Below are positions 1 through 64,000 of a stretch of 64,000 bases of DNA, in pieces. The first letter of the stretch is position 1, and the number at the start of each line of letters is the position of its first letter. The notes below the pieces were generated by a model. That model had not been told where the DNA came from. It did not search any database and saw only the letters and a program-made list of their open reading frames with translations. A program made the translations under genes and the position numbers. Source of the stretch: Curtobacterium sp. ISL-83 (lineage in GTDB: Bacteria; Actinomycetota; Actinomycetes; Actinomycetales; Microbacteriaceae); the NCBI RefSeq assembly GCF_018613895.1, contig NZ_JAGGPH010000016.1, positions 1 through 64,000 on the forward strand, written 5' to 3'.

Positions 1-60
1 GGCCGCCGGGCGGGCCGCCGGGCGGGCCGCCGGGCCGCCCGCCGGGCCGGCCGGCCGCGC
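1..60. repeat. GC-only short tandem repeat
   Basis: The first 60 bases contain no A or T at all. They are built from a 12-base unit, GGCCGCCGGGCG, present about 2.8 times and then degenerating into GGCC/CCGG runs. The stretch lies directly after the stop codon of the coiled-coil protein gene at 60-794. It could fold into many alternative hairpins and may act as a terminator or simply be a slippage-prone repeat. No gene is visible in it. Confidence 0.6.
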
Positions 61-794
61 TACAGGCCGGACTCGGCCGTCCGCACCAGGATCGCGTCGC
101 TGTCGGGGCACAGCACGACGTCGTCCGGCGCCGCCCGACGGATCGTCTGCAGGTCGGAGTTCGTCAGCGTCACGCCGGACGCCGTCGACACGCCGCCCTG
201 CAGGAGCGACGCACCGAAGCCGTACCGCGCCCGCTGCCGGTCGTACAGGGCGAGCAGGTCGGCGGGGACCTTCGCCGCGACGTCCGCGCGGCTCCGGACG
301 GCGGCGGCACGGTCGGCCTCGAGCCGGGCGATCTCGGCGTCGCGCTCGGCGGCGAGCCCGGAGCGTGCGGCCTCCACGTCGGCGAGCTGGGCCTCGATGT
401 CCCCGACCCGGGCCTGGAGCGTGTCGAGCTTCTCCATGATCTCGAGCTCGGCGGTCTCGAGTGACCCGATCCGCCGCTGCAGGGAGTCCAGCTCGCTCTG
501 CAGTCCCGCGGAGTCCTTGGTGCTGCCGGAGTGTGCCAGCAGGGTGGTGTCGCGCTCGACCCGGGCCTGCGCGGTCGCCGTGTCGGACTCCAGGCGGGCG
601 AGGTCCCGCTCCGCGTCCTCGACGTCGCCGGTGGCCGCGGCGAGCTGGCTGCGGAGGGACGCGGCCTTGGTGCCGAGCTCGGTCAGCTGGTTGCCCTGCT
701 GCAGCGACGTGATCCGGTGCGCGATCCGCGTCACGTCGTTGTCGAGCCGCTGGACGTCGAGGAGGATGACCTGGTCCTCGGGTGCTGCCTTCAT
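60..794 (-). CDS. coiled-coil protein with degenerate C4-type zinc ribbon
   Basis: A 244-residue protein of the actinobacterial CT398-like/zf-RING_7 family. Residues about 10-175 are a long helical hairpin rich in Leu, Ala, Glu and Arg, predicted to be an antiparallel coiled coil. The C-terminal 45 residues align with the usual zinc ribbon and end in ILVRTAESGL, but of the four expected cysteines only the one in VVLCPDSD remains; the others are Ser, Ala or Val. Zinc binding is therefore unlikely. The start two bases after the Nif3 stop (797) implies coupled translation. This Nif3-coiled coil pairing is common in actinobacteria; the function is unknown. Confidence 0.85.
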   Translation of the reverse strand: MKAAPEDQVILLDVQRLDNDVTRIAHRITSLQQGNQLTELGTKAASLRSQLAAATGDVEDAERDLARLESDTATAQARVERDTTLLAHSGSTKDSAGLQSELDSLQRRIGSLETAELEIMEKLDTLQARVGDIEAQLADVEAARSGLAAERDAEIARLEADRAAAVRSRADVAAKVPADLLALYDRQRARYGFGASLLQGGVSTASGVTLTNSDLQTIRRAAPDDVVLCPDSDAILVRTAESGL

Positions 795-796
795 GG

Positions 797-1642
797 TCAG
801 ACTCCTTGTGTGTCGGTGGTGGGTTCGGCGGCCGGCAGGACGGCGAAGTCCCACGGGTCGGTGCGGAGGTCGCTGACGGTGACGCGGACGCCCGCAGCAG
901 CGCGGAGCTGATCCGCCGCCACGTCGAGCCACAGCCACTCGGTCGCCCAGTGCGAGGTGTCGATCAGTGCGGGGCCGCCGCCGAGCAGGGCCTGCTCGCG
1001 GAACTCCGACGCCGGGTGGTGGCGCAGGTCGCTCGTGATGTAGACGTCCGCGCCGAGGACCTCCGGGTGGCCGAGGTACGAGTCGCCCGCGCCCGCGCAG
1101 AGTGCGACGGTGCGGACGGGCTGGTTGAACGAGCCCGACACGCGCACGCCGGTCGCGGTGGGGGGCAGCACGTCGACGAGCGTCCGGGCGAGCGCCCCGA
1201 GGGTCGTCGGTGCGGCGAGTGTGCCGACACGGCCGATGCCCGTCGCGGGATCGGACCCCGGGTCCAACGGCCGCTGGTCGACGAGTCCGATGCGCTCCGC
1301 GAGCACGGCGGAGGTCCCCGTCGTCACGACGTCGGCGTTCGTGTGCGCCGCCACCAGAGCGGTCCCGCCACGGACCAGCGTCGCGAGCACGGAGCCCTTG
1401 TACGTCGACTCCGCGATGGTCGTGACCCCGCGGAGCAGCAGCGGGTGGTGCGTGAGCAGCAGGTCGGCGCCCAGTTCCACGGCTTCGCGTGCGGTCGCGG
1501 GGACGGCGTCGACCGCCAGGTGCACGTGCGACACGTCGGCGTCGGGATCACCGGCCACCAGGCCGACGGCGTCCCACGACTCCGCACCGACAGCGGGCCA
1601 CAGGTCCTCGATCACGGCCTGGATGTCACGCAGCTTCGGCAT
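797..1642 (-). CDS. Nif3-like dinuclear metal centre protein
   Basis: A 281-residue member of the Nif3/YbgI (GTP cyclohydrolase I type 2) family, which forms hexameric rings with a dinuclear metal site. The hallmark DLLLTHHPLLLRG (about residues 60-72) supplies metal-binding histidines, and the C-terminal DTSHWATEWLWLD supplies further ligands (His and Glu). The biochemical role of the family is unsettled. The ATG at 1642 was chosen because protein similarity begins there (PKLRDIQAVIEDLWP) and because TACACT lies exactly six bases upstream, suggesting a leaderless transcript. It is the first gene of a two-gene operon with the coiled-coil protein. Confidence 0.92.
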   Translation of the reverse strand: MPKLRDIQAVIEDLWPAVGAESWDAVGLVAGDPDADVSHVHLAVDAVPATAREAVELGADLLLTHHPLLLRGVTTIAESTYKGSVLATLVRGGTALVAAHTNADVVTTGTSAVLAERIGLVDQRPLDPGSDPATGIGRVGTLAAPTTLGALARTLVDVLPPTATGVRVSGSFNQPVRTVALCAGAGDSYLGHPEVLGADVYITSDLRHHPASEFREQALLGGGPALIDTSHWATEWLWLDVAADQLRAAAGVRVTVSDLRTDPWDFAVLPAAEPTTDTQGV

Positions 1643-1648
1643 CCCGCC

Positions 1649-1654
1649 AGTGTA
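1649..1654 (-). promoter_or_regulatory. -10 hexamer, leaderless Nif3-like gene
   Basis: TACACT lies six bases before the ATG at 1642 and there is no ribosome binding site between them. Confidence 0.6.
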
Positions 1655-1703
1655 CCGAGCAGACCGATCCACCCGGGCCGACTCGCTCCCTGCCGGGGCC
1701 GGC

Positions 1704-2855
1704 TCAGCGGCGTCCGACGGCCCGGAGGATGCGGTCGACGAGTCGCGCCCACCAGCCGGCGGTCCGCACGTCGGCTGCATCCTCGGTGGACGCAGTCACC
1801 TGCGCGTCCGTGCTCGTGTCCGCCGCGTTCGCGGCCTCGGGTGCCCCGGCCAGCGTCGGCATGGCGACCGCCGCCGGCAGGACGACCGGCGTGCTCGCCG
1901 TCCGGCCCTCGTGCGCGGTCAGCGCCGCGGCGAACGCGGCACGGTCGATGACGGTGGGGCCCGTGGCGGGCTGCACGAGCGGCGCCGGGCGCGTGTTCGC
2001 GGACACCGGCGTCACGGCCTGGAGGCCCTGCACCGGTCGGACGGGTTCGTCACGACGACCGGTGGTCGCCACGACTGCCGGGTTCGCCACGACTGCCGTG
2101 GTCGGCTCGACTGCCGTGGTCGACTCGACGACGGCGTCGGCTCGGTCCACCTCGGCAGCGCGACGGCCCACGTGGGCGGTCCGAGGCGCGGGGACGGGGG
2201 CGATCGCGATGCTCCCGGTCGCTGCGCGGCGAGCGGCGGCGCGCTCACGGCGGTCGGCCTCGTCAGCCGCGTCGGCGAGCAGGTCGGCGAAGACGGTCCG
2301 CGCGAAGGAGCGTGCGGCGACGACCTCCGGGTCGTCGATCTCGGCGACGGTCGCCTCCCAGGCGGCGAGGCGCGCGAGGTCCTCGTCGCGGCGCAGGACC
2401 TCGTCCTCGAGCAGGACGATCCGGTCGATGGTGGGCCGGCCGGTGGCGGCGGAGACCAGGACGGCCAGGTCCTCGATCTGGAGCGCGAGCCGCTCCGGCG
2501 GTTCGGGGAACGACGGGGCGCAGAGCGCAGCGTGCCGGGCTCGGTCACGGGGGCGTCGGAACGCCGTGTCGTCCGAGGGAGCAGCAGCATCCGAGCGGGC
2601 AGCAGCAGGAGCGTCGACCGCAGCATCCTCGACGGCGGTCTCGACCACGGACGGTGCAGCAACGACCGGTGCGGCGACGAGCGCGGGACCGGCGACGACG
2701 TCCGCGTCCGGGCGCTGCACGGGGCCGGTCACCGGGGGGACGACGAGGTCGGCCAGGTACGGAGCGCGCGTCGCGGGGGCGTCGCGGAGCCACTCCTCGA
2801 GCTCGCGACCGAAGGGGTCGACGAGGGGGGTGCGTGCGCCGGACTGGGTCTCCAT
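1704..2855 (-). CDS. Ala-rich protein of unknown function
   Basis: A 383-residue protein that I do not recognise. Residues about 1-40 are acidic and hydrophilic. A central segment (about 105-205, from LALQIEDLAVLVSAATG to ADEADRRERAAARRAA) looks helical and possibly coiled-coil. The rest is low-complexity Ala/Pro/Thr/Val with repeated TTAVEPTTAVV-like stretches encoded by short DNA repeats near 2060-2130. The last 18 residues (TAGWWARLVDRILRAVGRR region) form a plausible amphipathic membrane-binding helix. No signal peptide or transmembrane helix is seen. The ATG at 2855 was chosen because TATCCT lies seven bases upstream; an ATG at 2897 is in frame but would read through that AT-rich element. 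Confidence 0.6.
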   Translation of the reverse strand: METQSGARTPLVDPFGRELEEWLRDAPATRAPYLADLVVPPVTGPVQRPDADVVAGPALVAAPVVAAPSVVETAVEDAAVDAPAAARSDAAAPSDDTAFRRPRDRARHAALCAPSFPEPPERLALQIEDLAVLVSAATGRPTIDRIVLLEDEVLRRDEDLARLAAWEATVAEIDDPEVVAARSFARTVFADLLADAADEADRRERAAARRAATGSIAIAPVPAPRTAHVGRRAAEVDRADAVVESTTAVEPTTAVVANPAVVATTGRRDEPVRPVQGLQAVTPVSANTRPAPLVQPATGPTVIDRAAFAAALTAHEGRTASTPVVLPAAVAMPTLAGAPEAANAADTSTDAQVTASTEDAADVRTAGWWARLVDRILRAVGRR

Positions 2856-2862
2856 GTCGGAG

Positions 2863-2868
2863 AGGATA
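2863..2868 (-). promoter_or_regulatory. -10 hexamer in an AT-rich patch
   Basis: TATCCT lies seven bases before the ATG at 2855, within the only strongly AT-rich patch of the region (2863-2876). Confidence 0.55.
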
Positions 2869-2983
2869 AATATCGCGGCGCTCGAATCCGGGGACATCCG
2901 CGGTGTGTCGCAGGAGTCGCTGCCATATCGCGCCGATCGTCCGGCGTGTCGTGATCCCCGTCCGTGCGTGCGCTCGGACCGCG

Positions 2984-3526
2984 TCAGAGGGTCCGTTCGA
3001 ACGCCGCCAGGAGCGCTCGGCCGGCCCGCCACTCCCCCAGCCCGCTCGCCACGTTGACGTGCCCGGCGGCACCGACACGGACCGGCTGCGCGCCGAGCAC
3101 CCTCGCGAACCCGAGTGCTCGATCGAGGCTGCAGTACGGGTCGTCGTCGCTCACGACGAGCTGCGCCGGCGTGTTCGTCCCGCCGGTCGGTTCGGTGAAG
3201 CCGCTGGCCGCGGACGGGAACGCGTCGCCGAGCGGATCCGGCGGGGCCACGAGGAAGGCTCCAGCGGCGCGGTCGGGATGCCGGACGAGCCACGTCGCCA
3301 CGGCCAGGACGCCGAGGCTGTGGGCGATCACCACGGGCGGGGCGGGCACACGGTCGACCGTGCGGGAGATGGCGTCGTCCCAGTCGTCGGGATCCGGTTC
3401 GGACCAGGATCTCGGAACGATCCGCACCGCCTCCGCACCGCGGTCCACCTGCCAGCGGGACTGCCAGTGGTCGGGACCCGAGTCCCAGATGCCCGGGACG
3501 ATGACCCACGGTCGCGACGGCTGCAC
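2984..3526 (-). CDS. RBBP9/YdeN-type serine hydrolase
   Basis: A 180-residue alpha/beta hydrolase of the RBBP9/YdeN family. The N-terminal VIVPGIWDSGPDHWQSRWQ is the family signature. The nucleophile serine lies in VIAHSLG (about residue 72), a probable acidic residue in LVVSDDDPYC (about 128-130), and the catalytic histidine in GAAGHVN (about 157). Substrates of bacterial members are mostly unknown. The GTG start at 3526 has TACGCT six bases upstream, so the gene is probably leaderless and monocistronic. The length matches the family. Confidence 0.88.
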   Translation of the reverse strand: MQPSRPWVIVPGIWDSGPDHWQSRWQVDRGAEAVRIVPRSWSEPDPDDWDDAISRTVDRVPAPPVVIAHSLGVLAVATWLVRHPDRAAGAFLVAPPDPLGDAFPSAASGFTEPTGGTNTPAQLVVSDDDPYCSLDRALGFARVLGAQPVRVGAAGHVNVASGLGEWRAGRALLAAFERTL

Positions 3527-3532
3527 CCCGGC

Positions 3533-3538
3533 AGCGTA
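3533..3538 (-). promoter_or_regulatory. -10 hexamer, leaderless hydrolase gene
   Basis: TACGCT lies six bases before the GTG at 3526. Confidence 0.6.
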
Positions 3539-3618
3539 GCGACGGCGGAGGCCTGCAGCCCAGTCGGTGACGCCGCGGAGGCTGCCGGAGGAACGAACAC
3601 ACCCGGATCGGCCGCTGG

Positions 3619-4578
3619 TCAGCCCTGCAGCGTGTCCCTCGGGTACTGGCCGAACCGCAGCGCGTACGCCGACGAGAACCGACCGAGGTGCGCGAAGCCC
3701 CAGCGCACCGCCACCGACCCGACCGTGGTCTCGCCCGGTCGAGCCGACCGCAACTCGTCCCGGACCCGGTCCAGTCGGATCCCCCGCAACAGGGCGTTGG
3801 GCGCGGTCCCGACCTGTCGCTGGAACGCCTGCTGCAGGCCGCGCACGCTCAGCCCGACGCGTTCCGCCACGTCGGTCGTCGAGATCGGCGTGTGCGCGAA
3901 CGCGTGCATGTACTCGACGGCTTCACGGACGCGGCCGGTGGCGCCCTGCGGGAGCTCGATCTCGTGCACGACCAGGCGGTGCGGGAACGTGAACAGCATC
4001 GCCTCCGCCGTCTCGCGCGCCGCCTCGGCGAGGGCGAGGGGCGACGTGGCGTCCGAGCCGAGCACCGTCGCGGCCGACCGTTGCACGCGGTGGTTCCACG
4101 CGCGGACGTCAGCGGGTCGGGGTGGTTCGGCGTGGTCGAACACCACCGGGCCGGGCTGGACGCCGTGGACCTCGGCGGCGACGGTCTCCAGGTACGTGCG
4201 GTCGAACTGCACGAGGCTCTGGCGGATGTCCCGCAGGTCGAAGGCGAAGGGGCGACCGTTCGGGAAGACCACCGGCGTGCCCGGGGCGAGCGCGACCTCC
4301 TGGCGACCGGCGTCGATCGTACCCCCGCCGTCCGCGGTCCAGGTCACGACGTGCTCGTCGCGGACCTCGATCGTCCCCCGCATGCGGGCGTCGAACCGGG
4401 TGGACCGGAAGGACATCCGCTCGTCCCCGACGCCGCGGAACCGGTAGCCGAACGATCGGTCGGTCCGGGCGGCGCCGAAGCCCGCACCCTCGTACGCGTC
4501 CTCGTACAGGTGCACGGCCGCGTCGAGGTCGACCCCCGACGTCTCGAAGCGCATCCTGGGATCCGGCGCGGTTGTCAT
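3619..4578 (-). CDS. AraC-family transcriptional regulator
   Basis: A 319-residue regulator with an N-terminal ligand-sensing beta-barrel type domain (about 1-200) and a C-terminal AraC/XylS double helix-turn-helix (about 215-319). The first recognition helix region is VAERVGLSVRGLQQAFQRQ and the second is SVAVRWGFAHLGRFSSAYALRFG, both typical. It is one of four such regulators in this window sharing the closing WGFxHLGRFxxxY pattern. No obvious target gene is adjacent: a hydrolase lies downstream and the RsbV/W pair upstream. CACGAT seven bases before the ATG suggests a leaderless start. Confidence 0.9.
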   Translation of the reverse strand: MTTAPDPRMRFETSGVDLDAAVHLYEDAYEGAGFGAARTDRSFGYRFRGVGDERMSFRSTRFDARMRGTIEVRDEHVVTWTADGGGTIDAGRQEVALAPGTPVVFPNGRPFAFDLRDIRQSLVQFDRTYLETVAAEVHGVQPGPVVFDHAEPPRPADVRAWNHRVQRSAATVLGSDATSPLALAEAARETAEAMLFTFPHRLVVHEIELPQGATGRVREAVEYMHAFAHTPISTTDVAERVGLSVRGLQQAFQRQVGTAPNALLRGIRLDRVRDELRSARPGETTVGSVAVRWGFAHLGRFSSAYALRFGQYPRDTLQG

Positions 4579-4585
4579 CGCGTGG

Positions 4586-4591
4586 ATCGTG
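4586..4591 (-). promoter_or_regulatory. weak -10 hexamer, AraC gene
   Basis: CACGAT lies seven bases before the ATG at 4578; a weak match to TAnnnT. Confidence 0.35.
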
Positions 4592-4743
4592 GCACGCCAG
4601 AGCGGTCGCTCCGCGCGAACCGACCGCGGGATGCGGATAGTGGCCGACCGAGTGCGTGAACCGGATGACGGGCGATCGGAGCGCGCCCGCCGCGCCCGTT
4701 CAGTCCCGAGAGCCGTCGAGTCCCGAGCGACCCGGGAGACGCC

Positions 4744-5163
4744 TCAGTGCCGCCCGCGGTGCGCCGTCCACCGGTTCGCGGTGTCCAGACGCTCGTAGCG
4801 CAGGTCCTCGAGCACCATCTGCACCAGGGCGAGGCCGCGACCGCTCTCGGCGAGGGCGTCGGCGTCCGGCAGGTGGGCGGTGGACGGGTCCACGACCGCG
4901 GGCGACCCGTCGTCGAGCAGTGCGACGTCGATCACGTCGGACCCGATGTCGAGCCGCAACGAGCAGGTCACGCCGTGGTCGCCACCGGCGTGCTCGATGA
5001 CGTTCGACGCGAGTTCGATGAGTGCGAGTTCGAGTGCCATCCGGTCCTCGACGCTCACGCTCGGTTCGCGGTCCCACACCGAGGCGAGGAACGCGTGCAC
5101 CGCGTTCACGTCGTCCGGCGGGCACGCCAGGTCGAGCACGTGCGCGGGCGCCACCGCGGTCAT
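4744..5163 (-). CDS. RsbW-like ATP-binding protein
   Basis: A 139-residue GHKL-type ATPase of the anti-sigma factor/serine kinase family. The N box is LALIELASNVIEHAGG (about residues 44-59) with the conserved Glu and Asn. The G box is SGRGLALVQMVLE (about 107-119). Family members phosphorylate an STAS antagonist or hold a sigma factor. The start overlaps the STAS gene stop by four bases (ATGA, 5160-5163), so the two are co-translated and likely partners. No sigma-B-like factor is adjacent, so the third partner must lie elsewhere. Confidence 0.85.
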   Translation of the reverse strand: MTAVAPAHVLDLACPPDDVNAVHAFLASVWDREPSVSVEDRMALELALIELASNVIEHAGGDHGVTCSLRLDIGSDVIDVALLDDGSPAVVDPSTAHLPDADALAESGRGLALVQMVLEDLRYERLDTANRWTAHRGRH

Positions 5164-5498
5164 CCCCAGTCGGTCACTGCGGCGTCCCCGTCGGGGTACG
5201 TGCGCAGGATCTTGTCGATGTTCGAGAGCTGCAGGACCATCTGCACCTGCTCGGACGGTGCGGCGATCCGGAGGTCACCACCGGCCTGACGGGCGGTCTT
5301 CAGGCACCCGACCAGTGCGCCGAGGCCGGAGGAGTCCATGAACTCCACCCCGGACAGCTCGACCACGACCTTGGTGCGCCCCTCTGCGACCACGGCTGCG
5401 ACGGCTTCGCGGAACGCGGGAGCCGACACCATGTTCAGGCGTCCGCTGCACTCGAGCACCGCGGCCTCGCTCGTGGCCTGGTGTACGACGATGTCCAT
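5160..5498 (-). CDS. STAS-domain anti-sigma factor antagonist
   Basis: A 112-residue single STAS domain of the RsbV/SpoIIAA type. The phosphoacceptor serine lies in VEFMDSSGLGALVG (about residues 52-65), matching the DSSGLG consensus. When unphosphorylated such proteins bind the RsbW-like kinase and free a sigma factor. A GGGAGG ribosome binding site lies nine bases before the ATG at 5498. It is the first gene of the pair with the ATP-binding protein; this is a partner-switching module, probably controlling a stress sigma factor. Confidence 0.9.
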   Translation of the reverse strand: MDIVVHQATSEAAVLECSGRLNMVSAPAFREAVAAVVAEGRTKVVVELSGVEFMDSSGLGALVGCLKTARQAGGDLRIAAPSEQVQMVLQLSNIDKILRTYPDGDAAVTDWG

Positions 5499-5579
5499 CT
5501 CGGTGGGCCTCCCTCGGGTCCGTGCGCCTTGCAGAGAGCAACCTACCGGCTCCGACTCCGCATCCGCCCGAGGACGCGG

Positions 5580-6800
5580 TCAGCGGCCCGGCGCGGACCG
5601 CCGCGTCGCCACGACCTGCACCACCGCCGCCCCGGTCATGAGCACCGCCATCACGGCGCCCATCGCGAGCGCCGTGCCGCCGAGCAGCCCGGCCAGGGGC
5701 GTCCCGAGTCCCCCGAGTCCGAACGTCAACCCGCCCTGCAGCGCCGCCGCGGTCCCCGGGTGCGCTGCGCCGACGTGCTGGGTCCGCGTCATCGCCGCGG
5801 GGAGCACGAAGCCCCACGCGCCGGTCACGACCGCCAGGCAGCACCAGACCGCGACCGGCCCCCAGCCGCACAGTGCGGACACCAGGACCCCCGCCGCACC
5901 GGTCGCACCGACGGTGAGTCCCGCGGCGAGCAGCGTGTCCTCCGAGAACCGCCCGACGACCCGGCGGAACAACAGGGTCGTGATGATCATCATCGAGGCG
6001 TTCGTGGCGAAGACCAGGGTGTACAGCCCCTCGGAGAACCCGAACTCCGACTGGAACACGAACGAACTCGTGGCGATGTAGGCGAAGAACCCGATCGTGG
6101 ACAGCACCCCGGTCAGCACGTACGCACGGAACCGCGGGATCGCCATGAGCGTCCGGATGCGGTCCCAGTTGTCCCCGAGGCCCACGCCGCCCCGCCGCTC
6201 CCGTGGCAGCGTCTCGCGGAACCGCAGCAGCACGGTGACGGAGAACACCGTCCCGAGCAGCGCGAGCACGACGAACATGAGCCGCCAGGACCCGACCGTC
6301 AGCACCACTCCCCCGGCCAGGGGCGCGACCACCGGACCGATCGCGTTCAGCGCCGCCATCGTCCCGAAGACCTTGGCCATCCGCGGCCCCTCGGTGACGT
6401 CGGACACCATCGCCCGGCCGGCCACCGCACCGGCAGCCCCGGCGAGTCCCTGGAACACCCGGGCGATGACGAGCGTCACGATGTCCGGCGCGAGCGCGCA
6501 CCCGACGGACGCCAGCGCGAAGACGGCCGTGCCGAGCAGGAGCAGTGGCCGCCGTCCGATCCCGTCGCTCACCGGTCCGGCGAGGAGCTGCCCGATCGCG
6601 AAGGCCACCAGGAACGCCGTCAACGACAGCTGCACGGCACCGGCCGTGGTCCCGAGGTCGCGGGCGATCGCCGGCAGCGCCGGGATGTACATGTCGGTCG
6701 CGAAGGGCGACACCCCGACGATCAGCGCGAGCGGCACGATCGGCGGCAGCACGAGGTGGGTGGTCGGCTTCCGCAGGCGCTCCGTCGTCACCGCCGTCAC
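5580..6800 (-). CDS. Bcr/CflA-type drug:H+ antiporter (MFS)
   Basis: A 406-residue major facilitator protein with twelve predicted membrane helices. The DMYIPALPAIARDLG segment after helix 1 is the family signature, and GPVSDGIGRRPLLL is MFS motif A in the loop between helices 2 and 3. The family exports drugs such as bicyclomycin or chloramphenicol, and small peptides; the substrate here is not predictable. The GTG at 6800 is preferred because the sequence before it is Arg-rich and part of the ppc terminator lies just upstream; GGGG precedes it by four to five bases. Confidence 0.85.
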   Translation of the reverse strand: MTAVTTERLRKPTTHLVLPPIVPLALIVGVSPFATDMYIPALPAIARDLGTTAGAVQLSLTAFLVAFAIGQLLAGPVSDGIGRRPLLLLGTAVFALASVGCALAPDIVTLVIARVFQGLAGAAGAVAGRAMVSDVTEGPRMAKVFGTMAALNAIGPVVAPLAGGVVLTVGSWRLMFVVLALLGTVFSVTVLLRFRETLPRERRGGVGLGDNWDRIRTLMAIPRFRAYVLTGVLSTIGFFAYIATSSFVFQSEFGFSEGLYTLVFATNASMMIITTLLFRRVVGRFSEDTLLAAGLTVGATGAAGVLVSALCGWGPVAVWCCLAVVTGAWGFVLPAAMTRTQHVGAAHPGTAAALQGGLTFGLGGLGTPLAGLLGGTALAMGAVMAVLMTGAAVVQVVATRRSAPGR

Positions 6801-6846
6801 GCTACCCCGCGCCGAATCGATTCGACCCCGGTTCGGGACGGAACAG

Positions 6847-6893
6847 CCTGGAGGCGCGGCGCCGGTCCGTCGGACCGGCACCGCGCCTCCAGG
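6847..6893. terminator. ppc terminator palindrome
   Basis: A long hairpin with outer arms CCTGGAGGCGCGG / CCGCGCCTCCAGG (13 bp perfect) and inner arms GCCGGTCCG / CGGACCGGC with a single-base loop. It lies just after the ppc stop and before the transporter start. It belongs to a family of intergenic palindromes seen throughout the window. It has no T-tract, as usual in high-GC actinobacteria. Confidence 0.65.
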
Positions 6894-6913
6894 CGGTCAC
6901 GCGGGAACGCGGA

Positions 6914-9571
6914 TCAGCCGGTGTTCTGCAGGCCGGCGGCGATCCCGTTCACCGTGAGGAGCAGCAGACGGTGGTCGCCGTCGGCCGGGTCGGTGCTGCC
7001 GGAGGTGCGGATCGCACGCAGCGCGCGCAGCTGCAGGTGGGACAGCGCGTCGACGTACGGACTGCGGAGCCGGACGGCCCGGGCCAGGACGGGCCGGTCC
7101 TCGAGCACGTCAGCGGCGCCGGAGATGCGGAGCACCCAGGCGCGCGTGCGGAGCATCTCGTCGAGCACCTTCGCCGCGAGGTCGTCGCGGTCGGCGAGCT
7201 CGAGGTACCGGCGGGCGATCTGCACGTCGGTCTTCGCGAGCGACATCTCGACGTTCTTGATCATCGCGCCGAAGAGCGGCCACTCGGCGGCCGCGGTGCG
7301 CAGGACCTCGACGTCGCCGACGGCCTCGAGCGCCGACCCGAGTCCGTACCAGCCGGCCAGGTTGATCCGGGCCTGCGTCCACGAGAACACCCACGGGATG
7401 GCGCGGAGGTCTTCGAGGGACTCCACGGACAGTCCGCGGCGGGCCGGGCGGGAGCCGAGCGGCAGGAGGCCGAGCTCCTCCATCGGGGTGACCCGCGCGA
7501 ACCACGGGGCGAATCCGTCCGCCTTCACGAGGTCGTAGAAGGCCGCGCGGGAGACGTCGTCGAGCTGCGTCGCGAGCGCGGCGAACCGGGTGGCCGCGAC
7601 CTCGGTGCGTTCCTCGTTCGACGGGGACGACGCGAACAACGTGGCCGACGCCATCTGCTCGAGGTGCCGGGCCGCGATGTCCTGGTCGCCGTACTGGGCG
7701 AAGATGACCTCGCCCTGCTCGGTGAGCTTCAGGCGGCCGTCGATCGACCCCGGGGGCTGCGCGAGGACGGCTTCGTTCGCCGGGCCACCGCCGCGGCCGA
7801 GGGAGCCGCCCCGGCCGTGGAAGAGCGTCAGCTCGATGTCGTGGTCTGTGGCCCACTGCGCGATCCGGGCCTGGGCGTCGTACAGCGCCAGGTTCGCCGA
7901 GACGGGTCCGACGTCCTTCGAGGAGTCGGAGTAGCCGAGCATGACCTCGAGCCGCCGACCGGTCGCTGCCAGTCGCCGCTGGAACGGCTCGGTCGTGACC
8001 GCTTCGTCGAGGATGTCGACGCTGGCGTGCAGGTCGGCGAAGGTCTCGAACAGCGGGATCACGTCGAGCACCGGTGCGGCCTCGACCGAGCCGAGCGCGG
8101 CCACGGCGAGTTCGTGCACGTTCGCGAGGTCGGCGGCCGACTGGGTGAAGGAGACGATGTACCGGCTCGCCGCCCGGAGGCCGTACCGCTGCTGCAGCGA
8201 CGCGATGGTGCGGAAGACCTCGAGGACCTCCTGCGTCATCGGGCTGAGCTCGCCACCGGCGCGGATCTCCGCCAGGGCGTTCCGGTGGACCTGCGAGTGC
8301 TGGCGGACCTCGAGCTCGGCGAGGTGGAACCCGAAGGTCTCGACCTGCCAGATGAGGTTCTGCAGCTCGCCGTTCGCGGGGCGGGGGGCGCCGCCGGCCA
8401 CGAGCGACGTCTGGATCGTGCGGAGGTCCGCGAGCAGTGCCTCGGGGCCGGAGTACGCGAGGGGACGCTCGCCCCGTCGGGTGGCGTCGATCCGCGCCGC
8501 GACGAAGAGCAGTGCGCGGCGGTGCGTCTCGTTCGGCGCACGCACCCCGATGCGCTCCGCGATGGCCGGGTCGAGGTGCTCCTGCTCGGCGACGAGCGCG
8601 GTCAGCCCGGCGTCCGCCGGGGTCTCGCTCGCGTCGAGGGTGAGGGTGCTGCCGATCCGGGTGGCGGCACGGGTGAGGCCGAGGAGCACGTGCTCGGCGG
8701 CGATCTCGGCCGCCTGACGCGTGACGTCGGCGGTGACGTGCGGGTTGCCGTCCCGGTCGCCACCGATCCACGTGCCGAAGCGGACGAACGCGGGCGCCTG
8801 CACGGGCACGCGGCCGGCGTCCTCGCCGAGGAGCCGGTCGTCGAGCAGGCGGTACACCTGCGGGACGATCTCGAACAGCGTCTGGTCGAAGACGCTCATC
8901 GCGGTCCGGACCTCGTCGAGCGGGGTCGGCCGGGTGGTGCGGAGCGGCGAGGTGCGGAGGAGCGTCGTGATCTCCTCGAGGAGCCGACGCTCGTTCTCGG
9001 CGCGTGCGGTCGCGTTCTTCAGGCGGTCGCGCTCGTCGATGAGGTCCGTGATGCGCCGCACGGCCGTGGTGACCGCACGTCGGCGGGCCTCGGTCGGGTG
9101 GGCCGTCAGGACGGGGTGGAACCGGAGCCCGGCGAGCCGTGCCGCTGCCGCGTCGGCACCGACCTGCTCGACGAGCGAGGCGTACGTCGCGGGGAACGAG
9201 TCGCCCGGAAGCCCGCCGTCGTCGCCACGGGCACGCAGCACGCGGACGCGGTGGTGCTCCTCGGCGAGGTTCGTCAGGTGGAAGTAGGTCGTGAACGCCT
9301 GCGCGACGGCCTCGGCCCGCTCGGCGGACAGCCCTGCGACGATCGCTTCCGCGTGTGCCGCGCCGTCCGCGTCGGACCCCTCGTAGGCGCCGATCACCGC
9401 GGCGCGCAGGGACTCCACGTCCCGCAGGAGGTCGTCGCCGCCGGTCTCGCGCAGCACCCGTCCGAGCAGGTTGCCGAGGTACCGGACGTCCGCGCGCAGG
9501 TCGCTGTCGACCGCACCGCTGACGTCGTCCCGTGCGCGCCCGTGGCGCGTCTGGCCGTCGATCGCCGTCAT
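6914..9571 (-). CDS. ppc: phosphoenolpyruvate carboxylase
   Basis: An 885-residue cytosolic enzyme that carboxylates PEP with bicarbonate to oxaloacetate, refilling the TCA cycle. The catalytic histidine lies in VLTAHPTEARRR, the glycine loop is FHGRGGSLGRGGGP, the SDSSKD motif is in GYSDSSKDVG, and the protein ends in the canonical QNTG that binds allosteric effectors. The length matches the family. The ATG at 9571 has an AAGGA ribosome binding site. The leader (9588-9635) can form a strong hairpin, and a palindromic terminator follows. It is transcribed alone. Confidence 0.98.
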   Translation of the reverse strand: MTAIDGQTRHGRARDDVSGAVDSDLRADVRYLGNLLGRVLRETGGDDLLRDVESLRAAVIGAYEGSDADGAAHAEAIVAGLSAERAEAVAQAFTTYFHLTNLAEEHHRVRVLRARGDDGGLPGDSFPATYASLVEQVGADAAAARLAGLRFHPVLTAHPTEARRRAVTTAVRRITDLIDERDRLKNATARAENERRLLEEITTLLRTSPLRTTRPTPLDEVRTAMSVFDQTLFEIVPQVYRLLDDRLLGEDAGRVPVQAPAFVRFGTWIGGDRDGNPHVTADVTRQAAEIAAEHVLLGLTRAATRIGSTLTLDASETPADAGLTALVAEQEHLDPAIAERIGVRAPNETHRRALLFVAARIDATRRGERPLAYSGPEALLADLRTIQTSLVAGGAPRPANGELQNLIWQVETFGFHLAELEVRQHSQVHRNALAEIRAGGELSPMTQEVLEVFRTIASLQQRYGLRAASRYIVSFTQSAADLANVHELAVAALGSVEAAPVLDVIPLFETFADLHASVDILDEAVTTEPFQRRLAATGRRLEVMLGYSDSSKDVGPVSANLALYDAQARIAQWATDHDIELTLFHGRGGSLGRGGGPANEAVLAQPPGSIDGRLKLTEQGEVIFAQYGDQDIAARHLEQMASATLFASSPSNEERTEVAATRFAALATQLDDVSRAAFYDLVKADGFAPWFARVTPMEELGLLPLGSRPARRGLSVESLEDLRAIPWVFSWTQARINLAGWYGLGSALEAVGDVEVLRTAAAEWPLFGAMIKNVEMSLAKTDVQIARRYLELADRDDLAAKVLDEMLRTRAWVLRISGAADVLEDRPVLARAVRLRSPYVDALSHLQLRALRAIRTSGSTDPADGDHRLLLLTVNGIAAGLQNTG

Positions 9572-9587
9572 CTGGTCCTTTCCGGTT

Positions 9588-9635
9588 CCACCCGGGAGGC
9601 TCGCCCGGGTCCGCCGGGAGGGTCGCCCCGGGTGG
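9588..9635. promoter_or_regulatory. inverted repeat in ppc leader
   Basis: CCACCCGGG at 9588-9596 pairs with CCCGGGTGG at 9627-9635, and the first arm can also pair with CCCGGG at about 9604-9609. The element lies 16 bases upstream of the ppc ATG. It could be an attenuator-like structure or an operator; nothing in the sequence decides between them. Confidence 0.35.
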
Positions 9636-9692
9636 CAGCAGCGTACCGGCACCCCGATGCCCGTGACGACAACCGTCCGGACGGAACAGCGC

Positions 9693-10382
9693 TCAGGCGG
9701 AGGCGGTCCCGCGGGCGTACGACCGCCGCCGCTCGTCGAGTTCGGCGAGGAGCCCGGCGTCGAGCACCTCGGCGAGTTCGACCTCGGCGATGACCCGCTC
9801 CTGCTCCTCGGCGCTCCACGGCGCGGCGTCGAGCTGGGCCCGGTACGTGGCGGTGAACGCCGCCGGGTCGGCGACCTGGTCGAAGATGCAGAAGAGGATG
9901 CCGTTCGTGTCGAAGCCGAACCGGTCCTCCAGCAGCCGTCCCATCGCGTCCCCGGCGGACAGGTCCCCGAGGTACCGCGTGTAGTGGTGCGCCACGAAGC
10001 CGCCCGGCGAGGTGGCCGCGACGTCGTTGAGGCGTCGCACGTACGTCGTCGTGGCGGCCGACGGGCAGACGAGCTCGGACCAGTCCGGGCCGATGAGGTA
10101 CTCGAGGTCCGCGCGGATCGCCGGCATCCGGGTGAGCTGCGGCGTGACGAAGGGCGCCACGACCGGGTGGTCGGCCATCCGGTCGGCGGCCCGCTCGAGC
10201 GCGTCGTACACGAAGGCGTACTGGCCGAGCAGGGCCGCGTAGTCGGCGACGTCGCAGTTCCCGGCGAGGAGGTCGGTCATGAAGTCGTTCCCCGCCGTGG
10301 CGCCCTGCGACCGGCGCCCCTCGGCCTGGAGGAGTCGCTGGGCCCGGAGCAGTTCGGAGAACGGGACGACGGGCGATGTCAT
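9693..10382 (-). CDS. heme oxygenase homologue lacking the proximal His
   Basis: A 229-residue protein of the biliverdin-producing heme oxygenase family, which opens heme to release iron, CO and biliverdin. The distal-helix signature HHYTRYLGDLSAGD (about residues 135-148) is intact. In the family the proximal heme ligand is a His eight residues before the conserved F(M)xDLL motif. Here that position is Gln (SQGATAGNDFMTDLL) and no His occurs in the first 70 residues. Heme binding may use another ligand, or the protein may no longer turn over heme. The start is covered by an iron box (10382-10400), consistent with iron-responsive expression, and TAGCCT lies six bases upstream, so the transcript is probably leaderless. 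Confidence 0.88.
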   Translation of the reverse strand: MTSPVVPFSELLRAQRLLQAEGRRSQGATAGNDFMTDLLAGNCDVADYAALLGQYAFVYDALERAADRMADHPVVAPFVTPQLTRMPAIRADLEYLIGPDWSELVCPSAATTTYVRRLNDVAATSPGGFVAHHYTRYLGDLSAGDAMGRLLEDRFGFDTNGILFCIFDQVADPAAFTATYRAQLDAAPWSAEEQERVIAEVELAEVLDAGLLAELDERRRSYARGTASA

Positions 10383-10400
10383 GAGGTAAGGCTAACCTCA
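10382..10400. promoter_or_regulatory. DtxR/IdeR-type iron box
   Basis: TGAGGTAAGGCTAACCTCA is a 19-bp palindrome close to the known IdeR/DtxR consensus TTAGGTTAGSCTAACCTAA. It overlaps the heme oxygenase -10 hexamer and start codon and lies 83 bp before the divergent siderophore-interacting protein gene. Repression under iron-replete conditions of at least the heme oxygenase gene is the expected outcome. Confidence 0.85.
10389..10394 (-). promoter_or_regulatory. -10 hexamer inside the iron box
   Basis: TAGCCT on the minus strand lies six bases before the heme oxygenase ATG at 10382 and is fully contained in the iron box. Confidence 0.6.
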
Positions 10401-10483
10401 GTAGGGCATCCGTCAACCAGGGAGCGCCGGGTGTCGCAGGAGATCCGAGTGTCACAGCAGATCCGAGAGGAACGTCGTCCCCG

Positions 10484-11353
10484 ATGAGCCAGGAGACCCC
10501 CGCCCCGAGCAGCGCGCGACCCGCTCGACCGCAGCACGTCTTCGTCGTCACCCGCACCGAACGGCTGTCGCAGCACATGGTCCGGGTCCACCTCGGCGGC
10601 CCCGCGTTCGACGCGTTCCTGGCCGGCGCGGACCCGGACCGGTTGGCGGCGACGGACCGGTACGTCAAGCTCCTCGTCGCGAAGCCCGGCCTCGGCCTGA
10701 CGCCCCCGTACGACCTCGACGCCCTGCGGACGCTCCTGCCGAAGGCCGACCTGCCCGCGCGGCGGACCTACACGGTGCGTGCCGTCGACGTCGAGGCGCG
10801 CACCATCGCCGTCGACTTCGTCGTGCACGGCGACGAGGGTCTGGCCGGGCCCTGGGCAGCCGCGGCGGTCCCGGGCGACACGATCGCCCTGTCGGGTCCC
10901 GGCGGCGGGTACGCGCCGTCGACCGATCCCGCGGTCACGCACGTCCTGCTCGGGGACGACAGCGCCCTCCCCGCGATCTCCTCGGCGCTCGAGGCGCTGC
11001 CGGACACCGCGAGGGGGGTCGCGCTCGTCGAGGTGGCCGGCCCGGACGACGAGCAGCCGCTGCGGCACCCGGCGGGGGTCGACCTGCGGTGGCTGCACCG
11101 CGACGCCCCCGGCGCCGAGCCGGGCACCCTGCTGGTGACGGCTGCTTCCGGGCTGGAGCGTCCCTCCCGGCCGGTCCAGGTGTTCGCGCACGGTGAGCGG
11201 TCCGCGATGCAGGCGCTCCGCCGGCTGCTGCAGGACGACTGGGGTCTCGAACGCGCGGAGCTGTCGCTGTCGGCCTACTGGGCGCGCGGTCGGGCCGAGG
11301 ACCGCTTCCAGCAGGAGAAGCGAGAGCCGGTCGGCACGATCTTCACCGCCTGA
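10484..11353 (+). CDS. siderophore-interacting FAD reductase (SIP family)
   Basis: A 289-residue flavoprotein of the ViuB/SIP family, which reduces ferric siderophores in the cytoplasm to release iron. Residues about 20-140 form the FAD-binding domain, with RRTYTVRAVD as the flavin-binding motif. Residues about 150-289 form the NAD(P)H-binding domain, with the typical C-terminal LSAYWARGRAEDRFQQEK. An iron box lies between it and the divergent heme oxygenase gene, so both are likely part of one iron-starvation response. AGAGGA lies 12 bases before the ATG, somewhat far for a ribosome binding site. Confidence 0.93.
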   Translation: MSQETPAPSSARPARPQHVFVVTRTERLSQHMVRVHLGGPAFDAFLAGADPDRLAATDRYVKLLVAKPGLGLTPPYDLDALRTLLPKADLPARRTYTVRAVDVEARTIAVDFVVHGDEGLAGPWAAAAVPGDTIALSGPGGGYAPSTDPAVTHVLLGDDSALPAISSALEALPDTARGVALVEVAGPDDEQPLRHPAGVDLRWLHRDAPGAEPGTLLVTAASGLERPSRPVQVFAHGERSAMQALRRLLQDDWGLERAELSLSAYWARGRAEDRFQQEKREPVGTIFTA

Positions 11354-11404
11354 CGGCTGCCGGGGGTGCGGCCGGCAGGCGCGGTGCGCGTCGGTGGGCG
11401 CGGC

Positions 11405-11410
11405 TAGCGT
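11405..11410 (+). promoter_or_regulatory. -10 hexamer, leaderless GIY-YIG-like gene
   Basis: TAGCGT lies seven bases before the ATG at 11418 and no ribosome binding site is present. Confidence 0.6.
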
Positions 11411-11417
11411 TCCCGGC

Positions 11418-11984
11418 ATGGTCACCTCGTGCTGCGTGCCCGGTTGCGCCGGCGTCGTCCTCCCCGCGGCCGTCGGTACCGTGCCGTTGTGCGCCGGGCA
11501 CCTCGTGCTCGTCGCCGACCTGGCCGAGGTGCACTTCGGCATCGAGGACGCACTCCCCGGCCCGTGTCCCGTCTGCGGCTCGCGGACCGGGGTGCGCTAC
11601 CCGTCCGGGTCGGTGTGCGCCCGGTGCGAGTGGCGGTGGGGCGACGTGCCGGACGGGGACCTCGCGCCGCCGCGGGTGGACGTCGTGTACTACCTGCGGA
11701 TGCGGGACGACTTCGGGGACCGCATCAAGATCGGCACGACGACGAACCCGCGCCAGCGGCTCGCGGCCATCCCCCACCAGGACCTCCTCGCGTTCGAGCG
11801 TGGTGACCGGGCACTGGAGCGGCGGCGGCACGCGCGGTTCGCGGCGACGCGGTACCCCGGGACGGAGTGGTTCCGGGTCACCCCCGAGCTGCTCGCCCAC
11901 GTGGACGCCGTCGCGGCGGGCGTCAGCGACCCGTGGGAGCTGCACGCGCGGTGGACGAGCGAGGCACTCGCGCTGCGCGGGTGA
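11418..11984 (+). CDS. zinc-finger / GIY-YIG-like (T5orf172) protein
   Basis: A 188-residue protein. The N-terminus has a putative zinc finger (C5/C6, C10, C25, H28), followed by a second CxxC pair set at C50-C53 and C67-C70. Residues about 88-160 resemble the T5orf172/Mug113 branch of the GIY-YIG nuclease superfamily: VYYLRM, IKIGTTTNPRQRL, a conserved Glu in RALERRRH (E134) and EWFRV. Functions of such single-domain chromosomal proteins are mostly unknown; DNA binding or cleavage is an inference. It appears to be leaderless and transcribed alone, converging on the GMC operon. Confidence 0.78.
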   Translation: MVTSCCVPGCAGVVLPAAVGTVPLCAGHLVLVADLAEVHFGIEDALPGPCPVCGSRTGVRYPSGSVCARCEWRWGDVPDGDLAPPRVDVVYYLRMRDDFGDRIKIGTTTNPRQRLAAIPHQDLLAFERGDRALERRRHARFAATRYPGTEWFRVTPELLAHVDAVAAGVSDPWELHARWTSEALALRG

Positions 11985-12056
11985 GCCGGCGGCCGGCGGG
12001 CGCCGGGAGTTCGGGCGCGAGACGGGCACGTCCGCTCGAGGCGCCGCCGAGTTCGT

Positions 12057-12123
12057 GAGACGCCGCGGAAAACGGCGGCGTCTCGAACGCAATCGGGCGT
12101 CTCGCGCGCAATCGGGCGTCTCG
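12057..12123. repeat. hairpin plus 17-bp direct repeats
   Basis: GAGACGCCGC / GCGGCGTCTC (12057-12066 and 12075-12084) form a hairpin with an eight-base loop containing AAAA. Two exact copies of CGCAATCGGGCGTCTCG follow at 12088-12104 and 12107-12123 with a 19-bp period. The block lies between converging genes and probably ends both transcripts. Confidence 0.55.
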
Positions 12124-12142
12124 CGCCGACGGGGGCGTGTCG

Positions 12143-13747
12143 TCACCCCAGCGGCATCCGCAACGCGCCGTCGTGGTCGTGCGTCCCGGTGGCCGTCGGA
12201 TCGGTGCGGAGCATGCGGTCCGCCGTCCGAAGCGACAGCGCCATGATCGTCAGCGCCGGGTTCGCGATGAGCGAGCTCGGGAAGACCGAGTTGTCGGCGA
12301 TCCACAGGTTCGGCACGTCCCACGAGCGCCCGTCGGGATCCACCACCGAGCGGTCACGGTCCCGGCCCATCCGGGCAGTGCCGATCGTGTGGGCGGTCCG
12401 CTCGAGCACGCGCACGTCGGTGCCTCCCGCCGCTTCGACGATGGCGGTCATGGTGCGGACCGCGTGCTGCTCGATGGCCCGCTCGTTCGCACCGGACGAG
12501 AACGTGACCCGGGCACGTGGGACACCGTGCTCGTCGCGCTCCTCGGCCAGGACCAGCTGGTTGTCCTCGGCGGGCAGGCACTCCGCGTTGATCCCGACTC
12601 CTGCGGTCCGGGGGTAGTCGCGCATCGCACGCACCAGCTCCGCACCACGGAGGCCCCCACCCCGCACCAGGGTGGTGGCGAACGTGAGCGGCTGCACCCC
12701 GAGGCTCTGGATCAGGTAGCCGCCGGCGAAGTCCGCACCGGCCGGGCGCACGAAGTCCTCGGTGATGATGGAGGACGGGTACCCGCGGTACGAGCGCATC
12801 GACTCGTCGAAGGTCGCCCACACCTGCGTCGCTCCGTGCGCGGTGAAGTTGCGACCGACCTGCCCGCTGCTGTTCGCCAGCCCCGTGTGGAGGAGCAGGC
12901 GCGGGGTCTCGACCCCGCCCGCGGCGAGGACGAGCGATCGGCAGCGCTGTCGGCGCTCCCGCCCACCGGACGTGTACAGGACGGCCTCGACCCGACCGGA
13001 CGCGTCCAGCTCGATGCCGTGCACGAAGGAGCGGGGACGGATCTCGGCCCCGAAGGCCACGGCGGCGGGCAGGTAGGTGGTGTCCATCGAGACCTTGGCG
13101 CCGTTGCGGCAGCCCTGGTGGCACGATCCGCACGAGACGCAGGCGTGTCGGAGGCCGTGGTGCTCCTGCATCCGGTCCTCGGTCGTCAGCGCGACGGGAG
13201 CGTCCACCGCGGTGATCCCGAGCGCCGCCGTCCCGCGGAGCATCATGTCCGAGGACGCGTTCCGCGCCGGCGGGCGCATCCGGTACCGGCGACCGGGGTC
13301 CCACGGGTAGTGCTCGGGACCGGCGACGCCCACGTCGTGCTCGACCCGCTCGATGTACGCGGTCAGTTCGGCGTGGTCGATCGGCCAGTCCTCGCCGCGG
13401 CCGGACTCGGTGCGGAGCCGGAGGTCGTGCACGCTCGGCCGCGGGGTGAACGCACCCCAGTGCAGGGTCGACCCGCCGACGCCCGTGCCGCTGTTGTTCG
13501 GGCCGAACGCCGTAGGGGCGTCGCCGCCGGAGAGTCGCTCGCTCATCCAGTTGATGTCGGCGGGGGCCTCGACCTCGTCGGGCAGGTGCTCCCCCGGCTC
13601 GGTGTTGTCGCCCGCCTCGAGCGCGACCGCCGTGAGGCCGGCGCGTGCCAGGCGTGCGAGCAGGGGCGCACCGCCCGCTCCCGTGCCGACCACGACCACG
13701 TCGACCACCTCGTCGTCGCCGTACCGGCGCTGCGTGTCGAGCTTCAT
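12143..13747 (-). CDS. GMC-family oxidoreductase
   Basis: A 534-residue FAD-dependent GMC oxidoreductase (choline/gluconate dehydrogenase-like). The FAD-binding GxGxxG motif is VVVGTGAGGAPLLARLA (about residues 18-34), followed by the acidic ribose-binding end VALEAGDN. The C-terminal catalytic pair lies in HTIGTARMG and in NPALTIMALSLR. A cluster CVSCGSCHQGCRNGAK (about 200-215) resembles the Cys-rich segment of membrane-linked gluconate 2-dehydrogenase large subunits. There is no Tat or Sec signal. The start overlaps the upstream fused gene by four bases (13744-13747), so the two proteins are co-translated and probably form a complex. Confidence 0.9.
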   Translation of the reverse strand: MKLDTQRRYGDDEVVDVVVVGTGAGGAPLLARLARAGLTAVALEAGDNTEPGEHLPDEVEAPADINWMSERLSGGDAPTAFGPNNSGTGVGGSTLHWGAFTPRPSVHDLRLRTESGRGEDWPIDHAELTAYIERVEHDVGVAGPEHYPWDPGRRYRMRPPARNASSDMMLRGTAALGITAVDAPVALTTEDRMQEHHGLRHACVSCGSCHQGCRNGAKVSMDTTYLPAAVAFGAEIRPRSFVHGIELDASGRVEAVLYTSGGRERRQRCRSLVLAAGGVETPRLLLHTGLANSSGQVGRNFTAHGATQVWATFDESMRSYRGYPSSIITEDFVRPAGADFAGGYLIQSLGVQPLTFATTLVRGGGLRGAELVRAMRDYPRTAGVGINAECLPAEDNQLVLAEERDEHGVPRARVTFSSGANERAIEQHAVRTMTAIVEAAGGTDVRVLERTAHTIGTARMGRDRDRSVVDPDGRSWDVPNLWIADNSVFPSSLIANPALTIMALSLRTADRMLRTDPTATGTHDHDGALRMPLG

Positions 13748-15090
13748 CGTCGTGCTCCCGTCGGTTCCCATGCTTCGCGCGATCCGGCGGAGAGGAGCTG
13801 GAAGCCCTGCTTGCGGACGCCGTCGCCGCCGTTCGCGAAGCCGTCGTAGTCGATCTCCGCCATGGTCGCTGGGTGCGCCAGCCAGTGCCGGACCAGGTCC
13901 ACGCTGGCGTCCTCGAACCACAGCCGGAGCTGCTCGGCCGTCATGGTCCGGCCGTCCGCGCCCGTGCCGGCGGCGACCTGGTCGAGCACGTCGGCCAGCT
14001 CGGTGCCCGGGTGGGCCGCGGCCGAGGCGACGGCGTCGAGCGCCGCACCGTACGCCTCCCGGTCGGTCGGCATGCCGTCGTGCCGCCACCCGTCGCCGTC
14101 CCCCGCCGCCAGCTGCGCGTCGACGCGCAGAGCCAGGTCGACCTGCGGGCCGTCCGGCTGGGGCACCACGATGCGCGCGACCGCGCGGAGCGTCTCGAGC
14201 TGGGACCGGGTGAGCACCTGCGGCTCGGCGGCGGGGTCGTCGGGCAGGGACCGGGCGGCGAGGGCCTTCCGGGTGCGGGCACTGACCCGCGGCGAGGCGA
14301 TCACCCGCGCCGTGCCCCGCGGCACGACCGGCCCGTGGTCGACGCGGTCGGCCCAGAAGCCGCCGATCGCCGCGGCGACCTCGTCCGGGCGTTCCCAGGG
14401 CAGCAGGTGTGCCGCACCCTCGATCACCCCGAGGGTGCCCTGCGGCCAGTGCGGGAGGGTCAGGTCGCGCTGGGCGTCGACGCCGAGGTCGCCGTCCTCG
14501 GCACCGGCCAGCACGAGGGCCGGGACCGGGTTCGGGGCGGCGCTGCCGGACCAGTCCTCACGGCTGCCGCGTTCGAGCCACGCACGCCACGCGGCCGGGT
14601 CGCTGCGTTCGACGTCGTCCAGGGCGGTGTCGAGCCGATCGGGAGGCAGCGTCGTGGCGGTGTTCGCGTCGACGAAGGTGCGAGCGTGCTCCGACGAGAT
14701 CGCACGTCCGGCGACCCAGCCGAGCATCTCGGTCCGACGGTCCTCGTCCATCGGCTCGGGTGCGAGCGGCGACGCGGCGAGCAGGACGACGGCACGCAAC
14801 CCGAACAGGCCGTTCGCGCCGGACATGGTGCGGTCGGCGACCACCGTGGCGATCTTCCCGCCCATCGAGTGCCCGATCAGCGCCCACTGCGTCGCACCGC
14901 TCGCCCCGATCGCGTGTTCGACGAGCACGGCCATCTCCTCGACCGTGGCGCCCGCGGATCCGCGGCTCGTGCCGAAGCCGGGCAGGTCGATCCCCACCAG
15001 GTCGAGCCGACCCGCCAGCCGGGTCCGGAGGAGCGCGAACTCCTCCGAGCTCGAGCCCAGGGCGTGGAGGCAGAACGCGGTGGCCGTCAT
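13744..15090 (-). CDS. alpha/beta hydrolase fused to gluconate dehydrogenase subunit 3-like domain
   Basis: A 448-residue protein with two domains in one open frame. Residues 1-250 are an alpha/beta hydrolase with nucleophile Ser75 in GHSMGG, a probable acid near AGAEDGDLG (198-201) and His228 in GAAHLL. Residues about 292-448 match the gluconate 2-dehydrogenase subunit 3 family (LTRSQLETLRAVARIVVPQP, LRLWFEDASVDLVRHWLAHP and DGFANGGDGV). Subunit 3 proteins normally carry a Tat signal and escort a GMC catalytic subunit; here the leader is replaced by a cytoplasmic hydrolase. The overlap with the GMC gene fits that partnership. TACAAC six bases before the ATG suggests a leaderless start. Confidence 0.85.
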   Translation of the reverse strand: MTATAFCLHALGSSSEEFALLRTRLAGRLDLVGIDLPGFGTSRGSAGATVEEMAVLVEHAIGASGATQWALIGHSMGGKIATVVADRTMSGANGLFGLRAVVLLAASPLAPEPMDEDRRTEMLGWVAGRAISSEHARTFVDANTATTLPPDRLDTALDDVERSDPAAWRAWLERGSREDWSGSAAPNPVPALVLAGAEDGDLGVDAQRDLTLPHWPQGTLGVIEGAAHLLPWERPDEVAAAIGGFWADRVDHGPVVPRGTARVIASPRVSARTRKALAARSLPDDPAAEPQVLTRSQLETLRAVARIVVPQPDGPQVDLALRVDAQLAAGDGDGWRHDGMPTDREAYGAALDAVASAAAHPGTELADVLDQVAAGTGADGRTMTAEQLRLWFEDASVDLVRHWLAHPATMAEIDYDGFANGGDGVRKQGFQLLSAGSREAWEPTGARR

Positions 15091-15096
15091 GTCTCG

Positions 15097-15102
15097 GTTG
15101 TA
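15097..15102 (-). promoter_or_regulatory. -10 hexamer, fusion gene
   Basis: TACAAC lies six bases before the ATG at 15090; the final T of the consensus is missing. Confidence 0.4.
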
Positions 15103-15173
15103 CCGGTGACTCGTCACCGGACTCAGGCCGGTGTACCCCGCAGGGTGTGACGCGAGCGCGGGCCGGGACACCG

Positions 15174-16181
15174 TCACCGGGCGTACGCGTCGACGAAGAG
15201 CGGCCCGCGCAGCTCGCGCAACGTGTCGACCAGGCGCTCGATGGTCCGCGCCGAGATCCCGGAGACCTGGAGGTCGTACGGTCCGAGCGCGGGCAACCGC
15301 CCGGTCCGGATGCGGACGACCTCCCACCCGACGCCGCGGACCGCGCGGTCCTTCCGGCGGTCGGTCTCCTGGCGTGGACCGACGTGCTCCAGCCCGTGGC
15401 GTCCGGTGGAGTCGTACTCGATCGCGACGCGGAGCTCCGGCAGGATGATGTCGGGCCAGGCCTCGACGTGGTCGAAGAACGGACGGTCCAGTCGGATGGC
15501 CGTGTGGTCGAACGTGAAGGCGAAGCGGTCGGACAGCGCGGCCCGGAGCTCGGCCTCCACCGCGGAGGCCGTCGCCGGGGCGCACGCGCTCGGGAACGAC
15601 TCCCCCGACGGCAACCGCGGGGTCTTCGGACAGATCGTCCGCTGCACTGACTGACCGGTGCCGCCGCCGCGTGCCGGAGCCCGGCCGATGCTGCCCGGCG
15701 AACGACCGGAACGGCCGGACCGCGTCGCACGGGTCGACGGCACCGCTCCCGACGGTCCGGAGGGGACGCCGCGGGACGGGGCCGCGGGCAGGGTCTGGCG
15801 GCCGACGGTCCGGACCGCTCGCTGCGGCACCGGGACCGCTTCCGGCCAGTCCTCCGGCAGGACGGGCCACCGCTGGGGTTTCGCCTGGACGGCGCACTCC
15901 GGGCACCAGACCGATCGGCGGCGCTCTCGGCCGGGACGGGACCGCTGTTCGGCCGGCGTCGCGACGAAGACGTGGCCGACGTCGCACTCCCAGGTCAGCA
16001 GGACCTCGGCCACGGGCGGTACCTGGCTGAGCACCACGCCGTGGTTCCAGTCCGGGTGGTACTGCCGGATCAGCACCGGCCAGGACGCCCACTCCGCGCG
16101 GAACTCCCCCACGGCGTACGGGACGGCGGTGCCGCGCGACCACTGCCGCCGGCGCCACCACGCATCGACGGGTTCGGCCAC
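15174..16181 (-). CDS. treble-clef zinc finger / Vsr-like nuclease protein
   Basis: A 335-residue protein. The N-terminal third carries a WxCxxGH...CPxC finger (C66, H70, C93, C96), like the treble-clef fingers often joined to nuclease domains. A low-complexity Pro/Arg/Ser linker (about 105-210) follows. Residues about 215-335 resemble the DUF559/very-short-patch-repair type PD-(D/E)xK fold: WPDIILPELRVAIEYDSTGRHG, then a Lys in DRRKDRAV and GWEVVRIR. This suggests DNA binding and cleavage but is not proven. The GTG at 16181 was chosen because TAGCGT lies seven bases upstream; a GTG at 16211 is also in frame. Confidence 0.72.
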   Translation of the reverse strand: MAEPVDAWWRRRQWSRGTAVPYAVGEFRAEWASWPVLIRQYHPDWNHGVVLSQVPPVAEVLLTWECDVGHVFVATPAEQRSRPGRERRRSVWCPECAVQAKPQRWPVLPEDWPEAVPVPQRAVRTVGRQTLPAAPSRGVPSGPSGAVPSTRATRSGRSGRSPGSIGRAPARGGGTGQSVQRTICPKTPRLPSGESFPSACAPATASAVEAELRAALSDRFAFTFDHTAIRLDRPFFDHVEAWPDIILPELRVAIEYDSTGRHGLEHVGPRQETDRRKDRAVRGVGWEVVRIRTGRLPALGPYDLQVSGISARTIERLVDTLRELRGPLFVDAYAR

Positions 16182-16188
16182 GCCGGTG

Positions 16189-16194
16189 ACGCTA
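16189..16194 (-). promoter_or_regulatory. -10 hexamer, nuclease-like gene
   Basis: TAGCGT lies seven bases before the GTG at 16181 and 30 bases after the RES gene stop, giving the nuclease gene its own promoter. Confidence 0.5.
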
Positions 16195-16223
16195 CGGAGC
16201 ACCACCGACACTCGGACGGCCGG

Positions 16224-16892
16224 TCAGTCCGCCGGCGGCGTCGCGAACGTGAACCGTTCCGGACCGGACTCCGCGCCGTCGTCGAGCACGCGGATGCCGG
16301 ACTCCCGGCAGGCCGTCACGCCGTCGCGGTGCACCCGTTCCGGGCGCGGACGCTTCGGGATGCCGGCCGCACCGAACACCGCCCACGCGTTCGCGGCCGA
16401 GGCGCTCGTGAAGCGCGTGCTGTAGCGGACCCCGGCGAACCCGGCGGCGTCGAACGCACGCGCCCAGGCCTGCGGCACCCGGTAGTCCCCCATGGTCTGC
16501 AACTCGGCCCCGACGCCGAAGCGGACGGCGGAGGGGTGCGTGACATCGGCGAAGCGTCGGCCCCGGGAGGCCCGCGCCGCGACGACGACCATCTCGCGCG
16601 CCCGCGCCGCGAACACCGTGTTCGTGGTGAGCACGTGGTGCGCGAGCCGTTCCCGCACCGCGACCTCGACCGCGTCCGCCCAGTAGCAGGTACCGCGTGG
16701 GACGGCGAGGTCGAAGCGTCCGCCGTCGACCCCGTCGGCGTCCGGTTCCGTGCTCGCGAACCACCATGCGCCGCGGTCGTGGCGCTTCGCCCGGTAGAAC
16801 GTGGTCCCCCGGGACTCCTCGGCGGGGAAGTCCGCCAGGTCGAGGTCGTCGCGCGGGGCGCGCTGTGCGACCTCGTTCCGGCTCGGCGTCAC
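16224..16892 (-). CDS. RES-domain toxin (NAD+-degrading)
   Basis: A 222-residue RES-domain protein. Family toxins deplete NAD+ by phosphorolysis or hydrolysis, with conserved Arg, Tyr, Glu and Ser residues. Visible matches are FYRAKR (about 34-39), WWFAST and GGRFDLAVPRGTCYWAD, AVEVAVRERLAHHV, and GFAGVRYSTRFT near the C-terminal side. The GTG start overlaps the antitoxin stop by four bases (16889-16892), the usual coupling for such pairs. Activity is inferred from family membership. Confidence 0.85.
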   Translation of the reverse strand: MTPSRNEVAQRAPRDDLDLADFPAEESRGTTFYRAKRHDRGAWWFASTEPDADGVDGGRFDLAVPRGTCYWADAVEVAVRERLAHHVLTTNTVFAARAREMVVVAARASRGRRFADVTHPSAVRFGVGAELQTMGDYRVPQAWARAFDAAGFAGVRYSTRFTSASAANAWAVFGAAGIPKRPRPERVHRDGVTACRESGIRVLDDGAESGPERFTFATPPAD

Positions 16893-17491
16893 GCGTCCGC
16901 CGCCCACGCGTGCGCAGCGCGGCGGGCAGCAGCGAGCACCTGTTCTTCGCGACCGTCGCGGAGCGCCTGGGCGGCCGTCGTCCCGCCGAACTCGTCGGCG
17001 ACGGTGTTCAGCCACAGCGCGCTGCCCCACGGGTCGATGCGGTCCGGGTCGATGAGCGCCAGGACCTGCCGGAGGTTCGGGAGCGGTGCGCCGGAGGCCC
17101 CGAACTGGAACGACGGGAACACCAGGCTGCCGTCGCCGATCTTCAGCCCGATGAGGTCGCGCTTCGCCGTCGCCTTGCTGAGCGCCTGCCGCGTCACACC
17201 GCGCCACGCGGCCAGGGTCGGGGTGTCGTAGAACGGGCCGATCAGAACGTCCGCCTCGTGCTTGACCGCGGGCAGGGACGCCACCATGCGGTCGGCGAGC
17301 AGGTCGACGTCGGCCCCGTCGTCGAGGGCGCCGTCGGCACGACCGTCGAGGATGCGGCGGCGGAGGGCGGCGAGGAGCGCGTCCTCGGTCCGGGTGAGCG
17401 TTGCGCGCTGCCCCGGTGCGCGCTGCCCCGGTGCGTCGTGCGTGGCCCGCTGTGTCTGCGCCGTTCGCTGTGTCTGGCCGGTCGTGGTCAT
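16889..17491 (-). CDS. Xre/MbcA/ParS-type antitoxin for RES toxin
   Basis: A 200-residue protein. The N-terminus is a Gln/Arg/Thr-rich stretch with a duplicated APGQR (from a 14-bp DNA duplication near 17410). A central helix-turn-helix, TLAAWRGVTRQALSKATAKRD, and the C-terminal DPWGSALWLNTVADEFGG and AAQALRDG match the Xre-MbcA-ParS toxin-binding family (DUF2384). The antitoxin should neutralise the RES toxin and repress the operon. AAGGGTGG lies about seven bases before the ATG at 17491. Two 16-bp repeats upstream are probable operators. Confidence 0.82.
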   Translation of the reverse strand: MTTTGQTQRTAQTQRATHDAPGQRAPGQRATLTRTEDALLAALRRRILDGRADGALDDGADVDLLADRMVASLPAVKHEADVLIGPFYDTPTLAAWRGVTRQALSKATAKRDLIGLKIGDGSLVFPSFQFGASGAPLPNLRQVLALIDPDRIDPWGSALWLNTVADEFGGTTAAQALRDGREEQVLAAARRAAHAWAADA

Positions 17492-17506
17492 CGAGGTCCA
17501 CCCTTC

Positions 17507-17555
17507 GTCAACCGTGTCAACCCAGTCTGTCAGACGAGCGACAACCGCGTCAACC
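17507..17555. promoter_or_regulatory. paired operator repeats before RES-Xre operon
   Basis: Two 16-bp copies read on the minus strand as GGTTGACACGGTTGAC (17507-17522) and GGTTGACGCGGTTGTC (17540-17555). They are offset by 33 bp, about three helical turns, so they lie on the same face of the DNA. Each holds two GTTGAC-like half sites. TTGACG (17549-17554) with CAGACT (17525-17530) also gives a plausible promoter, so bound antitoxin would block it. Confidence 0.6.
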
Positions 17556-17673
17556 ATAAGGACCGCCCCGTCGTCACCCGACCACCACGGCAGACCCACT
17601 GCGTCCGATGCGGGACATCCACCGCACCGGGAGCGACACGGCGGGGAGCGGCACCACGACCAGGGACCACCCG

Positions 17674-17925
17674 TCAGGACTCCTGCGCGCCCCGCACGTA
17701 CGCCACGATCGCGTTCGCGTGCCCGTGGCCCAGACCGTGTTCGGACTTGAGCCACGACACGACCTCCATGTGTCGCTGATCGCCGAGCCGGTCCGCCGCC
17801 AGGTCGAGCCACTCCTGCACGGGACGGCCGTACGTCCGCTCGATGCTCGGGAAGTAGGACGCCGGTCCCTTCGCCTTCGTCCCGTCGGCGGGCGGCTGCG
17901 GAGCGGTCACGCGGTGGGTCGTCAT
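17674..17925 (-). CDS. DUF4287 domain protein
   Basis: An 83-residue protein matching the DUF4287 family: SYFPSIERTYGRPVQEWLDLAADRL followed by VVSWLKSEHGLGHGHANAIVAYV. These domains are small, helical and usually found alone or before a DUF5655 domain; the function is not established. TATCGT seven bases before the ATG at 17925 suggests a leaderless transcript. It lies between the RES-Xre operon and the divergent ABC transporter genes. Confidence 0.85.
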   Translation of the reverse strand: MTTHRVTAPQPPADGTKAKGPASYFPSIERTYGRPVQEWLDLAADRLGDQRHMEVVSWLKSEHGLGHGHANAIVAYVRGAQES

Positions 17926-17932
17926 GTGGGTC

Positions 17933-17938
17933 ACGATA
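17933..17938 (-). promoter_or_regulatory. -10 hexamer, DUF4287 gene
   Basis: TATCGT lies seven bases before the ATG at 17925. Confidence 0.6.
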
Positions 17939-18092
17939 GCCCCGACGGCCCGGCGGCCGGGCCCCGACAGCCCTCGACGACATCCCGCGCGCCAGCCCCG
18001 GCAACACCGCCCCGGCGAACCGTCACGGAACGTCATCGTCGACGCGACCGTGACGCCGTGTTCCGCCCCGTGCCCCCGTGTTTCGTCGGCCG

Positions 18093-18121
18093 TTGTCACC
18101 CGCTCGGGCGCCTCCTACCGT
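18093..18121 (+). promoter_or_regulatory. promoter of amino-acid ABC operon
   Basis: TTGTCA (18093-18098), a 17-bp spacer and TACCGT (18116-18121), six bases before the ATG at 18128. This is the clearest -35/-10 pair in the window and predicts a leaderless message. Confidence 0.7.
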
Positions 18122-18127
18122 CGCCGC

Positions 18128-19318
18128 ATGACCGACATCAGCGAAGCCCCCGCCGGGGTGACCGGACGGAACGACAGCGCCAGCGGGACCTCCCTGGCGG
18201 ACGCACACCGCGCCTCCCGGCTGCGTGGGCCCGGACCGGAGGACCACGCGGCGGTCGACGCGGCCGCACGCGCCGCACGGACGCGCCCCGTCGTGCCGCT
18301 GCGCCACCCGGTGCGGTGGGTCGCTGCCGGACTCGTGGTCCTGGTGCTCCTCGACTTCGTCGAGACGCTCTTCACGAACGCGGCGTGGGGGTGGCCGGCC
18401 GTCGGGAAGTGGCTGTTCAGCACGGCGATCCTCACCGGACTGCAGCTCACGCTCACCGCGACCGCCCTGAGCGCGGCGATCAGCTTCGCGGGCGGTGTCG
18501 TCGTGGCGATCGCCCGGCTGTCGCGGAACCCGGTGCTGTCCGGGCTCGCCTGGGGGTACGTGTGGCTGTTCCGCTCCGTGCCGCTGATCCTGGTGCTGGT
18601 CTTCCTGTACAACCTCGGCTCGCTGTACCCGTCCATCGGCGTCGGCGTCCCGTTCGGTCCCCAGGTCCAGGTCCCGACGACGAACGTCCTGAGCGACCTC
18701 GCCATCGGGGTCATCGGGCTGAGCCTGACCGAGATCGCCTACGCCTCGGAGATCGTCCGCGCCGGGGTGCTCGCCGTCGACCACGGGCAGCACGAGGCAG
18801 CGCAGGCACTCGGGCTCCCCCGGCGACGCCAGTTCCTGCGGGTCGTCCTGCCGCAGGCGATGCGCTCGATCGTGCCGGCGTTCGTGAACCAGGTCGTCGG
18901 TCTGCTCAAGGCGTCGTCGCTGCTGTTCTACGTCTCGATGCTCGACCTGTTCGGGGTCGTGCAGAACCTCAGCAGCACGTACCCGACGGACGTCATCCCG
19001 CTGCTCGTCGTCGCGACGATCTGGTACCTCGCGCTCACGAGCGCCGTGTCGGTCGTGCAGCACGCGGTGGAGCGGTGGACGGCTCGGGGGTCGGTGCGGG
19101 AACTCCCGCCGTCGCCGCTCCGGCGGCTGCGCACCGCGGTGCGGAACGGGCGGACGGGAGGCGCGAATCGGCTGGCCGAGGACGCCTCCGCGCGCCAGGC
19201 GGTCGCGTCCGGGGACCCTGGCGGAACCGCTGCCTCGGCCTCTGCTCCTGCTCCGGCTTCGGCCTCGGCTCCTGCTCCTGCTTCGGCCTCGGCCGCCACA
19301 CTCGGGAGGACCCGATGA
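18128..19318 (+). CDS. amino-acid ABC transporter permease
   Basis: A 396-residue inner-membrane permease of the His/Glu/Gln/Arg/opine family. After a 60-residue hydrophilic N-terminus come about six membrane helices; the EAA loop is EAAQALGLPRRRQFLRVVLPQA (about residues 222-243), which contacts the ATPase. The last 60 residues are an unusual Ala/Ser/Pro-rich cytoplasmic tail, partly encoded by a tandem DNA repeat (19231-19292). The stop overlaps the ATPase start by four bases. Related permeases lack such a tail. Confidence 0.92.
   Translation: MTDISEAPAGVTGRNDSASGTSLADAHRASRLRGPGPEDHAAVDAAARAARTRPVVPLRHPVRWVAAGLVVLVLLDFVETLFTNAAWGWPAVGKWLFSTAILTGLQLTLTATALSAAISFAGGVVVAIARLSRNPVLSGLAWGYVWLFRSVPLILVLVFLYNLGSLYPSIGVGVPFGPQVQVPTTNVLSDLAIGVIGLSLTEIAYASEIVRAGVLAVDHGQHEAAQALGLPRRRQFLRVVLPQAMRSIVPAFVNQVVGLLKASSLLFYVSMLDLFGVVQNLSSTYPTDVIPLLVVATIWYLALTSAVSVVQHAVERWTARGSVRELPPSPLRRLRTAVRNGRTGGANRLAEDASARQAVASGDPGGTAASASAPAPASASAPAPASASAATLGRTR
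19231..19292 (+). repeat. in-frame tandem repeat in permease tail
   Basis: An imperfect repeat of GCCTCGGCTCCTGCTCCTGC-like units encodes alternating ASASA and PAPA blocks. The unit is a multiple of three bases, so copy-number change would keep the frame. Confidence 0.6.
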
Positions 19319-20088
19319 GCGCCGCGATCGGTGTCCACGGCGCCGTGAAGGCCTTCGGCGGGACCACCGTCATCGACGGGATCGACCTGGAACTCGAGGC
19401 CGGCAGTGTGACGGTCGTCCTCGGCCCCTCGGGGTCCGGCAAGTCCACGCTGCTCCGGGCGATCAACCACCTCGAACCGCTCGACCGCGGGATCGTCACC
19501 ATCGGCGACGAGACCATCGGGGTGCGGCTCCGCACCGGACTCGACGGTGTCCCCCGGTACAAGGAACTGCCCGAACGGCTCATCCTGCGACAGCGCGCCC
19601 GGATCGGCTTCGTCTTCCAGCACTTCAACCTGTTCCCGCACCTCACGGCACTCGAGAACGTCGCCGAGGGACCGATCGCCGCCGGGGTCCCCCGAGCGAC
19701 CGCGAAGGACCGGGCACGCGCCCTGCTCGACCGGGTGGGACTCGCCGACCGCGCCGACGCCCGACCGCGGCAGCTGTCCGGTGGGCAGCAGCAGCGGGTC
19801 GCGATCGCCCGGGCGCTGGCCCTCGAACCCGACGTCGTGCTGCTCGACGAACCGACCTCCGCGCTCGACCCCGAACTCGTCGGTGAGGTGCTCGCGGTGA
19901 TCGCGGCGCTCGCCGCGTCCGGCACGACCCTGGTGATCGTCACGCACGAGGTGGCGTTCGCCCGCGAGGTCGCCGACCACGTCGTGTTCCTCGACCGCGG
20001 GCGGGTCGTCGAGCAGGGGCCGCCCACCCAGGTCATCGACGACCCGCAACACCTCCGGACGCGCGAGTTCCTCTCGCGCGTGCGCTGA
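19315..20088 (+). CDS. amino-acid ABC transporter ATP-binding protein
   Basis: A 257-residue ATPase. Walker A is GPSGSGKST (about residues 38-46), the Q loop is VFQHFNLFPHLTALEN, the signature is LSGGQQQRVAIARAL, Walker B is VVLLDEPTSALD and the switch His is in VIVTHE. These are typical of GlnQ/ArtP-type importers. A GGGAGGA ribosome binding site lies inside the end of the permease gene, and the ATG overlaps its stop (ATGA). Confidence 0.96.
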   Translation: MSAAIGVHGAVKAFGGTTVIDGIDLELEAGSVTVVLGPSGSGKSTLLRAINHLEPLDRGIVTIGDETIGVRLRTGLDGVPRYKELPERLILRQRARIGFVFQHFNLFPHLTALENVAEGPIAAGVPRATAKDRARALLDRVGLADRADARPRQLSGGQQQRVAIARALALEPDVVLLDEPTSALDPELVGEVLAVIAALAASGTTLVIVTHEVAFAREVADHVVFLDRGRVVEQGPPTQVIDDPQHLRTREFLSRVR

Positions 20089-20151
20089 ACCGGCACCCGC
20101 GCCGCACCCACCCCGCCTCCGACCGCCATCCTGATCCGACCCTGGAGAACC

Positions 20152-21183
20152 ATGTCCCCGTCTGCCCCCTCCCGCTGGCGCGACCGCGCCGGAGCGGCTG
20201 CCATCACCACCGTCCTCACCGTGGGCGTCGCCGCGGCCCTGACCGGCTGCGCCGCCGGAGCCACCGCCAGCACCGGCACCGGCTCCTCCGACGGGCGTGT
20301 CACGATCGGTGCCGCGTCGAACGGTGCCGCGACCGAGTCGACGCTCGCCGTCACCGAGGACACGACGCTCCACGACGCGCTCCCCGCCGGTGTCCGCAAG
20401 GCCGGCACGCTGACCATCGGGATCGGCGCGCTCCCGTCCGGCTTCCCGCCGCTCGCGTTCACCGGCGACGACCAGAAGGCCCTGACCGGGTCCGAGCCCG
20501 ACCTCGGCCGATTGGTCGCGGCGAAGCTCGGCCTGCAGCCGAAGGTCGAGAACGCGACGTGGGACAACCTGTTCGTCGGCATCGACGGTGGGAAGTACGA
20601 CGCCGGGTTCTCGAACGTCACCGTGACCGAGCAGCGGAAGGAGAAGTACGACTTCGCGTCCTACCGGCAGGACAACCTCGCCCTGCAGGTCCTGGCGACG
20701 AGCTCCCTGCGCTTCCGGGGCGACCCGTCCGTCCTCGCCGGCAAGACGATCGCCGTCAGCGCCGGCACGAACCAGGAGAAGATCCTGCTCGAGTGGCAGA
20801 AGACGCTCCAGACGAAGGGCGACCGCCTCACGATCAAGTACTACCCGGACGGCAACGCCGTGACGCTCGCGCTCGACTCGGGGAAGATCGACGGGTACTT
20901 CGGCCCCAACCCCACGATCGCCTACCAGAACCGACAGAGCACGCACAGCGCGCACCCGACCACCACCGCGGGGACGTACTCCGGTGCGGGGGCGTCGCTG
21001 CAGGGGCTCATCGCGGCGACGACGAAGAAGGGCAGCGGGCTCGCGAAGCCGATCCAGGGTGCGATCAACGAGCTCATCGAGGACGGCACCTACGCCAAGT
21101 GGTTGCGCGCGTACAACCTGTCGAACGAGGCGGTCGCGCACTCCGAGGTCAACCCGGAGGGGCTGCCGCTCGACAACAGCTGA
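20152..21183 (+). CDS. amino-acid ABC transporter substrate-binding lipoprotein
   Basis: A 343-residue family 3 solute-binding protein. The N-terminus has a lipoprotein signal with lipobox LTGC (Cys about residue 34), so it is tethered outside the membrane. The mature part has typical SBP_bac_3 features (LTIGIGALPSGFPPLAF, DLGRLVAAKLG, DNLFVGIDGGKYDAGFSNVTVTEQR-like region, YAKWLRAYNL). It is the third gene of the importer operon, 63 bp after the ATPase gene, with GGAG before the ATG. The substrate is probably a polar or basic amino acid but cannot be fixed from sequence alone. Confidence 0.93.
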   Translation: MSPSAPSRWRDRAGAAAITTVLTVGVAAALTGCAAGATASTGTGSSDGRVTIGAASNGAATESTLAVTEDTTLHDALPAGVRKAGTLTIGIGALPSGFPPLAFTGDDQKALTGSEPDLGRLVAAKLGLQPKVENATWDNLFVGIDGGKYDAGFSNVTVTEQRKEKYDFASYRQDNLALQVLATSSLRFRGDPSVLAGKTIAVSAGTNQEKILLEWQKTLQTKGDRLTIKYYPDGNAVTLALDSGKIDGYFGPNPTIAYQNRQSTHSAHPTTTAGTYSGAGASLQGLIAATTKKGSGLAKPIQGAINELIEDGTYAKWLRAYNLSNEAVAHSEVNPEGLPLDNS

Positions 21184-21196
21184 CGCGACCGGTCCT

Positions 21197-21248
21197 GCCC
21201 GACACCCCCGCCGCCGTCCGGTCACGGGGGTGTCGGGCGTGCGGGGCC
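21197..21248 (+). terminator. terminator of amino-acid ABC operon
   Basis: GCCCGACACCCCC and GGGGGTGTCGGGC form a perfect 13-bp stem with a 26-base loop, 14 bases after the substrate-binding protein stop. Confidence 0.7.
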
Positions 21249-21279
21249 CCGGGCCGGTGCGCCGGCAGTTGCGAGCGCA

Positions 21280-21425
21280 TGAAGCGACCATGCACCAGCC
21301 GATCGACGCGCGGAAGGTCGGAACACGCACACGCACTGGATTGGCGCGCATGCTTCGACCGACCACGCGGGGATCGACGCGTGGAACGTCGGAGCATGCC
21401 GACCCATCGACGCGAGGGGCGGCAC
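21280..21425. repeat. degenerate intergenic repeat block
   Basis: The motif ATCGACGCG followed by GGAA(G/C)GTCGGA(A/G)CA occurs near 21301 and 21372, and ATCGACGCG again near 21407. GCATGCTTCGAC (from about 21348) and the complement of GTCGGAGCATGC (about 21389-21400) form an imperfect inverted repeat. No gene is visible. It resembles a decayed palindromic repeat element. Confidence 0.45.
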
Positions 21426-21438
21426 CCGACCGTGCGTC

Positions 21439-21480
21439 GGACGGGAGGCGCGGGGCCTGCCGGCACCGTGCCTCCCGTCC
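21439..21480. terminator. GGACGGGAGG-family palindrome
   Basis: Arms GGACGGGAGGC / GCCTCCCGTCC (11 bp) enclose an imperfect GC-rich inner stem. Same core as the elements at 30107, 33515 and 43192. Confidence 0.55.
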
Positions 21481-21538
21481 GGACCGTGGTCGCAACGCGC
21501 GGGGCGCGACGCGTGACGCGCGACGCCGAGGGCGCACG

Positions 21539-21572
21539 ACACGCCGCTCACCTCGTGAGGTGAGCGGCGTGT
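21539..21572. terminator. perfect palindrome between convergent genes
   Basis: ACACGCCGCTCACCTC and GAGGTGAGCGGCGTGT form 16-bp perfect arms with only GT between them. It lies between the ABC operon and the end of the monooxygenase operon and would work in both directions. Confidence 0.6.
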
Positions 21573-21613
21573 TCTGCAATCTCGGCGGACTGCGGGCGGC
21601 GTGTCCTGCGGCT

Positions 21614-22798
21614 TCAGGCGACCCCGAGCCCGAGCCCGGTGCGGGTCGAAGCCGCGATTCCAGCCGAGTCCAGCCGCGCGGACGCGGCGCGACGGGACGC
21701 CCACTCGTCCGCGAGCAGCTCGTAGGAGCGCACGCGCGCCTCGTGGTCGTGCGTGATCGTCGTCACGAGGAGCTCGTCCGCTCCCGTCACCCGCCGCAGG
21801 ACCTCGAGCCGGTCCGCCACGTGCGCAGCATCCCCGACGAACCGGGTCGCGACACGGTCGGACACCCCGGCGGCGGCGTCGGCGTCGAGCGGGGTCGCGC
21901 GGGCCTCGTCCGGGGTCGGGTACGGGATCGCACCGACGCCCGAGCGGATCGACGAGACCCACTGCGGGTACCCGAGCGCGAGCTCGTCGGCCTCGGCGGC
22001 GGTACGCCCGACCACGACGTCCGCCGACACGATGACGTGCGGGGCGTCGAGCGCCCCGGGCCGGAAGGCGTCCCGGTACGCCTGCACCGACGCCAGGACC
22101 GTGCCCGGCGCCGAGTGGTAGTTCGCGCCGTACGGCAGGCCGAGGGCACCCGCGATCCGGGCGCTCTCACCACCGGTCGACCCGTGGATCCACAGCTCGA
22201 CGTGCGCACCCGTGGCGGGCGGCGCCTCGACCACGCCGTCGTTCCAGGTGTGGGTGCCGGCGAACAGGGAACGGATCAGGTCGAGTTCCCCGGCGAACCG
22301 GTCGACGTCGCCGGGGACGCGGCCGAGCAGCTGCCCCTGGAGCGCGAACCGGCTGCCGGGCGCGATGCGGAAGTCGAACGGCGCGGGGACGAGCAACCCG
22401 TCGACCACCTGGTCCGCGCGTGGGGCCAGCGACGCCGGCTTCGGCGTGCCGGGGGCCGGCGCTCCCGACCGCCCGAGGCCCACGTCGAACCGCGGTCCGT
22501 ACAGCCCGGCGAGCGTGCCGAAGGTCTCCCCGATCTGGAGCCCGCGCACGTTCCCGACGAGCGTGGCGGCGCTGCCGACCCGGATCGTCGACGTCGCCCC
22601 GGCGACCGCGCCGATCACGATCGTCGGCGCGCTGCCGGCGACGCCGGGGTTGAGGTGGTGCTCGGCCAGCCAGTACCGGGCGTACCCGGCGCGTTCAGCG
22701 CGCTGCGCGAGGTCCACGGTGTTCCGGAGCGCGGCGCCCGGCGTGGATCCGGTGCTGACCGGGACGAGGTCGAGGACCGAGAGCGGCACGGCGCTCAT
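21614..22798 (-). CDS. LLM-class flavin-dependent oxidoreductase (MsnO8-like)
   Basis: A 394-residue bacterial-luciferase-like protein. The N-terminal LSVLDLVPVSTGSTPGAALR and YARYWLAEHHLNPGVAGSAP match the MsnO8-like branch of FMN-dependent LLM oxidoreductases, which use reduced flavin and O2. The substrate is unknown. It is the last of three overlapping genes (4-bp overlap at 22795-22798), all of the same superfamily, so the three very likely act on related substrates. Confidence 0.88.
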   Translation of the reverse strand: MSAVPLSVLDLVPVSTGSTPGAALRNTVDLAQRAERAGYARYWLAEHHLNPGVAGSAPTIVIGAVAGATSTIRVGSAATLVGNVRGLQIGETFGTLAGLYGPRFDVGLGRSGAPAPGTPKPASLAPRADQVVDGLLVPAPFDFRIAPGSRFALQGQLLGRVPGDVDRFAGELDLIRSLFAGTHTWNDGVVEAPPATGAHVELWIHGSTGGESARIAGALGLPYGANYHSAPGTVLASVQAYRDAFRPGALDAPHVIVSADVVVGRTAAEADELALGYPQWVSSIRSGVGAIPYPTPDEARATPLDADAAAGVSDRVATRFVGDAAHVADRLEVLRRVTGADELLVTTITHDHEARVRSYELLADEWASRRAASARLDSAGIAASTRTGLGLGVA

Positions 22799-24219
22799 GC
22801 GGACACCACCGTGGTGGACGGCTTGCCCGACGACGCGGTCAACGCTGTGGTCGATGCCGCGGTCGACGCCGCACGCTCGACGACCGTGCTGGGCAGGCCG
22901 AGCGTCTCGCGGAGCGTGGCGCCCTCGTCGTACGACGAGCGGTACACCCCGCGCTCCTGCAGCAGCGGCACCACGGTGTCGACGAACTCGTCCAGTCCGT
23001 ACGGGTTCGTGTGCGGCACGACGACGAACCCGTCGCACGCGCGCTCCTGCACGTACCGGTCGATCTCGGACGCGATGTGGGCCGGGGTCCCGACGAAGCC
23101 ACCTCGTGTCGAGACCCGCACGACGAGGTCGCGGATCGACAGGTCCTCGGCCGCCGCCAGGTCCCGCCACTGCTGGACGGTCGCGGTGACGTCCCTGACG
23201 TGCCGGACGCGGCCGCGGGTGATCTCGGCGCTCTCGAGGTCCGGTTCGATCGTCGGCAGCGGGCCGTCGACGTCGTACGACGACAGGTCGCGGTTCCAGA
23301 TCTGCTCGAGGAACGCGATCGCCGTCGCCGGGCTCACCTGGGCACGGCGGATCAGGCGAGCCCGCTCCTCGGCGTCGGACGCGGTGTCGCCGAGCACGAA
23401 GGTCGCGCCCGGCAGGATGTGCAGCCCGTCCTTCGACCGCCCGGCCCGCTCGAGCCGTGCGGTGACGTCCCGGAAGAAGGCCTGCGCGTCCCCGAACTCG
23501 GTGTGCAGGGAGAACACCACCTCGGCGTGGCGGGCGGCGAGGTCACGGCCCTCGTCGGAGTCCCCCGCTTGCACGACCACGGGGTGTCGCTGTGGACTCC
23601 GCGGGACCGGGAACGTGCCCGTCACGTCGAACTGCGGACCGTGGTGGTCGACGTCACGGATCCTCGACCGGTCGGCGAACACCCCGGTGGCTGTGTCTGT
23701 CACGACGGCGTCCGCCCGCCACGAGTCCCACAGTTCGCGGGAGAGTTCGATGAACTCGGCTGCACGGGTGTACCGGTCGGCGTGGGCGAGGAACCCGCCC
23801 CGCCGGAAGTTCGCCCCGTGGAAGGCGTCCGAGCTCGTCACGACGTTCCACCCCGCGCGCCCGTCGGTGAGGTGGTCGAGCGTGGCGAGCTGCTTCGCGA
23901 GTTCGACCGGCTCGTTGAACGTCGTCTGCAGCGTCCCGACCAACCCGATGTGCGACGTCACGCCAGCGAGAGCCGCGAGGATCGCGAGGGTGTTCGGTCG
24001 GCCGACGACGTCGAGGTCGTGGATGCGGCCCTTCTGCTCGCGGAGCCGCAACCCCTCGGCCAGGAACAGGAAGTCGAAGCACCCGCGCTCGGCGTTCCGG
24101 GCGAAGTGCTCGAAGGACGAGAACGCGATCTGGCTCTCGGCGCGCTCGTCGCTCCAGACGGTGGTGTTGTTCACGCCGGGGAAGTGCGCGGCGAGGTGGA
24201 CCTGGCGTTTCGTGGTCAT
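22795..24219 (-). CDS. NtaA/DmoA-family FMN-dependent monooxygenase
   Basis: A 474-residue monooxygenase of the NtaA/SnaA/DszA/DmoA family. Visible family segments are VHLAAHFPGVNNTTVW, FDFLFLAEGLRLR, TLDHLTDGRAGWNVVTS and WDSW with the following YxxAxEFxE-like helix. Characterised members oxidise nitrilotriacetate, dibenzothiophene sulfone or dimethyl sulfide using FMNH2 from a separate reductase. No reductase is next to it. It overlaps its neighbours on both sides by four bases. Confidence 0.9.
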   Translation of the reverse strand: MTTKRQVHLAAHFPGVNNTTVWSDERAESQIAFSSFEHFARNAERGCFDFLFLAEGLRLREQKGRIHDLDVVGRPNTLAILAALAGVTSHIGLVGTLQTTFNEPVELAKQLATLDHLTDGRAGWNVVTSSDAFHGANFRRGGFLAHADRYTRAAEFIELSRELWDSWRADAVVTDTATGVFADRSRIRDVDHHGPQFDVTGTFPVPRSPQRHPVVVQAGDSDEGRDLAARHAEVVFSLHTEFGDAQAFFRDVTARLERAGRSKDGLHILPGATFVLGDTASDAEERARLIRRAQVSPATAIAFLEQIWNRDLSSYDVDGPLPTIEPDLESAEITRGRVRHVRDVTATVQQWRDLAAAEDLSIRDLVVRVSTRGGFVGTPAHIASEIDRYVQERACDGFVVVPHTNPYGLDEFVDTVVPLLQERGVYRSSYDEGATLRETLGLPSTVVERAASTAASTTALTASSGKPSTTVVSA

Positions 24220-25481
24220 GCGAGGGCCCCCGAGGAGCGCGACGGAGCTGGGACCGACGCGCCGGCGCGCGACGGACGGGCGTACCGGCTGACGGCCGGA
24301 GCGATCCCGAGCCGCGTGCGCAGGTCGACGGTCGGACGGGAGGCGACGTCGGCCCGCAGACCGGCCGTCACGAGCGCGGGGACGAGCTGCCGCGCGATCG
24401 CCGAGGAGTCCACCGGGACGCGGAGCGGGCGGAGACGCACGCCGGCGTACCCGAGACCCCGGAGGTCCTCGATCAGCGACACGAGCTCGGGCACCGTCGT
24501 CGCGAGCACCTCGGCGTCCGACGTCCCCGAGTACGGTGCTCCGGCCGCCTCGTCGAGCGCAGCGAGCGCGTCAGCCGCGGCGGCGGGCGACGGCCCGAGG
24601 AGCACCGCGAGGTCCGCGAGGACCGGCCGACGGATGTGGGAACGGGCCGCCTGCTCGGCGTCGCGGACGTGTGCCAGCGCGTCCCGTGCCTCCCGTCCGT
24701 CGACGCCGGGCGTGACCAGCACGACGTCGGCCACGTCCACGGCGAACCGTGCCGCGTCTGCCACGCGCGTCAGCGACGCGGAGCCCCACCCGCTCACCGA
24801 CGCGAAGACCGGCGGCCGCCCCTGCGGTGACCGCGGCACGATCGACGCGCCGTGCACCCGGACGTACTCGCCCTCGAAGGACGCGTCGTGGATGCGGTCG
24901 CGGTCGATGAACCGACCCGACGGGACGTCACGGATGATCGCGTCGTCGTCCCAGCTGTCCCAGAGGCGGCTGACGACCTCGGCGACCTCGCGGGCCTCGG
25001 CGGACAGGTGCGCTGTGTCCAGGTGCGCTGCGGTCCGGTCGTCGGGTCGGCGACGGCCGAAGAGGGCCGCCTCGCGGGCCGTCGGACTCACCTCGATCCG
25101 CCAGCCGGCCCGCCCGAGCGAGACGTGGTCGAGGGTCTGGAGGCCCGTGGCGACGTGGAACGGTTCGGTGTGCGTCACCGAGACGGTCGGTACCAGACCG
25201 ATCGCGCGGGTCGCCGGCGCGACGGCGCTCGCGACGAGGAGCGCGTCGAGGTGCCCGACCACGGTCCGCGTGTCGAGGTCGCGGTCGCCGTCGGTGGGGC
25301 CCGCGGTGAAGGAGTCCTCCAGCGTCACGGCGTCGACGCCCTGTCGGTCCTGCTCGACGACGAGGTCCCGCCAGTACGGGAGGCTCGTGGTGCGCCGGGC
25401 GGTCGGGCCGGCGGTCCGCCAGGCGGCGGGGTGCCAACCCGCGCCCCGGAGCGCGGTGACGAGGGTGATGCGGTCGGTCAT
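24216..25481 (-). CDS. LLM-class flavin-dependent oxidoreductase
   Basis: A 421-residue luciferase-like monooxygenase related to the NtaA/SsuD group: ITLVTALRGAGWHPAAWR, DAVTLEDSF and TLDHVSLGRAGWRIEVSPT are the recognisable segments. It is the first gene of the three-gene operon. TAGCGT six bases before the ATG at 25481 indicates a leaderless start. Operons of this kind often serve sulfonate, sulfone or other organosulfur use, but no sulfur-starvation signature or transporter is seen here, so this is only a guess. Confidence 0.86.
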   Translation of the reverse strand: MTDRITLVTALRGAGWHPAAWRTAGPTARRTTSLPYWRDLVVEQDRQGVDAVTLEDSFTAGPTDGDRDLDTRTVVGHLDALLVASAVAPATRAIGLVPTVSVTHTEPFHVATGLQTLDHVSLGRAGWRIEVSPTAREAALFGRRRPDDRTAAHLDTAHLSAEAREVAEVVSRLWDSWDDDAIIRDVPSGRFIDRDRIHDASFEGEYVRVHGASIVPRSPQGRPPVFASVSGWGSASLTRVADAARFAVDVADVVLVTPGVDGREARDALAHVRDAEQAARSHIRRPVLADLAVLLGPSPAAAADALAALDEAAGAPYSGTSDAEVLATTVPELVSLIEDLRGLGYAGVRLRPLRVPVDSSAIARQLVPALVTAGLRADVASRPTVDLRTRLGIAPAVSRYARPSRAGASVPAPSRSSGALA

Positions 25482-25487
25482 GCGGCG

Positions 25488-25493
25488 ACGCTA
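25488..25493 (-). promoter_or_regulatory. -10 hexamer, monooxygenase operon
   Basis: TAGCGT lies six bases before the ATG at 25481. Confidence 0.6.
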
Positions 25494-25630
25494 CGGGGCG
25501 AGGTGCTCCTGCGGCGAGGGTGTTGCGGTGCGTGACCGACGGTGTCGTCGTGTGACGGGCGCGGGGCGCTGGGCGTCATCGGGCGTCACGCCGGGGTGGC
25601 GGTACTCGGAGCCGCCGACACCGCGGTGGG

Positions 25631-25636
25631 TAGCGT
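25631..25636 (+). promoter_or_regulatory. -10 hexamer, UPF0303 gene
   Basis: TAGCGT lies 27 bases before the ATG at 25664. Here a GGGAGGA ribosome binding site follows, so this gene has an ordinary leader, unlike many neighbours. Confidence 0.5.
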
Positions 25637-25663
25637 GGTGCCACGACCACCCGGGAGGACCCC

Positions 25664-26149
25664 ATGACCGACGGCACCGAGTACCTCGCCCTGTCCACCG
25701 AGGACAAGCTGCGGACGCTCCTCGACGAGGAACGCGAGCTCGACTTCGACGCGTTCGACCTGGAGGACGCGTGGGCCCTCGGCTCGTGGCTCCGGAGCAC
25801 GGCGCTCGACCGGGGGCTGGGCATCGCCTGCGCCGTCGCGTTCGGCGAGCAGCGGGTCTTCCACGCGGCGACGCCCGGGTCCGGCGCCGTCAACGACGCC
25901 TGGCTCGACCGGAAGTTCCGCGTCGTCCGGCACTTCGGGCACTCGACGCTCGCCGTGCGGACCGATTACGAGCGCGGCGGCAGCTCCTTCGCCGAGGCTG
26001 CGGCGCTCGACCCGCTCACCTACCAGGCGGCGGGCGGCGGGTTCCCGCTGCGGCTCCGTGGCGCCCTGATCGGGACCGTCGGGGTGAGCGGGCTCGAGAT
26101 GCACCACGACCACGCCCTCGTGGTGGAGGCGCTGCGCGCGCACCACTGA
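25664..26149 (+). CDS. UPF0303 / heme-degrading-domain protein
   Basis: A 161-residue protein of the UPF0303 group within the HbpS/GlcG (DUF336-like) fold. Family-like segments are FDLEDAWALGSWLRSTALDRGLGIACAV, VNDAWLDRKFRVVRHFGHSTL, AAGGGFPLRL and GTVGVSGLEMHHDHALVVEAL. Some relatives bind or degrade heme; the role of UPF0303 members is not established. A GGGAGGA site precedes the ATG. It is divergent from the monooxygenase operon. Confidence 0.88.
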   Translation: MTDGTEYLALSTEDKLRTLLDEERELDFDAFDLEDAWALGSWLRSTALDRGLGIACAVAFGEQRVFHAATPGSGAVNDAWLDRKFRVVRHFGHSTLAVRTDYERGGSSFAEAAALDPLTYQAAGGGFPLRLRGALIGTVGVSGLEMHHDHALVVEALRAHH

Positions 26150-26164
26150 GCGGCTGGCGGCGGG

Positions 26165-26974
26165 TCAGGCCGGGAGGCGCTCCCCGGCTTCGACCGCGAC
26201 GTCGAGCCGGTTCTCGGCCGGCGGCAACGGGCAGGTGGCGTGCTCGGTGTAGGCGCACGGCAGGTTCGTCGCCCGGTTGAAGTCGATCCGGGTCGCTCCT
26301 GAGGCGTCGGGGGCCGGCACCTCGAGACTCCGGGTTGCTGCGTACGTCGTGACGCCGCTCGTCCGGTCGATGAAGAGCACGAGGAGTCCGCCGTCCCGCC
26401 CGTTGAACGCGAGCAGCGATCGCGGCCCGTCGAGGTCGAACGTCAGCGTCCCCGGTGCCTCGAACACGTGCTGGAGTCCGTCGACCACCGACCCGACCGT
26501 CACGGCACGGGGTGCGTCGAACGGCTCGAAGTGCGCATCGACCGCGAACGCCTGGTCCGGTTCGTACGCCGGCGTCCCCCGGTACCCGACGCGGAGCGGA
26601 GCACTCGGGCGGCGCGGACGGATGACGTCGCTGCCCCCGCGTCGGGCGACCTCGATGACGATGGACTCGTCGCCGTCGTGCCACCTCACCGTCGGCGCGG
26701 AGCGGTCGGCGAGCGGTCCGAACCGGTGCGTGCCGGTGACCGGTGCACCGTCGATCTCGAGCGTCTCCCCCTCGGCCAGTTCGACGACGGGACCGTCGTC
26801 ACCGGTCGACCACGCGCCGGGGGCGTCGTCGTACCGTTCCGCGTCGGCCTGCAGCCAGTGCATGCCGGTGATCGCGAGGAACCCGTGCTCACTCGCACGG
26901 TCGGCCTCGTGGGCGTCGTGCCACGTGGTCCACGCGCGGGCGAAGTCGGTCGCGGTCGGGGTCGTCGTGCTCAT
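26165..26974 (-). CDS. DUF1684 domain protein
   Basis: A 269-residue protein of the DUF1684 family. Family-like features are the N-terminal WHxxHExDxxxxHGFLxITGMHWL pattern (about 15-45) and the C-terminal DFNRATNLPCAYTEHATCPLP (about 235-255), with paired Cys and a conserved Asn. No signal peptide. The function of the family is unknown. TACGGT six bases before the ATG at 26974 indicates a leaderless message; there is no ribosome binding site. Confidence 0.88.
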   Translation of the reverse strand: MSTTTPTATDFARAWTTWHDAHEADRASEHGFLAITGMHWLQADAERYDDAPGAWSTGDDGPVVELAEGETLEIDGAPVTGTHRFGPLADRSAPTVRWHDGDESIVIEVARRGGSDVIRPRRPSAPLRVGYRGTPAYEPDQAFAVDAHFEPFDAPRAVTVGSVVDGLQHVFEAPGTLTFDLDGPRSLLAFNGRDGGLLVLFIDRTSGVTTYAATRSLEVPAPDASGATRIDFNRATNLPCAYTEHATCPLPPAENRLDVAVEAGERLPA

Positions 26975-26980
26975 GGGACG

Positions 26981-26986
26981 ACCGTA
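26981..26986 (-). promoter_or_regulatory. -10 hexamer, DUF1684 gene
   Basis: TACGGT lies six bases before the ATG at 26974. Confidence 0.6.
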
Positions 26987-27099
26987 CGTCGTCCCGCGAC
27001 CCGCGTGTCCCTGCGCGTCGCGCGAGGTCACACGCGGGCGATCGCTGGTCGGGTCCCCGCGATGCGGCGCCGGCCACCGCGCGGCCGACGTCCCTCTGC

Positions 27100-27105
27100 C
27101 AGAGT
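27100..27105 (+). promoter_or_regulatory. -10 hexamer, RidA gene
   Basis: CAGAGT lies six bases before the ATG at 27112. Confidence 0.45.
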
Positions 27106-27111
27106 CGACCC

Positions 27112-27513
27112 ATGACCGCAGTGCAGCTCGTCCGCTCGACCACCCTCAGCGCGGCGGAGTACGCCCACGCCGCGACCGTCCCGGCCGGGGTGCGCCTCGT
27201 GTTCCTCGCCGGCGCGTGCCCGCTGGACGCCGACGGCCGGACCGTCGCCGTCGGTGACCACGCCGGCCAGGCCGCACAGTGCATCGCGAACCTGCGCCAG
27301 GCACTCGTGGACGCGGGTGCGGCCATCACCGACGTCGTCTCGACCCGCGTGCTCGTCGCCTCCACCCGACAGGCCGATCTGGTCGCCGCGTGGCAGGTCG
27401 TCCGCGACGCCTTCGGCGACCACGACGTCCCGAGCACCCTGCTCGGCGTCACCGTCCTCGGGTACGACCACCAGCTCGTGGAGATCGAAGCCGTCGCCGC
27501 CCGCGCGGAGTGA
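27112..27513 (+). CDS. RidA-family protein
   Basis: A 133-residue member of the RidA/YjgF family, trimeric proteins that often hydrolyse reactive enamine/imine intermediates. The family arginine lies in VVSTRVLVA (about residue 77), and GDHAGQAAQCIANLRQALVDAG and the C-terminal LVEIEAVA are typical. Whether this member is a true deaminase or one of the Rid subgroups of unknown role is not clear. It is leaderless and alone, converging on an SDR gene with a strong palindrome between them. Confidence 0.88.
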   Translation: MTAVQLVRSTTLSAAEYAHAATVPAGVRLVFLAGACPLDADGRTVAVGDHAGQAAQCIANLRQALVDAGAAITDVVSTRVLVASTRQADLVAAWQVVRDAFGDHDVPSTLLGVTVLGYDHQLVEIEAVAARAE

Positions 27514-27533
27514 CTCGCGCCTCCCGTCTGTCG

Positions 27534-27555
27534 CCCCGGACCGTCAGTACCGGGG
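27534..27555. repeat. small hairpin after RidA gene
   Basis: CCCCGG and CCGGGG with a 10-base loop, just before the larger palindrome at 27557. Confidence 0.4.
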
Positions 27556-27556
27556 C

Positions 27557-27606
27557 AGGTTGACGGCATGGTGCGCGGTTGTTCCGGCGCACCATGCCGT
27601 CAACCT
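27557..27606. terminator. 20-bp-arm palindrome between RidA and SDR genes
   Basis: AGGTTGACGGCATGGTGCGC and its exact reverse complement flank a 10-base loop (27577-27586). It lies between two converging genes and probably terminates both. Its sequence differs from the GGACGGGAGG family. Confidence 0.65.
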
Positions 27607-27648
27607 CGCACCGAGCGGTGGCCGGTGACCGGTCGCGCGCGCCCGCCG

Positions 27649-28608
27649 TCAGCGCCGAGCGGTCCGCAGCCCGAGGACCACGGCGCCGAGCACGCCGGCC
27701 CACACGAGCGGGCGGGTGACCCGCCGGCGCTTCGCGACCCAGCCGCCGTCGACGGCGTTGCCGGCCTCGGCCGACGCGTACAGGTTGCCGTCCGTGGGCT
27801 CTTGCTTCCCGCGGAGCGCGAACGTCTCCACCATCGGCCCGGTGATCCGGTGGAAGGCCCACGGCACGATGAACTCGGCCGACACGAGCGACGCCTGGAA
27901 CCGCCCGACGTACCGGTTGCGCTTCGGGTGCAGGGCCTGGGCGACGACGGCCTTCGCCGCTCGCTGGACGGACACGGTCGGGGGCAGCGGGTGCGACGCC
28001 TTGCCGGTGTAGTTCGCGCCGTTCTGGTAGATCGGCGTGTCGATCGTCGAGGGCAGGACCGCGCCGAAGCGGATCCCGGTGCCCTGGAACTCGTCCGCGA
28101 GGACGTCGGCCAGGCCGAGGGCCGCGTGCTTGCTCGTCACGTACGCGGACTGGTACGGCGCGGACAGCAGGGACTGGATCGACCCGACGAGCACGTACGT
28201 CCCCGATCCCCGCTGCTTCCAGTGCGGCAGCAGTGCCTTCACGGCGTGCACGTGCCCGTACAGGTTGGTCTCGAGGACGCGCTTGAACGCCTCGGTCGGG
28301 GTCTGGTCGAACCGCCCGTAGACGAACAGGGCCGCGTTGCCGACGAAGACGTCGATGCGGCCGAACCGCGAGGTGGTGGTCCCGACCAGGTCCTTGACGG
28401 CGTGTTCGTCCGCGACGTCGGTGGGGATCGCGATGGTCTCGGCACCGAGCGCCCGGCACTCCTCGGCGGCGGCCTCCAGGCTCTCCCGACCACGGGCGGC
28501 GACGACGAGCGTGGCGCCCTCACGAGCGAACTCGTGCGCAGCAGCCCTCCCGATGCCGCTCGATGCTCCGGTGACGACGACGATCTTCCCGCGGAACCGA
28601 TGTGCCAT
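27649..28608 (-). CDS. SDR-family oxidoreductase
   Basis: A 319-residue short-chain dehydrogenase. The NAD(P) motif is VTGASSGIGRAAA (about residues 13-25), the NNAG equivalent is VGNAALF, and the catalytic Ser and YxxxK lie in GSIQSLL and SAYVTSKHAALG (about 138-160). The last 60 residues extend past the core (VIPWAFHRITG... and a final hydrophobic stretch LVWAGVLGAVVLGLRTARR), suggesting a C-terminal membrane anchor. The ATG at 28608 has TACCAA seven bases upstream. The substrate is unknown. Confidence 0.88.
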   Translation of the reverse strand: MAHRFRGKIVVVTGASSGIGRAAAHEFAREGATLVVAARGRESLEAAAEECRALGAETIAIPTDVADEHAVKDLVGTTTSRFGRIDVFVGNAALFVYGRFDQTPTEAFKRVLETNLYGHVHAVKALLPHWKQRGSGTYVLVGSIQSLLSAPYQSAYVTSKHAALGLADVLADEFQGTGIRFGAVLPSTIDTPIYQNGANYTGKASHPLPPTVSVQRAAKAVVAQALHPKRNRYVGRFQASLVSAEFIVPWAFHRITGPMVETFALRGKQEPTDGNLYASAEAGNAVDGGWVAKRRRVTRPLVWAGVLGAVVLGLRTARR

Positions 28609-28615
28609 GTGCTCG

Positions 28616-28621
28616 TTGGTA
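28616..28621 (-). promoter_or_regulatory. weak -10 hexamer, SDR gene
   Basis: TACCAA lies seven bases before the ATG at 28608; the final T is missing. Confidence 0.3.
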
Positions 28622-28762
28622 CGCGGTCGCGGCTCCGACACCATCCAGCGCGCCGTACCCCGAGTCCAGCGCGACACCCCGAGTCAGCGCGCTCTCCCCC
28701 GAGTCCGGCGCGGAAACCCGCGTCCGACCGTCGGAGCCTTCCGCAACTCCCGTGGCGGGTGG

Positions 28763-28768
28763 CACGAT
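28763..28768 (+). promoter_or_regulatory. -10 hexamer, small membrane protein gene
   Basis: CACGAT then GGCCGC then ATG at 28775. The same 15-base string occurs before the lipoprotein gene at 50777. Confidence 0.45.
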
Positions 28769-28774
28769 GGCCGC

Positions 28775-29038
28775 ATGCGCAAGGACGAGCTCACCGTGGA
28801 GGAGGCGACCGCGATCACCGAGCACGCCCGGTCCGGCTCCCTCCCCCTCGACGACCCGGAGATCCGGAAGGTGGTCGAGCAGGCCAACCGGACGCTCGTC
28901 CGCGCGCAGATGTGGGGCGAGGACCGCAGCCCGAAGCTCCGCCGCCGGCGCCGGTTCGTGGCGGCCGGGGCGCTGTTGCTCGTGCTGGTGTGGGTCGCCG
29001 GCCTGCTCGTCCCGCTCGCGACGCACTTCGGCCAGTAG
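28775..29038 (+). CDS. small single-pass membrane protein
   Basis: An 87-residue protein of unknown function. Residues 1-55 are charged and helical (LTVEEATAITEHARSG), followed by a basic KLRRRRRF and one membrane helix AAGALLLVLVWVAGLLVPLA (about 62-81). The charge pattern places the N-terminus in the cytoplasm. Apparently leaderless. No partner is evident; a GH16 gene follows 118 bp later. Confidence 0.7.
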   Translation: MRKDELTVEEATAITEHARSGSLPLDDPEIRKVVEQANRTLVRAQMWGEDRSPKLRRRRRFVAAGALLLVLVWVAGLLVPLATHFGQ

Positions 29039-29156
29039 CCGGAGTCCGGCCACCAGCCGCGGCATCCCTCGCCCCCCGTTCGCGCCCGGGTAGCCGCGCA
29101 CTGCGGGTTGTGACGGCAGCCTGGTGCCCATCCCGCGCAGCCCGCAGACTCGCGGG

Positions 29157-30041
29157 ATGGACCAGGGAACCCCGATCGACCGCCGCCGCTTCGTCACACT
29201 CGGCCTCGCCGGCACAGCCGCCACCGCGATCGGCACAGCGACCCTCGCCGCCGCGTCCCCCGCGAGTGCCGCACGAGCCACGAGCACGGCGCGCAGCACG
29301 ACCAGCAGCACCACCACGACCGGCACCCTCATCGCGGCCGACGAGTTCGACGGCCCCGCGGGCAGCGCCCCGAACAGCGGCATCTGGCGCTTCGACACCG
29401 GCGCCGGCGGCTGGGGCAACGGTGAACTGGAGACGTACACCGACTCCCGCCGCAACTCCGCGCTGGACGGCGCGAGCAACCTGGTGATCACCGCCCGCCG
29501 CGAGGCTGACGGCTCGTACACCTCGGCCCGGCTGAAGTCCGAGGGCACCTTCACGGCGCAGTACGGCAGCATCCAGGCCCGCATCAAGATCCCCAGGGGG
29601 CAGGGCATCTGGCCCGCGTTCTGGATGCTCGGCGCGGACATCGGCCAGGTCGGCTGGCCGGCCTGCGGCGAGATCGACGTGATGGAGAACGTCGGCTTCG
29701 AGCCCGCCGTGGTCCACGGCACGGTGCACGGCCCCGGGTACTCCGGCGCCCAGGGGCTCTCGAGCCCGTACACCAACCCCGGCGGGGCACCCTTCGCGGA
29801 CGCCTTCCACGTGTTCGGCGTCGACTGGCGCCCCGGCTCCATCAGCTGGACGGTCGACGGCGTCGCGTACAAGACGGTCACGCCGGCGGACACCAACGGC
29901 AACCCGTGGGTCTTCGACCAGCCCTTCTTCGTGATCCTCGACGTCGCGGTCGGCGGGAACTGGCCCGGCTCCCCGGACGCGTCGACCCGGTTCCCACAGC
30001 AGATGCTCGTCGACTGGGTGCGCGTGTACCAGAACGCCTGA
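29157..30041 (+). CDS. secreted GH16 beta-glucanase-like enzyme
   Basis: A 294-residue family 16 glycoside hydrolase. The N-terminus has a Tat-type signal (DRRRFVTLGLAG, then a hydrophobic stretch ending in ASPASAARA, about residue 42). The catalytic motif GEIDVMEN (about 169-176) has the ExDxxE nucleophile and acid/base. Segments FDGPAGSAPNSGIWRFDTGAGGW-like and WPAFWML are typical of laminarinase-type beta-1,3-glucanases. A Ser/Thr linker (about 43-60) follows the signal. No carbohydrate-binding module. The ATG at 29157 was preferred to a GTG at 29124. Confidence 0.92.
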   Translation: MDQGTPIDRRRFVTLGLAGTAATAIGTATLAAASPASAARATSTARSTTSSTTTTGTLIAADEFDGPAGSAPNSGIWRFDTGAGGWGNGELETYTDSRRNSALDGASNLVITARREADGSYTSARLKSEGTFTAQYGSIQARIKIPRGQGIWPAFWMLGADIGQVGWPACGEIDVMENVGFEPAVVHGTVHGPGYSGAQGLSSPYTNPGGAPFADAFHVFGVDWRPGSISWTVDGVAYKTVTPADTNGNPWVFDQPFFVILDVAVGGNWPGSPDASTRFPQQMLVDWVRVYQNA

Positions 30042-30106
30042 CCCCGTACGGCGGGTCCCATGGCGCGTCCGCGCAGCAGCGCCCGTCCCACAGGTGGCCG
30101 CCCACC

Positions 30107-30148
30107 GGACGGGAGGCGCGGTGCCGGCCGGTGGCGCGCCTCCCGTCC
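30107..30148. terminator. GGACGGGAGG-family palindrome
   Basis: Arms GGACGGGAGGCGCG / CGCGCCTCCCGTCC (14 bp perfect) with a 14-base loop containing GCCGGC. It lies between the converging GH16 and CDF genes. Confidence 0.65.
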
Positions 30149-30171
30149 GACCGGTGGTCGCGGCCGGAGCG

Positions 30172-31314
30172 TCAGACGGTCGCGCCGGGCGCGTCCGCCC
30201 GGCTGGGGACGGGGGTGACCGTGAAGGTGTCGAGGTTGCCGACGGCCGCGCGTGCCCGAGTGGTCGCCGCGTCGGCGACGCGCGTGGCGTCCCCGAGGTC
30301 GCTCGCGGCGTCGACCTCCACGGTGGCGGAGCCGGTGAGGCGGTGCCCGATCCAGCGGAGTCGGACGTCCGTCACGCGACGGACACCGGCGACGTGGGCG
30401 ACTGCGTGCTCGAGACGGTCCAGGAGCTCCGGGTCGACGGCGTCCATCAGGCGCGCACCGATCGACTTCACGGTGCCCCACAGCAGCAGCACGATCGACA
30501 CCGCGATGAGCAGACCGATGATCGGGTCGGCGAGCGGGAAGCCGACCAGGACCCCGATCGCACCGAGGACGACGGACAGCGACGTGAACCCGTCCAGGCG
30601 CGCGTGCACGCCGTCGGCCACCAGCGCCGCCGAACCGATGCGACGGCCGACGCGGATGCGGTAGATCGCGACGGCCTCGTTGCCGAGGAAGCCGACCACG
30701 CCGGCGAGCACCAGGAGCCAGGGCTGCTCGATCGGGCGGGGGTGCAGGAGGCGGTCGATCGCCTCCCAGCCGGCGACGACAGCGGACAGGGCGACGACGA
30801 ACACGATGAACATGCCGGCGAGGTCCTCGGCGCGGCCGTACCCGTACGTGTGGCGTCGGGTCGCTGCTCGTCGGCCGAGGACGAACGCGACCCAGAGCGG
30901 GACGGCGGTGAGGGCGTCGGCGAAGTTGTGCACGGTGTCGGCGAGCAGTGCGACCGAGCCGGTGAGTGCGACGAGGACCGCCTGCAGCACGGTCGTCGCG
31001 AGCAGGATCGCCATGCTGACCTGGAGGGCTCGGATGCCCGCGGAGCTCGCTTCCATGGCGTCGTCGATCGAGTCGGCGGCGTCGTGGGTGTGCGGGACGA
31101 AGAGGTCGTAGAGGAAGCCCCGGACGCCGCCGTGGGGGTGGGAGTGTCCGTGGTCGTGGCCGTGCGGGTGGTCGTGGTCATGACCGTGCGGGTGACCGTG
31201 GTCGTCACCGTGTGGGTGGGAGTGCCCGTGGTCGTGCGGCTCGTGCCCGTGCGGGTGGTCGTGCCCGTGCGGCTCGTGGTCGTGGTCGTGCACGTGGACG
31301 TCCGGGCCGCTCAT
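30172..31314 (-). CDS. CDF-family metal efflux protein with His-rich N-terminus
   Basis: A 380-residue cation diffusion facilitator. Residues about 1-62 contain some two dozen His in HDH/HGH repeats, likely a metal-binding sink. Six membrane helices follow, with metal-site residues in ALLADTVHNFADAL and ALVADGVHARLDG (HxxxD pairs typical of Zn2+ transporters), then a cytoplasmic C-terminal domain. It probably exports zinc or similar divalent metal in exchange for protons. The start overlaps the ArsR gene stop by four bases. Confidence 0.92.
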   Translation of the reverse strand: MSGPDVHVHDHDHEPHGHDHPHGHEPHDHGHSHPHGDDHGHPHGHDHDHPHGHDHGHSHPHGGVRGFLYDLFVPHTHDAADSIDDAMEASSAGIRALQVSMAILLATTVLQAVLVALTGSVALLADTVHNFADALTAVPLWVAFVLGRRAATRRHTYGYGRAEDLAGMFIVFVVALSAVVAGWEAIDRLLHPRPIEQPWLLVLAGVVGFLGNEAVAIYRIRVGRRIGSAALVADGVHARLDGFTSLSVVLGAIGVLVGFPLADPIIGLLIAVSIVLLLWGTVKSIGARLMDAVDPELLDRLEHAVAHVAGVRRVTDVRLRWIGHRLTGSATVEVDAASDLGDATRVADAATTRARAAVGNLDTFTVTPVPSRADAPGATV

Positions 31315-31673
31315 GCGCGCACCTGCTCCGGCCGGTGGTGCGGTGCCGAGCCGACCACGTGCTCGGCCTGCTTCACCGCGTCGATGACGAGTTCCGAGGC
31401 GTGTTCGTCCGTCAACCGGTAGAACGCCGTGGTGCCGTCCCGCCGCGTCGACACCATCCGGGCGAGCCGGAGCTTCGCGAGGTGCTGCGACACCGCGGCG
31501 GGGCTCTTGTCCACGACGTCGGCCAGGTGGTTGACGCTCATCTCGTCGGCGTTCCGGAGCGCCAGGATGATCTTCACGCGCGTCACGTCGGCGAGCATCG
31601 CGAAGACCTCGACGGCGAGCTCGACGTACTCGGACTCCGGACTCAGTCCGCACATCTGCTTGTCTACGTGCAT
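31311..31673 (-). CDS. ArsR/SmtB-family metal sensor
   Basis: A 120-residue winged-helix repressor. The recognition region is MSVNHLADVVDKSPAAVSQHLAKLRLARMV (about residues 45-74, read in parts). The C-terminal helix ends in HVVGSAPHHRPE and the N-terminus has DKQMCG; a zinc site of the CzrA type with Asp and His in helix 5 (EHASELVIDAVKQAEHVV) is plausible. It should repress itself and the CDF exporter until metal binds. The ATG at 31673 lies inside the predicted operator and six bases after CATAAT. Confidence 0.9.
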   Translation of the reverse strand: MHVDKQMCGLSPESEYVELAVEVFAMLADVTRVKIILALRNADEMSVNHLADVVDKSPAAVSQHLAKLRLARMVSTRRDGTTAFYRLTDEHASELVIDAVKQAEHVVGSAPHHRPEQVRA

Positions 31674-31686
31674 ACGCAGATTATGC
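31670..31686. promoter_or_regulatory. ArsR operator overlapping promoter and start
   Basis: GCATACGCAGATTATGC is a dyad with GCATA/TATGC arms. On the minus strand it contains CATAAT (31680-31685) and the ATG of the ArsR gene, so a bound repressor would cover both. The message would be leaderless. Confidence 0.55.
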
Positions 31687-31733
31687 CGGACAGCACGAGG
31701 TCGCCCGAACGCAGGAGCCCTGCGACCGATCGG

Positions 31734-31982
31734 TCAGCGACCGTCGCGCGCGGCGCGCGCCGTGAGCCAGAGGAACGTGCTGTGCCCGGCGAGCGCGAGC
31801 CCGAAGAACACGGCGCCCACCGCGTAGACCCGGGCGAGGTTCCCGGCACCGAGCAGGAGCATCACGATGCAGTAGATCACCGCAGCCGACAGCACGCCGA
31901 CCTGCACCATGGACCAGATGCGGCGGTAGCGGGGTTGTCCTTGATCACTCACGGGAGGCCATTGTCCTCCATCGCCGTGCAT
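31734..31982 (-). CDS. small two-helix membrane protein
   Basis: A protein of up to 82 residues with two membrane helices (VGVLSAAVIYCIVMLLLGAG and VYAVGAVFFGLALAGHSTFLWL) and a basic end. Not recognised. A GTG at 31952 (VSDQGQPRYRR) is an alternative start ten codons in; GGAGG lies between the two candidates, slightly far from the GTG. It stands between the ArsR gene and the acyltransferase gene. Confidence 0.6.
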   Translation of the reverse strand: MHGDGGQWPPVSDQGQPRYRRIWSMVQVGVLSAAVIYCIVMLLLGAGNLARVYAVGAVFFGLALAGHSTFLWLTARAARDGR

Positions 31983-32017
31983 GCGCCCAGTCCGCGGGCG
32001 GTGGCCGACGGGAGTGC

Positions 32018-32587
32018 TCAGGCGGGCACCTCGAGCTCACGGATCCGCTTCGCCGGGACGCCCCCGTACACGCCGTGGGACCGGAGGTGACCGCTCACCA
32101 CCGCGCCGGCCGCGACCACGACGTCGTCGTCGATCACGGCACCCGGCAGGATCACGGCACGACCACCGATCCACACGCGCTCCCCGATGGACACCGGACG
32201 GCCGCTGGGCGCCTCGGTCCAGTGTCCGAGCCGCTCGGTGTCCGACGGGTCGTCGAGCGCGTGGTGGCTCGTCGCGATGAGGACCTGCATGCCGATGGCC
32301 GCGTTCGCGCCGATGGTGACGGGCGCGATCGCCTCGATCGTGACCTCGGTGTTGCAGTACACACCGGGGCCGATCGTGAGGTTGCGCGGTGTGCCGCGCA
32401 ACGAGAACCGGGCGCCCGGACCGGACTCGACGTGCGCGCCTGCCGCGTTCAGCAGGAACCGGCGGACGACCCGCGGCACGAGTGCCGAGCCGAGCAGTGC
32501 CGTGAAGCGGAGGTACTCCCAGCCGTGGACGGCGTCCTCGCGCAGCCGACCCGCCGCGGTGGACGGCCGTGCAGTTGCAACGCTCAT
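32018..32587 (-). CDS. hexapeptide-repeat acyltransferase
   Basis: A 189-residue left-handed beta-helix protein of the maltose/galactoside O-acetyltransferase type. Hexapeptide repeats run from about residue 70 (LTIGPGVYCNTEVTIEAIAPVTIGANAAIG) to 170, with the catalytic His in ATSHHALDD (about 106) and the typical VWIGGRAVILPGAVIDDDVVVAAGAVVSG. The acceptor is unknown, possibly a sugar of the envelope. GGGAG precedes the ATG by about three to four bases. Confidence 0.88.
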   Translation of the reverse strand: MSVATARPSTAAGRLREDAVHGWEYLRFTALLGSALVPRVVRRFLLNAAGAHVESGPGARFSLRGTPRNLTIGPGVYCNTEVTIEAIAPVTIGANAAIGMQVLIATSHHALDDPSDTERLGHWTEAPSGRPVSIGERVWIGGRAVILPGAVIDDDVVVAAGAVVSGHLRSHGVYGGVPAKRIRELEVPA

Positions 32588-32773
32588 GGGACTCCCGTCG
32601 TTCGGTGAGCGCGGCGGATCGCGCCCACCAGGACACTAGGGAACGGGCGTGCGCGCTCGGCAACCGGGTCGGCCACGTTGCGTGATTCTTGCGGTCCTTC
32701 CGCAGGGAGTCCGGCGTCTGCCACGATGGTCGCCACACGACGACGACGCCGTGCGGACCGCGAGGAAACCACC

Positions 32774-33190
32774 ATGACCGTGAACCTGAACCCCTACCTG
32801 GGCTTCCGCGACCAGGCCCGGGAAGCGCTCGACTTCTACCACTCCGTCTTCGGCGGGGAGCTCAAGGTCGGCACCTTCGGCGAGATGATGCCGACGGCCG
32901 ACCCGGCGGACGCCGACAAGGTGATGCACGGCCAGATCGAGGGCGAGCACGGCGTGGTCCTCATGGCCTCGGACGCCCCGACCGGCATGGAGGGTCCGAC
33001 CGTCAGCAACATCTCGGTGTCCCTGAGCGGCGACGACGAGGCGTTCCTGACGCGCTGCTGGAACGGGCTGGCCGAGGGCGCGAACGTCATCGAGCCCCTG
33101 ACCAAGGCGCCGTGGGGTGACACCTTCGGCATGCTCACGGACCGCTTCGGCATCACCTGGCTCGTGAACGTCAGCGGCGTCGCGGCCTGA
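32774..33190 (+). CDS. VOC-family (PhnB-like) protein
   Basis: A 138-residue vicinal-oxygen-chelate protein of the PhnB/YjdN-like group: NPYLGFRDQAREALDFYHSVFGGEL, FGEMMP, MHGQIEGEHGVVLMASD and WGDTFGMLTDRFGITWLVNV are characteristic. Such proteins are dimers; most members of this group have no assigned reaction. The ATG at 32774 lacks a clear ribosome binding site. Confidence 0.9.
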   Translation: MTVNLNPYLGFRDQAREALDFYHSVFGGELKVGTFGEMMPTADPADADKVMHGQIEGEHGVVLMASDAPTGMEGPTVSNISVSLSGDDEAFLTRCWNGLAEGANVIEPLTKAPWGDTFGMLTDRFGITWLVNVSGVAA

Positions 33191-33301
33191 CCGGCTGGCC
33201 GCGTCCGCCGTTCGACCGACGGACCATCCCGGGCGCGTCGGCGGGAATGCCCGGAGCCCGTCCGATGTCGAACTCTGCACCGACGACGGAAGGACCACCC
33301 C

Positions 33302-33439
33302 ATGAACCACGAGCGCCAGCAGAGCACCCGTCCCGCCGACGCACGCCCCTGCGTGCCCACCACCACCGCGACGGTCCTGCACGACGACCACCAGCCGTCC
33401 TTCGGCCGCTGGCTCGGCCAGATCAACGGTCACCGCTGA
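33302..33439 (+). CDS. 45-residue small protein
   Basis: ATG at 33302 is preceded by GGAAGGA seven bases upstream, a good ribosome binding site, and the frame runs 45 codons to TGA at 33437. The protein begins MNHERQQSTRPADARPC and ends SFGRWLGQINGHR. It is hydrophilic with His-rich HDDHQ and no membrane helix. Not recognised. The sequence encoding the last residues and the stop is the first of three 19-bp tandem repeats, so the stop codon is duplicated downstream. The coding call rests on the ribosome binding site and codon pattern. Confidence 0.55.
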   Translation: MNHERQQSTRPADARPCVPTTTATVLHDDHQPSFGRWLGQINGHR

Positions 33440-33481
33440 GCGCAACGGTCACCGCTGAGCGCACCGGTCACCGCTGAGCGC
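33425..33481 (+). repeat. three 19-bp tandem repeats over a stop codon
   Basis: AACGGTCACCGCTGAGCGC occurs at 33425-33443 and 33444-33462, and with one change at 33463-33481. The first copy includes the stop codon of the small protein at 33302. Confidence 0.8.
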
Positions 33482-33514
33482 ACCGGCCGACGCTGACGGC
33501 GCTGACCCGGTGCC

Positions 33515-33556
33515 GGACGGGAGGCGCGTGGCGACGCCGCCACGCGCCTCCCGTCC
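33515..33556. terminator. GGACGGGAGG-family palindrome
   Basis: Arms GGACGGGAGGCGCGTGGCG / CGCCACGCGCCTCCCGTCC (19 bp perfect) with loop ACGC. It lies between the small protein gene and the converging acyl-CoA synthetase gene. Confidence 0.7.
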
Positions 33557-33562
33557 GCAGTC

Positions 33563-35293
33563 CTAGCGCCGCGGCCCACCCGCGCGCAGCTCCGGGAAGT
33601 CCGCATCCCGCCACTCCCCCGCGATGCGCTCGCCCGCCGCGGCCGCGGCGACCTCGCGCTCCCGCAGCTCGACCCGACGGATCTTGCCCGAGATCGTCTT
33701 CGGCAGGACCGCGAACTCGACCCGGCGCACCCGCTCGTACGCGGGCAGGGCGGTCCGCGCGTGCAGCAGGACCGCGGCGGCGGTCTCCGCGGTCGGCTCC
33801 CAGCCGGCCGCGAGGGTCACGTACGCCTTGACCACGTTCAGCCGGGCGTCGTCCGGTGCCGGGACCACCGCGGACTCGGCGACGGCGGGGTGCTGGAGGA
33901 GCGCGCTCTCGACCTCGAACGGCGACACCTTGTAGTCGGAGGACTTGAAGACGTCGTCGGTGCGGCCGATGAACGTCAGCTGGCCGTGCTCGTCACGGGA
34001 GGCGATGTCGCCGGTGTGGAAGTGCCCGTCGCGCAGGGCGTCGGCCGTCCGCTCCGGGTCGCCCAGGTAGCCCGCCATCAGGTTGACCGGCACGCGGTCG
34101 AGGTCGAGGCACACCTCGCCCTCGTCGCCCGGCTCGCCGGTCAGCGGGTCGAGCAAGGTCACCGAGACACCGGGGAGCGGCATGCCCATCGCGCCGGGGC
34201 GGATGTCCGTGCCCGGGGTGTTGCCGATGATCGCGGTGGTCTCGGTCTGGCCGTACCCGTCGCGGATCGTGAGCCCCCACGCGGACCGGACGCGGTCGAT
34301 GACCTCGGGGTTGAGCGGCTCGCCGGCGGACACGACCTCGCGGAGGGCGCCGGGCCGGGAACCGAGGTCGGACTGCAGCATGAGCCGCCACGCGGTCGGC
34401 GGCGCGCAGAACGACGTCACCTGCGCGCGTTCGAGCTGTGCCAGCAGCGCGGCGGGGTCGAACCGCGGGGTCTCGTGCACGAACACCGTGGCCTCGGCGA
34501 TCCACGGGGCGAAGAAGCAGCTCCAGGCGTGCTTGCCCCAGCCGGGCGAGCTGATGGCCTGGTGGACGTCGCCCGGACGGACGCCGAGCCAGTACATCGT
34601 GCTGAGGTGCCCGACGGGGTACGAGGTCTGGGTGTGCACGACCATCTTCGGCCGCGACGTGGTCCCCGACGTGAAGTAGATCAGGCACGGATCGGACGCT
34701 GCCGTGGCGACCGTTGGCAGTACCTCGTCCGCTGGGGCCGGGTCGCCGAGGTCGGTCGGGTACGCGGTCCAGCCGTCCGCCGCCCCGCCGATCACGATGC
34801 GGCCGAAGCCACCCGTCACCGGTCCGTACTTCGGGGTCTCACCGACGGTGGTGACGACGTGCGCGACGCCGCCCCGGTCGATGCGGTCCTGCAGGTCCGC
34901 CGTGTCGAGCATGGTCGAGGTCGGCAGGATCACCGCGCCGACCTTCATCACGGCGAGCATCGTCTCCCACAGCTCGAGCTGGTTGCCGAGCATGATCAGG
35001 ACGTGGTCGCCCTTCCGGACGCCGTTCGCGTGCAGGAACGCGGCGAGCCGGTCCGAGCGGGCCGACATCTGCGCGTAGGTCATCCGCGTCTCGACGCCGT
35101 CCTGGTCGACGATCCAGAGCGCGAGCCGGTCGTTCCCCCGTGCGATCTCGTCGAACCAGTCCGTCGCCCAGTTGAACGTGTCGCCGACGTCCGGCCAGCG
35201 GAAGTCCCGACGGGCGCGGTCCCCGTCGGTCCCGGCGGACAGGAGCAGGTCGCGGGCGGACCGGATGGCGGCGGTGGCGTTCGGGTTGGGCAT
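33563..35293 (-). CDS. acyl-CoA synthetase (AMP-forming)
   Basis: A 576-residue adenylate-forming ligase. The P-loop-like motif is YFTSGTTSRPKMV, the A5 motif is DGYGQTETT, the A7-A8 region is HTGDIASRDEHGQLTFIGRTDD and the catalytic Lys motif is PKTISGKIRR near the C-terminus. The N-terminal FNWATDWFDEIARGNDRLALW and GVILPTSTML-like region resemble medium-chain acyl-CoA and benzoate-CoA ligases. The substrate is undetermined. CATGAT six bases before the ATG at 35293 suggests a leaderless start. Confidence 0.9.
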   Translation of the reverse strand: MPNPNATAAIRSARDLLLSAGTDGDRARRDFRWPDVGDTFNWATDWFDEIARGNDRLALWIVDQDGVETRMTYAQMSARSDRLAAFLHANGVRKGDHVLIMLGNQLELWETMLAVMKVGAVILPTSTMLDTADLQDRIDRGGVAHVVTTVGETPKYGPVTGGFGRIVIGGAADGWTAYPTDLGDPAPADEVLPTVATAASDPCLIYFTSGTTSRPKMVVHTQTSYPVGHLSTMYWLGVRPGDVHQAISSPGWGKHAWSCFFAPWIAEATVFVHETPRFDPAALLAQLERAQVTSFCAPPTAWRLMLQSDLGSRPGALREVVSAGEPLNPEVIDRVRSAWGLTIRDGYGQTETTAIIGNTPGTDIRPGAMGMPLPGVSVTLLDPLTGEPGDEGEVCLDLDRVPVNLMAGYLGDPERTADALRDGHFHTGDIASRDEHGQLTFIGRTDDVFKSSDYKVSPFEVESALLQHPAVAESAVVPAPDDARLNVVKAYVTLAAGWEPTAETAAAVLLHARTALPAYERVRRVEFAVLPKTISGKIRRVELREREVAAAAAGERIAGEWRDADFPELRAGGPRR

Positions 35294-35299
35294 GGAGCG

Positions 35300-35305
35300 A
35301 TCATG
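35300..35305 (-). promoter_or_regulatory. -10 hexamer, acyl-CoA synthetase gene
   Basis: CATGAT lies six bases before the ATG at 35293. Confidence 0.45.
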
Positions 35306-35328
35306 CCGGACGCGACGGTCTGCTGCCT

Positions 35329-35360
35329 GGAGGCGCGGGGCGGGCTGGCAGCGCGCCTCC
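35329..35360. terminator. GGAGGCGCG palindrome
   Basis: GGAGGCGCG (35329-35337) pairs with CGCGCCTCC (35352-35360) over a GC-rich loop. It lies after the AraC gene and before the acyl-CoA synthetase promoter. Confidence 0.5.
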
Positions 35361-35427
35361 CGCCCGAGCACGGTCGGCGCGACCGTCGTGGCGCCCGCTG
35401 GGCGCGCCTGCCCGTCCCGTTCGTGCG

Positions 35428-36429
35428 TCAGACGGTGTCGGACGGCTGGGCTGGTGCGCCGATGGACGCACCGTCGCGCCGCCTCAGTGCGTCGGTGGCC
35501 GCGCCCTCGAGACGCCGTCGTCCCTGCGTCAGGGTGTCGCTCGGCATCTCGCCGAACGCCACCGCGTACACGGCCGCGAACCGACCGAGGTGGCCGATGC
35601 CCCAGCGTCGGGCGACCTCGCCGACGGACTCCCCGTCGCCGGCCAGCAGGTCGTGACGGATCCGTTCCAGGCGGTACCGGCGGAGGTACGCCAACGGCGT
35701 CTCACCGAGTTCGTCCTGGAAGGCCTGCTGCAGCGTCCGGTCGCTGATGCCCGCGGCACCGGACATGTCGCTCGTGAGCACCACGGAGGCGGCGTGGTCC
35801 CGGGCGTAGCGGCTGGCGGTGTCGACGGATCCGAGGCCTCCGCCGACGGCGTTCCGGACCGGCAGCACGTCGAGCAGGACCTCGGCGACCCGCACGTCCA
35901 GCGCGGAGCGGTCCTCCGCCGTGGTGTCCCGCGACGCGACGGGGGCGACGACCTCGTCGAGGAGCCGGCCGAGCCGCTCCGCGCACCCGGGGACCGCGTC
36001 GGCCTGCCCGAACTCGACGAGCTCCGGCAGCGGGCGCCCGGCCAGCGCGGCACGGGTCTGCAGCCAGGCGTCGGACACGTGGAGCGCGAGCACCAGACCG
36101 GTGCGGATCGCGAAGTCGACCGGCGTGCAGGCCGACACGACGACGGGGTTCCCGGCCGATGCGGTGCGGACGGCGCCGGTCGAGTCGGTGATCGTCACGG
36201 ACCCGTCGTTCGTCCAGATGACCATGTGGTCCGCGCGCGGCTCGAGGGAGCCGGTGCCGTGTCGGTCGATGCGCAACCGGACCGTCGCGACGCGGTCGTT
36301 GCCGGCCCAGCGCAGCTCGAGGCGTTCGTCGCACCGCACGTCGACGCGCTGCCCGTACACCGTGCCGAGCCACCCGCGGAACTCGCTGACGCGGCCCGAG
36401 AGCGATTCCTGCCGGAAGCCTCCGTCCAT
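35428..36429 (-). CDS. AraC-family transcriptional regulator
   Basis: A 333-residue regulator. The N-terminal part (about 1-215) is a sensor domain of the AraC-binding-like type; the C-terminal double helix-turn-helix (about 225-315) includes AAGISDRTLQQAFQDELGETPLAYLRRYRL and EVARRWGIGHLGRFAAVYAVAFG. A 30-residue tail follows. CAGGAT seven bases before the ATG at 36429 suggests a leaderless start. It is divergent from the Arr-like gene, which is a candidate target. Confidence 0.88.
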   Translation of the reverse strand: MDGGFRQESLSGRVSEFRGWLGTVYGQRVDVRCDERLELRWAGNDRVATVRLRIDRHGTGSLEPRADHMVIWTNDGSVTITDSTGAVRTASAGNPVVVSACTPVDFAIRTGLVLALHVSDAWLQTRAALAGRPLPELVEFGQADAVPGCAERLGRLLDEVVAPVASRDTTAEDRSALDVRVAEVLLDVLPVRNAVGGGLGSVDTASRYARDHAASVVLTSDMSGAAGISDRTLQQAFQDELGETPLAYLRRYRLERIRHDLLAGDGESVGEVARRWGIGHLGRFAAVYAVAFGEMPSDTLTQGRRRLEGAATDALRRRDGASIGAPAQPSDTV

Positions 36430-36436
36430 GACCCTG

Positions 36437-36442
36437 ATCCTG
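36437..36442 (-). promoter_or_regulatory. -10 hexamer, AraC gene
   Basis: CAGGAT lies seven bases before the ATG at 36429. Confidence 0.4.
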
Positions 36443-36501
36443 GCAGAACACGCGCTTTCCGGACCGAGCGGTGATCCGATGCGCGCGACGAGGGCCGCGA
36501 C

Positions 36502-36507
36502 TACGCT
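36502..36507 (+). promoter_or_regulatory. -10 hexamer, arr-like gene
   Basis: TACGCT lies seven bases before the GTG at 36515. Confidence 0.55.
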
Positions 36508-36514
36508 GAGCCGC

Positions 36515-36925
36515 GTGATCCAGGCGTCGGACCAGGGACCGTTCTTCCACGGCACGAAGGCCGACCTCGGCGTGGGCGATCTGCTCACCGCGGGGTTCCG
36601 GTCGAACTACCGCCCCGAGGTCGTGATGCGCCACGTGTACTTCACCGCGCTCCGTGACGGTGCCGGTCTCGCCGCGGAGCTCGCGGCCGGTGACGCTGCC
36701 CCGCGGGTCTACGCCGTCGAGCCGACCGGACCGTACGAGGACGACCCGAACGTCACCGACAAGAAGTTCCCCGGCAACCCGACCCGGTCCTACCGCAGCA
36801 CCGAGCCGCTCCGCGTCGTCGGGGAGGTCACGGACTGGACGCGGCTGACCCCGGAGGCCCTGCAGGGGTGGCGGGACCGGCTGGCTGCGCTGCGGGCCGA
36901 CGAGCGCGGCGAGATCATCAATTGA
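36515..36925 (+). CDS. arr: Arr-type rifamycin ADP-ribosyltransferase homologue
   Basis: A 136-residue protein of the Arr family, which ADP-ribosylates rifamycins at a hydroxyl group using NAD+. Recognisable segments are FFHGTKADLGVGDLL (His of the NAD site, about residue 11), RPEVVMRHVYFTALRDGAGLAAELAAG, VYAVEPTGPYEDDPNVTDKKF, GNPTRSYRS and the C-terminal VVGEVTDW. The GTG at 36515 gives a length close to characterised Arr and has a -10 hexamer; an ATG at 36479 is in frame but lies upstream of that hexamer. The physiological role in a soil or plant bacterium may be broader than resistance. Confidence 0.93.
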   Translation: MIQASDQGPFFHGTKADLGVGDLLTAGFRSNYRPEVVMRHVYFTALRDGAGLAAELAAGDAAPRVYAVEPTGPYEDDPNVTDKKFPGNPTRSYRSTEPLRVVGEVTDWTRLTPEALQGWRDRLAALRADERGEIIN

Positions 36926-37198
36926 CCGACTGATCAGCTGTCCGTTCTGCGCGAGCGGGATCGGTGCGACGGCCACGTTCTCGTACCGGTTTCGCGGCGA
37001 CGCGCTGCACACCCTTGCACGCGGGGAACGGGGAGGGCCATGCTGCACCTGGCCGCAGTCATGCGCTGGATCCCGTTCTCAGCGGCGCCCCGGACAGGAG
37101 CGTCGGCCACGCGGATGCCGCCGCCGTGACCCGAACCGGCAGCGGCATCCGCGACCCGCGCCGGAGCCGGCCGTCGGCCGGCCGGCGGGCGTCGGGCG
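36926..37198. other. intergenic region, 273 bp
   Basis: This stretch separates two converging genes (arr and GH43). It has no credible reading frame. The part near 37160-37190 is rich in GCCGGCC/GGCCGGC alternations that could fold into short hairpins and end either transcript. No recurring palindrome of the window's main family is present. Confidence 0.4.
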
Positions 37199-39088
37199 TC
37201 ACCGCCGCGCGGGCACCACCGTGCTCACGCGCAGGTCGTCGAACGTGCTCGTGAAACCGGAGCCACCGAGCGAGATCAGCCCGATGCGGGGCAGCGAACC
37301 GAGGGCCGCCGTCCACGTGCCGCCGCGGACGAAGTGCCGACCGTCGAGGCTCGTGTACGCGGTGTAGTGGTCCTCGCCGCCGACGACCCGGTGCACGATC
37401 CGGAGCGTGGTGCGGTCGCCGACCGGGCCCACCACCATGTTGCCGTAGTTCGGCGCGCCGGCCGGTTGCGGCGTGACCTCCTTCCCGAACTCCGTCTGCC
37501 GGGTGTTGAAGATCGAGTTCGACACGAGCCGGACGTAGTTGCCGTCGTCGCCGTAGACGATCAGCCCACCCTGCACGTAGTTGAACGCGTCACCGGTGGC
37601 CGGGGTGTCGACGGCGACGGTCGTCTGGAGCACGTAGTCACCGGGGGGCGCGGGCTCGCTCAGCACGGACGCGAGCGGTGTGGCCGGCGGGTGCAGGTCC
37701 GCGGCTTGGGTCTGCCACCGGAACGCGCCGCCGCTGACCGAGAACGTCGACGGGTCCGGCTGGCGGGTCCACGTGAGCGACGGCGGCAGCGCCGTGCCGT
37801 CGAACGAGGTGGACGCCGAGCGGATCAGCCGACCGGGAACGTCCACCGGAGCGGTGGTCGGCCGGTAGGCCGGACGCTCGCCGGGCTGTGCGACGGGACC
37901 GGGCTGCACGGTGTCGGACGGACCCGCTCCCCCGCGGACGACCGGCCACCCGTGCTGCCAGTCCAGCGGGTCGATGAGCGCCGGGCGCTTCGTGTACGTC
38001 GCCTGGCCCGCGTAGTAGGGATCGGTCCGGTCGACGGCGTGGTAGATGATCCAGTCCTGCCCGGCGAAGTCCGTCACGACCGTGTTGTGCCCCGTGCCGA
38101 CCCAGCGGTTGCCGTTCTGCGCGAGCAGGGGCGTGCCGCCGACGCGGGGACTGGTGATCGCGACGCCGTCCCGGTCGGTGAACGGCCCGAGCGGGCTGCG
38201 GGACCGGGCGACGAACACGCCGTACCCCGTGAGCGCGCCGTTGCAGCAGTTCGTGGCGGAGCCCATGAAGTACCACCAGCCGTCGTGGTGCATCAGGTAC
38301 GTGCCCTCGTACCGGTTGTCGATCGCGATGAGCTGCTCGGTCGCCGGGTCCGAGCGCAGGCCGTCGGCGCTGAGCAGCCGCACGTGCACGCCGCCGAAGT
38401 AGCTGCCGAAGTACACGTAGGTGCGCCCGTGGTCGGTGATGACCTCCGGGTCGAACTCCCAGCGCTGGCCCTGGCCGTTCGCCGCCGCCTGCGGAGCGAC
38501 CACCGGTCCGCCGGAATCGGTCCACGGTCCCGTCGGACTCGAGCTCGTCGCGACGCCCACGGCCGATCCGCCGCCGGTGGGGCCGGTCGCCGAGGGCGTG
38601 TCCGACGCCGCGTAGTAGAGGAACCACGTGCCGGCGCGTCCGTGCGAGCCGGCCCGGTACACGACGTCGGGGGCCCAGATGCCGTTCGCGTCGCCCACCC
38701 AGGCGGGCTTGGTCGCGAACGCGTCGCCGACGTACGTCCAGTGCGTCAGGTCGGTGGACCGGTAGGTCGGCACCGTGTGCTGCACGAGCGAGCCGTCGGG
38801 GTTCCGTTCGGTGGCGGTCAGCGCGTCCGTGGTGCAGTACAGGTACCAGGACCGGTCGCGGCCGGTGCCGTGGACCGCACTCGGGTCCGCGCAGCTCGCG
38901 GCCGTCTGCCCGTCGGGCAACTGCAGGGCCATCGGGTTCTGGTGCGTCGGCGCGGTGGTGCCACCGCGCGTGACGGTGACGGCCGGGGCGGCCGCCGCCG
39001 GTGCGGCGAAGGCTCCGGACGGGAGGCTCGGGGTCGCGATCGCGAGGAGGGTCGCGACGGTGAAGAGTGCGGTGAGTCGACGGCGCAC
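37199..39088 (-). CDS. secreted GH43 enzyme with C-terminal concanavalin-like domain
   Basis: A 629-residue exported protein. A Sec signal (RRRLTALFTVATLLAIATPS...AFAAP) precedes a GH43 five-bladed propeller (about 45-400). The three catalytic acids lie in ASCADPSAVHG, GIWAPDVVY and NRYEGTYLMH. Residues about 440-629 form a lectin-like beta-sandwich (FSVSGGAFRWQT, YVQGGLIVYGDDGNYVRLVSN, GLISLGGSG), as in arabinan- or xylan-active enzymes. The likely substrate is plant arabinan or arabinoxylan. The GTG at 39088 has GCAGG six bases upstream. Confidence 0.88.
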   Translation of the reverse strand: MRRRLTALFTVATLLAIATPSLPSGAFAAPAAAAPAVTVTRGGTTAPTHQNPMALQLPDGQTAASCADPSAVHGTGRDRSWYLYCTTDALTATERNPDGSLVQHTVPTYRSTDLTHWTYVGDAFATKPAWVGDANGIWAPDVVYRAGSHGRAGTWFLYYAASDTPSATGPTGGGSAVGVATSSSPTGPWTDSGGPVVAPQAAANGQGQRWEFDPEVITDHGRTYVYFGSYFGGVHVRLLSADGLRSDPATEQLIAIDNRYEGTYLMHHDGWWYFMGSATNCCNGALTGYGVFVARSRSPLGPFTDRDGVAITSPRVGGTPLLAQNGNRWVGTGHNTVVTDFAGQDWIIYHAVDRTDPYYAGQATYTKRPALIDPLDWQHGWPVVRGGAGPSDTVQPGPVAQPGERPAYRPTTAPVDVPGRLIRSASTSFDGTALPPSLTWTRQPDPSTFSVSGGAFRWQTQAADLHPPATPLASVLSEPAPPGDYVLQTTVAVDTPATGDAFNYVQGGLIVYGDDGNYVRLVSNSIFNTRQTEFGKEVTPQPAGAPNYGNMVVGPVGDRTTLRIVHRVVGGEDHYTAYTSLDGRHFVRGGTWTAALGSLPRIGLISLGGSGFTSTFDDLRVSTVVPARR

Positions 39089-39260
39089 GGGGACCTGCTC
39101 TCGACGGTGAGGCGGTGATCGGTGGTGCGGGCGAGCGTACCCGCGGGGTCCGCCACGGGTTGTGATCCGCGGCTTCGGGACGATGTCCGCTGCCGCCGAC
39201 GCAGGGGCCCGATGCCGGCGCGCCTGGACGCCCGACGACTCGGCAGGTGACCGGACGGCG

Positions 39261-40256
39261 TCAGCGCCGGAGGGTGGCGCTCGGGTGCTCGCCGAAGCGC
39301 TTGCCGTACTCCCCGGCGAAGCGGCCGAGGTGCACGAAGCCCCACTGCCGCGCAACTGTCCCGACCGTGGTGGCCTCCGGCGTCGCGGCCCGCAGTTCCT
39401 CGTGCACACGACGGAGCCGGGTCTCGCGCAGGAAGAGCGTCGGCGTGGTGTCCAACACGTTCCGGAAGTGCTCCTGCAGGGTGCGGACGCTGACGTCGGC
39501 GGCGGCCGCGATGGACTGCGCGGTGAGGGGCTCGTGGGCGTGCGCCTCGATGAACTCGACCGCCCGCCGGAGCCGCGCACGTTCGGGGACGAGCAGCGCG
39601 GGGTCGTACCCGGCGAGCCGGGGCGGCGAGAACTCGAGGAACGCCCGGACGACGGCGCGGGACGCCTCGGTCCACGCGAGTGACGGCCACCCACGGGTGA
39701 CGAACGTCCGGGAGGCGGTCTGCACCGCCGTCGTCAGACCCCGCACCGCCGCGGTGGACGGTGCCCGGTCGTGGTCGAACGAGATCCGGTCGCCCTCGAG
39801 CGGCGCGACGTCCCACTGTTCGGCAGCCACGTCCTCCACCAGGCCGCGGTGCATGTGCACGAGGCGCTGGTCCCAGTCCCGCGCGTCGAACAGGAAGGGT
39901 CGATCGAGCGGGAACAGCACCGGGCCGCCGGGGCTGACCGGCAGCTCGTCGACGTCGAGGCGCACCCGGGCACGACCGGAGTCGAGCCAGCGCACCACGA
40001 CCTCGTCGCCCGTGTGGGCTTCGCCCCGGACGGCGCCGGTCGCCCGGGTCCGGCGGAGCGAGACCCCGGTGTCGCCGAAGGCCGCGTACCGCAGGCGCAG
40101 GCTCCCGGTCGGTCCGACGACACGCCACCCCTCGCCGCCGTAGAGCGCGGCCAGTCGTTCGAGGGACCCGTCCGTGTCGGTCCCGGCGATGGAGATCCGG
40201 ACGGCCGAGCGCTCGGTGGGGCCGTCGGGCACCGGTTCCGTCGTGGGTGCGCTCAC
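39261..40256 (-). CDS. AraC-family regulator behind a leader ORF
   Basis: A 331-residue regulator with an N-terminal sensor domain (about 1-215) and a C-terminal AraC double helix-turn-helix (about 230-331: IAAAADVSVRTLQEHFRNVLDTTP and TVARQWGFVHLGRFAGEYGKRFG). The GTG start at 40256 has no ribosome binding site of its own. It overlaps by four bases (GTGA) the stop of a 19-codon leader ORF that has an excellent GGGAGGG site, so translation is probably coupled. It lies upstream of the GH43 gene on the same strand and could regulate it. Confidence 0.87.
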   Translation of the reverse strand: MSAPTTEPVPDGPTERSAVRISIAGTDTDGSLERLAALYGGEGWRVVGPTGSLRLRYAAFGDTGVSLRRTRATGAVRGEAHTGDEVVVRWLDSGRARVRLDVDELPVSPGGPVLFPLDRPFLFDARDWDQRLVHMHRGLVEDVAAEQWDVAPLEGDRISFDHDRAPSTAAVRGLTTAVQTASRTFVTRGWPSLAWTEASRAVVRAFLEFSPPRLAGYDPALLVPERARLRRAVEFIEAHAHEPLTAQSIAAAADVSVRTLQEHFRNVLDTTPTLFLRETRLRRVHEELRAATPEATTVGTVARQWGFVHLGRFAGEYGKRFGEHPSATLRR

Positions 40257-40312
40257 CGTTCGTCGGCGAGCGTCGTCGCGGCGAGGTCGCGACGCGTGAT
40301 GGTCGGTGGCAT
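40253..40312 (-). CDS. 19-residue leader peptide before AraC gene
   Basis: ATG at 40312 is preceded by GGGAGGGAACGACC, the strongest ribosome binding site in the region. The frame encodes MPPTITRRDLAATTLADER and ends with TGA at 40253-40255, overlapping the GTG start of the regulator gene. The arrangement predicts translational coupling or a leader-based control. The peptide itself is not recognised. Confidence 0.55.
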   Translation of the reverse strand: MPPTITRRDLAATTLADER

Positions 40313-40522
40313 GGTCGTTCCCTCCCTGTGGCACGGTCGATCGGCGCGGCAACGGACCGCGCGCGGTGTCGGCGGTCCTGCTCGGAACGCTAACCGTGGG
40401 CGGAGGGCCCCTCCCGCCGATGCGGGGAAGACGACGCGTGTCGTCCACGGTCAGCGCGATCCGTCCACACCCCCTCTGTCGGGGCATCCGGGAACCGCGA
40501 GCCGGAGACGCGGAACGCACGG

Positions 40523-41446
40523 TCAGCGCTCGAGCGTCTGCCGCGGCAACTCCCCGTACTCCTGCCGGTATCGCGCGGCGAACCGGCCGACGTTGCTGAA
40601 CCCCCAGCGCCGGGCGATGCTCGAGACCCCGGTCGTGCCCGGGTCCGCCCGCAGCAGGTCGCCACGGGCGGATGCCAGCCGGACGGTCCGCAGGTGCTCG
40701 CTCGGGGTGGTGGACAGGGTCCGCTGGAAGGCTGCCTGCAGGGCCCGGACGCTCAGGCGGGCCGCTGCCGCGATGTCCTCCACCCCGATCGGACGGTCGG
40801 CGTTGTCCTCGATGAAGGTCACCGCTCGGCGCACCGCGGTCGAGAGGACCACACCCTCCACCGCGGTGCGACGCTCGACGACGTCGATCGGGAACGTCGT
40901 GAGGGCGGTCGCGAACAACGCGTCGACGGCGGTCCGTCGCATCAGGTCGTGGCGGAGGAGTTCCCGGTCGGCCAGGACCCCGCCGGCGAACTCGGCCGCC
41001 TGCCGCCAGCGTGCCGCGTGCACCGGGGACAGCGGGGCGACGCCGTCGAAGTGGAGCACCGTTCCCGTACGCTCGCTCGCGAACCGGGTGAGCGCCTCGA
41101 CGGACAGGTTCACCATCACGATGTCGAGGTCCTCCGACGACGACGTCCCCGTTCCCGGGCGCAGCAGGAACGCGTCGTCCGGGTCAACCTCGGTCCCGTT
41201 CGACGCCGCCCGGTACCGCCCGCTCGTGCGCAGCCCGACGCCGAGGACCCCCTCGAAGTCGACCTCCAGTTCGGCGGGGGCGCTGATCCGGAACCGCGCC
41301 ACGTTCGCGCGCTCGTCGCCCCGGACGTCCTGCCGGAAGCGGAACGGCGTCGAGCCCTCCTGCAGGCGCACCCGGTGGTACAGCCGCCGGATGAGCGCTT
41401 CGGCACGGTCCGGCTCGTCCGTCGCGAAGGCGTCGTCGATGATCAC
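40523..41446 (-). CDS. AraC-family transcriptional regulator
   Basis: A 307-residue regulator with an N-terminal sensor domain (about 1-190) and a C-terminal AraC double helix-turn-helix (about 205-307: IAAAARLSVRALQAAFQRTLSTTPSEHL and SIARRWGFSNVGRFAARYRQEYG). The GTG at 41446 has GGAGGA seven bases upstream, unlike the neighbouring regulator. It is a tandem relative of the AraC gene at 39261-40256 but they are not close copies. Confidence 0.88.
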   Translation of the reverse strand: MIIDDAFATDEPDRAEALIRRLYHRVRLQEGSTPFRFRQDVRGDERANVARFRISAPAELEVDFEGVLGVGLRTSGRYRAASNGTEVDPDDAFLLRPGTGTSSSEDLDIVMVNLSVEALTRFASERTGTVLHFDGVAPLSPVHAARWRQAAEFAGGVLADRELLRHDLMRRTAVDALFATALTTFPIDVVERRTAVEGVVLSTAVRRAVTFIEDNADRPIGVEDIAAAARLSVRALQAAFQRTLSTTPSEHLRTVRLASARGDLLRADPGTTGVSSIARRWGFSNVGRFAARYRQEYGELPRQTLER

Positions 41447-41607
41447 GCGGGTCCTCCGTCCGGTCGAGTTGCCGGAGAAGGTGCACATCGCGGCGTTCGA
41501 GCCTCCGGGCACCGACGGAGATCGTACGAAACCGGCGCGCGTGGCCCGGCGAGGGTCGCGCGAACCGGATCACGTCGGACGCAGCGGTCGACGCGACCGA
41601 CGGACGA

Positions 41608-41707
41608 ACAGGAGGCGCGGTGCCAGCTGGCACCTGGGCCCCCACCGGCCGGTACCGGACAGACGCGCCAGCGGCTGTCCGGCCGTGTCCGGTGGGGAGC
41701 CTCCTGT
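41608..41707. terminator. three-part branched palindrome
   Basis: Outer arms ACAGGAGGC (41608-41616) and GCCTCCTGT (41699-41707). Inside are a perfect palindrome GGTGCCAGCTGGCACC (41619-41634) and a nested stem CCCCACCGG / CCGGTGGGG (41640-41648 and 41689-41697) that itself encloses CCGGACAG / CTGTCCGG. The whole can fold as a branched structure. It lies after the ScyD-like gene and upstream of an AraC gene and looks like a GGAGGCGCGG-family palindrome split by a second hairpin. Confidence 0.6.
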
Positions 41708-41740
41708 CAGCGGGATCGCGGCCTCACGATCCGTTGCCGG

Positions 41741-42937
41741 TCACTGCCAGGTGCGCGCCCCGTCGTCACCCCAGTGGCCGTGCCCGTGCCGGTCGACCGG
41801 ACTCCACCGCACCAGCTTGCCGATCGGTTGCGGGCTCCCCGCCGCGTCCGGGACGTACGCGTCGATCGTGGCGTACACGGAGCCGTCACGGAGTTCGACG
41901 GCACCGGGCGACGGGACCGCGAACGTCTGGACGACCCGACCGGACCACGGTGCGACGAGCGAGATCTGCCCCGTCCCGGCGGGCCCGCCGAACAGTTCCG
42001 TGACGAGCAGCATGCCCGTCCGCTGGTCGACCGCCAGGTTCGTCGCGCCGACGAAGCCGCGCGCCACGAGTCGGACCGCACCGTCCCACGGGTTCACCCG
42101 GTAGACGCTGCCGCGGGCACCGAGCGCCGCACTCTCCGGGCCGCCCGGCAGGGCGGTCACGTACAGCCAGCCGTCCGGACCCTGCTCGACGTCCGTCGGG
42201 ACGGGCTCGAACGCGTACCGGTACCCGATGACACAGGACGGGAAGCCGAACCCGGCGGCCGTCGCGGCGGTGACGGTGAGCGGCGGCTGTGCGGGCAGCA
42301 CCGCGACGGTCGACACGCGGCCGTCGTAGCCCACCCGGAGGATGTCGTTGCCACCGGCGTCAGCGACGTACACGCCGCTCCGCAGGGCCAGCGACGCGTA
42401 CGGGTGCGAATCGACGAGCCCGTGGTAGCTCGCAGGTCCCGCCGGGCCCGTGGGACTGATCTGTGCCGCGCAGCTCGCCGGGAGCCCGCGGAACCCGTAC
42501 TGGTTCACGTGATCCGGGTTCACGCGTGCTTCGTACGCTCCCAGGTCGGCGACCTGTCGGGCGGCTCCGCGCGGCGGCAGTGCCATCAGACGTGCGATGC
42601 CGTGCGGCTGGTCGTTCTGCGCGGAGTAGACGGTGCCATGTCGGGACGACACCGCCCCGATCTCCTGTCCGGTCGTGGCCGTCGCGAGGGTGGTGGTCCC
42701 GCGGCCGGGTGTGACGCCGTTGAGTCGCCCGGCGAAGTTCTGCGTGACGTCGATGCGGCCCGACCGCTCGACCTCGAGCCCGAGCGGGGAGACGAGACCA
42801 CTGGCGAGGGTGGTGGCAGCGCCGAGGCTCAGGTCCGGGAGGTGCGGGTCCCGCCCGTGGGCCTGGGCGGGTGCGGCGACCGCCGTGATCGCGAGTGCGA
42901 TCGCGGCGGCCGCGCCGATGATGTGTCTGCGGTGCAT
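41741..42937 (-). CDS. secreted ScyD/ScyE-like beta-propeller protein
   Basis: A 398-residue exported protein. The signal peptide is RRHIIGAAAAIALAITAVAAPAQA (cleavage after about residue 26). The rest matches the ScyD/ScyE family: GLVSPLGLEVERSGRIDVTQNFAG, DHVNQYGFRGLP and GNDILRVG plus repeated propeller blades. In cyanobacteria ScyD/E are linked to scytonemin export or maturation; actinobacterial members have no known role. GAGGAG precedes the ATG at 42937 by about six bases. Confidence 0.87.
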   Translation of the reverse strand: MHRRHIIGAAAAIALAITAVAAPAQAHGRDPHLPDLSLGAATTLASGLVSPLGLEVERSGRIDVTQNFAGRLNGVTPGRGTTTLATATTGQEIGAVSSRHGTVYSAQNDQPHGIARLMALPPRGAARQVADLGAYEARVNPDHVNQYGFRGLPASCAAQISPTGPAGPASYHGLVDSHPYASLALRSGVYVADAGGNDILRVGYDGRVSTVAVLPAQPPLTVTAATAAGFGFPSCVIGYRYAFEPVPTDVEQGPDGWLYVTALPGGPESAALGARGSVYRVNPWDGAVRLVARGFVGATNLAVDQRTGMLLVTELFGGPAGTGQISLVAPWSGRVVQTFAVPSPGAVELRDGSVYATIDAYVPDAAGSPQPIGKLVRWSPVDRHGHGHWGDDGARTWQ

Positions 42938-43256
42938 GGTGCGCTCCTCGATGGAGGTTCCGGGTACGAAGACGCGGTGCCGCACGATCGCGCGATCGCG
43001 CGAGCAGGGTGTCTGGAGGCGGGCACGGCTGATCGCCGCCCGTCGCGTCGGGCATGACGGGGAGACCGGCAACGTCGTCGTCTCCGGTCGCATCCCTGTC
43101 GGGCGTCGGCATCAGAACTGCCGACGGCTGCACCCTATGACCTTCCGATGAGCTTGTCACGCGCCGGATCAGAACCGATCCGACCTGCGCAGACGGGAGG
43201 GCCGGTGCCAGCTGGCACCGGCCCTCCCGTCCGTCATGTCGTGGGACGGACGGGCG
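42938..43256. other. intergenic region with several dyads
   Basis: The gap between the ScyD-like gene and the GH16 gene holds three symmetric elements and no credible gene: CGATCGCGCGATCG (42985-42998), CGGATC...GATCCG (43165-43182) and the long palindrome at 43192-43231. The first two lie 50-240 bases upstream of the ScyD-like gene and may be operator sites for it. Confidence 0.45.
43192..43231. terminator. 40-bp perfect palindrome
   Basis: GACGGGAGGGCCGGTGCCAG is followed at once by its exact reverse complement, with no loop. It lies 25 bases after the GH16 gene stop. It shares the GACGGGAGG core and the GGTGCCAGCTGGCACC centre with other intergenic palindromes. Confidence 0.7.
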
Positions 43257-44210
43257 TCAGTCCCAGATCGAGATCCAGTCGATGTCGACGTGACCGCTCG
43301 CGGACGCCGGGACGTTCCCCGTGATCGCGGTCTCCGCCTGCATCGTGACGCGCATCGGGTCCTTCGGGACGGCTTTCCGCGTCTCCGACACCAGCGAGTT
43401 GTTCCAGTAGAAGCGGACCACCCCGTGGTCCCACTCCGTCGTCGCGACGTGGTAGCCACTGCTCTGCGGCGACGTGGTGTACTTCTGCACGCTGCTGTCG
43501 AAGGTCATCATCCCGTTGTCCATCGAGCCCGGGATGGCCGAGGCCGGCCGCACGGAGCTGCCGAGGTCGCCCTCCGGCCAGTCGATCTCGCCCTTGTTCC
43601 AGTCGTCGTCGGTGGGCCAGAGCATCCCGACGAACTTGTAGCCGTCGGTGTTGGTTGTCTTGTACCGGATCGACACACGCCCGGTGGTGTGCGCGGCGTA
43701 GTCGTCCGGCAGGACCGCGGCGACGAGCGGCTGACCCTTCTCGGTGTGCAGCCAGAAGTCGAGGTTGCCGTTCGCCACGCTGAGCACCTTGGACGGGGCG
43801 TACCGTCCGCGTCCGCTCGTGTCGTTGTACCCGTCGTAGGCGCCCATCTTCGGGTACTTGCTCAGGACGCTCCCGAGCGGCGCCGGGGTCGAGAAGTCCT
43901 CGCGGTAGGACTGCTTCCACGTCCGTCCGTTCGAGACGACGTCCCCCTTCGGCAGCGCCGTGAGCGAGGTGGTCGACGCCTCGGACGGGCTCGGCTGCTG
44001 CACGAGTCCGAGCGCGAGTGCACCCGCTGCTGCGACCGCCACCCCTGCGGCGATGCGCTTCCGACGACCCCCGACGGTCCGCCTGCCCGCCGGTTCCCTG
44101 AGATCGTCGTTGATGTTGATCGTGCTGTTGGTGCTGCTGTTGTCCCTGGAGTTCTGCTTCACCCTGATCGAGCTCTCGTTCGTGGTCGTGTTCTGGTCCC
44201 TGATCGTCAT
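43257..44210 (-). CDS. GH16 enzyme with polar N-terminal extension
   Basis: A 317-residue family 16 glycoside hydrolase. The catalytic motif is GEIDWPEGD (about residues 190-198) and the C-terminal VDIDWISIWD strand is typical. Residues 1-45 are Asn/Ser/Thr/Asp-rich and encoded by less GC-rich DNA; then comes RRKR and one hydrophobic helix (about 53-72). This gives either a type II membrane anchor or an unusually long signal region. GGGAGG lies about 11 bases before the ATG. The substrate is probably a beta-glucan or galactan of plant or fungal walls. Confidence 0.85.
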   Translation of the reverse strand: MTIRDQNTTTNESSIRVKQNSRDNSSTNSTININDDLREPAGRRTVGGRRKRIAAGVAVAAAGALALGLVQQPSPSEASTTSLTALPKGDVVSNGRTWKQSYREDFSTPAPLGSVLSKYPKMGAYDGYNDTSGRGRYAPSKVLSVANGNLDFWLHTEKGQPLVAAVLPDDYAAHTTGRVSIRYKTTNTDGYKFVGMLWPTDDDWNKGEIDWPEGDLGSSVRPASAIPGSMDNGMMTFDSSVQKYTTSPQSSGYHVATTEWDHGVVRFYWNNSLVSETRKAVPKDPMRVTMQAETAITGNVPASASGHVDIDWISIWD

Positions 44211-44626
44211 GTGCTCTGGTCCTCCCTGAAGGTCGTGAGCGACGCGGAACGGTAACCCGGGCGCGTCCCCCGAACGGGGGGCGTACGCCCAGGGAACGCC
44301 GAGCCGCGGACGGGACTTCCTCAGGTTTTCCCCCGGATCTGCGCGGCGGTGCAGCGCTGCTGTCCTGTGCAACCGTTCAGGTGAACAACCGGTGCACGGT
44401 TCACCGGGAGCCCGACGCGCGACGACTCGGGTCCTTCGGTCCGTGACGCTGGATGACCCCGGGACACGATGGCGGCGTCACACGACGACCCGTTCAGACA
44501 CCCGGCGTCACGCTCGCGACCGGTGCTTCCGGGAGCGCGGCACGACTGGCTACCGACATGGCGACAGGGTGGAACCGCCGCGGGTGTGGGCGATCGGGGC
44601 GACGCGGGGACGGTGACGGAGCGGAC
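44211..44626. other. intergenic region, 416 bp
   Basis: The gap upstream of the GH16 gene holds a dyad at 44381-44404, 170 bp before the ATG. I see no credible gene in it; the short open frames on the plus strand lack ribosome binding sites and have Arg-rich shadow composition. Confidence 0.4.
44381..44404. promoter_or_regulatory. dyad upstream of GH16 gene
   Basis: GTGAAC and GTTCAC flank a 12-base centre containing CCGG. The spacing and symmetry suggest a repressor site, perhaps LacI- or GntR-like, but no regulator gene is adjacent. Confidence 0.35.
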
Positions 44627-45637
44627 TCAGCTCGCGGTCGTGCAACCGGTCGTCGGGTGGTCGAGCACGGCGGCGTGCTGCTGGGCGTAGGCCGTCGCTC
44701 GTCGCATGCGTCGCACGGTGAGCGGGACGAACCACAGGAGCGTCACGACCATGAGCCCGAGGAACACCTCGGGGAAGACGCCCATCGTTCCCCGGAACGC
44801 CTCTGACACCATCTGGAACCCGACCCCGACGTAGAGCAGGATGGTGTAGGCGACCACGAAGCCCTGCTGGACGGGGGCGCAGACGGCGAAGCGCACGGCG
44901 GCCTGCTCCTCACCGGGTTCGAGCCGGTGCGGCGTGCGAGCGAAGACGACCTTGTTGAAGCGGCGGAGGCGTCCGAGGTCCCGGCCAGCGATGTCACGAA
45001 GCGCGGTGTTCAGCGGCAGCGCCACGATCAGGACCGCGAACGCCGTCGCGGTGAAGACCAGCTGCCCCGCGGCGGAGGCCTCCTGCAGGAGGCCCCCCGC
45101 GCTGGATCGGGTGGTGAACACCGCGAGCACGGCGAGGCCGACGGAGACGACGACGACCGAGATGACGAACGTCGCGACGATGGCGACGACCTTCTTCCGC
45201 ACCGTCCGCTGGTCGAACACCTCGATGCCCGGGTGGTCGGGCATCGGCGGCTCCAAGCGGCGGATGCGTGCCCCGAGGGGCTGGGCGATCGCGAGCAGGA
45301 CCGCGGCGCCGAGCACGAACACGGCGGGGACCCAGACCGGGGCGTGCGCCGACGCGCTGGCGAGGATGACGACGACGAGCGCGATCACGTCGACCGCGAC
45401 GACACCGAGGAACCACCGGCGGAGCAGGACCGTGCTCGCCGGGGAGGACCGTCGGTCCCAGTACGCGGCGAGCGATCCGATCAGGACGGGCCCGGCGACC
45501 AGCAACGGGATCGAGGCGCTCACCCCGACGAACAGGCCGGTCGGAGCTCGACGGAGCTCGAGGATCGCGATCAGGGCTCCGGCCAGCGTCAGCGTGGTGG
45601 TCAGGACGATCGTCAGGACGTAGGCGAACACTCGCAT
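44627..45637 (-). CDS. polytopic membrane protein of unknown function
   Basis: A 336-residue integral membrane protein with about eight or nine predicted helices. The first 25 residues (FAYVLTIVLTTTLTLAGALIAIL) form the first helix. A hydrophilic stretch IRRLEPPMPDHPGIEVFDQRTVRKK lies mid-protein and another, LRDIAGRDLGRLRRFNKVVFARTPHRLEPGEEQ, further on. No family is recognised. GAGG precedes the ATG by about seven bases. It is the last gene of a run of five genes on this strand. Confidence 0.7.
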   Translation of the reverse strand: MRVFAYVLTIVLTTTLTLAGALIAILELRRAPTGLFVGVSASIPLLVAGPVLIGSLAAYWDRRSSPASTVLLRRWFLGVVAVDVIALVVVILASASAHAPVWVPAVFVLGAAVLLAIAQPLGARIRRLEPPMPDHPGIEVFDQRTVRKKVVAIVATFVISVVVVSVGLAVLAVFTTRSSAGGLLQEASAAGQLVFTATAFAVLIVALPLNTALRDIAGRDLGRLRRFNKVVFARTPHRLEPGEEQAAVRFAVCAPVQQGFVVAYTILLYVGVGFQMVSEAFRGTMGVFPEVFLGLMVVTLLWFVPLTVRRMRRATAYAQQHAAVLDHPTTGCTTAS

Positions 45638-45749
45638 GGGGCATCCTCAGGCCAGGGGCGGGCAGCGTGTCTCATCCTGGTGGGCAACGGGACCCTCCGG
45701 CCAGATGGTGCGGGATGCCGCACGCGGGCGGCGGACGCGGACGTCGCAG

Positions 45750-46139
45750 CTACGGCGACGGCGTGACCTCGACCAGGCTGCCCCCGGTGAGCACGAGCGC
45801 AGTCGTCACGCCGACTGCGGAGTCGATCACGAACGCGACGACGCCGAACACCATCGCGGACGCACGGTCACGCCGAGCACCTCGCCCGGTCGTGATGAGA
45901 AGGACGAGTCCCAGCAGGTGCGCGACGACGAGCGGCGCAACACCGAGGGTCAAAATCGTGTCGTTCGGCCACGACCGGTCGTGTGCGGTGCCGCGGTTGT
46001 CCTCGTCGGACGCGGCCCACAGCACCATCCACGACCCGAACGCGACCGGCAGCCCGACCACCGCGGTGGTCCAGAAGAGCGCAGCCCTCGACCGCGTCGT
46101 CCACCCGCCCGTCGGCTCCACGCCCGCCCCCTCGGTCAT
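45750..46139 (-). CDS. small membrane protein of unknown function
   Basis: A 129-residue protein with three predicted membrane helices (ALFWTTAVVGLPVAFGSWMVLWA, ILTLGVAPLVVAHLLGLVLLI and AMVFGVVAFVIDSAVGVTTALVL). Not recognised. TAGCCT six bases before the ATG at 46139 suggests a leaderless transcript. Confidence 0.68.
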   Translation of the reverse strand: MTEGAGVEPTGGWTTRSRAALFWTTAVVGLPVAFGSWMVLWAASDEDNRGTAHDRSWPNDTILTLGVAPLVVAHLLGLVLLITTGRGARRDRASAMVFGVVAFVIDSAVGVTTALVLTGGSLVEVTPSP

Positions 46140-46145
46140 GTGCCG

Positions 46146-46151
46146 AGGCTA
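46146..46151 (-). promoter_or_regulatory. -10 hexamer, small membrane protein gene
   Basis: TAGCCT lies six bases before the ATG at 46139. Confidence 0.55.
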
Positions 46152-46164
46152 GTCGACGCCGGTG

Positions 46165-46821
46165 TCAGCGCGCCCCGGCATCCGCTGCACCGGACGGGTC
46201 GTCGGCCGCGTCCGCGACCCGCTCCGGCCAGAAGATCTCGACGGCCTCCCGGACGGCGTAGTACACGATGACGTACCCGGCGACGGGGTCCGCCCACCAC
46301 CACCCCAGGGCGAGGTCGAGCACGAGCCCGAGGAGCACGGCGACGGCGAGCAGCCCGTCGATCATGGTCACACGGCCCTCCGTAACGAGGACCGGGTTCT
46401 CCAGCTCCCGCCCCGTGCGGTGCTTCCCGAACGCGAGACCGAACATCACGACCGCGGTGATCGCCGTCCAGGCGATCCCACCCGGGCTGGGCGCAGCGTG
46501 GTGACCGCTCAGGAGCGCGACGGTGGACTGGACGAGTAAGTACAGCGCGACCGCGATGAACGCGGCACCGATGAGGCGGAGCGCTCGACGCTGTCTGGCC
46601 GCACCCGTGCCGGACAGTTCCCAGAGCACCACGGCGCTCGCGGCGATCTCGATCAGGCTGTCGAGGCCGAACCCGACGAGCGCCACCGACGACGACAGCG
46701 CTGCGAGGACGGCGAGGACCGCGACGCCGACGATGTTCCAGCACAGGGTGACGATCTCGAGTGCGACACCGCGGCGGCGGAGTGTTCGGCGTCGGGCTTG
46801 GGGAAGCAGCGCGTTCGGCAC
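46165..46821 (-). CDS. CDF-like cation transporter, membrane domain only
   Basis: A 218-residue protein with about six helices of the cation efflux fold. Metal-site motifs are GFGLDSLIEIAAS (second helix) and TMIDGLLAVAVLLG with DPVAGYVIVYYAVREA at the end. It lacks the cytoplasmic C-terminal domain of the larger CDF protein at 30172-31314 and any His-rich loop. Such short members are common in actinobacteria; the metal is unknown. The GTG at 46821 is preceded by GGATGATGG, a weak ribosome binding site. Confidence 0.82.
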   Translation of the reverse strand: MPNALLPQARRRTLRRRGVALEIVTLCWNIVGVAVLAVLAALSSSVALVGFGLDSLIEIAASAVVLWELSGTGAARQRRALRLIGAAFIAVALYLLVQSTVALLSGHHAAPSPGGIAWTAITAVVMFGLAFGKHRTGRELENPVLVTEGRVTMIDGLLAVAVLLGLVLDLALGWWWADPVAGYVIVYYAVREAVEIFWPERVADAADDPSGAADAGAR

Positions 46822-46895
46822 CCGGCCATCATCCCAGCCGATCCGATCGCCGGGTGCGGGGTGGTCCGGCGGGGCTGCACCGACAGCGCCGACGC

Positions 46896-47588
46896 TCAGT
46901 CGCCCGGGAGCCGCACCTTCGACCCGGACGGGTCCGCTCGCCGAGGCAGCGGCGTGTCCCGTGGGGACGGCGGTGGCAGCGCGACTGCACGCTGCCGAGC
47001 CGCGTCCGCCCGGCCGGCCCCGGTGACCGCGGCGATGAACGCCGCCGACTGCAGCACGCCGAAGACCGGCGGAACGAGCAACAGCGTCAATCGATCCGGG
47101 GTCGCGAGTCCCCAGAGCAGGAGGCCCGCCCACGCGAGCAACCAGCCGATCGGGATCCAGATGGTCCGTGATGCAGCGACGACGGCGGGTCCGATTGCAC
47201 GTTCGGCGCTCGCGAGGACCTCGTCACGGTCCTCAGCCAGCATGGCGGGAGGCCGCGCCTCGAACTGCCGGGCGATGCGCTCACTCCGCCGCCAGTCCCC
47301 GCGCGGCTGCGCGGAGAGCCGGGACAGCGCGGCCCGGTCGGCCACGGGCATGAACGACCCGGTGAGGCACCCGACCGCCCCGGCGAAACAGGCCATGGCG
47401 AGGACGTCCCAGGGGTGCACGCCCTCGGGAACACCCCAGACGAGCGTCGCGATGGCGATGCAGGTGCCGACGGCGACGCCGACGGCACCGCTCACCACGG
47501 TCCGGCGTCGCACCTTCGCCGGGTCGAGGAACTCGGACCGGTGCGCTCGCACCAGACGCCACCCGCGCGCGAACGTGACGTTGCCCAT
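46896..47588 (-). CDS. membrane protein of unknown function
   Basis: A 230-residue protein with four predicted helices in two pairs (SGAVGVAVGTCIAIATLVWG, WDVLAMACFAGAVGCLTG; IWIPIGWLLAWAGLLLWGL, LTLLLVPPVFGVLQSAAFIAAV) separated by a charged loop. Not recognised. CATCAT lies six bases before the ATG at 47588; GGAGGAG is also present but 12 bases away. Confidence 0.65.
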   Translation of the reverse strand: MGNVTFARGWRLVRAHRSEFLDPAKVRRRTVVSGAVGVAVGTCIAIATLVWGVPEGVHPWDVLAMACFAGAVGCLTGSFMPVADRAALSRLSAQPRGDWRRSERIARQFEARPPAMLAEDRDEVLASAERAIGPAVVAASRTIWIPIGWLLAWAGLLLWGLATPDRLTLLLVPPVFGVLQSAAFIAAVTGAGRADAARQRAVALPPPSPRDTPLPRRADPSGSKVRLPGD

Positions 47589-47594
47589 GGACTG

Positions 47595-47600
47595 ATGATG
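47595..47600 (-). promoter_or_regulatory. candidate -10 hexamer
   Basis: CATCAT lies six bases before the ATG at 47588; a weak match. Confidence 0.3.
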
Positions 47601-47684
47601 CTCCTCCAGACCCGATGCCGAAGCGAAGCCGACCCGCCGACTGCCGGAGGACCCCGGTCGTACTGCCGCCGGAGCCGCTGCCGC

Positions 47685-48665
47685 TCAGCGACGGAGCAGG
47701 TCGAGCATCGGGGTCGCGTGCGCGTCGTTCGACGTCAGCGGCGGCAGGCCCCACAGCACCTCGATCGTCCGCAGCAGCGAGTAGTGGTCGTACGCTGTCG
47801 CCGAGGACGCCCGTGGTGCGGCAGCCGAGCCGGCGAGGATGCAGGCGACCGTGTTGTCACCGCTGTTGCCCTCGTCGAACGTCACCACCAGGAGGGAGCG
47901 TTGCTGGGTGAAGGCCGGCGAGTGGAGGATCGCGGGGACGGTCCGAGCGAGCCACGCGTCCCCGGTCGCGACCGAGCAGTCGTGCATGTCGTCGCAGAGG
48001 TCGGGGCTGACGAACGCGAAATCCGGCAGTGTGGACGCGCTCCGGAGGTCCGCCGACAGCGACGTGGAGGGGACGACGTGGTCGGCGCAGGAGGCGTGGT
48101 CCGCGGTGACGTCCGGGAAGTACAGGAACGGGTCGTGCTTGACGGCGTACCTGCCCGCGTTCGAGGCGGTGCACGGCGCTGGCATCCCCTCGGCGTACAT
48201 CTTCCACGAGCGTCCGGACGCGTGGATCTCGTCGGCGAGGTTCTTCCCGGGGACCAGGCACGATCCTCCCGGCGGGTTGCAGTCGCTCGTGATCCCACCG
48301 GTCGTGCCGCTGGTCAGCGCGAGGTAGTTCGGCAGGCTCGGGTGGGTGATGGCACTGTAGTCGGTCGCCCGCGCGGAGGCAGCGGCAAGCGCGTTCAGGT
48401 ACGGGGCACTCGGGTTGCCGATGATCGTCGTCGCGGGCTTGTTCTCGTCGACGATGACGACGACGTGCTGCACCGCACTGGCGGGCGCTGTGCGGGACGA
48501 CGCTCCGGCGGTCGGCGCCGCCGGTGCCGTCGGCACCGCTGCGCCCGTCGGCGAGCCCGACGGGGACGACGGGACCGACCTGGAGGCATCTGCTTGCGTG
48601 CACCCCGTGACCCCCAGGACCGCGCACAGGCCGAGGGCGAGAACCCACCACCGACGGTGTCGCAT
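47685..48665 (-). CDS. phosphoesterase-family lipoprotein
   Basis: A 326-residue lipoprotein (lipobox VTGC, Cys about residue 22) with a Ser/Pro/Ala linker to about residue 60. The mature domain matches the acid phosphatase/phospholipase C-like phosphoesterase family: HVVVIVDENKPATTIIG, THPSLPNYLALTSG, DFAFVSPDLCDDMHDCSVATGDAWL, VVTFDEGNSGDNTVACILAG and YDHYSLLRTIEVLWGLPPL. It probably releases phosphate from extracellular esters. GGGAGG precedes the ATG. Confidence 0.88.
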   Translation of the reverse strand: MRHRRWWVLALGLCAVLGVTGCTQADASRSVPSSPSGSPTGAAVPTAPAAPTAGASSRTAPASAVQHVVVIVDENKPATTIIGNPSAPYLNALAAASARATDYSAITHPSLPNYLALTSGTTGGITSDCNPPGGSCLVPGKNLADEIHASGRSWKMYAEGMPAPCTASNAGRYAVKHDPFLYFPDVTADHASCADHVVPSTSLSADLRSASTLPDFAFVSPDLCDDMHDCSVATGDAWLARTVPAILHSPAFTQQRSLLVVTFDEGNSGDNTVACILAGSAAAPRASSATAYDHYSLLRTIEVLWGLPPLTSNDAHATPMLDLLRR

Positions 48666-48862
48666 CGGAGCCTCCCCGGTCGCGGTCCGCAGCCGGCGTG
48701 CTGTCGGACCTGCCGTCACGCTATGCCTGCGGTCCCGTCCGGACGTCCACTCCCGTCGGTTCGTCCACAGCTGATGGAGAGCCGTCGCGTCCGCTCGTCT
48801 GCAGGTGGATCAGTCGGCGCTCCGTGGAGGGCGGTAGCCTGCGGGCGACGAGAGGGGCGATC

Positions 48863-49144
48863 ATGACCGACCGCGGGAACGAGCGGTACAAGCGTCTGCC
48901 ACCGGTCGTCGATCCCGACGCACTCGTCGTCGAGGTCCCGGCGTTCGAGGACGATCGTCCGGCCCCCGAGCCCGTGCCACCAGCGGCCGCGCCAGAGCTC
49001 GTCGCCGCCACGCAGATCGCGCAGGGATCGGGCGGTGTGCGCACGATCCGCCGCACCCAGATCTCGGCAGCGCTGGTCATCGCGGGGATCCCGATCGGGG
49101 TCCTCGCCGTGGTCGCGATCGCGCAGATCCTGCTGGCCGACTAG
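48863..49144 (+). CDS. small C-tail-anchored membrane protein
   Basis: A 93-residue protein. Residues 1-65 are hydrophilic and Pro/Glu-rich (VEVPAFEDDRPAPEPVPPAAAPELV); residues about 70-91 form a membrane helix (ISAALVIAGIPIGVLAVVAIAQILLA) at the very C-terminus. Not recognised. GAGGGG lies six to seven bases before the ATG. Confidence 0.7.
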   Translation: MTDRGNERYKRLPPVVDPDALVVEVPAFEDDRPAPEPVPPAAAPELVAATQIAQGSGGVRTIRRTQISAALVIAGIPIGVLAVVAIAQILLAD

Positions 49145-49195
49145 CAGACGACCGCTCTTCGGTCGTCATGCAGCATCCGGGGTGGCGTCAGCCCA

Positions 49196-49201
49196 TACCC
49201 T
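49196..49201 (+). promoter_or_regulatory. -10 hexamer, zinc-finger protein gene
   Basis: TACCCT lies six bases before the ATG at 49208. Confidence 0.55.
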
Positions 49202-49207
49202 GGCCGG

Positions 49208-49570
49208 ATGCTCTCACGACGCGACGCAGCCGTCCGGCTCGACATCTCCCTCGAGATGGCGACGCACCACGGGATCCCCTCGCGGATCAGCGAAGCCGAG
49301 CTGGAGGCCATCGAGCAGGACCCGCCCGCCTGGCTCGTGCAGTCCCGGGCGAACCGCACGGGCACCAAGAAGGTGTGGGTGCACCTGGAGTGCGTGGTGT
49401 GCGGCTTCACCGAGACGGCACGTCCGAAGAAGTGGTGGCCGGACTGGGACTACCTGATGTGCGACTACCACGAGCCGTACCAGGCGCCGGACCCCACCGC
49501 GGGCCTCGTCCGCCGAGAGGTCGAGGGTGTGGGCAGCCGGTTCATCGCCCTGGTCGACGAGCAGGCCTGA
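49208..49570 (+). CDS. zinc-finger-like protein of unknown function
   Basis: A 120-residue protein. The N-terminal half (RRDAAVRLDISLEMATHHGIPSRISEAELEAIEQDPPAWLVQSRANR, read in parts) looks like a helix-turn-helix. The second half has CVVC (about residues 63-66) and CDYH (about 86-89), enough for one zinc site, within WVHLECVVCGFTETARPKKWWPDW. I do not recognise the family; nucleic-acid binding is a reasonable guess. Apparently leaderless. Confidence 0.7.
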   Translation: MLSRRDAAVRLDISLEMATHHGIPSRISEAELEAIEQDPPAWLVQSRANRTGTKKVWVHLECVVCGFTETARPKKWWPDWDYLMCDYHEPYQAPDPTAGLVRREVEGVGSRFIALVDEQA

Positions 49571-49573
49571 CCC

Positions 49574-50026
49574 GTGCGCCGGAGGACCCTCGTCACGATC
49601 GTGGTGTTGTCCGTGGGCGTCACCGTCGGGCTGGCGACCGCCGGGTACCGAGCGCACGCGGCCACCGTCGAGGTCCATCGGCTCCAGGCAACGAACGCCT
49701 CCCCCGAGACGATGACCAGGGTGTACCTCCGCGCAGCGGCGGACGGCGACTGCTCGCTGACACGCCGGCTCACCCTGCCGCACACGTCCGCCTGGTGCTC
49801 GGCCCCCCTCTCGTGGCTGACCGACTCGCCGGACCTGGTGTCGTACCGCGACGTCGGCACGGCCGTCCACGAGTCCGAAGGCGTCGCCGACCGCGATCAG
49901 GTGTGTGTGCCGTCCACGATCGACCAGCGTGACCTGTCGGGCGCAGAGCCGGGCACGATGTCCTGGGAGTGGTGCTGGGTCCGGACCGCCGACGGTTGGC
50001 GGCTCTGGGACCAGGGTCAGGGCTGA
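49574..50026 (+). CDS. exported or anchored protein of unknown function
   Basis: A 150-residue protein starting with GTG three bases after the previous stop. RRRTLVTIVVLSVGVTVGLATAGY is a membrane anchor or signal. The outer part has four Cys (DCS, WCSA, QVCVP, WEWCW) that could form two disulfides, and reads like the small extracytoplasmic domains of actinobacterial hypothetical proteins (METTRVYLRAAADGDC-like region). Probably in one operon with the preceding gene. Confidence 0.65.
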   Translation: MRRRTLVTIVVLSVGVTVGLATAGYRAHAATVEVHRLQATNASPETMTRVYLRAAADGDCSLTRRLTLPHTSAWCSAPLSWLTDSPDLVSYRDVGTAVHESEGVADRDQVCVPSTIDQRDLSGAEPGTMSWEWCWVRTADGWRLWDQGQG

Positions 50027-50067
50027 CCGCAGACCCGCGCTCCCGCGTCGCGAGGTGCCCGATGCCG

Positions 50068-50730
50068 CTACGGAGTGAGCCAATGCGGGTCAGCGGCGAG
50101 CTCCGTGACTTCGCGGACGAGGCGGCCGACGTGGAACCCGTCCACGGTCGCGTGGTTCGCCTGGACCGCCAGCGGCATGGAGATCGTGCCGTCCCGTTCG
50201 GTGTAGCCGCCGATGGTGAAGATCGGCGAGAGGGACGTCCACGCGTCCTTGACCTGGATGTCCAGGCTGGTGAACGCGGTCCACGGCGTGCTCGACACGT
50301 CGAAGGTGTTCTCCGGCACGTCGTCCTGCGGGACGTACGAGGTCGAGTCCCGGTACGCGGTGAGCAGCGGCAGGGCACGTTCGTGGAACACGGCGAAGTC
50401 CGTGTCGTACTCCGCCCAGACGGTCGAGAACGTCTCCGCTGACGGGTTGAAGACAGTGAAGAACGGGTGGGTGATCTCCCACACCGCGACACCGCCGTGC
50501 GGGTCGACCACCATGCGGAACTCGCCGTGACGGTTGACGACGGTCGCGAGCATCCAGAGGTGCGCGAGGTACGACTTCCGCCCGGACCGACGGAGCGCAC
50601 CGACCAACGCGGTGACGTCGATGTGGACGGTCGTCGACCAGACGCAGGGTGATCGACGGGAGTAGTGCTCGAAGTGTTCGCGCCGAGGCCAGCTGGCGAG
50701 TTCGATCTTGGTCTGTCCCGGGGTGTGCAC
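50068..50730 (-). CDS. CatA-type chloramphenicol acetyltransferase homologue
   Basis: A 220-residue protein with the length and motifs of type A chloramphenicol O-acetyltransferases. The start WPRREHFEHYSRRSPCVWSTT, the centre HPFFTVFNPSAETFSTVWAEY and the catalytic QANHATVDGFHVGRL (His in the HxxxDG motif, about residue 192) are all present. The residue before the catalytic His is Asn rather than the usual His. Acetyl transfer to chloramphenicol or another hydroxyl compound is expected but unproven. The GTG at 50730 has TATCGT six bases upstream. Confidence 0.9.
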   Translation of the reverse strand: MHTPGQTKIELASWPRREHFEHYSRRSPCVWSTTVHIDVTALVGALRRSGRKSYLAHLWMLATVVNRHGEFRMVVDPHGGVAVWEITHPFFTVFNPSAETFSTVWAEYDTDFAVFHERALPLLTAYRDSTSYVPQDDVPENTFDVSSTPWTAFTSLDIQVKDAWTSLSPIFTIGGYTERDGTISMPLAVQANHATVDGFHVGRLVREVTELAADPHWLTP

Positions 50731-50736
50731 GTCGCA

Positions 50737-50742
50737 ACGATA
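50737..50742 (-). promoter_or_regulatory. -10 hexamer, CatA-like gene
   Basis: TATCGT lies six bases before the GTG at 50730. Confidence 0.6.
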
Positions 50743-50764
50743 GGCGCACCGGTCGACGATGCGG

Positions 50765-50770
50765 CACGAT
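50765..50770 (+). promoter_or_regulatory. -10 hexamer, lipoprotein gene
   Basis: CACGAT lies six bases before the ATG at 50777; it is divergent from the CatA-like promoter, 23 bases away. Confidence 0.45.
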
Positions 50771-50776
50771 GGCCGC

Positions 50777-51304
50777 ATGAACTGGCCGGGGCGAGTCGCA
50801 GCGTGCAGCGCGGTGCTGCTCGTGACCGCGCTGAGCGGCTGCGCGGGTTTGCCCCACGCCGTCTGCGCCGAGATCGGTTGGACCAACGCCGTCGAGATCC
50901 GCGTCCCCGGTTCGGCGAACCGAGCGACGCCCGTCACCGCCGTCGCCTTCTGCGACACCGCGCGGTGTCGGCCAGAGCTCGGTGGCACGGCGTACCCGTC
51001 TCCCCCGGATGGCGTGACGGCCAGCGCGACACCGGCCGCGGCGCCCGGAGCGGGCCCGTCGACTCCGCCAGGAGGCGCTCCCCCGCTGCCCTTCCCGCAG
51101 GCCGACTCCACGAGGACGCACCGGGGCGACGTCTGGACCGTCATGACGTCGATGAGCACCCCGGAGCACGGTCGGGTCGCGCTCTTCGGTGAGCACGACC
51201 GGCGGCTGCTGGAACGTCCGGTTGCGCTCCGGTGGGACCGCCACGGAGGGACCGAGCAGTGCGGAGGTCCGTCGACGGCGCGGGTCGTCGTGCGCGTGCC
51301 CTGA
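50777..51304 (+). CDS. lipoprotein of unknown function
   Basis: A 175-residue lipoprotein with lipobox LSGC (Cys about residue 22). The mature part has paired cysteines (AVCAEIGW, FCDTARC, EQCGG) and a Pro/Ala-rich middle (about 80-110). Not recognised. It is divergent from the CatA-like gene and shares the GGCACGATGGCCGCATG start context with the gene at 28775. Confidence 0.7.
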   Translation: MNWPGRVAACSAVLLVTALSGCAGLPHAVCAEIGWTNAVEIRVPGSANRATPVTAVAFCDTARCRPELGGTAYPSPPDGVTASATPAAAPGAGPSTPPGGAPPLPFPQADSTRTHRGDVWTVMTSMSTPEHGRVALFGEHDRRLLERPVALRWDRHGGTEQCGGPSTARVVVRVP

Positions 51305-51357
51305 GCCCGTTGGGCTCGGCGGATCCAGGAGGCCCGTCCAACGTCGCCGACGTGCGC

Positions 51358-52368
51358 TCAGCGAGCGGACGGGTCGATTGAGAAGGCCGCGCCGGACCGG
51401 CCCGAACTGCGCGACGACCGCGCGGCGAGGAGGACAGCCTGCTCCTCGGAGAGCCAGGAGCGCCCTGGTCCTCCCACGCCACGGGAGCGCTCGTCCGCGA
51501 GCACCTCGGCCACGGTGGACTCGAGCGTCCGGGTGCTGCCACCGGTCGCACGGAACGCTCGTGTGGAGCGCTGGGCGAACCCGGTGGCCTCGCGCGGCAA
51601 CCACAGCGGCAGGGACCGCGGTCCGGCCCAGTAGCGGACGTCCTCGGCGAGGAGCACCTCGTCCTCGACCTCGGTGAGTTCACCGTCGTACCCGGTGACG
51701 TCCGCCACGCGGCGCAAGAACGAGCCCATCGTCATCGGCTCCCCGACCGCGTTGACGACCCCGGTGATGCCCGCACGCCCTGCGTGACCGATCCAGGCCG
51801 CAAGGTCAGCGACGTCGATGACCTGCACGAACCGACCTGACGTCGTCGGGACCAGCACCGGCCCGGTCCTGCTCAGCCGCGCCGGCCAGTACCCGAATCG
51901 ATCACTCGGGTCACCGGGCCCGACGATGAGGCCCGGCCGTCCGATCAGCAACCTGGATCCGAGGCGTGCGGCGGTGGCGCGCTCCGCCGCGACCTTCGCG
52001 TCGGCGTACTCCGTGAGGTCTCGCGGCTCGACGAGATCCGCCGACTCGTCTGCGCCTGGCTCGTCGTTCCGGGCGTACACGGAGATCGTGGACACGAGGG
52101 TCCAATGGGCGGCGCCGTCAGCGAGCACGTCGAGGGCCGGTCCGACGAGGTCGGGCTCGTGGGCGAGTTCGATGACCTCGTCCCACTCGCCACGAACCGC
52201 CCCGTAGGCTTCTGCCGCACGTCGGTCGGCACGCACGAAGCGGGCTCCCTCCGGGGCGTCCCCCGACTCCCCTCGCGCCAGGCAAGTGACCTCCGTCCCT
52301 GCGGCCAGGAGATCCCTGACGATCGCACGCCCCAGCCATCCCGTTCCACCCAGCACCAGTGCTCGCAT
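51358..52368 (-). CDS. NAD-dependent epimerase/reductase family protein
   Basis: A 336-residue extended-SDR protein. The nucleotide motif is LVLGGTGWLGRAIV (about residues 4-17); the catalytic Ser/Tyr/Lys region is VSTISVYA and LTEYADAKVAAE (about 128-155). Other features (LLIGRPGLIVGPGDPSDRFGYWPARL, VQVIDVADLAAWIG) fit NAD-dependent epimerase/dehydratase or reductase proteins. No pathway neighbours suggest a substrate. No good ribosome binding site precedes the ATG. Confidence 0.86.
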   Translation of the reverse strand: MRALVLGGTGWLGRAIVRDLLAAGTEVTCLARGESGDAPEGARFVRADRRAAEAYGAVRGEWDEVIELAHEPDLVGPALDVLADGAAHWTLVSTISVYARNDEPGADESADLVEPRDLTEYADAKVAAERATAARLGSRLLIGRPGLIVGPGDPSDRFGYWPARLSRTGPVLVPTTSGRFVQVIDVADLAAWIGHAGRAGITGVVNAVGEPMTMGSFLRRVADVTGYDGELTEVEDEVLLAEDVRYWAGPRSLPLWLPREATGFAQRSTRAFRATGGSTRTLESTVAEVLADERSRGVGGPGRSWLSEEQAVLLAARSSRSSGRSGAAFSIDPSAR

Positions 52369-52495
52369 GCCCAGAGTCAAGCGGGTGACCGGGCGTTCGT
52401 CTCGCGGTTCCGCTGCAGGCGGAGCCGGAAGGTCCCACGCGACCACGAGTACAACGTCTACCAGCACTGGAAGAGCCTTCGCCGGGAGTCGGCAG

Positions 52496-53470
52496 TCACC
52501 GCGTCAGCGCTTCGTAACTCTGGCCGTGAGGACCGACGAACGCGATCGGGGTCTCGTTCACCGCGAGGACCATGCGTCCTCCTGCGGGGCCCGGCAGGCG
52601 CTCGGCGACACGTGGCAACACCCGTTCGCCTTCGTTGCTGATCCAGGTCACGTCTTCGAGCGATCGCATGAAGTCGGCGAACCGTTCTCGACGCGCCTGC
52701 TCGACGTACACGAGCACCGCGCTGTGGAACACCACCACCGGGACGCCGCGGGGCGCAGCAGCGATCAGATCAGCGATCGAATCGACGAGGTCACCGGCGA
52801 CCAGATGCGGGGGCTCCGCAGCCGCGATGGCCAGTGCTGCTTCCAGTCGTCGGCGACGGTCTTCGTGCTCTGGCCAGACCAGCGTCCGAAGCCACGCTCG
52901 ACTCTCCAGGTCATCGGGTGCGATCGGGTTGAGATCGAGACCAGCACGCCACACCACTTCAGGGAGCCGACGCGGCACGCTCTCGGCGTCGATCTCACAG
53001 GGGATGGTGACCGCGCTGGGCCCGTCCTCGGGGTCGAGGGTGGCGGTCTGGCCGTCGAATCCGTAGCGGTAGCTGTAGCGGTCCGGGTACAAGCACAAAC
53101 CAGCAGCGGCACCCACTTCGATGAGTGCCAACGGTCCGTCCAGTCGGCTGAGGACCGGGAGGAGAACCGCGCACCGTCCCGCCTCGTTCGTCTGGGTCGC
53201 ACGGCTCAGGACCATCGGTTCGACACGATCCCAGTGCCCGAGCAGCCAGCTCCGGAATGCCTCGTACGTGCCCTCGGGCGCACCGAGGAACCGAGCGGCC
53301 GCGAACACCAGGTTCGGTTGCTGCTTCATTCCGGGGAGCGCAGCGATGAGCGCCACGACGTCGGGATCCTCCGCCACCCCCGACGCCCACGCTTCGTAGA
53401 TCCGCGACTGCCCTGATGCCTCCCGCACCGCGAACCGACGGTAGAAGTCCACGACCCGACTGTCCGGCAT
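52496..53470 (-). CDS. DUF2332 domain protein
   Basis: A 324-residue protein matching DUF2332: YRRFAVREASGQSRIYEAWASGVAEDPDVVALI, PEGTYEAFRSWLLGHWDRV, LIEVGAAAGLCLYPDRYSYRYG and GLDLNPIAPDD. The GAAAGL segment resembles a methyltransferase-like nucleotide motif, but the role is unknown. TAGCGT seven bases before the ATG at 53470 indicates a leaderless start. It is divergent from a methyltransferase gene. Confidence 0.87.
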   Translation of the reverse strand: MPDSRVVDFYRRFAVREASGQSRIYEAWASGVAEDPDVVALIAALPGMKQQPNLVFAAARFLGAPEGTYEAFRSWLLGHWDRVEPMVLSRATQTNEAGRCAVLLPVLSRLDGPLALIEVGAAAGLCLYPDRYSYRYGFDGQTATLDPEDGPSAVTIPCEIDAESVPRRLPEVVWRAGLDLNPIAPDDLESRAWLRTLVWPEHEDRRRRLEAALAIAAAEPPHLVAGDLVDSIADLIAAAPRGVPVVVFHSAVLVYVEQARRERFADFMRSLEDVTWISNEGERVLPRVAERLPGPAGGRMVLAVNETPIAFVGPHGQSYEALTR

Positions 53471-53477
53471 GGTGGTC

Positions 53478-53483
53478 ACGCTA
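53478..53483 (-). promoter_or_regulatory. -10 hexamer, DUF2332 gene
   Basis: TAGCGT lies seven bases before the ATG at 53470. Confidence 0.6.
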
Positions 53484-53554
53484 ACCCCCTGCTGTCGCGC
53501 ACACGAGCAACGAATGGTCCTGGATGGTTCGTCGTGGCCCGACCCCCGCCCGGC

Positions 53555-53560
53555 TACGTT
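53555..53560 (+). promoter_or_regulatory. -10 hexamer, methyltransferase gene
   Basis: TACGTT lies six bases before the ATG at 53567. Confidence 0.6.
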
Positions 53561-53566
53561 CTGGAG

Positions 53567-54289
53567 ATGACCGATCACGATCCGCGCCTGGTCGCCCTCT
53601 ACGACCAGGACAATCCCGACGGGCCCGACCACGACTTCTACCGCGCGCTGGCCGATGCGTCGGGCGCACGATCGATCGTCGATCTCGGCTGCGGCACCGG
53701 CCTCCTCACGGTGACCCTCGTCGCCCCTCGCCGGGACGTCGTCGGCATCGACCCGTCACCGACGATGCTCGAGTACGCGATGCACCGACCCGGCGCGGCC
53801 GCCGTGACGTGGGTCCTGGGCGACAGCCGCGACATCCCGAGCGGGTCGAGCGACCTGGCCGTGATGACGGGCAACGTCGCGCAGCACATCGGCTACGACG
53901 ACTGGGTTCGCACCCTGCGTGACCTCCGGAAGGCGCTCCGAGGAGGAGCAACACTGGCGTTCGAGAGTCGCAACCCCGCCGCCGGAGCATGGCGTCACTG
54001 GACGTCGCAAGAGCCCACGACCCGTGAAACGGTGCACGGACCGCTGGTGGAGTGGTCAGAAGCCCGAGAGGTGGCACCGGGCGTCGTACGCCTCGTGGCA
54101 CACAACTCCTTCACGAAGCTGCAAGAAGTCGTGACCGAGACGCTGACGCTCCACTTCCGGGATCGGGCGACGCTGGAGCGGGACCTCCACGCCGCAGGGT
54201 TCTCGGTCGATGCCGTGTACGGGGACTGGGTACGCGGGCCGGTGACGGAATCATCCGCCGTCCTCGTCGTCGTCGCGACCGCTCGATGA
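53567..54289 (+). CDS. class I SAM-dependent methyltransferase
   Basis: A 240-residue methyltransferase. SAM motif I is IVDLGCGTGLLT (about residues 37-48), motif II VVGIDPSPTMLEYA, and motif III-IV LGDSRDIP and LAVMTGNVAQHI. The C-terminal part (VTETLTLHFRDRATLERDLHAAGF) is typical of small-molecule methyltransferases. The substrate is unknown. It appears leaderless; an upstream GTG would extend it without support. Confidence 0.9.
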   Translation: MTDHDPRLVALYDQDNPDGPDHDFYRALADASGARSIVDLGCGTGLLTVTLVAPRRDVVGIDPSPTMLEYAMHRPGAAAVTWVLGDSRDIPSGSSDLAVMTGNVAQHIGYDDWVRTLRDLRKALRGGATLAFESRNPAAGAWRHWTSQEPTTRETVHGPLVEWSEAREVAPGVVRLVAHNSFTKLQEVVTETLTLHFRDRATLERDLHAAGFSVDAVYGDWVRGPVTESSAVLVVVATAR

Positions 54290-54361
54290 TCGTCAGTCCG
54301 TCGATGCGGGTTGGACTCCCACAGTGTGGCGCCGGTCTTCGTCTCGTCGAGAGAATGCACT

Positions 54362-54928
54362 GTGATCGACAGCCTCCCCCTCCCCGTTCCCATCGCGACC
54401 CGGGACGCGACCCTGCTCGTTCGCCGCGCGTCGCCCGACGACCTGCACGCGATCATCGCGCTGTTGGCCGATGATCCGATCAGCGCCGCCCGTGGCGACA
54501 TCGCGAATGACGACGACGTCGACGCCTACGCGACAGCGTTGGACCGGATCACCGATGCTCCGGGCAACGAGCTGCTCGTCGTCGTGGACGACACCGGGAC
54601 CGTGGTCGGCACGCTGCAGCTGACGCTCATCCCCGGGATGGCTCGTCGTGGGGCCACCAGGTTGCTCGTCGAGGCGGTGCGCGTGACGAGTGCACAACGC
54701 TCGTCCGGCATCGGCAGCGCGGTCATGCGGTGGGTCGTCGACCAGGGCGCCATCGAGCTGCAGGCAGCGCTGGTGCAACTCACTTCCGACGCCGCCCGGG
54801 TCGACGCCCACCGCTTCTACCGGAAGCTCGGTTTCGTGGACTCCCACCTCGGCTTCAAGTTCGCCGTCGCACTGCCGGATCCACAGATCCGGGAGCAGGG
54901 CGACCACCGACTGGTTGACCGGCGATGA
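54362..54928 (+). CDS. GNAT-family N-acetyltransferase
   Basis: A 188-residue acetyltransferase. The acetyl-CoA binding motif A is VEAVRVTSAQRSSGIGSAVMRWVVD (about residues 101-125, with RSSGIG), and the C-terminal HRFYRKLGFVDSHLGFKF is typical. The substrate is unknown. The GTG at 54362 was chosen because the N-terminal strand (ATLLVRRASPDDL) begins soon after; GAGAA precedes it. Confidence 0.87.
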   Translation: MIDSLPLPVPIATRDATLLVRRASPDDLHAIIALLADDPISAARGDIANDDDVDAYATALDRITDAPGNELLVVVDDTGTVVGTLQLTLIPGMARRGATRLLVEAVRVTSAQRSSGIGSAVMRWVVDQGAIELQAALVQLTSDAARVDAHRFYRKLGFVDSHLGFKFAVALPDPQIREQGDHRLVDRR

Positions 54929-54929
54929 T
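54924..54929 (+). promoter_or_regulatory. candidate -10 hexamer
   Basis: GATGAT lies six bases before the ATG at 54936; it overlaps the end of the acetyltransferase gene. Confidence 0.3.
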
Positions 54930-54935
54930 GGTCGG

Positions 54936-55337
54936 ATGACCAATCGGGGAGCCCTGCACCACATCGAGCTCCGCACCAAGGACCTCGCGACGGCCTCAGA
55001 AGCCTGGGGGTGGCTGCTCCAGGAACTCGGGTACGAGCGCTACCAGCAGTGGGCGGGCGGCCGGAGCTGGAAGCTCGGCGCGATGTACCTGGTGCTCGAA
55101 TCGGCCCCGCGTGATGGCGACCACGATCGCCGACTCCCGGGGCTCAGCCACCTCGCGTTCCACGCGGGCAGCCGCGACGACGTCGACCGCCTGTGGACCA
55201 CCGCGCCGGGGCACGGTTGGACGCCCCTGTACGAGGACCGATGGCCCTGGGCGGGCGGACCCGAGCACTACGCAGCGTTCCTCGAGAACGCGGAACGCTG
55301 CAAGGTCGAACTGGTTGCTTCGGAACCCCTCCGGTGA
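54936..55337 (+). CDS. VOC-family protein
   Basis: A 133-residue glyoxalase/dioxygenase-fold protein: GALHHIELRTKDLATASEAWGWLLQELGYE at the N-terminus, LGAMYLVLESAP mid-protein, LSHLAFHAGSRDDVDRL, and HYAAFLENAERCKVELVA at the end. Candidate metal ligands are His (LHHIEL), His (SHLAFH) and Glu (KVELV). No reaction can be assigned. It starts eight bases after the acetyltransferase stop and may be co-transcribed. Confidence 0.9.
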   Translation: MTNRGALHHIELRTKDLATASEAWGWLLQELGYERYQQWAGGRSWKLGAMYLVLESAPRDGDHDRRLPGLSHLAFHAGSRDDVDRLWTTAPGHGWTPLYEDRWPWAGGPEHYAAFLENAERCKVELVASEPLR

Positions 55338-55426
55338 CGGGGTGGCCTGTGGGAGAACGCCGCCCGTAGGCTCGCGGGCAGACTCGCCGGTGCACGGGGC
55401 GCACGGCAGAGTGAAGGGGGAACCAG

Positions 55427-56065
55427 ATGTCCATGACATGCAGACTCACCACGGCGGGAACCGCGACCGTGATCGCTGTGCTCGCTCTCGCCGGCTGCGC
55501 GGGCTCGGGCAACGCGACGCCGGAGGCGCACCGATCGACCTTGCAACCGTCGCCGTCCGCCTCGCCATCCGAGACGCCCACCGCGGACGCAGCGCTCAGG
55601 AATCTCACGTTCGAAGATGGTGGGGCACTCTCAGCGAGCACGCTGCCTGCATTCGGACTCGAGGTCTCCGCCCTCCCCGGGTGGAAGCAGACCGGTGAAG
55701 ACCAGACCGCGGGGTCGCGGGAGTACACGAACACCGACGGCGCCATCGCGACGATCACGCAACAGCGGATCACGGACCTCGACCCGACCGTCGGGGACCG
55801 CGCCGCCACCGCGGGGCTCTTCACGGCGTCCGGACTCCCGGCGGACCGGCTCGAGGAGCAGCTCCTTCCGACCGCGACCGGCGGCACCGCCCAGTTCCTG
55901 TCAATCGCCGGGCACAACACGGACGGATCGTGGTCGGCGACGGTCGCTCGAGCGTTCACGAAGCCCGGCGCGGCCCTCATCGTGAAGGTCCAGACGTCAT
56001 CCCAGGAGGCGCTCCGCCCCGACCTCCACGACATCCTCATCCACGCGCAGGTGGTCGTCGCCTAG
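55427..56065 (+). CDS. lipoprotein of unknown function
   Basis: A 212-residue lipoprotein with lipobox LAGC (Cys about residue 24), a Ser/Pro/Thr linker (about 30-55) and a mature domain (about 58-212) beginning LRNLTFEDGGALSASTLPAFG. Single mature domain, no other Cys. Not recognised; the ending LHDILIHAQVVVA and GAALIVKVQT strands recall PsbP/LpqN-like lipoproteins of actinobacteria, but this is weak. GAAGGGGG precedes the ATG. Confidence 0.72.
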   Translation: MSMTCRLTTAGTATVIAVLALAGCAGSGNATPEAHRSTLQPSPSASPSETPTADAALRNLTFEDGGALSASTLPAFGLEVSALPGWKQTGEDQTAGSREYTNTDGAIATITQQRITDLDPTVGDRAATAGLFTASGLPADRLEEQLLPTATGGTAQFLSIAGHNTDGSWSATVARAFTKPGAALIVKVQTSSQEALRPDLHDILIHAQVVVA

Positions 56066-56185
56066 CCGAACCGATCCGGGAGAGCGATCCGACGACGTGC
56101 TCCTGGACGACGTCGCAGCGCACGACAGCGGCCTCCGGTCCGGAGCAGTGCTTCCGGTACGGGATGCGAGAGTCGGGTGCGGTCT

Positions 56186-56208
56186 CCGCAAACCGCGTCG
56201 GTTTGCGG
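56186..56208. promoter_or_regulatory. dyad upstream of GH6 gene
   Basis: CCGCAAACC and GGTTTGCGG flank a five-base loop, 147 bp before the GH6 start. It could be the lipoprotein gene's terminator or an operator for the cellulase gene. The 56066-56354 gap holds nothing else I can support. Confidence 0.4.
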
Positions 56209-56354
56209 ACAGTTCCGTCCTGGAATTGCACCCGGCCACCGACGGGGTGACACTCGACGTTCCCGGTCAGTAGTGCCTCCCGTCGGGGGGCGAGGCGCTG
56301 CGACGGGGACGAGAGCCTGCACGACGCTGTGCGGGCCGTTCACCGAGGAGCGAA

Positions 56355-57713
56355 ATGACCAACCGATTCCTGCGTCAGAGCTGCGTGGCCCTGGTGGCCG
56401 TCGCCGCTCTGGCACTCCCGCTCGCGAGTGTGACCAGCGCGAACGCGAGCGTGACCAACCCCTTACCCGCGGGCACGCACTTTTACACGCCGCCCATCGC
56501 CGGTGGATCCGGAACACAGATCCTCCAGCTCGCCAAGAAGGGCGACCTGAAGGACGCCGCCCTGATCGGCAAGGAGGTGACCACGCCGTCGGCGGTGTGG
56601 TTCACCAGCGGGACACCGCGCCAGGTGCAGCAGCAGGTCCGCCAGACCGCGCTGCGGGCCCGGGTCACGCGCACCGTGCCGACGATGGTCGCCTACAACG
56701 TGCCCGGTCGGGACTGCTCGCAGTACTCGTCCGGCGGGGCGAGCAGTGACGCGGCCTACACGGCGTGGGCCGACGGCTTCGCCCAGGGCCTCACCGGGGA
56801 CCAGAAGGTGATCGTGATCGTCGAGCCGGACGGCTTGGCGAACCTGCCCGCCGACTGCCCCTCGGCCTACACGAACCCGGGCACCTACCCGAACCCCGCC
56901 CCCGGGACCGCCACCGCGGGTCGGATCGCGGACATCAAGTACGCCGGCCAGGCCATCACGAAGGCCGACCCGAACGCACTGGTCTACCTCGACGCCGGGC
57001 ACAACGCCTGGCACAACGTCGGGGACATCACGCGGCGCCTCCAGGACGCCGGTCTCGCCGATGTGCAGGGCATGTCCCTGAACACCTCGAACTACCAGTG
57101 GACTCCGGACCTGTCGCAGTACGGCACCTGGATCTCCGACTGCGACGCGTACACCACCACGGTCAAGCCCGGTGACTACGCCAGCTGCGGCGACCAGTAC
57201 TGGAGCGGCGGCCCGGCGAACGCCTTCGCTGGCGTTGCGCTGGACCCGAGTCTGCAGTGGAGCGACACCGCGACGAACCCGGCGGCGAACACGGCCGGCA
57301 TCAACAGCCGGTACGCGAGCGAGCTCGGATCGGTCGCGCCGTCGGCACACTTCGTGCTCGACACGAGCCGGAACGGCACCGGCCCCTGGACGGCACCCGC
57401 AGGCAAGTACAGCGGCGACGCCCAGACCTGGTGCAACCCGCCCGGGGCCGGTCTCGGAGCCCGCCCGCAGGCGGAGCCACAGCCGACCGCCTTCCCGATG
57501 CTCGACGCCTACCTGTGGATCAAGACCCCCGGGCAGTCCGACGGGCAGTGCAACCGCAGTGTCGCGGGCAGCACCACCGACCCGGAGTGGGGCGGCATCA
57601 CCGACCCCGCTGCCGGCGCGTGGTTCCCGCAGCAGGCGCTGCAGCTCGCGCAGAACGCCGTGCCGGCGCTGACGAGCACGGGCGAACCGGAGTGGCACCA
57701 CTCCGGGCGGTGA
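56355..57713 (+). CDS. secreted GH6 cellulase
   Basis: A 452-residue family 6 glycoside hydrolase (endoglucanase or cellobiohydrolase). The signal peptide is LRQSCVALVAVAALALPLASVTSANA (cleaved near residue 31). Signature 1 is VAYNVPGRDCSQYSSGG (catalytic Asp, about 114-130), signature 2 is IVIVEPDGLA (about 155-164), and VYLDAGHNAWH and SLNTSNYQW follow. The C-terminal LWIKTPGQSDGQCN and GAWFPQQALQLAQNA are typical. There is no cellulose-binding module, so soluble or amorphous cellulose is the likely substrate. GGAG precedes the ATG by six to seven bases. Confidence 0.95.
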   Translation: MTNRFLRQSCVALVAVAALALPLASVTSANASVTNPLPAGTHFYTPPIAGGSGTQILQLAKKGDLKDAALIGKEVTTPSAVWFTSGTPRQVQQQVRQTALRARVTRTVPTMVAYNVPGRDCSQYSSGGASSDAAYTAWADGFAQGLTGDQKVIVIVEPDGLANLPADCPSAYTNPGTYPNPAPGTATAGRIADIKYAGQAITKADPNALVYLDAGHNAWHNVGDITRRLQDAGLADVQGMSLNTSNYQWTPDLSQYGTWISDCDAYTTTVKPGDYASCGDQYWSGGPANAFAGVALDPSLQWSDTATNPAANTAGINSRYASELGSVAPSAHFVLDTSRNGTGPWTAPAGKYSGDAQTWCNPPGAGLGARPQAEPQPTAFPMLDAYLWIKTPGQSDGQCNRSVAGSTTDPEWGGITDPAAGAWFPQQALQLAQNAVPALTSTGEPEWHHSGR

Positions 57714-57731
57714 GGCCGACCTCATCCCGCT

Positions 57732-57774
57732 GAGCAGGAGGGGCACCGCGCCGAGCGCGATGCCCCTCCTGCTC
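57732..57774. terminator. bidirectional terminator after GH6 gene
   Basis: GAGCAGGAGGGGCA / TGCCCCTCCTGCTC form a perfect 14-bp stem with a 15-base GC-rich loop. It lies 18 bases after the GH6 stop, facing the converging membrane protein gene. Confidence 0.75.
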
Positions 57775-57813
57775 TGTTCTCAGTCGGCGACCGCGGCGAT
57801 GAGCGGTACGTCC

Positions 57814-58233
57814 TCATCCTTCATGGCGATCAGCTTCCCCCTCGCGCTGGTTCCGGAAGATCCGGACGAGGGCCAGGACAGACGTCGGCAAGAACCCCAG
57901 GAGGATCACGACGATCCAGACGGCTGGGACGAGGGGGTACGCGACGAGGGGCACGACCGCGGCCGAAGCGGTTGCAGCGGCGACCGTGGAGCCGAGGACG
58001 ACGGCGATCCGAGCCCGAGCGCTCCGGCGAGACGACGTGGTCCCACTCCGCCGGGCGAGGTACTCCACCATCGCCTCAGCAGGAACCCACCCCGCGAACA
58101 ACAACAGCAGGAAGACGTTCGAGGTCAGCAGGGCATTCGAGAACAGCCCGATGAGGACGATGAAGAGCATCGCTGCGTACGCACAGCCGAGCACGACGTT
58201 CCGCGCCACACGTGGCGTCTTGCTCACCCTCAT
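57814..58233 (-). CDS. membrane protein of unknown function
   Basis: A 139-residue protein with four predicted helices (VVLGCAYAAMLFIVLIGLF, VFLLLLFAGWVPAEAMVEYLA, IAVVLGSTVAAATASAAVV, PAVWIVVILLGFLPTSVLALV). Not recognised. GGGAGGGG lies five bases before the ATG at 58233 (read as MRVSK), a better start than the GTG two codons upstream. Confidence 0.68.
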   Translation of the reverse strand: MRVSKTPRVARNVVLGCAYAAMLFIVLIGLFSNALLTSNVFLLLLFAGWVPAEAMVEYLARRSGTTSSRRSARARIAVVLGSTVAAATASAAVVPLVAYPLVPAVWIVVILLGFLPTSVLALVRIFRNQREGEADRHEG

Positions 58234-58328
58234 GGGCACCCCTCCCGTTGTCAGCCATCACCGGTCATCATGGTCGTCCTGACCGGGCGGCGACGCGCCC
58301 CGACGGCCTGCCGCGTGCACCCCCGGCG

Positions 58329-58334
58329 TAGCCT
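58329..58334 (+). promoter_or_regulatory. -10 hexamer, glycosidase gene
   Basis: TAGCCT lies six bases before the ATG at 58341. Confidence 0.55.
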
Positions 58335-58340
58335 GCGGGG

Positions 58341-59291
58341 ATGAGCCACGCGAACACCTCCGGCAGCGTCAGCCTCCTCGGCGAGCCCTGGGGCGACACG
58401 TCCCGACGTGGCCGACCGTACGCGAAGGACCCTTCAGTGATCCGGTTCGGCAACCGCTACCTGATGTACTTCTCGTTGCCGTCGTCCGACGACGCGGTCG
58501 TGGAGGGGTGGTCGGTCGGCGTCGCGGAGAGCAGCGACCTCGTGTCGTGGCGGACCGTGGCCGTGCTGCCGTCGTTCGGGGACTACGACGCCTCGGGCGC
58601 CGCTGCTCCAGGCGCCGTCGTCATCGACGGGCGCGTCCACGTCTTCTTCCAGACGTACGGAGGCGGGGCCGCAGACGCGCTCTGCCACGCGGTCAGCGAC
58701 GACGGCGTGACCTTCGTGCCGCACCCGGAGAACCCGGTCTTCGCCCCGACCGGTGCCTGGACCTGCGGACGGGCCATCGACGCCGACGTGGTCGTCGCGG
58801 GCGACCACCTCCTGCTCGCCTGGGTGACCCGCGATCCGACGATGACGATCCAGCTCCTCGGCACGGCCAGAGCCCGCCTCGACAGCGACTTCGGGCGCGG
58901 GGCCTGGGAGCAGCTCTCGGTCGACGGCCCGGCTCTCGCTCCCGAGCTGCCGTGGGAAGAACAGTGCATCGAGGCGCCCGCCCTGCGGTTCGACGGCACG
59001 ACGTTCACGATGTTCTACGCTGGCGCCTACAACAACCGCCCCCAGCAGATCGGGTGGGCCACGAGCACCGATGGTGCCACCTGGACGAGAGGCTCCTCAG
59101 CGCCGCTGATCCCCGCGGGCGCTGCGGGCACCTGGAACTCGTCCGAATCCGGACACCCCGGGTACATGCGGGACGCTGACGGCGCCGAGTACCTGTTCTT
59201 CCAGGGCAACCCGGATGACGGCCAAACCTGGCTCATCGCGGCGACCCGTCTCCGGTTCGACGGCGCGACGCCGTCGGTGCAGTTCGACTGA
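58341..59291 (+). CDS. cytoplasmic five-bladed-propeller glycosidase homologue
   Basis: A 316-residue protein of the GH43/GH32/GH62-like furanosidase fold. Propeller strands recur: YAKDPSVIRFGNRYLMYFS (with a candidate base Asp), DGRVHVFFQTYGGG, WTCGRAIDADVVV, EEQCIEAPALRFDGTTFTMFYAGAY and GHPGYMRDADGAEYLFFQG. No signal peptide, so it should act on imported sugars. Exact activity is undetermined. Apparently leaderless and transcribed alone. Confidence 0.82.
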   Translation: MSHANTSGSVSLLGEPWGDTSRRGRPYAKDPSVIRFGNRYLMYFSLPSSDDAVVEGWSVGVAESSDLVSWRTVAVLPSFGDYDASGAAAPGAVVIDGRVHVFFQTYGGGAADALCHAVSDDGVTFVPHPENPVFAPTGAWTCGRAIDADVVVAGDHLLLAWVTRDPTMTIQLLGTARARLDSDFGRGAWEQLSVDGPALAPELPWEEQCIEAPALRFDGTTFTMFYAGAYNNRPQQIGWATSTDGATWTRGSSAPLIPAGAAGTWNSSESGHPGYMRDADGAEYLFFQGNPDDGQTWLIAATRLRFDGATPSVQFD

Positions 59292-59362
59292 GCCTCTCAT
59301 CCTGTGCTCCTGACGAAGTTCGGGAGGTGCTCCGAGGGTCGGTGCACCCCTGCGCGGGCGCG

Positions 59363-60841
59363 CTAGTTGACACAGGTTCCTCGGGCCCCGTACGCGTTCC
59401 CCACGGGCGCCGCGGATGCCGGACGGCTACTCGGCCCGCTGCCGGTCGGCGCCCGTCCCGTCGACTTCGTCGGAGGACTCGTCGGGCTCCCCGGTGGGGT
59501 CGCCGTGTGACCGTCCGTCCCGAGCACGAGCGTGACGCCCGTCGCGCTCGGGGTCACCACGGCGGTCGCTCCGGGCACGACGTTCGCGACGGACTTCGCC
59601 GCCGATTCCATCCCGGCCGGGTACTCGATCACGGTGCTGCTCGTCGTCGTGGTGTCCGAGGGGACGCCGACGACGAAGCCCCTCGCGCTCAGGGCCGCCG
59701 AGGCCGCCGTCGCCCCGCTCCCGGTGCCAGCACCGTTCTGCACGGAGACGTGGACGCTGCCCGGCGATGCGGCCGCCGCGCTGGTGTACGCCGCCGGCGG
59801 TCCGACCACACTCTGGATGAACGCGGGCATCGCTCCGAAGTCGACCGCGACCGTCGAGTAGCCGTCGATCGTCGGCGTGCCGAGCGTCGGGATGGTCGTC
59901 GACCGGATGTTCGACAGGTCGATGCGGCGGAGGGTGTCCACCAGGCCCGGGATGCTGAGTCCGTCGTCGATCTGCACGGCATCGCCGACTCCGTGCAACA
60001 GCGCGGAGACCTTCACCGGGTTCAGCAGGGTGCTCGCGGACAGGGCCTTCCGCGCCTCCTGGGAGAGGAAGTACTGCTGGCGGACCTCGCGGTCGAGGTC
60101 GCCCCGGGGCAGCCCGTCCCGCTGGCGGACGAACGACAGCGCCTGCGAGGCGTTGAGCGTCGAGAGCCCGGCGGGGAGGTCCACCCCGGAGTTCGAGTCG
60201 GAAGCTGCGTGCGTGAGGCAGACCTGCAGCGGTCCGAGCGCCTTGACGACCTGGTAGAAGCCGAGCAGGGAGACGCGGACGAAGTGGTCGATGGAGATGC
60301 CCGTCAGGTTGTCGATGCTCTTGATGAGCAGGTTCATCCCGCCGGCGTCGCCACCGCCGTTCGCCGCTCCGTCGGAGAACGCGCTGTTCAGCTTGAACGT
60401 GCCGTGGCCGGGGATGGGGACCCACGAGTCGCGCGGGATCGAGATCATCGTCGCGCTTCCGCCACCGGCGGGGATGTGCAGCATGATCATCGTGTCGGTG
60501 TTCGTCGCCCCGCCATCGAGCTGCGTGCCGAGCTCGGCCAGCTCCTGCGGGGTGGCGTCGGCCGGTCGGTGGTCGTCGCCGACGAGCAGGATGTTCTCCG
60601 CGGATTCCGCTGGGTCCGCAGGCCCCGGTGCCCGCGATGGGTGGGGCAGTGCCACGTGCACCTTGGTGATGCTGCTGTCGAGTTGCTCGTAGGACCACGC
60701 TCCGTAGCCCCCGACCGTGACGAGGACGACCGCGAGGACGCCGCCGACCACCGGCCAGACGACGCGACGGGACGGGCGTTCGCGCCCGTGTCGGACAGGG
60801 AGGCCGTCCTTGCTACCCGCACCGTTCCTCCAGTCCGTCAT
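59363..60841 (-). CDS. LytR-CpsA-Psr family protein with LytR_C domain
   Basis: A 492-residue membrane protein. A cytoplasmic N-terminus and one helix (VVWPVVGGVLAVVLVTVGGYG, about 28-48) precede an extracellular LCP domain (about 78-240) with ILLVGDDHRPADAT, NTDTMIMLHIP, ISIPRDSWVPIPG and FVRQRDGLPRGDLDR. LCP proteins transfer polyprenyl-linked glycopolymers to peptidoglycan. A LytR_C domain (about 355-450) and a Pro/Ser/Thr tail follow. It starts four bases after the membrane partner gene, as the third gene of the sigma factor operon. Confidence 0.92.
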   Translation of the reverse strand: MTDWRNGAGSKDGLPVRHGRERPSRRVVWPVVGGVLAVVLVTVGGYGAWSYEQLDSSITKVHVALPHPSRAPGPADPAESAENILLVGDDHRPADATPQELAELGTQLDGGATNTDTMIMLHIPAGGGSATMISIPRDSWVPIPGHGTFKLNSAFSDGAANGGGDAGGMNLLIKSIDNLTGISIDHFVRVSLLGFYQVVKALGPLQVCLTHAASDSNSGVDLPAGLSTLNASQALSFVRQRDGLPRGDLDREVRQQYFLSQEARKALSASTLLNPVKVSALLHGVGDAVQIDDGLSIPGLVDTLRRIDLSNIRSTTIPTLGTPTIDGYSTVAVDFGAMPAFIQSVVGPPAAYTSAAAASPGSVHVSVQNGAGTGSGATAASAALSARGFVVGVPSDTTTTSSTVIEYPAGMESAAKSVANVVPGATAVVTPSATGVTLVLGTDGHTATPPGSPTSPPTKSTGRAPTGSGPSSRPASAAPVGNAYGARGTCVN

Positions 60842-60845
60842 CGGC

Positions 60846-61724
60846 TCAGTTCCCCGGGACGAGTGCGTTGAGGGATGACGAGTGGGACGCCCCGGTCGTC
60901 GTCGTCCAGGTGACCGTCCCGTCGAGCGGATCGACGCTGTCCCCGACGGGTGGCCACCAGGCCGTCCAGAGACCGTTGTCGACCGTCGCCGTGAGCGTGT
61001 GTCCACCGGCCGAGACCGTCACGGAGGCAACGTCTGCCCCTGCTTCTCCCCAGAGGGTGCTGATCGCGGTCGCTCCGGAACCACTGTCGTCCGCGGACTG
61101 CACCGAGAGCGACGCGGGCCCGGCCACACCGGGCAGTCGGTTGCCGGGGCCGTCGACGAGTTCACTGTGACCACTGCCGTCCGCGCCCACGAGGCAGAAG
61201 AACCGGTACCCGCCGCGGCTCAGGACCACCGTCGTGACGCTGCCGCGCTGGTCGACGTTTGACACGGTCACCGGTGCGTCGTTCCCGCTCGGCTCCGGCA
61301 TGCTCCGCGAGCAGTGCGCGGTGGCGTTCGTGACGACGGTGGACGCTGCCGACGGGTGCGCCGGCGACGACGTCCACGAAGCCAACGAGACGGCACTCAA
61401 CGGGCCGGCTGCTGTGGTGCCGGGCTCGACGACGCCCGGCAGCAGGTGGTGCACGACCGACGGGAGGACGGCGACGCCGCCGACCGTCAGCGCTCCCGCG
61501 GCCAGGAGGGCGGTCGCGCCGATCGTGACGGTCGTCCGGACCGTGCGGGGGCGCGCGGGAGTGGTGCGCCGTGCGGTACCGGCGGCCGTCGCGCGGTCGA
61601 CCTGGGGTCCCCGGTCGAGCTGGATGATCGCGGCGAGCAGGTGGTCGCGGCGCTGCTCCTCGCCGGGGGTGAGGCGGAGCTCGGGGGCGGTGTCGAGGGT
61701 GCGGAACTCGTCGATGATGGTCAT
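60846..61724 (-). CDS. probable membrane partner of the ECF sigma factor
   Basis: A 292-residue single-pass protein. The N-terminal 65 residues (FRTLDTAPELRLTPGEEQRRDHLLAAIIQLDRG) are cytoplasmic and resemble the short N-termini of CU044_5270-type proteins encoded with ECF sigma factors; a helix follows (VTIGATALLAAGALTVGGVAVLP, about 66-88), then an extracellular domain with two Cys. It starts four bases after the sigma gene stop. An anti-sigma role is inferred from the gene order only. Confidence 0.75.
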   Translation of the reverse strand: MTIIDEFRTLDTAPELRLTPGEEQRRDHLLAAIIQLDRGPQVDRATAAGTARRTTPARPRTVRTTVTIGATALLAAGALTVGGVAVLPSVVHHLLPGVVEPGTTAAGPLSAVSLASWTSSPAHPSAASTVVTNATAHCSRSMPEPSGNDAPVTVSNVDQRGSVTTVVLSRGGYRFFCLVGADGSGHSELVDGPGNRLPGVAGPASLSVQSADDSGSGATAISTLWGEAGADVASVTVSAGGHTLTATVDNGLWTAWWPPVGDSVDPLDGTVTWTTTTGASHSSSLNALVPGN

Positions 61725-61728
61725 GGCG

Positions 61729-62298
61729 TCACTTCCGGTCGAGGCTGGTCAAGGGTGCGGCGGCAGCGATGGTGGTCGGTGGCGGATCCGTCGCCCGCGG
61801 GTCGGCGCGCTCGACGTCCAGGTACGCCGCGAGCCGACGGCGGGCACGCGACAGCCGCATCGTGTAGCCGGCGCGCGTGAGACCGAGGACGACCGCGGCT
61901 TCGGCCCCCGGGAGCTGCTCCCAGATCGCGAGCGCGAGGACCTCTTGCTCGGACCCGGTCAGCCGGTGCCATGCGGACACGAGGTCCCGGCGGAAACCGA
62001 CCGTCCCCGCGACGTCCGTCGGGTCGGCGTCGTCGAACTCGCCCCGGACACGGACGGCGAGGGCGGTGCGGCGGTTCTCGGACCGCGCGGCGTTCAGCAT
62101 CATGTTCCGCGCCGTGCGGTAGAGCCACGGGAGTGGGTACCGCCGGAACTCGTCCTGTCGTTGCCACGCGGCGACGAACGTCTCGGCGACGACGTCGTCA
62201 ACGGCATCAGGGCGCGCTCGTCGGCGGACGAACCGCAGCACTGCCGCGTAGTGCTCGCGGTAGAGCTCGGTGAACTCACCGTCGGTCAGGGGGGCCAT
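61729..62298 (-). CDS. ECF-type RNA polymerase sigma factor
   Basis: A 189-residue sigma-70 family factor with only regions 2 and 4. Region 2 is FTELYREHYAAVLRFVRRRARPDAVDDVVAETFVAAWQR with the following YPLPWLYRTARNMMLN (about residues 8-70). Region 4 is WHRLTGSEQEVLALAIWEQLPGAEAAVVLGLTRAGYTMRLSRARRRL (about 108-155). It should direct RNA polymerase to a small regulon. GAGGAG precedes the ATG by about six bases. First gene of the sigma/partner/LCP operon. Confidence 0.92.
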   Translation of the reverse strand: MAPLTDGEFTELYREHYAAVLRFVRRRARPDAVDDVVAETFVAAWQRQDEFRRYPLPWLYRTARNMMLNAARSENRRTALAVRVRGEFDDADPTDVAGTVGFRRDLVSAWHRLTGSEQEVLALAIWEQLPGAEAAVVLGLTRAGYTMRLSRARRRLAAYLDVERADPRATDPPPTTIAAAAPLTSLDRK

Positions 62299-62651
62299 TC
62301 GGACTCCTCGGTGTCGGGGACAGTTGAAGATGTCCGGCCGAGCATCGAGTGCAACAGACCTGTGTGTCCTGTCACATCGGCCGTACCCCCGCGACGGGAG
62401 GGGCAGGAGGCGCGCTCGTGGTCTTCGTCTCCTGCGTGGCCGGGTGGGTCGACAGGAAGCCGAAGCACGGCCCGGCAGCTATCGGGTCCGGTTGAGACAC
62501 CAACTGGTCACAGCCGCAAGGTCGACCGACGCTGAGCCGTGTCGCTGTGTCACTCCTACCGGGGATGTGTGCGGCACGACACGGCGAGCAGGGCGCCCGC
62601 CTATCGACATCCGGACGCACGACTCTCTCAAAAACTTCTTGCAACCGACCC
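62299..62651. other. intergenic region, about 350 bp
   Basis: The divergent gap between the sigma factor operon and the next gene. It holds GCAGGAG / CTCCTGC (62403-62435), a weak hairpin, and on the minus strand TGTGACAGGACACACAGG about 75 bases before the sigma gene, which could be part of its own promoter. No gene is seen. Base composition becomes less GC-rich after about 62600. Confidence 0.4.
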
Positions 62652-62679
62652 TTGACATCGGTTAAGGCCGGCGTAGCGT
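62652..62679 (+). promoter_or_regulatory. promoter of the low-GC small gene
   Basis: TTGACA (62652-62657), a 16-bp spacer, and TAGCGT (62674-62679). A consensus -35 box is rare in this window. Confidence 0.6.
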
Positions 62680-62727
62680 GCGAGCAGGGGAGTCAGACAC
62701 TTCCTCGGAACATGCAGGGGTGTTCGG

Positions 62728-63033
62728 ATGTCTGAAGGAATGATTACGGTTCAGTTCAAGCTGAACCCGGTAAACGGCTGGTTTATCAGGGCCTTGGCTG
62801 ATCCGTTTGTCTCCATCGATGGTGATGAGCAGAAGGCGACCTGGTCAAGCGGCGCTACTATCCGCGTGCCTGCGGGCGTACACCGTGTGGTTGCGTTCTT
62901 CCGCTACCGAGGCACGTCCTCAGCACTCGCGTCCGCGTCACTTGACGTCGACGTTGCTGGCCAGGAACAGCAACGCATCACCGCGAGGAACGGCGTGATG
63001 AACCAAACGCCATTCCGCCTCACAGCGCTTTAG
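62728..63033 (+). CDS. small protein of unknown function
   Basis: A 101-residue protein: ITVQFKLNPVNGWFIRALADPFVSIDGDEQKATWS at the start, then a beta-rich stretch (VHRVVAFFRYRGTSSALASASLDVDVAGQEQ). The alternation suggests a small beta-sandwich. No signal or membrane helix. AGGGG lies about eight bases before the ATG. The coding DNA is clearly less GC-rich than the rest of the window and uses codons such as TTA-free but T- and A-ending ones more often, a sign of recent arrival. Not recognised. Confidence 0.7.
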   Translation: MSEGMITVQFKLNPVNGWFIRALADPFVSIDGDEQKATWSSGATIRVPAGVHRVVAFFRYRGTSSALASASLDVDVAGQEQQRITARNGVMNQTPFRLTAL

Positions 63034-63071
63034 CCGCTGCGCAAGTAGCAACACATTCAGGGGTGGGGAAC

Positions 63072-63427
63072 ATGAGCTATGGAGTAGCTGTTGCCTCGAT
63101 ACTCGGGGTAGTAATCATCGTGACACTCGTCGGCGCGGGATCTGCCGTAGGCGGCGGCGTCACACGAAATCCATGGTTCGGGTTCAGGACACCGGCAACG
63201 ATGCGCTCAGATGCCGCATGGCGGGCGGCGCAGCGCGCAGGGGGGACCCGCCGCATTCTCGTCCTGCCGGTGTACCTCGCAGCTCTCGTCGTGACAGTCA
63301 TCACCACAACGAACGGGTCGTTCCCGCAAGGGTCCGTACCCATTGTGAGTTTTTTTGCGGCATCGCGGGCATCCTCACCGCTGCATGGAGCGTTCACGCA
63401 GCTGCAACTGCCGCACGTTCCGTGTAA
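63072..63427 (+). pseudogene. SdpI-like membrane protein gene, frameshifted at T7
   Basis: The ATG at 63072 (ribosome binding site GGGGTGGGG) begins a 118-codon region of the SdpI immunity-protein family: a first helix VASILGVVIIVTLVGAG, the signature NPWFGFRTPATMRSDAAWRAAQRAGG, and LVLPVYLAALVVTVITT. At 63350-63356 there is a run of seven T. Reading straight through gives an unrelated Arg/Pro-rich tail to 63527. One added T would restore the expected third helix (GIAGILTAAWSVHAAATAA) and the stop at 63425-63427. This is a disrupted gene, a sequencing error, or slippage control. Confidence 0.75.
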
Positions 63428-63543
63428 GCCACGTTCGAGGGGGCGAAGGGCTCCGGGGCCACATCGACTTCGACCGACGACTCGGCGGCTGAGGGACCGC
63501 TCGAGCCGGAGGCAACCGATGCCCTGATCAGGTGTCTTTCCGG

Positions 63544-63616
63544 TGGGCCCTGCCGGGATCGAACCGACGACATCCACGGTGTAAACGTGGCGCTCTACCA
63601 GCTGAGCTAAAGGCCC
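63544..63616 (-). tRNA. tRNA-Val (anticodon TAC)
   Basis: A 73-nt cloverleaf on the minus strand. The acceptor stem GGGCCTT pairs with AGGGCCC; the D-stem is GCTC/GAGC, the anticodon stem CCACG/CGTGG with loop TTTACAC (anticodon at 63581-63583) and the T arm is GTCGG-TTCGATC-CCGGC. The 3' CCA is not encoded. The 3' end points toward the less GC-rich small genes, a usual landing site for integrating elements. Confidence 0.97.
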
Positions 63617-63680
63617 TCGCCGACCATCCTACGGCGACCCACGCCACCGCCACCGCGGTCCCCTCTCGGCGTCGGATGAC

Positions 63681-63686
63681 TACGCT
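63681..63686 (+). promoter_or_regulatory. -10 hexamer, aldo/keto reductase gene
   Basis: TACGCT lies seven bases before the ATG at 63694. Confidence 0.6.
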
Positions 63687-63693
63687 CGGCCCC

Positions 63694-64000
63694 ATGCAGA
63701 GTCGCACCCTCGGCCGTACCGGCCGCACCGTGTCCGTCATCGGCCTCGGCACCTGGCAGTTCGGCGGTGACTGGGGTCCCGTCACCGAGTCCGACGCCAA
63801 CGCCGTCATGGACGCCTCCGTCGAGTCCGGCGTCACTCTCTTCGACACCGCCGACGTCTACGGCGACGGCCGCAGCGAGCAGCTGATCGGCAGGTGGCGC
63901 CGCGCCAACGCGGACGTCCCGCTGACGATCACGACGAAGATGGGCCGCCGCGCCGACCAGGTGCCGTCGAACTACGTCGCCGCGAACTTCCGCGAGTGGG
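63694..64000 (+). CDS. aldo/keto reductase (truncated by window end)
   Basis: The first 102 codons of an aldo/keto reductase. LGRTGRTVSVIGLGTWQFGG, then TLFDTADVYGDGRSEQLIG with the catalytic Asp and Tyr, then ITTKMGRR with the catalytic Lys, are clear. NADPH-dependent carbonyl reduction is expected. The gene runs off the window. The start is leaderless by the same rule as many neighbours. Confidence 0.92.
   Translation, partial: MQSRTLGRTGRTVSVIGLGTWQFGGDWGPVTESDANAVMDASVESGVTLFDTADVYGDGRSEQLIGRWRRANADVPLTITTKMGRRADQVPSNYVAANFREW

Follow-up and report, generated by a model that had tools for sequence, protein, structure and literature searches.

Among the closest described systems are the Burkholderia cepacia FAD-glucose dehydrogenase (alpha/gamma/beta; PDB 6a2u, 8grj) and fructose dehydrogenase (7w2j), in which a GMC catalytic subunit is accompanied by a small partner subunit. 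FAD-glucose dehydrogenase is lactone-forming, and the small subunits of both systems presumably belong to the DH3 (gluconate 2-dehydrogenase subunit 3-like) family. PMC9727119 describes the roles of the Fe-S cluster and of the subunits in the glucose dehydrogenase complex, an inter-subunit disulphide, and the small subunit as an export hitch-hiker which also stabilises the catalytic subunit. A published account of a DH3 protein fused to a hydrolase was not found in the titles and abstract openings of the matches listed (best 20 of 28,982, 10 of 96 and 8 of 89 in the broadest searches, every match in the narrower ones), and the main text of PMC6599016, on Sphingomonas stress genes, does not contain the term 'GMC'.

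The window, i.e. the whole analysed stretch of 64,000 nucleotides from Curtobacterium sp. ISL-83, carries such a fusion together with a GMC gene (Table 1). The frame, uninterrupted as the first-pass annotation had claimed, starts with the hydrolase and comprises 448 amino acids and a stop codon with zero internal stops in the translation. The claimed overlap of 4 bp with the GMC gene was also found, the GMC start lying inside an ATGA. The search for the same domain pair in other genomes, proposed there as a check, yielded 65 distinct loci including the window's, from Curtobacterium, other Microbacteriaceae, Sphingomonas, Pseudoxanthomonas and further genomes; their junctions read ATGA (51), GTGA (11), CTGA (2) and TTGA (1). 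The pairing of hydrolase and DH3 is real and conserved. In two relatives (L015, the same locus as L111, and L029) the GMC frame is broken; for the fusion itself no sign of an artefact was found.

Table 1. Positions of the fused gene, its domains and catalytic codons, and the partner gene within the window.
Feature	Position	Strand	Evidence
Fused gene, alpha/beta hydrolase + DH3	13744..15090	-	Open frame, Pfam, 65 distinct fused loci
Hydrolase domain, residues 1-251	14338..15090	-	Pfam 7-241, AlphaFold model, Z about 30
Nucleophile Ser75 codon (GHSMGGK)	14866..14868	-	Invariant
Acid Asp199 codon	14494..14496	-	Invariant
His228 codon	14407..14409	-	Invariant
DH3 domain, residues 262-448	13744..14307	-	PF13618 relatives, hhalign
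GMC flavoenzyme, 534 aa, partner gene	12143..13747	-	GMC_oxred_C, GMC_oxred_N, PDB matches
GMC cysteines 203, 206, 209, 213 (CxxCxxCxxxC), probable Fe-S ligands	13109..13141	-	Fructose dehydrogenase alignment

The fusion was detected in 50 of 299 sampled genomes of the family and in a second phylum, where a sample of 299 Pseudomonadota gave a DH3 match in five genomes, four of them fused and one unfused. Among 396 Actinomycetota genomes, 11 beside the window's own showed a DH3 match, and the nine of these that were inspected (all but G325 and G660) showed no hydrolase match in the locus. Since sampling was even and only the best few candidates per genome were scored (five in the fusion search of the family, eight in Actinomycetota), these counts are lower bounds; in turn, the 80 fused rows include 15 repeats of places already present, and some counted genomes may coincide. 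For 15 Curtobacterium-type sequences (105 pairs), the median dN/dS was 0.29 for the hydrolase, 0.25 for DH3 and 0.18 for GMC, and both domains of the fusion are under purifying selection.

The N-terminal domain matches the hydrolase superfamily profile (Abhydrolase_6, PF12697) with 1.1e-15 and 59.3 bits compared to a cut-off of 26.3. Nucleophile elbow, acid and histidine follow in the expected order, and the complete triad proposed in the first-pass annotation was recovered without exception in 26 of 26 homologues and throughout the 80 fused rows, which represent 65 distinct loci. Because only rows whose hydrolase domain spans 200 residues or more had been admitted to the latter, the degenerate relatives L061, L101 and L102 lie outside this count. 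The AlphaFold model of the whole fused protein reached a pLDDT of 89.1, and its hydrolase part resembles solved esterases and one enol-lactonase.

The assignment of the C-terminal domain is weak on the window sequence alone, since PF13618 (Gluconate_2-dh3) scored 18.7 bits over residues 296-359, below the cut-off of 23.4 bits; a search of the own genome with this profile gave nothing at E<=0.001. The label is nevertheless firm, because relatives match PF13618 and the comparison of profiles was successful. At a lax E<=1, 24 of 26 homologous C-terminal domains matched (best 1.2e-8). Individual relatives scored 56.1 bits for the unfused homologue of L066, 57.1 bits for the fused G723 (L097), 27.1 bits for L102 (above the cut-off) and 15.2 bits for L101 (below). 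Against 19 conventional DH3 rows, chosen without the fused L146, rows under 90 residues and L143 (no placed domain), hhalign gave a probability of 97.8 and an E of 9.4e-13. Furthermore, a GMC gene adjoins the DH3 domain, as in the PF13618 family. Proof by fold was abandoned: the model of the isolated domain (pLDDT 83.6) found no credible match with Foldseek (best E 1.7) or VIA-align (best Z 3.8), and the sequence profile of the domain reached no PDB chain under E 0.67, which does not mean that its fold differs from that of the solved small subunits. The window's DH3 domain contains no cysteine, while some fused relatives contain one to four.

A simple rule for Tat signals, applied to the first 60 residues, flagged none of 63 rows, of which 57 are fused and the others are truncated or unfused hydrolases; among conventional DH3 loci of Pseudomonadota it flagged 21 of 28 (fused L146 left out). 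The rule is crude, marking 2 of 59 GMC starts as well, probably falsely. The hydrolase end thus carries no recognisable export signal, in agreement with the cytoplasmic location assumed in the first-pass annotation. Its further assumption, that the hydrolase had replaced a Tat-bearing end, has to be rejected as a history, because unfused Tat-less DH3-GMC pairs exist: the same rule flags none of the ten unfused DH3 proteins examined from the nearest cluster of cousins, and by eye two Deinococcota DH3 proteins also start without a Tat signal.

The partner matches GMC_oxred_C (1.7e-25) and GMC_oxred_N (2.9e-17), and its closest PDB chains are FAD-glucose and fructose dehydrogenases (6a2u, 8hdd, 8k6k, 7w2j). 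Cys203, Cys209 and Cys213 align with the Fe-S cysteines of fructose dehydrogenase; across 95 GMC rows the three are retained or lost jointly, and only six rows lack them. The earlier label 'oxidase' is not borne out, since the nearest relatives of known structure are dehydrogenases with Fe-S clusters and 89 of 95 rows keep the cluster cysteines. His453 (76 of 76 readable fused rows) and Asn496 (61 of 61) represent the His/Asn pair of this enzyme type. Judged from its sequence, the partner is probably an FAD- and Fe-S-containing sugar or polyol dehydrogenase.

In several groups of environmental bacteria, the fusion is thus likely to link two steps in the breakdown of sugars. As a tentative reading, which we favour, the two genes form a cytoplasmic module in which the GMC protein yields a sugar lactone and the DH3-tethered hydrolase opens it. 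The DH3 domain would serve as accessory subunit of the GMC protein and, by homology to the Burkholderia glucose dehydrogenase small subunit, would dock beside its Fe-S site; if it docks there, an active serine hydrolase would therefore be brought to the dehydrogenase. The ATGA overlap may couple translation, so that both proteins would be made in step. Oxidation of the sugar at the anomeric carbon would give the lactone, and its opening to the acid by the tethered hydrolase would draw the reaction forward. The accessory subunit may thus itself have turned enzyme, in a dehydrogenase-lactonase complex of the cytoplasm that converts sugar directly to acid with the lactonase docked at the flavin/Fe-S subunit, a picture that we put forward only as a rather doubtful possibility.

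The conserved fusion with its GMC neighbour, the invariant triad and the kinship of the GMC protein to sugar dehydrogenases with retained Fe-S cysteines are consistent with the lactone reading. One of the nearest folds is that of the enol-lactonase 2xua (Z 29.5), and PcaDC and PcaD are among the best NCBIfam matches, far below their cut-offs; however, these matches are generic, with esterases, haloperoxidases and C-C hydrolases scoring similarly. That neither the fold nor the sequence profile of the DH3 domain matched any solved small subunit also speaks against it.

With regard to the neighbourhoods, where genes were predicted with a simple program and each cluster label is based on one or two scanned representatives, a GH15 trehalase-like gene occurs at 7 of 35 fused loci, at 3 of 6 unfused-hydrolase loci (L066 included) and at 5 of 13 loci with unfused DH3; by comparison, the entire own genome has two GH15 genes. 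In the Deinococcales locus L066, DH3, GMC, Gfo/Idh, GH1 and hydrolase genes lie unfused within 6 kb. Of the 13 loci with unfused DH3, 8 hold an MR/MLE-type gene (representative: Pfam MR_MLE_C 199 bits; NCBIfam sugar-acid dehydratase names, all below cut-off), which suggests that a sugar acid arises downstream in these cousins, but such a gene was near none of the 35 fused loci. Altogether, the neighbours elsewhere (GH15, SDR, Gfo/Idh) point to oxidative sugar metabolism, whereas none stands beside the window's gene: the three Curtobacterium loci among the 35 lack SDR, GH15 and Gfo/Idh neighbours, and a linkage to GH15 is absent at the window's fusion, the nearest such gene on the contig being about 137 kb away. 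A few loci have genes for Dps and ferredoxin reductase close by, a candidate link to general stress. A membrane-protein gene was detected in 13 of 120 genomes, none of them among the 50 of 299 bearing the fusion; since an overlap of only about two is expected, mutual exclusion of the fusion and the membrane-linked pair is not claimed. The 13 include G087, whose hydrolase stands alone.

A somewhat unlikely alternative would be that both enzymes serve the same pathway without hand-over, the hydrolase step being linked with the SDR and GH15 neighbours and the fusion merely co-regulating or stabilising. Five loci (L062, L063, L064, L099, L100) hold a hydrolase with retained triad without DH3 or GMC, next to an SDR-cluster gene in 5/5 and GH15 in 3/5, and the genomes of L062-L064 showed a DH3 match in 0/3; SDR proximity is weak evidence because SDR genes are abundant. 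In a tree calculated without L002 (a distant paralogue), duplicates and close Curtobacterium copies, L064, L099 and L100 nest within fused clades, the latter two as long branches. Conversely, L101 and L102 keep a full-length GMC next to a degenerate hydrolase. These losses on either side also count against the lactone reading and weaken a strict coupling of hydrolase and dehydrogenase. Of the substrate hand-over suggested in the first-pass annotation, tethering stays the natural reading, while its obligate form is weakened. On the other hand, the spread of the fusion over the family and a second phylum, with both halves under purifying selection, argues against mere co-regulation.

The reverse order is unlikely; here the hydrolase would release an alcohol or sugar from an ester (a glycoside with an acyl or feruloyl group), and the GMC protein docked to it would oxidise the released alcohol. 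Curtobacterium is plant-associated, some fusion-bearing strains are named as leaf isolates (Leaf20, Leaf183), and the PDB entry that the fused protein matches best by sequence, 7dq9, is titled type-A feruloyl esterase, but its identity of 26% in the fold search is too low to assign a substrate. A phenolic pathway was not recognised among the few neighbour families scanned, which makes a thin test.

Even less probable is an oxidation of a glycoside at C3 by the GMC protein, a 3-keto route like that of glycoside 3-oxidases, with the hydrolase acting on a later product. Gfo/Idh/MocA genes occur near L055, L062 and L066, and PMC10646112 describes GMC glycoside 3-oxidases from soil bacteria, as does PMC11673046 for Microbacterium; however, the solved glucose and fructose dehydrogenases match the GMC protein (1.1e-43, 2.1e-40) far above pyranose oxidase (1.5e-11). 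A chimeric assembly or an overlooked frameshift can practically be dismissed, because the same uninterrupted frame recurs in the 65 distinct loci and is conserved in two phyla.

A Tat-less DH3 domain fused to a conserved catalytic hydrolase indicates a second, probably cytoplasmic use of the DH3 family and hints at the role of the associated GMC dehydrogenases. If the lactone reading holds, this would be a natural two-enzyme fusion for coupled sugar oxidation and lactone opening, from the same GMC group as glucose-sensor enzymes, and the losses of either hydrolase or dehydrogenase offer natural experiments on the need for coupling.

Compared to known systems, the enol-lactonases PcaD (TIGR02427) and PcaDC (NF051488) are alpha/beta hydrolases too, and PcaDC resembles the window's protein in being fused to another catabolic protein, but its partner differs from DH3; PcaDC, the best NCBIfam match, scored 70.1 bits against a cut-off of 390, and PcaD, a 3-oxoadipate enol-lactonase, 48.5 against 255.85. 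In L066, the GMC protein matches the fused-clade profile at 2.3e-256 (this row being included in the profile), whereas hydrolase (37% identical), DH3 and GMC are separate genes. The unfused DH3-GMC pairs (L087-L094, L098, L103-L106) have DH3 directly upstream of GMC, Tat-less in the ten tested, with GH15 and SDR often near; in contrast to the fused loci, they show no hydrolase match in the locus, a small membrane-protein gene often precedes DH3, and their full-length GMC proteins match the fused-clade profile at E 1e-134 to 1e-154, compared to 1e-259 or better for fused loci with unbroken GMC. As in the Burkholderia cepacia glucose dehydrogenase and fructose dehydrogenase, a GMC catalytic protein is paired with a small subunit, and the Fe-S cysteines match. 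Unlike in these enzymes, the window's small subunit has neither a Tat signal nor a cysteine for an inter-subunit disulphide, no multihaem cytochrome c gene lies among the seven scanned neighbours, and the small subunit itself bears a catalytic hydrolase.

The uninterrupted frame proposed in the first-pass annotation was confirmed as 448 open codons, and the overlap with the GMC flavoenzyme gene, likewise claimed there, comprises the four bases ATGA. Residues 1-250 (approximately) of the encoded fusion were assigned to an alpha/beta hydrolase by Pfam, and the postulated triad was found as Ser75 (in GHSMGGK), Asp199 and His228. It was invariant in 26 of 26 proteins of alignment A1 and in 80 of 80 fused rows, the latter chosen to include only sequences with 200 or more hydrolase-domain residues. 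For 15 Curtobacterium-type sequences, the median dN/dS was lowest for GMC (0.18), followed by the DH3 domain (gluconate-2-dehydrogenase-subunit-3-like, PF13618; 0.25), the hydrolase (0.29) and the short linker (0.47). The AlphaFold model of the fusion was confident (pLDDT 89.1, pTM 0.89). Since esterases, an enol-lactonase and haloperoxidases gave near-equal fold matches to the modelled hydrolase, its substrate is not named by the fold alone.

Positions of the features in the window and in loci fetched from relatives
Sequence	Position	Strand	Feature
Window	9693-11353		Heme oxygenase (1e-42) and siderophore-interacting protein (1.5e-34), divergent
Window	12143-13747	-	GMC
Window	13744-15090	-	Fusion (hydrolase + DH3)
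Window	15174-16211	-	Weak DUF4379 zinc-finger match and weak endonuclease-like end, both below cut-off; 83 bases upstream of fusion
Window	16224-17491	-	RES-domain gene (3.5e-10)
L066 (Deinococcales)	452-1141		DH3, overlapped by GMC
L066 (Deinococcales)	5699-6475		Related hydrolase
L061 (Curtobacterium sp. MCBD17_032)	6001-6600	+	In-frame absence of query residues 158-405; full-length GMC match beside
L094	8074-9339	+	Single uninterrupted frame for DH3 and GMC; GMC cut short by the contig end

The C-terminal part of the window protein scored 18.7 bits against PF13618, below the cut-off of 23.4 bits, and a PF13618 search of its own genome missed the domain, so that relatives were needed to settle its identity. 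At E<=1, 24 of 26 homologous C-terminal domains matched PF13618 (best 1.2e-8), with 56.1 bits for the unfused homologue in L066 and 57.1 bits for a fused one in genome G723. The profile-profile alignment of the fused-type domain with 19 conventional subunit-3 rows, none of them fused, gave a probability of 97.8 (E 9.4e-13); fold searches with the isolated DH3 domain returned no credible match. By a simple rule, a Tat-like signal was determined in 21 of 28 conventional Pseudomonadota DH3 loci (34 listed, 30 fetched, one without a placed domain and one fused left out), in 0 of 63 fusion-set rows, of which 57 are fused, and in none of 10 DH3 proteins from the nearest cluster of unfused DH3-GMC pairs.

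The search for the same domain pair in other genomes, suggested in the first-pass annotation, yielded full-length fusions in 50 of 299 sampled Microbacteriaceae genomes (own genome included; in two of the 50 as two pieces in one frame) and in five of seven sampled Curtobacterium genomes. A scan of named genomes also found the fusion in Curtobacterium, Sphingomonas and Pseudoxanthomonas, and the Curtobacterium rows were the nearest named relatives of the window protein in the hydrolase tree. Domain searches gave 80 fused loci, or 65 distinct ones after removal of places fetched twice, with the junction to GMC reading ATGA in 51, GTGA in 11, TTGA in one and CTGA in two. A GMC match lay downstream in every fused locus examined (15 of the 50 fusion-bearing family genomes were outside this set), its frame being broken in L015 (identical to L111) and L029. 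DH3, GMC and the alpha/beta hydrolase are each a known family; no description of their fusion was found in the open-licence full-text literature among the matches listed.

Within Curtobacterium, the genes surrounding the two-gene unit of fusion and GMC differ, with three or more distinct arrangements observed. In a survey of 56 loci, a GH15 trehalase-like gene was near 7 of 35 fused, 3 of 6 unfused-hydrolase and 5 of 13 unfused-DH3 loci. Since the own genome contains two GH15 genes in 3.6 Mb, chance would place one in about 1 of 100 stretches of 14 kb, if other genomes are alike. SDRs are common, and an SDR-cluster gene was present in 20 of 35 fused loci; an SDR gene shares four bases with the start of the fusion in L123, L124 and L125. 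An MR/MLE-type gene and a small membrane-protein gene were each found in 8 of 13 unfused DH3-GMC loci and near none of the 35 fused ones. The small protein (about 136-171 residues, probably membrane-spanning) precedes the unfused Tat-less pairs in L087, L088, L089, L090, L092, L094, L103 and L104; one representative scanned had no Pfam match, and a membrane anchor is possible.

As for other genes of the window, several Curtobacterium loci have a relative of the protein directly upstream of the fusion at the corresponding position. The RES-domain gene is overlapped on its upstream side by a small ORF that has no Pfam match; the two resemble the known pairing of a RES toxin with its antitoxin. 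Heme oxygenase and siderophore-interacting protein possibly form an iron-supply pair.

The closest solved relatives of the window GMC were fructose dehydrogenase and FAD-glucose dehydrogenase, the latter being lactone-forming. Based on this resemblance and on sugar-related neighbourhoods elsewhere, our best single guess, held tentatively, is that GMC would convert a sugar to a lactone and the tethered hydrolase would convert the lactone to an acid. The strongest evidence against this reaction sequence is that each half survives separately. As for the history of the fusion, L066 has its parts as separate genes: within about 6 kb stand DH3, GMC, genes for a Gfo/Idh oxidoreductase and for a GH1-type protein, and the related hydrolase. 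On a second Deinococcota contig DH3 and GMC are unfused, and the contig end precedes any possible view of a hydrolase; such a DH3 occurred in only 2 of 111 Deinococcota genomes. Six lone hydrolases were scattered over the tree of 57 hydrolase domains instead of forming one group; the starred branches require at least five state changes, and L064, L099 and L100 are nested in starred clades whose other rows are all or mostly fused. The simplest reading of this tree would be that, once fused, the hydrolase became a lone protein again on more than one occasion, the direction of change being uncertain given the midpoint rooting and the long branches of L066, L099 and L100. No DH3 match was found in the three genomes of L062, L063 and L064. 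Conversely, L101 and L102 kept DH3 and a full-length GMC beside a degenerate hydrolase, which in L102 has Gly in place of the nucleophile Ser and in L101 is devoid of the part bearing the acid and the histidine. Taken together, lone hydrolases and DH3-GMC pairs with a degenerate hydrolase indicate that the two activities can live apart. L094 is a direct DH3-GMC fusion.

Cysteines 203, 209 and 213 of the window GMC align with three of four cysteines in a stretch of fructose dehydrogenase. In 95 GMC rows (some loci counted twice) these three were kept or lost as a set, the patterns being 71 CCCC, 13 CRCC, 3 CACC, 2 CSCC and 6 without any. Position 206 varies on its own, as expected if it were a facultative fourth ligand. 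All Fe-S cysteines are gone together in L122-L126 and L102, hinting at a different electron acceptor. In the Burkholderia enzyme, a 3Fe-4S cluster is bound by cysteines of the catalytic subunit, and another cysteine nearby, Cys213, is paired with the small subunit's Cys152 (PMC9727119); the assignment of these roles to the window GMC numbering is our own mapping. The window DH3 domain contains no cysteine.
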